Below, piece by piece: positions 1 to 8,461 of a stretch of 8,461 nt of DNA. The notes under the pieces were generated by a model, which saw nothing but the letters and a program-made list of their open reading frames with translations, did not search any database and was not told where the DNA came from. The position numbers and the translations under genes are program-made. The DNA lies in NCBI GenBank assembly GCA_021791235.1, contig JAJYXA010000152.1, positions 1 to 8,461 on the forward strand, written 5' to 3'. The first letter of the stretch is position 1. Every line of letters starts with the position of its first letter. Source of the stretch: Pseudomonadota bacterium (GTDB lineage: Bacteria; Pseudomonadota; Gammaproteobacteria; Burkholderiales; Thiobacillaceae).

Positions 1-558
1 TGGCTGTATCCGGTGAAGGCCGGGCTGGTGGCGCTGGCTCTGGCGGTGCTGTGGCGCCATTACGCCGAACTCGGGTCGTACGGCCTGCCGGCGAGGCACC
101 TGCTGCTGTCGGTCGGGGTGGGGGTCGCGGTGCTGGTGCTGTGGGTCAATCTCGACGCCGGCTGGATGCTGATGGGCGAGGCGGGCGAGGGCTACGACCC
201 CACCGACGAGGCCGGCCGCATCGACTGGCTGCTGGTCGCCTTCCGCATCGCCGGCGCCGCGCTGGTGGTGCCGGTCATGGAAGAACTGTTCTGGCGCTCG
301 TTCCTGCAGCGCTGGGTGCGGCAGCCCGATTTCCTGAGTCTGAACCCGGCGCGGATCGGCCTCAGGGCGCTGCTCATCGCCAGCGCGCTGTTCGCCGTCG
401 CACACCTGCAATGGCTGGCCGGGCTGATCGCCGGCCTGGCCTACGGCTGGCTGTACATCCGCACGCGCAACCTGTGGGCGCCGATCGTCGCGCATGCCGT
501 CACCAACGGCGCGCTGGGCGCGTACGTGGTGGCCACCGGCCGGTGGAGTTTCTGGTGA
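1..558 (+). CDS. CPBP/CAAX-protease-like membrane protein of exosortase loci, 5'-truncated
   Basis: The frame is already open at base 1 (Trp-Leu-Tyr-Pro before the GTG at 13), so the true start is probably outside the window; 185 residues are visible. Counting from the valine at base 13, the three signatures of the CPBP/CAAX-type intramembrane protease family (Rce1-like) are present: Glu90-Glu91 with Arg95 in EELFWR, Phe127 with His131 in FAVAH, and His161 with Asn165 in HAVTN. These residues form the metal-dependent catalytic site in Rce1. Hydrophobic stretches lie at about 29-45, 72-89, 118-131 and 133-148, consistent with an inner-membrane protein. The family is known to occur beside exosortase genes and is annotated there as CAAX prenyl protease-related protein; its substrate is not established. 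It is the most upstream gene here, 110 bases before the proposed epsL start. Family assignment is firm. A role in processing PEP-CTERM proteins is inferred from context. Confidence 0.85.
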   Translation, partial: WLYPVKAGLVALALAVLWRHYAELGSYGLPARHLLLSVGVGVAVLVLWVNLDAGWMLMGEAGEGYDPTDEAGRIDWLLVAFRIAGAALVVPVMEELFWRSFLQRWVRQPDFLSLNPARIGLRALLIASALFAVAHLQWLAGLIAGLAYGWLYIRTRNLWAPIVAHAVTNGALGAYVVATGRWSFW

Positions 559-583
559 GGCGTCTTTGGGGCACCTTGAGTCC

Positions 584-651
584 GTCACACCGGCGCAAGC
601 CGGTGTCCAGTCGGCTTGATTTGCTGGATTCCGGCTTCTGCCGGAATGACG
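584..651 (-). repeat. Two-hairpin dispersed repeat (family A), inverted copy
   Basis: This 68-base element has two hairpins in a row. The first is CACACCGGC..GCCGGTGT and the second is ATTCCGGC..GCCGGAAT, and the ends are GTCA/TGAC. It is the reverse complement in layout of the copies at 3004-3071, 4627-4694 and 6614-6680, where the ATTCCGG hairpin comes first. It fills most of the gap between the CAAX-like gene and epsL and ends 17 bases before the proposed epsL start codon. Short paired palindromes of this kind resemble REP doublets (REPINs). Confidence 0.85.
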
Positions 652-668
652 AACTATGCCGCCGACCC

Positions 669-1868
669 GTGTGGGCTGCGCCCACCCTACGCGGCTTTGC
701 TGTTTTGGCGCTGACCGCGCTGCCGGCCGTGCCCGCGCAGGCGAAGGAGGGCGATACCTTCCAGCCGTTCGTCTCCTACACGCGCTATTACGACAGCAAT
801 CTGTTTCGCCTCGCCGGGAGCGAATATGCATTGGTGCCGCACCTGTCCGACCAGTACGGCGTGCTGAGCGCCGGGGTGAACGCGGACTGGCAGCCCGGCC
901 GCCAGCGCGTCATCGCCAGCGCCAGCAAGAGCCTGGTGCGCTATTCGCGCAACCCCCAGCTGGATTACGACGGGTCGGATCATCAGTTGAAATGGAACTG
1001 GCGGTTGGGCAATCACTGGTCGGGCCAGGTCGGCGCCACCGAAAGCGTGGCGCAAAGCAGTTTCAGCGATCTGGTCGGCCTGCTGATCAACAACCAGGTC
1101 ACCCGGAAAAACCGCTTCGCCAACGCCGAGTGGCAGTTTCATCCGCGCTGGCATGCGGGACTGGGCGCGGCTACCGCTTCGTCGACCAACAGCACAACGC
1201 AGCGGGCGTCATCCGATTACGAGGACATCAGCGCATATGCCACCCTGGGCTACACCACGCCCAAGGGCAGCAAGCTGCGCGGCCAGCTGCGCAGGGTGGA
1301 GGGTGAATACCCCAACCGTTCGGCAGGTCTGTTCGCGGATCGCGCCTATACCTTGACCGAATACAACCTGCTGGGCGACTGGAACATGAGCGGCAAGCTG
1401 ATCGCCCACGCCAGGCTCGGCTATGTCCAGCGCGAGAACGACACCCTGTCGCAACGCAATTTTTCCGGTTTGGCGGGGCGTCTGTCGGCGGACTATTTCC
1501 CCAGCGGCAAAACCGCGCTGAACTGGGCGCTCTACCGCGAGATTGCGAACTCCGACGACGTCAACGCCAGCTACCAGCTCAGCGCCGGAACCCGCCTGGG
1601 CGCAGCCTGGCTGGCCACCTCCAGGGTCACCTTGCGCGCCAGCGCCAGTTTCGAGAACCGCTCATTCGAGGGCGATACCGGCTTTATTTTGCCGGGCACG
1701 CCCCAGCGTGACGAGGACACCCTCAGCGGTTCGCTGTCGCTGAGCTACGCCCCGCTCCGCATGGCCACCATCGATGTCGGCGTGCAGGCAGGACGTCGGG
1801 AATCCAATATCCCTGTCAACGATTACAAGTTTCACACGGTTTTTGTTAATGTCCGGGCTGATTTTTAG
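669..1868 (+). CDS. epsL: EpsL, outer-membrane beta-barrel protein of the EPS locus
   Basis: EpsL is the outer-membrane beta-barrel-like protein of exosortase-B EPS loci and a candidate pore for polymer exit. From the GTG at 669 the product is 399 residues, close to the family's usual length of just under 400. Residues 9-25 form a signal-peptide core (GFAVLALTALPAVPAQA) with probable cleavage after Ala25. The mature part begins with DTFQPFVSYTRYYDSNLFR, the usual EpsL/BBP2-type opening. It continues as alternating amphipathic strands with many aromatics and ends in Phe (VNVRADF), the classical outer-membrane barrel C-terminus. The start is uncertain: this frame has no ATG anywhere near the signal peptide, and GTG 669 overlaps a dispersed repeat and has no Shine-Dalgarno sequence. 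GTG 603 (inside another repeat) and TTG 705 are alternatives. The frame also stays open far upstream, over the CAAX-like gene, which I take as chance. The function is certain enough; the N-terminus is not. Confidence 0.82.
   Translation: MWAAPTLRGFAVLALTALPAVPAQAKEGDTFQPFVSYTRYYDSNLFRLAGSEYALVPHLSDQYGVLSAGVNADWQPGRQRVIASASKSLVRYSRNPQLDYDGSDHQLKWNWRLGNHWSGQVGATESVAQSSFSDLVGLLINNQVTRKNRFANAEWQFHPRWHAGLGAATASSTNSTTQRASSDYEDISAYATLGYTTPKGSKLRGQLRRVEGEYPNRSAGLFADRAYTLTEYNLLGDWNMSGKLIAHARLGYVQRENDTLSQRNFSGLAGRLSADYFPSGKTALNWALYREIANSDDVNASYQLSAGTRLGAAWLATSRVTLRASASFENRSFEGDTGFILPGTPQRDEDTLSGSLSLSYAPLRMATIDVGVQAGRRESNIPVNDYKFHTVFVNVRADF
671..690 (+). repeat. 20-base repeat (family B) inside the epsL 5' end
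   Basis: The sequence GTGGGCTGCGCCCACCCTAC is identical to 1928-1947 and to the reverse complement of 1972-1991 and 2077-2096. It contains a hairpin with stem GTGGGC/GCCCAC and a TGC loop. In the epsL frame it encodes Trp-Ala-Ala-Pro-Thr-Leu, the first residues after the proposed GTG start, so a repeat unit normally seen between genes forms part of the coding sequence. Confidence 0.85.
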
Positions 1869-1918
1869 CGGATCGCCCGGCGAGGCGGGCGGGTGCGGGG
1901 TTTGCTGAACAAGCGAAC

Positions 1919-2102
1919 GGCGCAACGGTGGGCTGCGCCCACCCTACGGTCGAAGCAGAGGCGGGTAGCGGGTAGGGTGGGCGCAGCCCACGCGGCACGG
2001 CGGTATGGCAAGCGCCGACGTCCGGCGAGCGGCGCAACGGCGGGCTCCGCCCACCCTACGGTCGAAGCAGCGATGGGTAGGGTGGGCGCAGCCCACGCGG
2101 CA
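1919..2102 (+). repeat. Tandem pair of inverted repeats (family B) filling the epsL-epsE gap
   Basis: The gap between epsL and epsE is 317 bases and holds no gene; most of it is this array. There are two direct copies. Each starts with a 40-base head (1919-1958 and 2031-2070, 38 of 40 identical) and ends with a 28-base tail (1970-1997 and 2075-2102, fully identical). The head carries the 20-base core seen at 671-690 and the tail carries its reverse complement, so each copy could fold into a large hairpin and each core into a small one. The first copy is 7 bases longer between head and tail. The 33 bases between the copies (1998-2030) show nothing recognisable. No transposase gene is nearby. 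Such elements are typically non-autonomous, but the mobilising enzyme is not visible. Confidence 0.88.
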
Positions 2103-2104
2103 AT

Positions 2105-2118
2105 CCGCCTCGAGGCGG
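2105..2118. other. Perfect 14-base palindrome upstream of epsE
   Basis: CCGCCTCGAGGCGG is fully self-complementary and lies between the repeat array and epsE, 67 bases before the epsE ATG. It could be an operator for a dimeric regulator, a small hairpin in the epsE leader, or the outer edge of the neighbouring repeat. No convincing -35/-10 pair was found beside it, so no function is assigned. Confidence 0.4.
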
Positions 2119-2175
2119 TTGCAAGCAAACAATTTCAGGCAGGAGCGCGGTCAGCCTTTGCGGCGGCCGCCGATT

Positions 2176-2180
2176 GGAGA
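2176..2180 (+). promoter_or_regulatory. Ribosome binding site of epsE
   Basis: GGAGA lies 5 bases before the ATG at 2186. It favours that ATG over the in-frame TTG at 2174, which would leave the Shine-Dalgarno sequence inside the coding region. Confidence 0.7.
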
Positions 2181-2185
2181 AAGCG

Positions 2186-2980
2186 ATGACCGGGTTGTGG
2201 CGTAGTGTGTTGATGATGTGCGCGTTGCTGCTGGCGGCGCCGGCGTGGAGCGCGGACAACGATTACCGCATGGGCACCGGCGATGTGTTGCGCATCACCG
2301 TGTATGGGCAGCCCGAACTCACCACCGAAGCACGCGTAAGCGAAAACGGCAGCATCACCTTTCCGCTGATCGGAGACGTCAAGCTGGCGGGCAGTACCCC
2401 TGCCCAGGGCGAAACCGAAATCGCCAAGCGCCTGAGCAAGGGCGGTTTCATCCTCGAACCCTTCGTCACCCTCAACGTCCTGCAATACCGCAGCCAGCAG
2501 ATTTCGGTGCTGGGCCGGGTCAACCGGCCGGGCAAGTTCATCCTGGAAAAAGTCAGCCGCGTGACCGATGCGCTGGCGCTGGCCGGCGGCATCGTTGCCG
2601 ACGGCGCCGACACCCTCACTCTGGTGCGCACCCGCGACGGCAAGCCCGAATACCGTGAAATCGACGTGATCGCCCTGTTCAGGCCGGGCGGCGAGGCCAG
2701 CAACGAACTGGTTCAGGACGGCGACATCATCAATGTGGCGCGCCAGCCGATGTTCTACATCTACGGCGAAGTGCAGCGCCCCGGCGCCTTCCGCCTGGAA
2801 CGGAACATGAGCGTGGTGCAGGCCCTGTCGCTGGGCGGCGGCGTCACCGCGCGTGGCACCCAGAAAGGCATCCAGATCCTGCGCCGCGACGCCAGCGGCG
2901 TCATGCAGCAGCTGGACACCCGGTTGGCCGACCCGGTGAAAAAAGACGACGTGATCTACGTCAAGGAAAGCCTGTTTTGA
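2186..2980 (+). CDS. epsE: EpsE, polysaccharide export protein (OPX/Wza-like, non-lipoprotein)
   Basis: This is a periplasmic export protein of the Wza/OPX superfamily, carrying the EPS chain between the inner-membrane EpsF/EpsG complex and the outer membrane. The product is 264 residues. Residues 1-23 are a signal peptide (basic Arg6, hydrophobic core, WSA before Asp24). The Poly_export domain covers about 25-100 (YRMGTGDVLRITVYGQPELT). It is followed by two SLBB-type beta-grasp domains, opening at about 107 (SVLGRVNRPGKF) and about 191 (YIYGEVQRPGAF). There is no lipobox: the only N-terminal cysteine, Cys12, is in the signal core without the LA(G/A)C context. The protein ends soon after the second SLBB domain, so the lipid anchor and C-terminal amphipathic helix that let Wza form its own outer-membrane pore are both absent. 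This fits a need for a separate barrel, and EpsL is next door. A repeat-filled gap of 317 bases lies upstream. Confidence 0.92.
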   Translation: MTGLWRSVLMMCALLLAAPAWSADNDYRMGTGDVLRITVYGQPELTTEARVSENGSITFPLIGDVKLAGSTPAQGETEIAKRLSKGGFILEPFVTLNVLQYRSQQISVLGRVNRPGKFILEKVSRVTDALALAGGIVADGADTLTLVRTRDGKPEYREIDVIALFRPGGEASNELVQDGDIINVARQPMFYIYGEVQRPGAFRLERNMSVVQALSLGGGVTARGTQKGIQILRRDASGVMQQLDTRLADPVKKDDVIYVKESLF

Positions 2981-3003
2981 GGAGACACCGAAAAACCCGG
3001 TTC

Positions 3004-3071
3004 GTCATTCCGGCGCAGGCCGGAATCCGGTCAATCAGCGAAACTGGACCCCGGCGTTCGCCGGGGTGACG
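3004..3071 (+). repeat. Two-hairpin dispersed repeat (family A)
   Basis: This is a 68-base copy with hairpin ATTCCGGCGCAGGCCGGAAT first, then CCCCGGCGTTCGCCGGGG, and GTCA/TGAC ends. The second hairpin has compensating changes relative to the other copies (CCCCGG paired with CCGGGG in place of ACACCGG paired with CCGGTGT), so the stem is kept although the sequence changed. It occupies the middle of the 125-base epsE-epsF gap. Confidence 0.88.
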
Positions 3072-3105
3072 ATCAAGTCAGCGCAACCCTAAAGAGATAC
3101 CCGCC

Positions 3106-4491
3106 ATGAACTTCACCCAATTCCTGCTGATTCTGAACGCCCGCAAGTGGGTCATCCTCGGCGTGCTGTTGCTCACGGTTGCCGCCACCGCGGCAGTCAG
3201 CCTGCTGCTGCCCAGGGAATACACGGCGACCACCACGCTGATCATCGATTCCAAGAGCAAGGATGCGATAACCGGCCAGTTGCTGCCGTCGCAGATGTTC
3301 CCAGGCTACATGGCCACGCAGATCGACATCATCAACAGCAGCCAGGTGGCGAACCGCGTGGTGCGTGATCTGAAGCTGGCAGAGAATCCGGCCACCCGCG
3401 AGCAGTTCATGCAGGCGACCGAAGGCGAGGGCACGATCGAGGAGTGGCTGGCCAAGCTGCTGCTGCAAAAGATCGACGCCGAACCCTCGCGCGAATCCAG
3501 TGTCATTTCCATCGGCTTCACCGGTTCCGATCCCCGATTCGCCGCGATCGTGGCCAACGCCTTCGCCAAGGCCTACATCGAAACCAACCTCGACCTGCGC
3601 GTGGAGCCGGCCAAGCAGACCGCCGCCTGGTTCGACCAGCAGATCGTTCAGCTGCGCGCGAACCTCGATCAGGCCCAGCAGAAGCTCACTGCCTATCAGC
3701 GCGAAAAAGGCCTGGTCGAATCCGAGGAAAGGCTGGACGTCGAAACCCGCCGCATGGCCGACCTGGCCGGGCAGATGGTGGCTGCGCAATCGGCGTTGTT
3801 CGATGCCAGCTCGCGCACGCGCGACAGCGCCAGCCTGCCCGAAGTCATCAACAACCCCGTGGTGCAAAATCTCAAGGCCCAGGTGGCGCAGGGCGAAGGC
3901 CGGCTGGCCGAGCTGGCCAATCGGGTGGGGGCCAACCATCCCGACTTTATTCGCCTGCAGGCCGAGGTGAACAGCTACAAGACGAAACTCGCCGCCGAAC
4001 TCGGGACCGCCTTGCGCGGCGTGGGCGCAACCGCCGGCGCGGCGCGCCAACGCTACAACGAACTGAGCGGTGCATTCGCCAAACAAAAAGCCAAAGTGCT
4101 GGAACTGAAACAGCAGCGTGAGGAAGCCACGCTGCTGGCGCGCGACCTGGAAAACGCCCAGCGCATCTACGATTCCGCCCTGCAGCGCTACGGCCAGAGC
4201 CGCATGGAAGCGCAGTCCACGCAGACCGACATCGCGGTGCTGAACCCGGCCGTTGCCCCCACCGAGCCTTCCAAGCCGCGCGTCATCCTGAATATTCTGC
4301 TCTCGCTGTTCCTGGGCACCCTGCTGGGCGTAAGCCTGGGTTTTTTGATCGAACTGCTGGATCGCCGTGTACGTTCCGGACAGGACATCGTCGCCACCCT
4401 GGGCATTCCGGTGCTGGCCGAGGTCACGAAGAAAGGCCGCCTGGAAATCCTGCGCCGCATGTTCCGCCGCAGCCGCCCTGCGATGGCTTGA
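3106..4491 (+). CDS. epsF: EpsF, Wzz-type chain-length determinant
   Basis: EpsF is an inner-membrane polysaccharide co-polymerase that, with the EpsG ATPase, governs chain length and export. The product is 461 residues. There are two membrane helices: one at about 15-35 after a short cytoplasmic N-terminus, the other at about 393-418 preceded by the Pro-rich stretch NPAVAPTEPSKPR typical of Wzz proteins. The N-terminal Wzz domain spans about 1-100. The periplasmic part (about 36-392) is largely alpha-helical with long coiled-coil segments at about 170-240 and 310-370. A GNVR-like region near 274-280 (VGANHPD) is as in Wzc/GumC-type proteins. The C-terminal cytoplasmic tail (419-461) is basic and has no Walker motifs, so the ATPase is the separate gene epsG. 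A purine-rich stretch (AAAGAGA, 3091-3097) lies 8 bases before the ATG and serves as a weak ribosome binding site. Confidence 0.93.
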   Translation: MNFTQFLLILNARKWVILGVLLLTVAATAAVSLLLPREYTATTTLIIDSKSKDAITGQLLPSQMFPGYMATQIDIINSSQVANRVVRDLKLAENPATREQFMQATEGEGTIEEWLAKLLLQKIDAEPSRESSVISIGFTGSDPRFAAIVANAFAKAYIETNLDLRVEPAKQTAAWFDQQIVQLRANLDQAQQKLTAYQREKGLVESEERLDVETRRMADLAGQMVAAQSALFDASSRTRDSASLPEVINNPVVQNLKAQVAQGEGRLAELANRVGANHPDFIRLQAEVNSYKTKLAAELGTALRGVGATAGAARQRYNELSGAFAKQKAKVLELKQQREEATLLARDLENAQRIYDSALQRYGQSRMEAQSTQTDIAVLNPAVAPTEPSKPRVILNILLSLFLGTLLGVSLGFLIELLDRRVRSGQDIVATLGIPVLAEVTKKGRLEILRRMFRRSRPAMA

Positions 4492-4523
4492 ACACGATGA
4501 CTCGGCCCGAAAATCCCTTGTCC

Positions 4524-4607
4524 GTCATTGCGAGCATAGCGACGTGGCAATCCAGAAATGCCCGATTGACCCCATGCGCTGGATTGCCGCGCTTCGCTCG
4601 CAATGAC
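4524..4607. repeat. 84-base inverted repeat of the GTCATTGCGAG type (family C)
   Basis: The left arm starts GTCATTGCGAGC and continues to GGCAATCCAG. The right arm runs from TGGATTGCC to GCTCGCAATGAC. The arms are imperfect reverse complements around a short centre (about 4554-4578), so the element can fold into one long hairpin. It shares no core with families A or B beyond the GTCATT start. It lies in the 262-base epsF-epsG gap, 19 bases before a family-A copy. No protein-coding potential is evident. Confidence 0.85.
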
Positions 4608-4626
4608 AAGGATCGGGGTTTGTCCA

Positions 4627-4694
4627 GTCATTCCGGCGCAGGCCGGAATCCAGCGTTTGCGAGAAACTGGACACCGGCTTCCACCGGTGTGACG
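4627..4694 (+). repeat. Two-hairpin dispersed repeat (family A)
   Basis: This is a 68-base copy in the same orientation as 3004-3071. Its first hairpin, ATTCCGGCGCAGGCCGGAAT, is identical to the one at 3004; the second is ACACCGGCTTCCACCGGTGT, with a larger loop. It ends 59 bases before epsG. Confidence 0.88.
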
Positions 4695-4753
4695 GCAAAC
4701 TTTATTCGTACCGGAACAACCGTACCCCACTCCGCATAAGCCGAGGTTTACCC

Positions 4754-5641
4754 ATGAATTCACTCACCAGCACCAGCGAACAAAGCAGCATCGTCGAAGC
4801 GGCGGCCGCCATCCGTGCCGAAGCCCACATCGGCAAGCTGCTGCAGGACGCCGGCAAGCTCAAGCCGCAGGATATGGAGCGCGTGCTCAAACTGCAGCAG
4901 GAACAGAACCTGCGCTTCGGCGAGGCCGCGCAAAAGCTTGGCCTGGTGAGCGAGGCCGACATCCGGCAGGCCTTGTCGCACCAGTTCGAGTATCCCACCA
5001 TTCCCGCCGCCGAGGCCCGCCTCAGCCCCGAGCTCACCGCCGCCACCGCGCCCTACGGCAAGGAGGCCGAAGCGCTGCGTTCGGTGCGTTCCGAACTGCT
5101 GCTGCGCTGGTTCCACGACGGCCGCAAGACGCTGGCGATCGGCAGCGCGCGCGCCGACGAAGGCGCGAGCTACCTGGCCGCCAACCTGGCGGTGCTGTTT
5201 GCGCAAATGGGGCGCAAGGTGCTGCTGATCGACGCCAACATGCGGCAGCCGCGCCAGCACAGGATTTTCAACCTGGGCAAGGGCATGGGTCTGTCCGACA
5301 TCCTGGCCGAGCGCGTGCCCGCGCCGCAGGTGCATACCATCAAGCCGTTCCAGACGCTGTCCGTGCTGCCCGCCGGTTCGCCCCCGCCCAACCCGGCCGA
5401 ACTGCTGGCGCGGCCATCGTTCGGCGCATTGCTGTCCGGGCTGGAAATCCGCTACGATACCATCCTGCTGGACACCGCGCCGTCGCAGCTCGGATCGGAT
5501 TTTCTGCTGGTCGCGGCGCGCGCCGGCGGCATGCTCATCGCCGCCCGCCGCAATGTCAGCCGCCTGGCGCCGCTGGCTGAACTGAAAGAAAAAATCACCC
5601 TCACCGGCGCGCAAGCCGTCGGCGCCGTCGTACTGGACTGA
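4754..5641 (+). CDS. epsG: EpsG, BY-kinase-like ATPase with an MshEN-like N-terminal module and degenerate Walker motifs
   Basis: EpsG is the cytoplasmic partner of EpsF, related to bacterial tyrosine kinases (Wzc C-domain/CapB, ParA-MinD fold). The product is 295 residues; GAGG (4743-4746) lies 7 bases before the ATG. Residues about 25-80 form a GspE-N/MshEN-like module with two 24-residue motifs, 25-48 and 54-77 (see findings). The P-loop fold covers about 105-295. Its Walker A region is ADEGASYLAANLA (134-146), where the usual GEGKS is DEGAS: the lysine is Ala138 and the preceding glycine is Asp135. Walker A' is LLIDANMR (157-164), with Asn162 for the second Asp. Walker B is ILLDTAP (237-243), with Asp240 kept. 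The protein ends AVVLD and has no C-terminal tyrosine cluster. ATP binding and autophosphorylation may therefore be weak or absent. Its stop is 4 bases from xrtB, suggesting translational coupling. The family call is firm; enzymatic activity is doubtful. Confidence 0.9.
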   Translation: MNSLTSTSEQSSIVEAAAAIRAEAHIGKLLQDAGKLKPQDMERVLKLQQEQNLRFGEAAQKLGLVSEADIRQALSHQFEYPTIPAAEARLSPELTAATAPYGKEAEALRSVRSELLLRWFHDGRKTLAIGSARADEGASYLAANLAVLFAQMGRKVLLIDANMRQPRQHRIFNLGKGMGLSDILAERVPAPQVHTIKPFQTLSVLPAGSPPPNPAELLARPSFGALLSGLEIRYDTILLDTAPSQLGSDFLLVAARAGGMLIAARRNVSRLAPLAELKEKITLTGAQAVGAVVLD

Positions 5642-5645
5642 ACGC

Positions 5646-6545
5646 ATGGCTACGCTTGCCCCCTCCACTTCCGCGCTCGACGCCCTGGCGCCCCTTAAAG
5701 CCTGGTGGCCGATCATCCTCGGCCTGCTGGTGCTGTATGCGCCCACCTACTGGATGCTGGCGCACGGTCTGTGGAACTCGGACGATTATGCCCACGGCCC
5801 CATCGTGCTGATCGTTACGCTGTATCTGATCTGGCAGCAGCGCGCCGTATTCACGAACGACGCCGCAACTCTGCCCACGCGCGGCGAAGTTGCGGCTGGC
5901 TGGATGCTGCTCGTCGCCGGCCTGCTGGCGTATGCGCTGGGCCGCTCGCAGGACATCCTGCTGTTCGAGGTGGGCTCGCAGATTCCGGTCATCCTCGGCG
6001 CGCTGCTCGTCACGCTGGGAACGAAAGCCGCGCGCGCGCTGTGGTTCGCGCTGTTCTTCCTGCTGTTCATGGTGCCGTTGCCGGGCTTTGTGGTCGACAC
6101 CGCCACCGGCCCGCTCAAGCAATACATTTCGGTCATCGCAGAACAGGTGCTGTACGCGGCCGGTTACCCCGTCGCGCGCAGCGGCGTCATGCTCACCGTG
6201 GGGCAATACCAGCTGCTGGTGGCCGACGCCTGCTCCGGCCTGCACTCCATGTTCAGCCTGTCGGCCATGGGCCTGCTGTATCTGTACCTGATGCAGCGCA
6301 CCAGCCTCGCGCGCAACCTCATCATCATGGCCGCCATTCTGCCGATTGCATTCGCCGCCAACGTGGTGCGCGTCATCATCCTGATCCTGGTGACCTACCA
6401 CCTGGGCGACGAAGCCGGGCAGGGCTTCCTGCATGGCTTTGCCGGGATCATGCTGTTCGTGATAGGGCTGCTGTTTTTGTTTGCGCTGGACGGGGTGCTG
6501 GGATTTTTCTTCCCCGACCGACCGCGCGCACGGGCGCAGGCCTGA
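5646..6545 (+). CDS. xrtB: Exosortase B
   Basis: Exosortases are multi-pass inner-membrane cysteine transpeptidase-like enzymes that cut the C-terminal PEP-CTERM sorting signal of exported proteins. They are found with EPS loci and are functionally analogous to sortases. The product is 299 residues, a normal length. The catalytic triad is visible: Cys196 in DACSGLHSM, Arg242 in NVVRVIIL and His263 in GFLHGFAG. About eight hydrophobic helices occur, including 20-38, 50-64, 84-98, 112-126, 131-145, 222-239, 242-251 and 266-288. The N-terminal SDDYAHGPIV (45-54) is the usual exosortase opening motif. No strong Shine-Dalgarno precedes the ATG, which is 4 bases after the epsG stop, so translation is probably coupled to epsG. 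The B subtype is assigned from the neighbours (epsE/F/G upstream, epsI downstream) and the overall sequence. Confidence 0.93.
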   Translation: MATLAPSTSALDALAPLKAWWPIILGLLVLYAPTYWMLAHGLWNSDDYAHGPIVLIVTLYLIWQQRAVFTNDAATLPTRGEVAAGWMLLVAGLLAYALGRSQDILLFEVGSQIPVILGALLVTLGTKAARALWFALFFLLFMVPLPGFVVDTATGPLKQYISVIAEQVLYAAGYPVARSGVMLTVGQYQLLVADACSGLHSMFSLSAMGLLYLYLMQRTSLARNLIIMAAILPIAFAANVVRVIILILVTYHLGDEAGQGFLHGFAGIMLFVIGLLFLFALDGVLGFFFPDRPRARAQA

Positions 6546-6613
6546 TGTCATGCGTACGCAACTGAATCCGATCAGAATAGGGAGTCTGTCGATCAAACCC
6601 GAAAATAAAGCGG

Positions 6614-6680
6614 GTCGCCATTCCGGCGAATGCCGGAATCCAGTCCATTCAACTGGACACCGGCGTACGCCGGTGTGACG
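6614..6680 (+). repeat. Two-hairpin dispersed repeat (family A)
   Basis: This 67-base copy has hairpins ATTCCGGCGAATGCCGGAAT and ACACCGGCGTACGCCGGTGT. The usual GTCATTCC start is GTCGCCATTCC here and the spacer between the hairpins is slightly shorter. It lies in the 169-base xrtB-epsI gap and ends 34 bases before epsI. The rest of the gap (6546-6613) shows nothing recognisable. Confidence 0.87.
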
Positions 6681-6714
6681 AAATGCGGGCCGGATCAATC
6701 ATTCTGGAGGCAAT

Positions 6715-7410
6715 ATGAAACTCATCAGCTTCAAACACCTCGTCATCGGGCTGTGCATGTTTGCCGCCGCCGGCATGGCGCTGGCACTCAAGCCCACCGC
6801 CAAGGTTGCGGATGCCGGGCCCAAGGTCGATCTGGAAACGCTGATCCCCAAAACGTTCGGCGACTGGAAAATCGACGAAACCATCACGCCGCTGATCGCC
6901 AACCCCGAGCAGGAAGCGCTCATCAACAAAATCTACAACCAGACGCTCACGCGCACCTACGTCAATTCGCGCAACGAGCGCATCATGCTGTCCATCGCCT
7001 ATGGCGGCGACCAGAGCGACAACATGGCGGTGCATAAGCCCGAGGTCTGCTATCCCGCCCAAGGCTTCCAGATTCTCAAGACTCCCACCATCGGCACGTT
7101 CTCCACCGACCAGGGCAGCATCCCCGTCAAACGCCTGGTGGCCACGCAGGGGCAGCGCATCGAGCCGATCACCTACTGGACGACCGTGGGCGACACCGTC
7201 GCCGTGAGCGGGCTGAAGTGGAAGCTGCAGCAACTGAAATACGGCCTCACCGGCAAGATTCCCGATGGCCTGCTGTTCAGGATTTCGAGCATCCAGGCCG
7301 ACGATGCGAAGGCCTACCAAAACCAGGATGCATTCACCCGCGATCTGCTCAAGGCGATGTCGCCCGGCGGGCGTGAACGCATCATCGGCAACCCTAACCC
7401 AGCCAGCTGA
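6715..7410 (+). CDS. epsI: EpsI, exosortase-B-associated protein
   Basis: EpsI-family proteins accompany exosortases, either as separate genes or fused to the exosortase C-terminus. Their biochemical role is not settled. The product is 231 residues. Residues about 8-25 are a hydrophobic N-terminal segment after Lys2/Lys7, a signal anchor or uncleaved signal peptide, so the bulk is probably periplasmic. The family hallmarks are present: the FGDWK opening (48-52), a [19 protein letters not shown] strand region (82-100) and the invariant-type [12 protein letters not shown] (107-118) with His107 and Cys112. A strong ribosome binding site, TGGAGG (6705-6710), is 4 bases before the ATG. That site is much better than those of its neighbours and fits separate translation initiation after the repeat-filled gap. 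gmd follows after 53 bases. Confidence 0.92.
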
Positions 7411-7463
7411 ACTGTTTGGCTTTGCATATCCCACCCGACTGCCCACCCATTAACGACCACACC

Positions 7464-8461
7464 ATGACCAAAAAAGCCCTCATCACCGGCGTCACCGGCC
7501 AGGACGGCGCCTACCTTGCCGAATTCCTGCTGGCCAAAGGCTACGAAGTCCACGGCATCAAGCGCCGCACCTCGCTGTTCAACACCGACCGCATCGACCA
7601 CCTCTACCAGGATCCGCACGAGCAGGGCCGCCGCTTCATCCTGCACCACGGCGATCTCACCGACAGCTCCAGCCTCATCCGCATCATCCAGCAGGTGCAG
7701 CCCGACGAAATCTACAACCTGGCCGCGCAAAGCCACGTCGCCGTCAGCTTCGAGGAACCCGAATACACCGCCAACTCCGACGCGCTGGGCGCCCTGCGCA
7801 TCCTCGAAGCCATCCGCATCCTCGGCCTGGAAAAGCAAACCCGCTTCTACCAGGCCAGCACCTCCGAGCTCTTCGGCCTGGTGCAGGAAACCCCGCAGAA
7901 GGAAACCACCCCCTTCTACCCGAGGAGCCCCTATGCCGTCGCCAAGCTCTACGCCTACTGGATCACCGTCAACTACCGCGAAGCCTACGGCATGTATGCC
8001 TGCAACGGCATCCTGTTCAACCACGAAAGCCCGGTGCGCGGCGAAACCTTCGTCACCCGCAAGATCACCCGCGCACTCGCCAGGATCAAGCTCGGCCTGC
8101 AGGACTGCCTCTTCCTCGGCAACATGTCGGCCCGCCGCGACTGGGGCCACGCCAGGGACTACGTCGAAATGCAGTGGCTGATGCTGCAGCAGGAAACGCC
8201 CGAGGACTTCGTCATCGCCACCGGCGTCCAGTACTCCGTCCGGGACTTCGTCAACGCCGCCGCCAGGGAGCTCGGCATGCAAATCCGCTGGGAAGGGCAG
8301 GGCGTCGACGAGAAAGGCTACGACGCCCATGGCAAATGCATCGTCGCCGTCGACCCGCGCTACTTCCGCCCCACCGAAGTCGAAACCCTCCTGGGGGACC
8401 CCGGCAAGGCCAAGCAGAAACTGGGCTGGACCCCCAGAATCACCTTCGACGAACTGGTGGC
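7464..8461 (+). CDS. gmd: GDP-mannose 4,6-dehydratase, 3'-truncated by the window end
   Basis: Gmd converts GDP-D-mannose to GDP-4-keto-6-deoxy-D-mannose in the cytoplasm, the branch point for GDP-L-fucose, GDP-D-rhamnose and GDP-perosamine, which are typical EPS or O-antigen sugars. The window shows 332 codons with no stop; E. coli Gmd is 373 residues, so about 40 are missing. It is an extended short-chain dehydrogenase. The Rossmann motif is [16 protein letters not shown] (8-23). Thr133 and Glu135 lie in STSELFG, and the catalytic pair Tyr157/Lys161 is in SPYAVAK. The substrate-contacting [16 protein letters not shown] is at 186-201, and [13 protein letters not shown] (222-234) is highly conserved in Gmd. 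No good Shine-Dalgarno is seen before the ATG. The 53-base gap to epsI has no terminator, so co-transcription is likely. Which final sugar is made depends on genes beyond the window. Confidence 0.95.

Follow-up and report, generated by a model that had tools for sequence, protein, structure and literature searches.

The exosortase-B locus and the EpsG family

The window analysed here is a stretch of 8,461 nt that holds an exosortase-B EPS cluster: epsL, epsE, epsF, epsG, xrtB and epsI, after which one more gene begins. These named genes and the protein features described below are given on the forward (+) strand. The outer-membrane protein EpsL is encoded at 711-1868 from a putative start (TIGR03014, 381.3 bits over residues 221-605 of the ORF 51-1868), followed by the outer-membrane polysaccharide export protein EpsE at 2174-2980 (TIGR03028, 372.2 bits) and by EpsF at 3106-4491 (TIGR03017, 657 bits), a split chain-length determinant or polysaccharide co-polymerase that is the likely partner of EpsG. 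The epsG gene (4754-5641) encodes 295 aa in which an MshEN-like N-domain is joined to a domain of BY-kinase fold, and its product exceeds the equivalog cut-off of the EpsG model TIGR03029 (333.2 vs 313.8 bits). Downstream lie exosortase B (xrtB, 5646-6545; TIGR03113, 424.1 bits) and a type B epsI (6715-7410; NF045609, 298.8 bits).

Two further ORFs resemble known proteins by eye, a 181-aa ORF upstream of epsL (13-558) a CPBP/CAAX-type membrane protease and an ORF leaving the window (7464-8459) a GDP-mannose 4,6-dehydratase. In addition, a palindromic, REP-like repeat roughly 68 nt long occurs in four intergenic copies (584-651, 3004-3071, 4627-4694 and 6615-6680), one of which stands directly ahead of epsG; the first matches better inverted and the fourth was detected only as two shorter pieces. 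A second repeat family at 656-693 and 1913-2102 is made up of GTGGGCTGCGCCCACCCTAC and its inverse, with perfect 20-nt arms within the epsL-epsE gap and a related copy close to the epsL start.

For comparison, the scan took in 399 genomes from the order and 274 from the class, to which further related loci and regions were added. The EpsG family is common, being above the cut-off in 67 of the 399 genomes of the order, and its members are annotated as tyrosine kinases; in the class it was above the cut-off in 6 of the 274 genomes. After 26 of the 174 EpsG-profile matches had been left out as not full length, 148 full-length proteins including that of the window (144 distinct) were reduced to 98 non-redundant sequences below 80% identity. 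A set of 237 database proteins, which includes the window's protein, was formed from the best 120 of 700 and the overlapping best 120 of 3,986 matches; it is biased to near relatives and comes to 41 non-redundant sequences. The closest organism-named relatives among the matches listed are from Thiobacillus, at 88-89% identity.

Gene neighbours were counted in the 94 of 147 EpsG loci that span at least 8 kb, with one place counted twice (L011 and L126). EpsF lies upstream of EpsG in 89, EpsE in 81 and EpsL in 49 of these 94 loci, and XrtB and EpsI lie downstream in 65 and 64, respectively; the order epsE-epsF-epsG is conserved. Thiobacillus denitrificans RG carries two EpsG genes above the cut-off, at 357 and 339 bits (L045 = G001:C22 and L126 = G001:C27), and the C27 copy adjoins the sole XrtB above its cut-off in that genome.

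An MshEN-like unit at the EpsG N-terminus

The original prediction had read tandem 24-residue motifs with a 5-residue linker near the start of EpsG and had given the same layout for MshEN, and both readings were confirmed. Codons 25-77 correspond exactly to 4826-4984 and comprise motif 1 (residues 25-48, 4826-4897; HIGKLLQDAGKLKPQDMERVLKLQ), which runs from H-I-G to Q48, a linker of sequence QEQNL (residues 49-53, 4898-4912), and motif 2 (residues 54-77, 4913-4984; RFGEAAQKLGLVSEADIRQALSHQ), which runs from R-F-G to Q77. The spacing is that of MshEN as described by Wang et al. 2016, with two 24-residue motifs and a 5-residue spacer (PMC5013675). Both motifs have the third-position glycine (G27, G56) and the end glutamine (Q48, Q77).

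The 53 residues align without gaps with the c-di-GMP-binding unit of V. cholerae MshE, and among 12 key MshE positions seven are identical in the window protein (G11, L29, Q32, R38, G40, L58 and Q61), hydrophobic exchanges account for L10I, L25M, L39F and L54I, and one position is lost (R9H). The turn glycines G18 and G47 of MshE are both kept. The strict consensus has Arg, or in its extended form Lys or Leu, at position 1 of both motifs; R54 is present in motif 2, but His25 opens motif 1, and for this reason the unit is named MshEN-like. The window protein also departs from the relaxed motif given in PMC5013675 at His25, Gln31, Lys35 and Gln60.

Homology and register of the N-domain were established with several profiles. 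NF053729, the NCBI model of an MshE-related c-di-GMP motif, matches residues 26-77 of the window EpsG with 39.3 bits against a cut-off of 38 bits (E 4.2e-10), rising to 42.1 bits when residues 1-95 are searched alone, and it matches all 90 proteins of an alignment thinned by hand (the window EpsG, three loci and 86 taken from the set of 237 database proteins) at E <= 1e-3. Because the seed of NF053729 might include EpsG, a separate HMM was built from 31 non-EpsG MshEN domains, namely that of V. cholerae MshE and 30 that NF053729 detected within long ORFs from related genomes; five of these ORFs were checked and are T2SSE ATPases. With this HMM, 97 of the 98 EpsG N-domains outscored every one of 1,960 shuffles, and 91 reached E < 1e-3 (for 1,000 sequences). 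The window EpsG is among the weaker scores, with 13.1 bits (E 0.0041), or 9.7 bits (E 0.046) as a full-length sequence. Furthermore, hhalign matched the 98-row EpsG alignment to the non-EpsG MshEN domains at 98.7% (E 1.9e-16) over 53 ungapped columns, compared with 0.1% for the kinase half, and a PDB sequence search with residues 1-95 returned PilF, PilB and MshE at E 2.8e-5 to 3.3e-3.

A search with PF05157, the check first suggested, gave no match in the window EpsG at E<1. This model represents the remaining half of MshEN (MshEN_C) and was rejected as a decisive test: in MshE/PilB-type ATPases it starts after the 53-residue unit (5/5 examined), so that its absence here is uninformative. Since the kinase half alone filled the Foldseek and VIA-align lists obtained with a full-length model, the N-domain was also predicted separately, as a four-helix bundle with a long helix 1 (pLDDT 71.3). 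The Foldseek E-values of this model were not significant, and its first match was PilF GSPII-A. The original interpretation is borne out in part. A c-di-GMP-sensor-like module joined to the chain-length protein's partner is supported by the family model, the profile-profile match and conservation among homologues, and the predicted fold is consistent with it.

The unit is a trait of the EpsG family and not peculiar to the window, and most ligand positions are conserved family-wide. Gly27, Phe55, Gly56 and Gln77 are invariant (98/98), and L74 (93/98), R54 (87/98) and Q48 (83/98) are frequent; mean entropy is 1.01 bits at the 14 ligand or turn positions vs 2.06 bits at the other 39. Among the 237 matches listed, G27, G56 and Q77 occur in all, Q48 and F55 in 236 and R54 in 235. 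At the start of motif 1, position 25 is Ser in 30 of 98, Arg in 15, Asn in 13, Thr in 7, Ala in 7, Pro in 6, His in 5 and Lys in 5, with others in the remainder. The Arg-to-His change first noticed in motif 1 is real, but as Arg is rare there across the family, His25 is no exceptional feature of the window protein. EpsG residue 55 (4916-4918) places an invariant Phe at the position of MshEN Leu39, and the position of MshE L25 is Ala in 40 of 98 EpsG; the guanine pocket may thus have undergone a large-for-small exchange.

In published work on MshE and NfrB, it is the glycines that matter most. Variants of MshE at G11 and G40 were not stabilised by ligand (PMC5013675), and NfrB lost its function with G491L and part of it with G519S, most other substitutions being reported as without effect (PMC8669472). 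By comparison, alteration of MshE R9 cost at most about fivefold, as did that of Gln32 (PMC5013675), and PilF GSPII-B, which carries Lys and Leu in place of both Arg, is described as binding at 6 nM (PMC11731258); by these results, position 1 of motif 1 tolerates change.

The N-domain could also be a fossil or scaffold that keeps the GSPII/MshEN fold without binding c-di-GMP and serves as a contact to EpsF, a glycosyltransferase or a neighbouring EpsG. Non-binding GSPII domains have been reported in XpsE (PMC5013675) and PilF GSPII-A (PMC12002112), and the latter, the first Foldseek match, resembles EpsG in the long helix 1 and in the helix-capping residues frequent at the start of motif 1; this likeness makes the Ser, Asn or Thr at position 1 in 50 of 98 EpsG, together with the long helix, speak against binding. 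Departures from consensus occur at position 1 of motif 1 and at the L25 position, and 24 of 98 members also show one at Q48 or R54. However, G11, G40 and Q61 are among the positions lost in XpsE (PMC5013675), and their EpsG equivalents G27, G56 and Q77 never vary, so a non-binding N-domain is rather unlikely for the family, as is the consequence that EpsG would be a plain scaffold pseudokinase like EcpK. Loss of c-di-GMP binding in sub-lineages of EpsG is likely, since a strict Gln48 or Arg/Lys54 is missing in those 24 of 98.

Nor need the ligand be c-di-GMP, as MshEN can also bind cGAMP (PMC5013675) and the natural ligand might be another cyclic dinucleotide such as 3',3'-cGAMP. This is hardly to be expected, given that c-di-GMP is the established ligand of MshEN and that diguanylate cyclase domains abound in the three EpsG-bearing genomes examined (42, 60 and 55 GGDEF matches). 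A pattern search found a GGDEF-like gene beside epsG in just 1 of those 94 loci that span 8 kb or more, and no local cyclase is therefore proposed.

Loss of kinase signatures in the C-terminal half

The kinase half of EpsG contains an ExxRxxR motif (residues 106-112, 5069-5089), nearly invariant in the family (E106 in 96, R109 in 96 and R112 in 98 of 98), which corresponds to the helix that makes the ring contacts in BY-kinases. Three marks of an active BY-kinase are absent from the window protein. Its degenerate Walker A, SARADEGAS (residues 131-139, 5144-5170), lacks GK[ST] and has Ala138 (5165-5167) in place of the catalytic Lys; its Walker A', LLIDANMR (residues 157-164, 5222-5245), reads DANMR instead of DxDxR, with Asn162 in place of the second Asp; and the C-terminal end (5564-5641) is without a Tyr-rich tail. 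Walker B, ILLDTAP (residues 237-243, 5462-5482), is kept, with D240 in 89 of 98 EpsG.

These kinase signatures are lost across the family. Of the 98 EpsG, 13 still have GK[ST], and the Walker A Lys position holds Lys in 14 and Arg in 39, followed by Ser139 in 81; among the 237 database proteins listed, which are biased to near relatives (41 non-redundant), none has the Lys. The place of the second Walker A' Asp is held by Asp in 56 and Asn in 40 of 98, and the last 25 residues contain no Tyr in 75 proteins, one in 21 and two in 2. By comparison, GK[ST] is present in 17 of 19 control BY-kinases from the same searches, the other two having GRS; these controls were drawn from 22 partial matches, with L027 and L056 left out as pieces of EpsG and L070, which reads GTGKS, by the start filter. 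Similarly, the XrtA-type kinases (TIGR03018), BY-kinases that like EpsG belong to PEP-CTERM/EPS loci, show GK[ST] and the Walker A' Asp in 30/30 and 3-8 Tyr in the last 30 residues among the best 30 of 66 matches listed, and in none of these 30 was an MshEN match convincing, the best reaching E 0.35 for 1,000 sequences.

The kinase half of EpsG thus looks dead, and for most members the name tyrosine kinase is not supported by sequence. The original prediction had called the partner fused to the sensor an ATPase, and this part is corrected here, as the window EpsG probably does not function as an ATPase or kinase. The protein could still bind and hydrolyse ATP by a deviant P-loop, with Arg or another residue at the Lys position and with its activity modulated by c-di-GMP. 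Such an enzyme would be in keeping with the conserved Asp240, Ser139 and overall P-loop, with the Arg or Lys found in many members and with the GRS of two control BY-kinases, but Ala138, Asn162, the missing Tyr tail and the lack of Lys among the listed database proteins make it distinctly improbable. The preferred reading remains that of a pseudokinase: the catalytic site of EpsG decays, whereas the glycines and the end glutamine of the N-domain do not.

On a tree of the 98 EpsG, the Walker A Lys position changes at least 26 times and between Lys and not-Lys six times, Q48 changes nine times and R54 seven. Within EpsG, whether the ligand residues are intact showed no association with whether the Walker Lys is lost, the ratio of intact to not intact being 63/21 without Lys and 11/3 with Lys. 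The Lys was found in 1 of 33 EpsG with linked XrtB vs 10 of 24 without, a count uncorrected for kinship and covering 57 non-redundant EpsG in loci of at least 8 kb (41 of the 98 were in shorter loci or the window and were left out). In four Lys-keeping EpsG (L168, L169, L172 and L173) the ORF extends past the usual end with a tail mostly rich in basic residues, which resembles the helix of basic character reported at the C-terminus of EcpK.

A candidate c-di-GMP input to a split co-polymerase

In the canonical Wzc and CapAB systems, a change between octamer and monomers is driven by tyrosine phosphorylation. For Wzc, a dephosphorylated octamer and a phosphorylated monomer have been described, and replacement of the Walker Lys gave a stable octamer (PMC8285477). 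CapA/CapB and Wzc differ from EpsG in being active kinases with GK[ST] and a Tyr tail, and no MshEN is described for them in the accounts drawn on here. Closer to EpsG are EcpK and HfsB, the BY pseudokinases that form a third PCP-2 subfamily; each, like EpsG, is a separate protein of BY-kinase fold that lacks both the catalytic Lys and the Tyr tail and is encoded alongside a kinase-less PCP-2 protein (PMC12004946). EcpK binds its kinase-less partner EpsV and, unlike EpsG, which retains Walker B and the greater part of the P-loop, has neither (PMC12004946). The window EpsG fits the BY pseudokinase of such a bipartite PCP-2 system.

EpsG is probably, though not securely, a c-di-GMP-receptor pseudokinase that gates EpsF without phosphorylation. 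As an EcpK-like output joined to a sensor, it makes c-di-GMP the proposed switch. The protein would act as a two-domain regulator of the split co-polymerase, in which the MshEN-like receptor of residues 25-77 would hold one c-di-GMP clamped by its two motifs, and the C-domain is a BY pseudokinase that keeps the tyrosine-kinase fold and the ring-contact helix but no longer has the Tyr tail or the catalytic Lys of Walker A. What we infer is that the ligand binds, that EpsG docks on EpsF and that the ring is controlled, along with the direction in which c-di-GMP acts. EpsG would dock on EpsF at its cytoplasmic base, in the way that CapB docks on CapA, c-di-GMP on the N-domain would replace phosphorylation as the input, favouring or disfavouring the EpsF-EpsG ring, and control of the ring would gate polymerisation and export via EpsE and EpsL; activation at high c-di-GMP is our guess. 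That c-di-GMP has replaced tyrosine phosphorylation as the co-polymerase switch in XrtB-type EPS systems, with the ligand state of EpsG assembling or dissolving the EpsF ring, is a bolder proposal, which may be right but which we hold with slightly more doubt than conviction.

Two other groups of MshEN proteins help to place EpsG. The MshE/PilB-type ATPases, such as V. cholerae MshE and T. thermophilus PilF, share the two 24-residue motifs, the 5-residue linker, the register and the predicted four-helix bundle, but their output is a secretion ATPase and that of EpsG a pseudokinase of BY-kinase fold; EpsG also differs in lacking PF05157, in the Phe at the L39 position and in the mostly absent motif-1 Arg. 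NfrB of E. coli resembles EpsG in that an MshEN is wired to an exopolysaccharide machine, although NfrB is a glycosyltransferase and synthase-type polymerase with a C-terminal MshEN and EpsG has an N-terminal sensor in a split PCP-2 system (PMC8669469, PMC8669472).

The literature search, in the parts of the sources it covered, returned no description of MshEN in EpsG or another BY-kinase, and the supplements of earlier MshEN surveys may list the EpsG fusion. MshEN domains seem to have a part in both protein phosphorylation and polysaccharide secretion according to PMC8669469, which cites Wang et al. 2016 and Chou and Galperin 2016 for this, and the word 'tyrosine' is absent from the main text of PMC5013675. 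The term c-di-GMP has no occurrence in the main text of the EcpK/HfsB paper, whose authors ask how a pseudokinase stimulates its co-polymerase without phosphorylation (PMC12004946). EpsG suggests a concrete input signal for a co-polymerase run by a pseudokinase and names the relevant residues. A 2025 review describes c-di-GMP as activating synthase-type systems and phosphorylation as controlling Wzy-dependent ones (PMC12220298), a division that EpsG would bridge. If the proposal is true, the MshEN-pseudokinase fusion would bring a Wzx/Wzy-type co-polymerase under direct c-di-GMP control, and it suggests a testable route for such control of polymer export. The name EpsG has also been given to other proteins, which were set aside, namely one called a glucosyltransferase in Herbaspirillum (PMC4195743) and an EpsG-family glycosyltransferase in Sphingomonas (PMC11340318).
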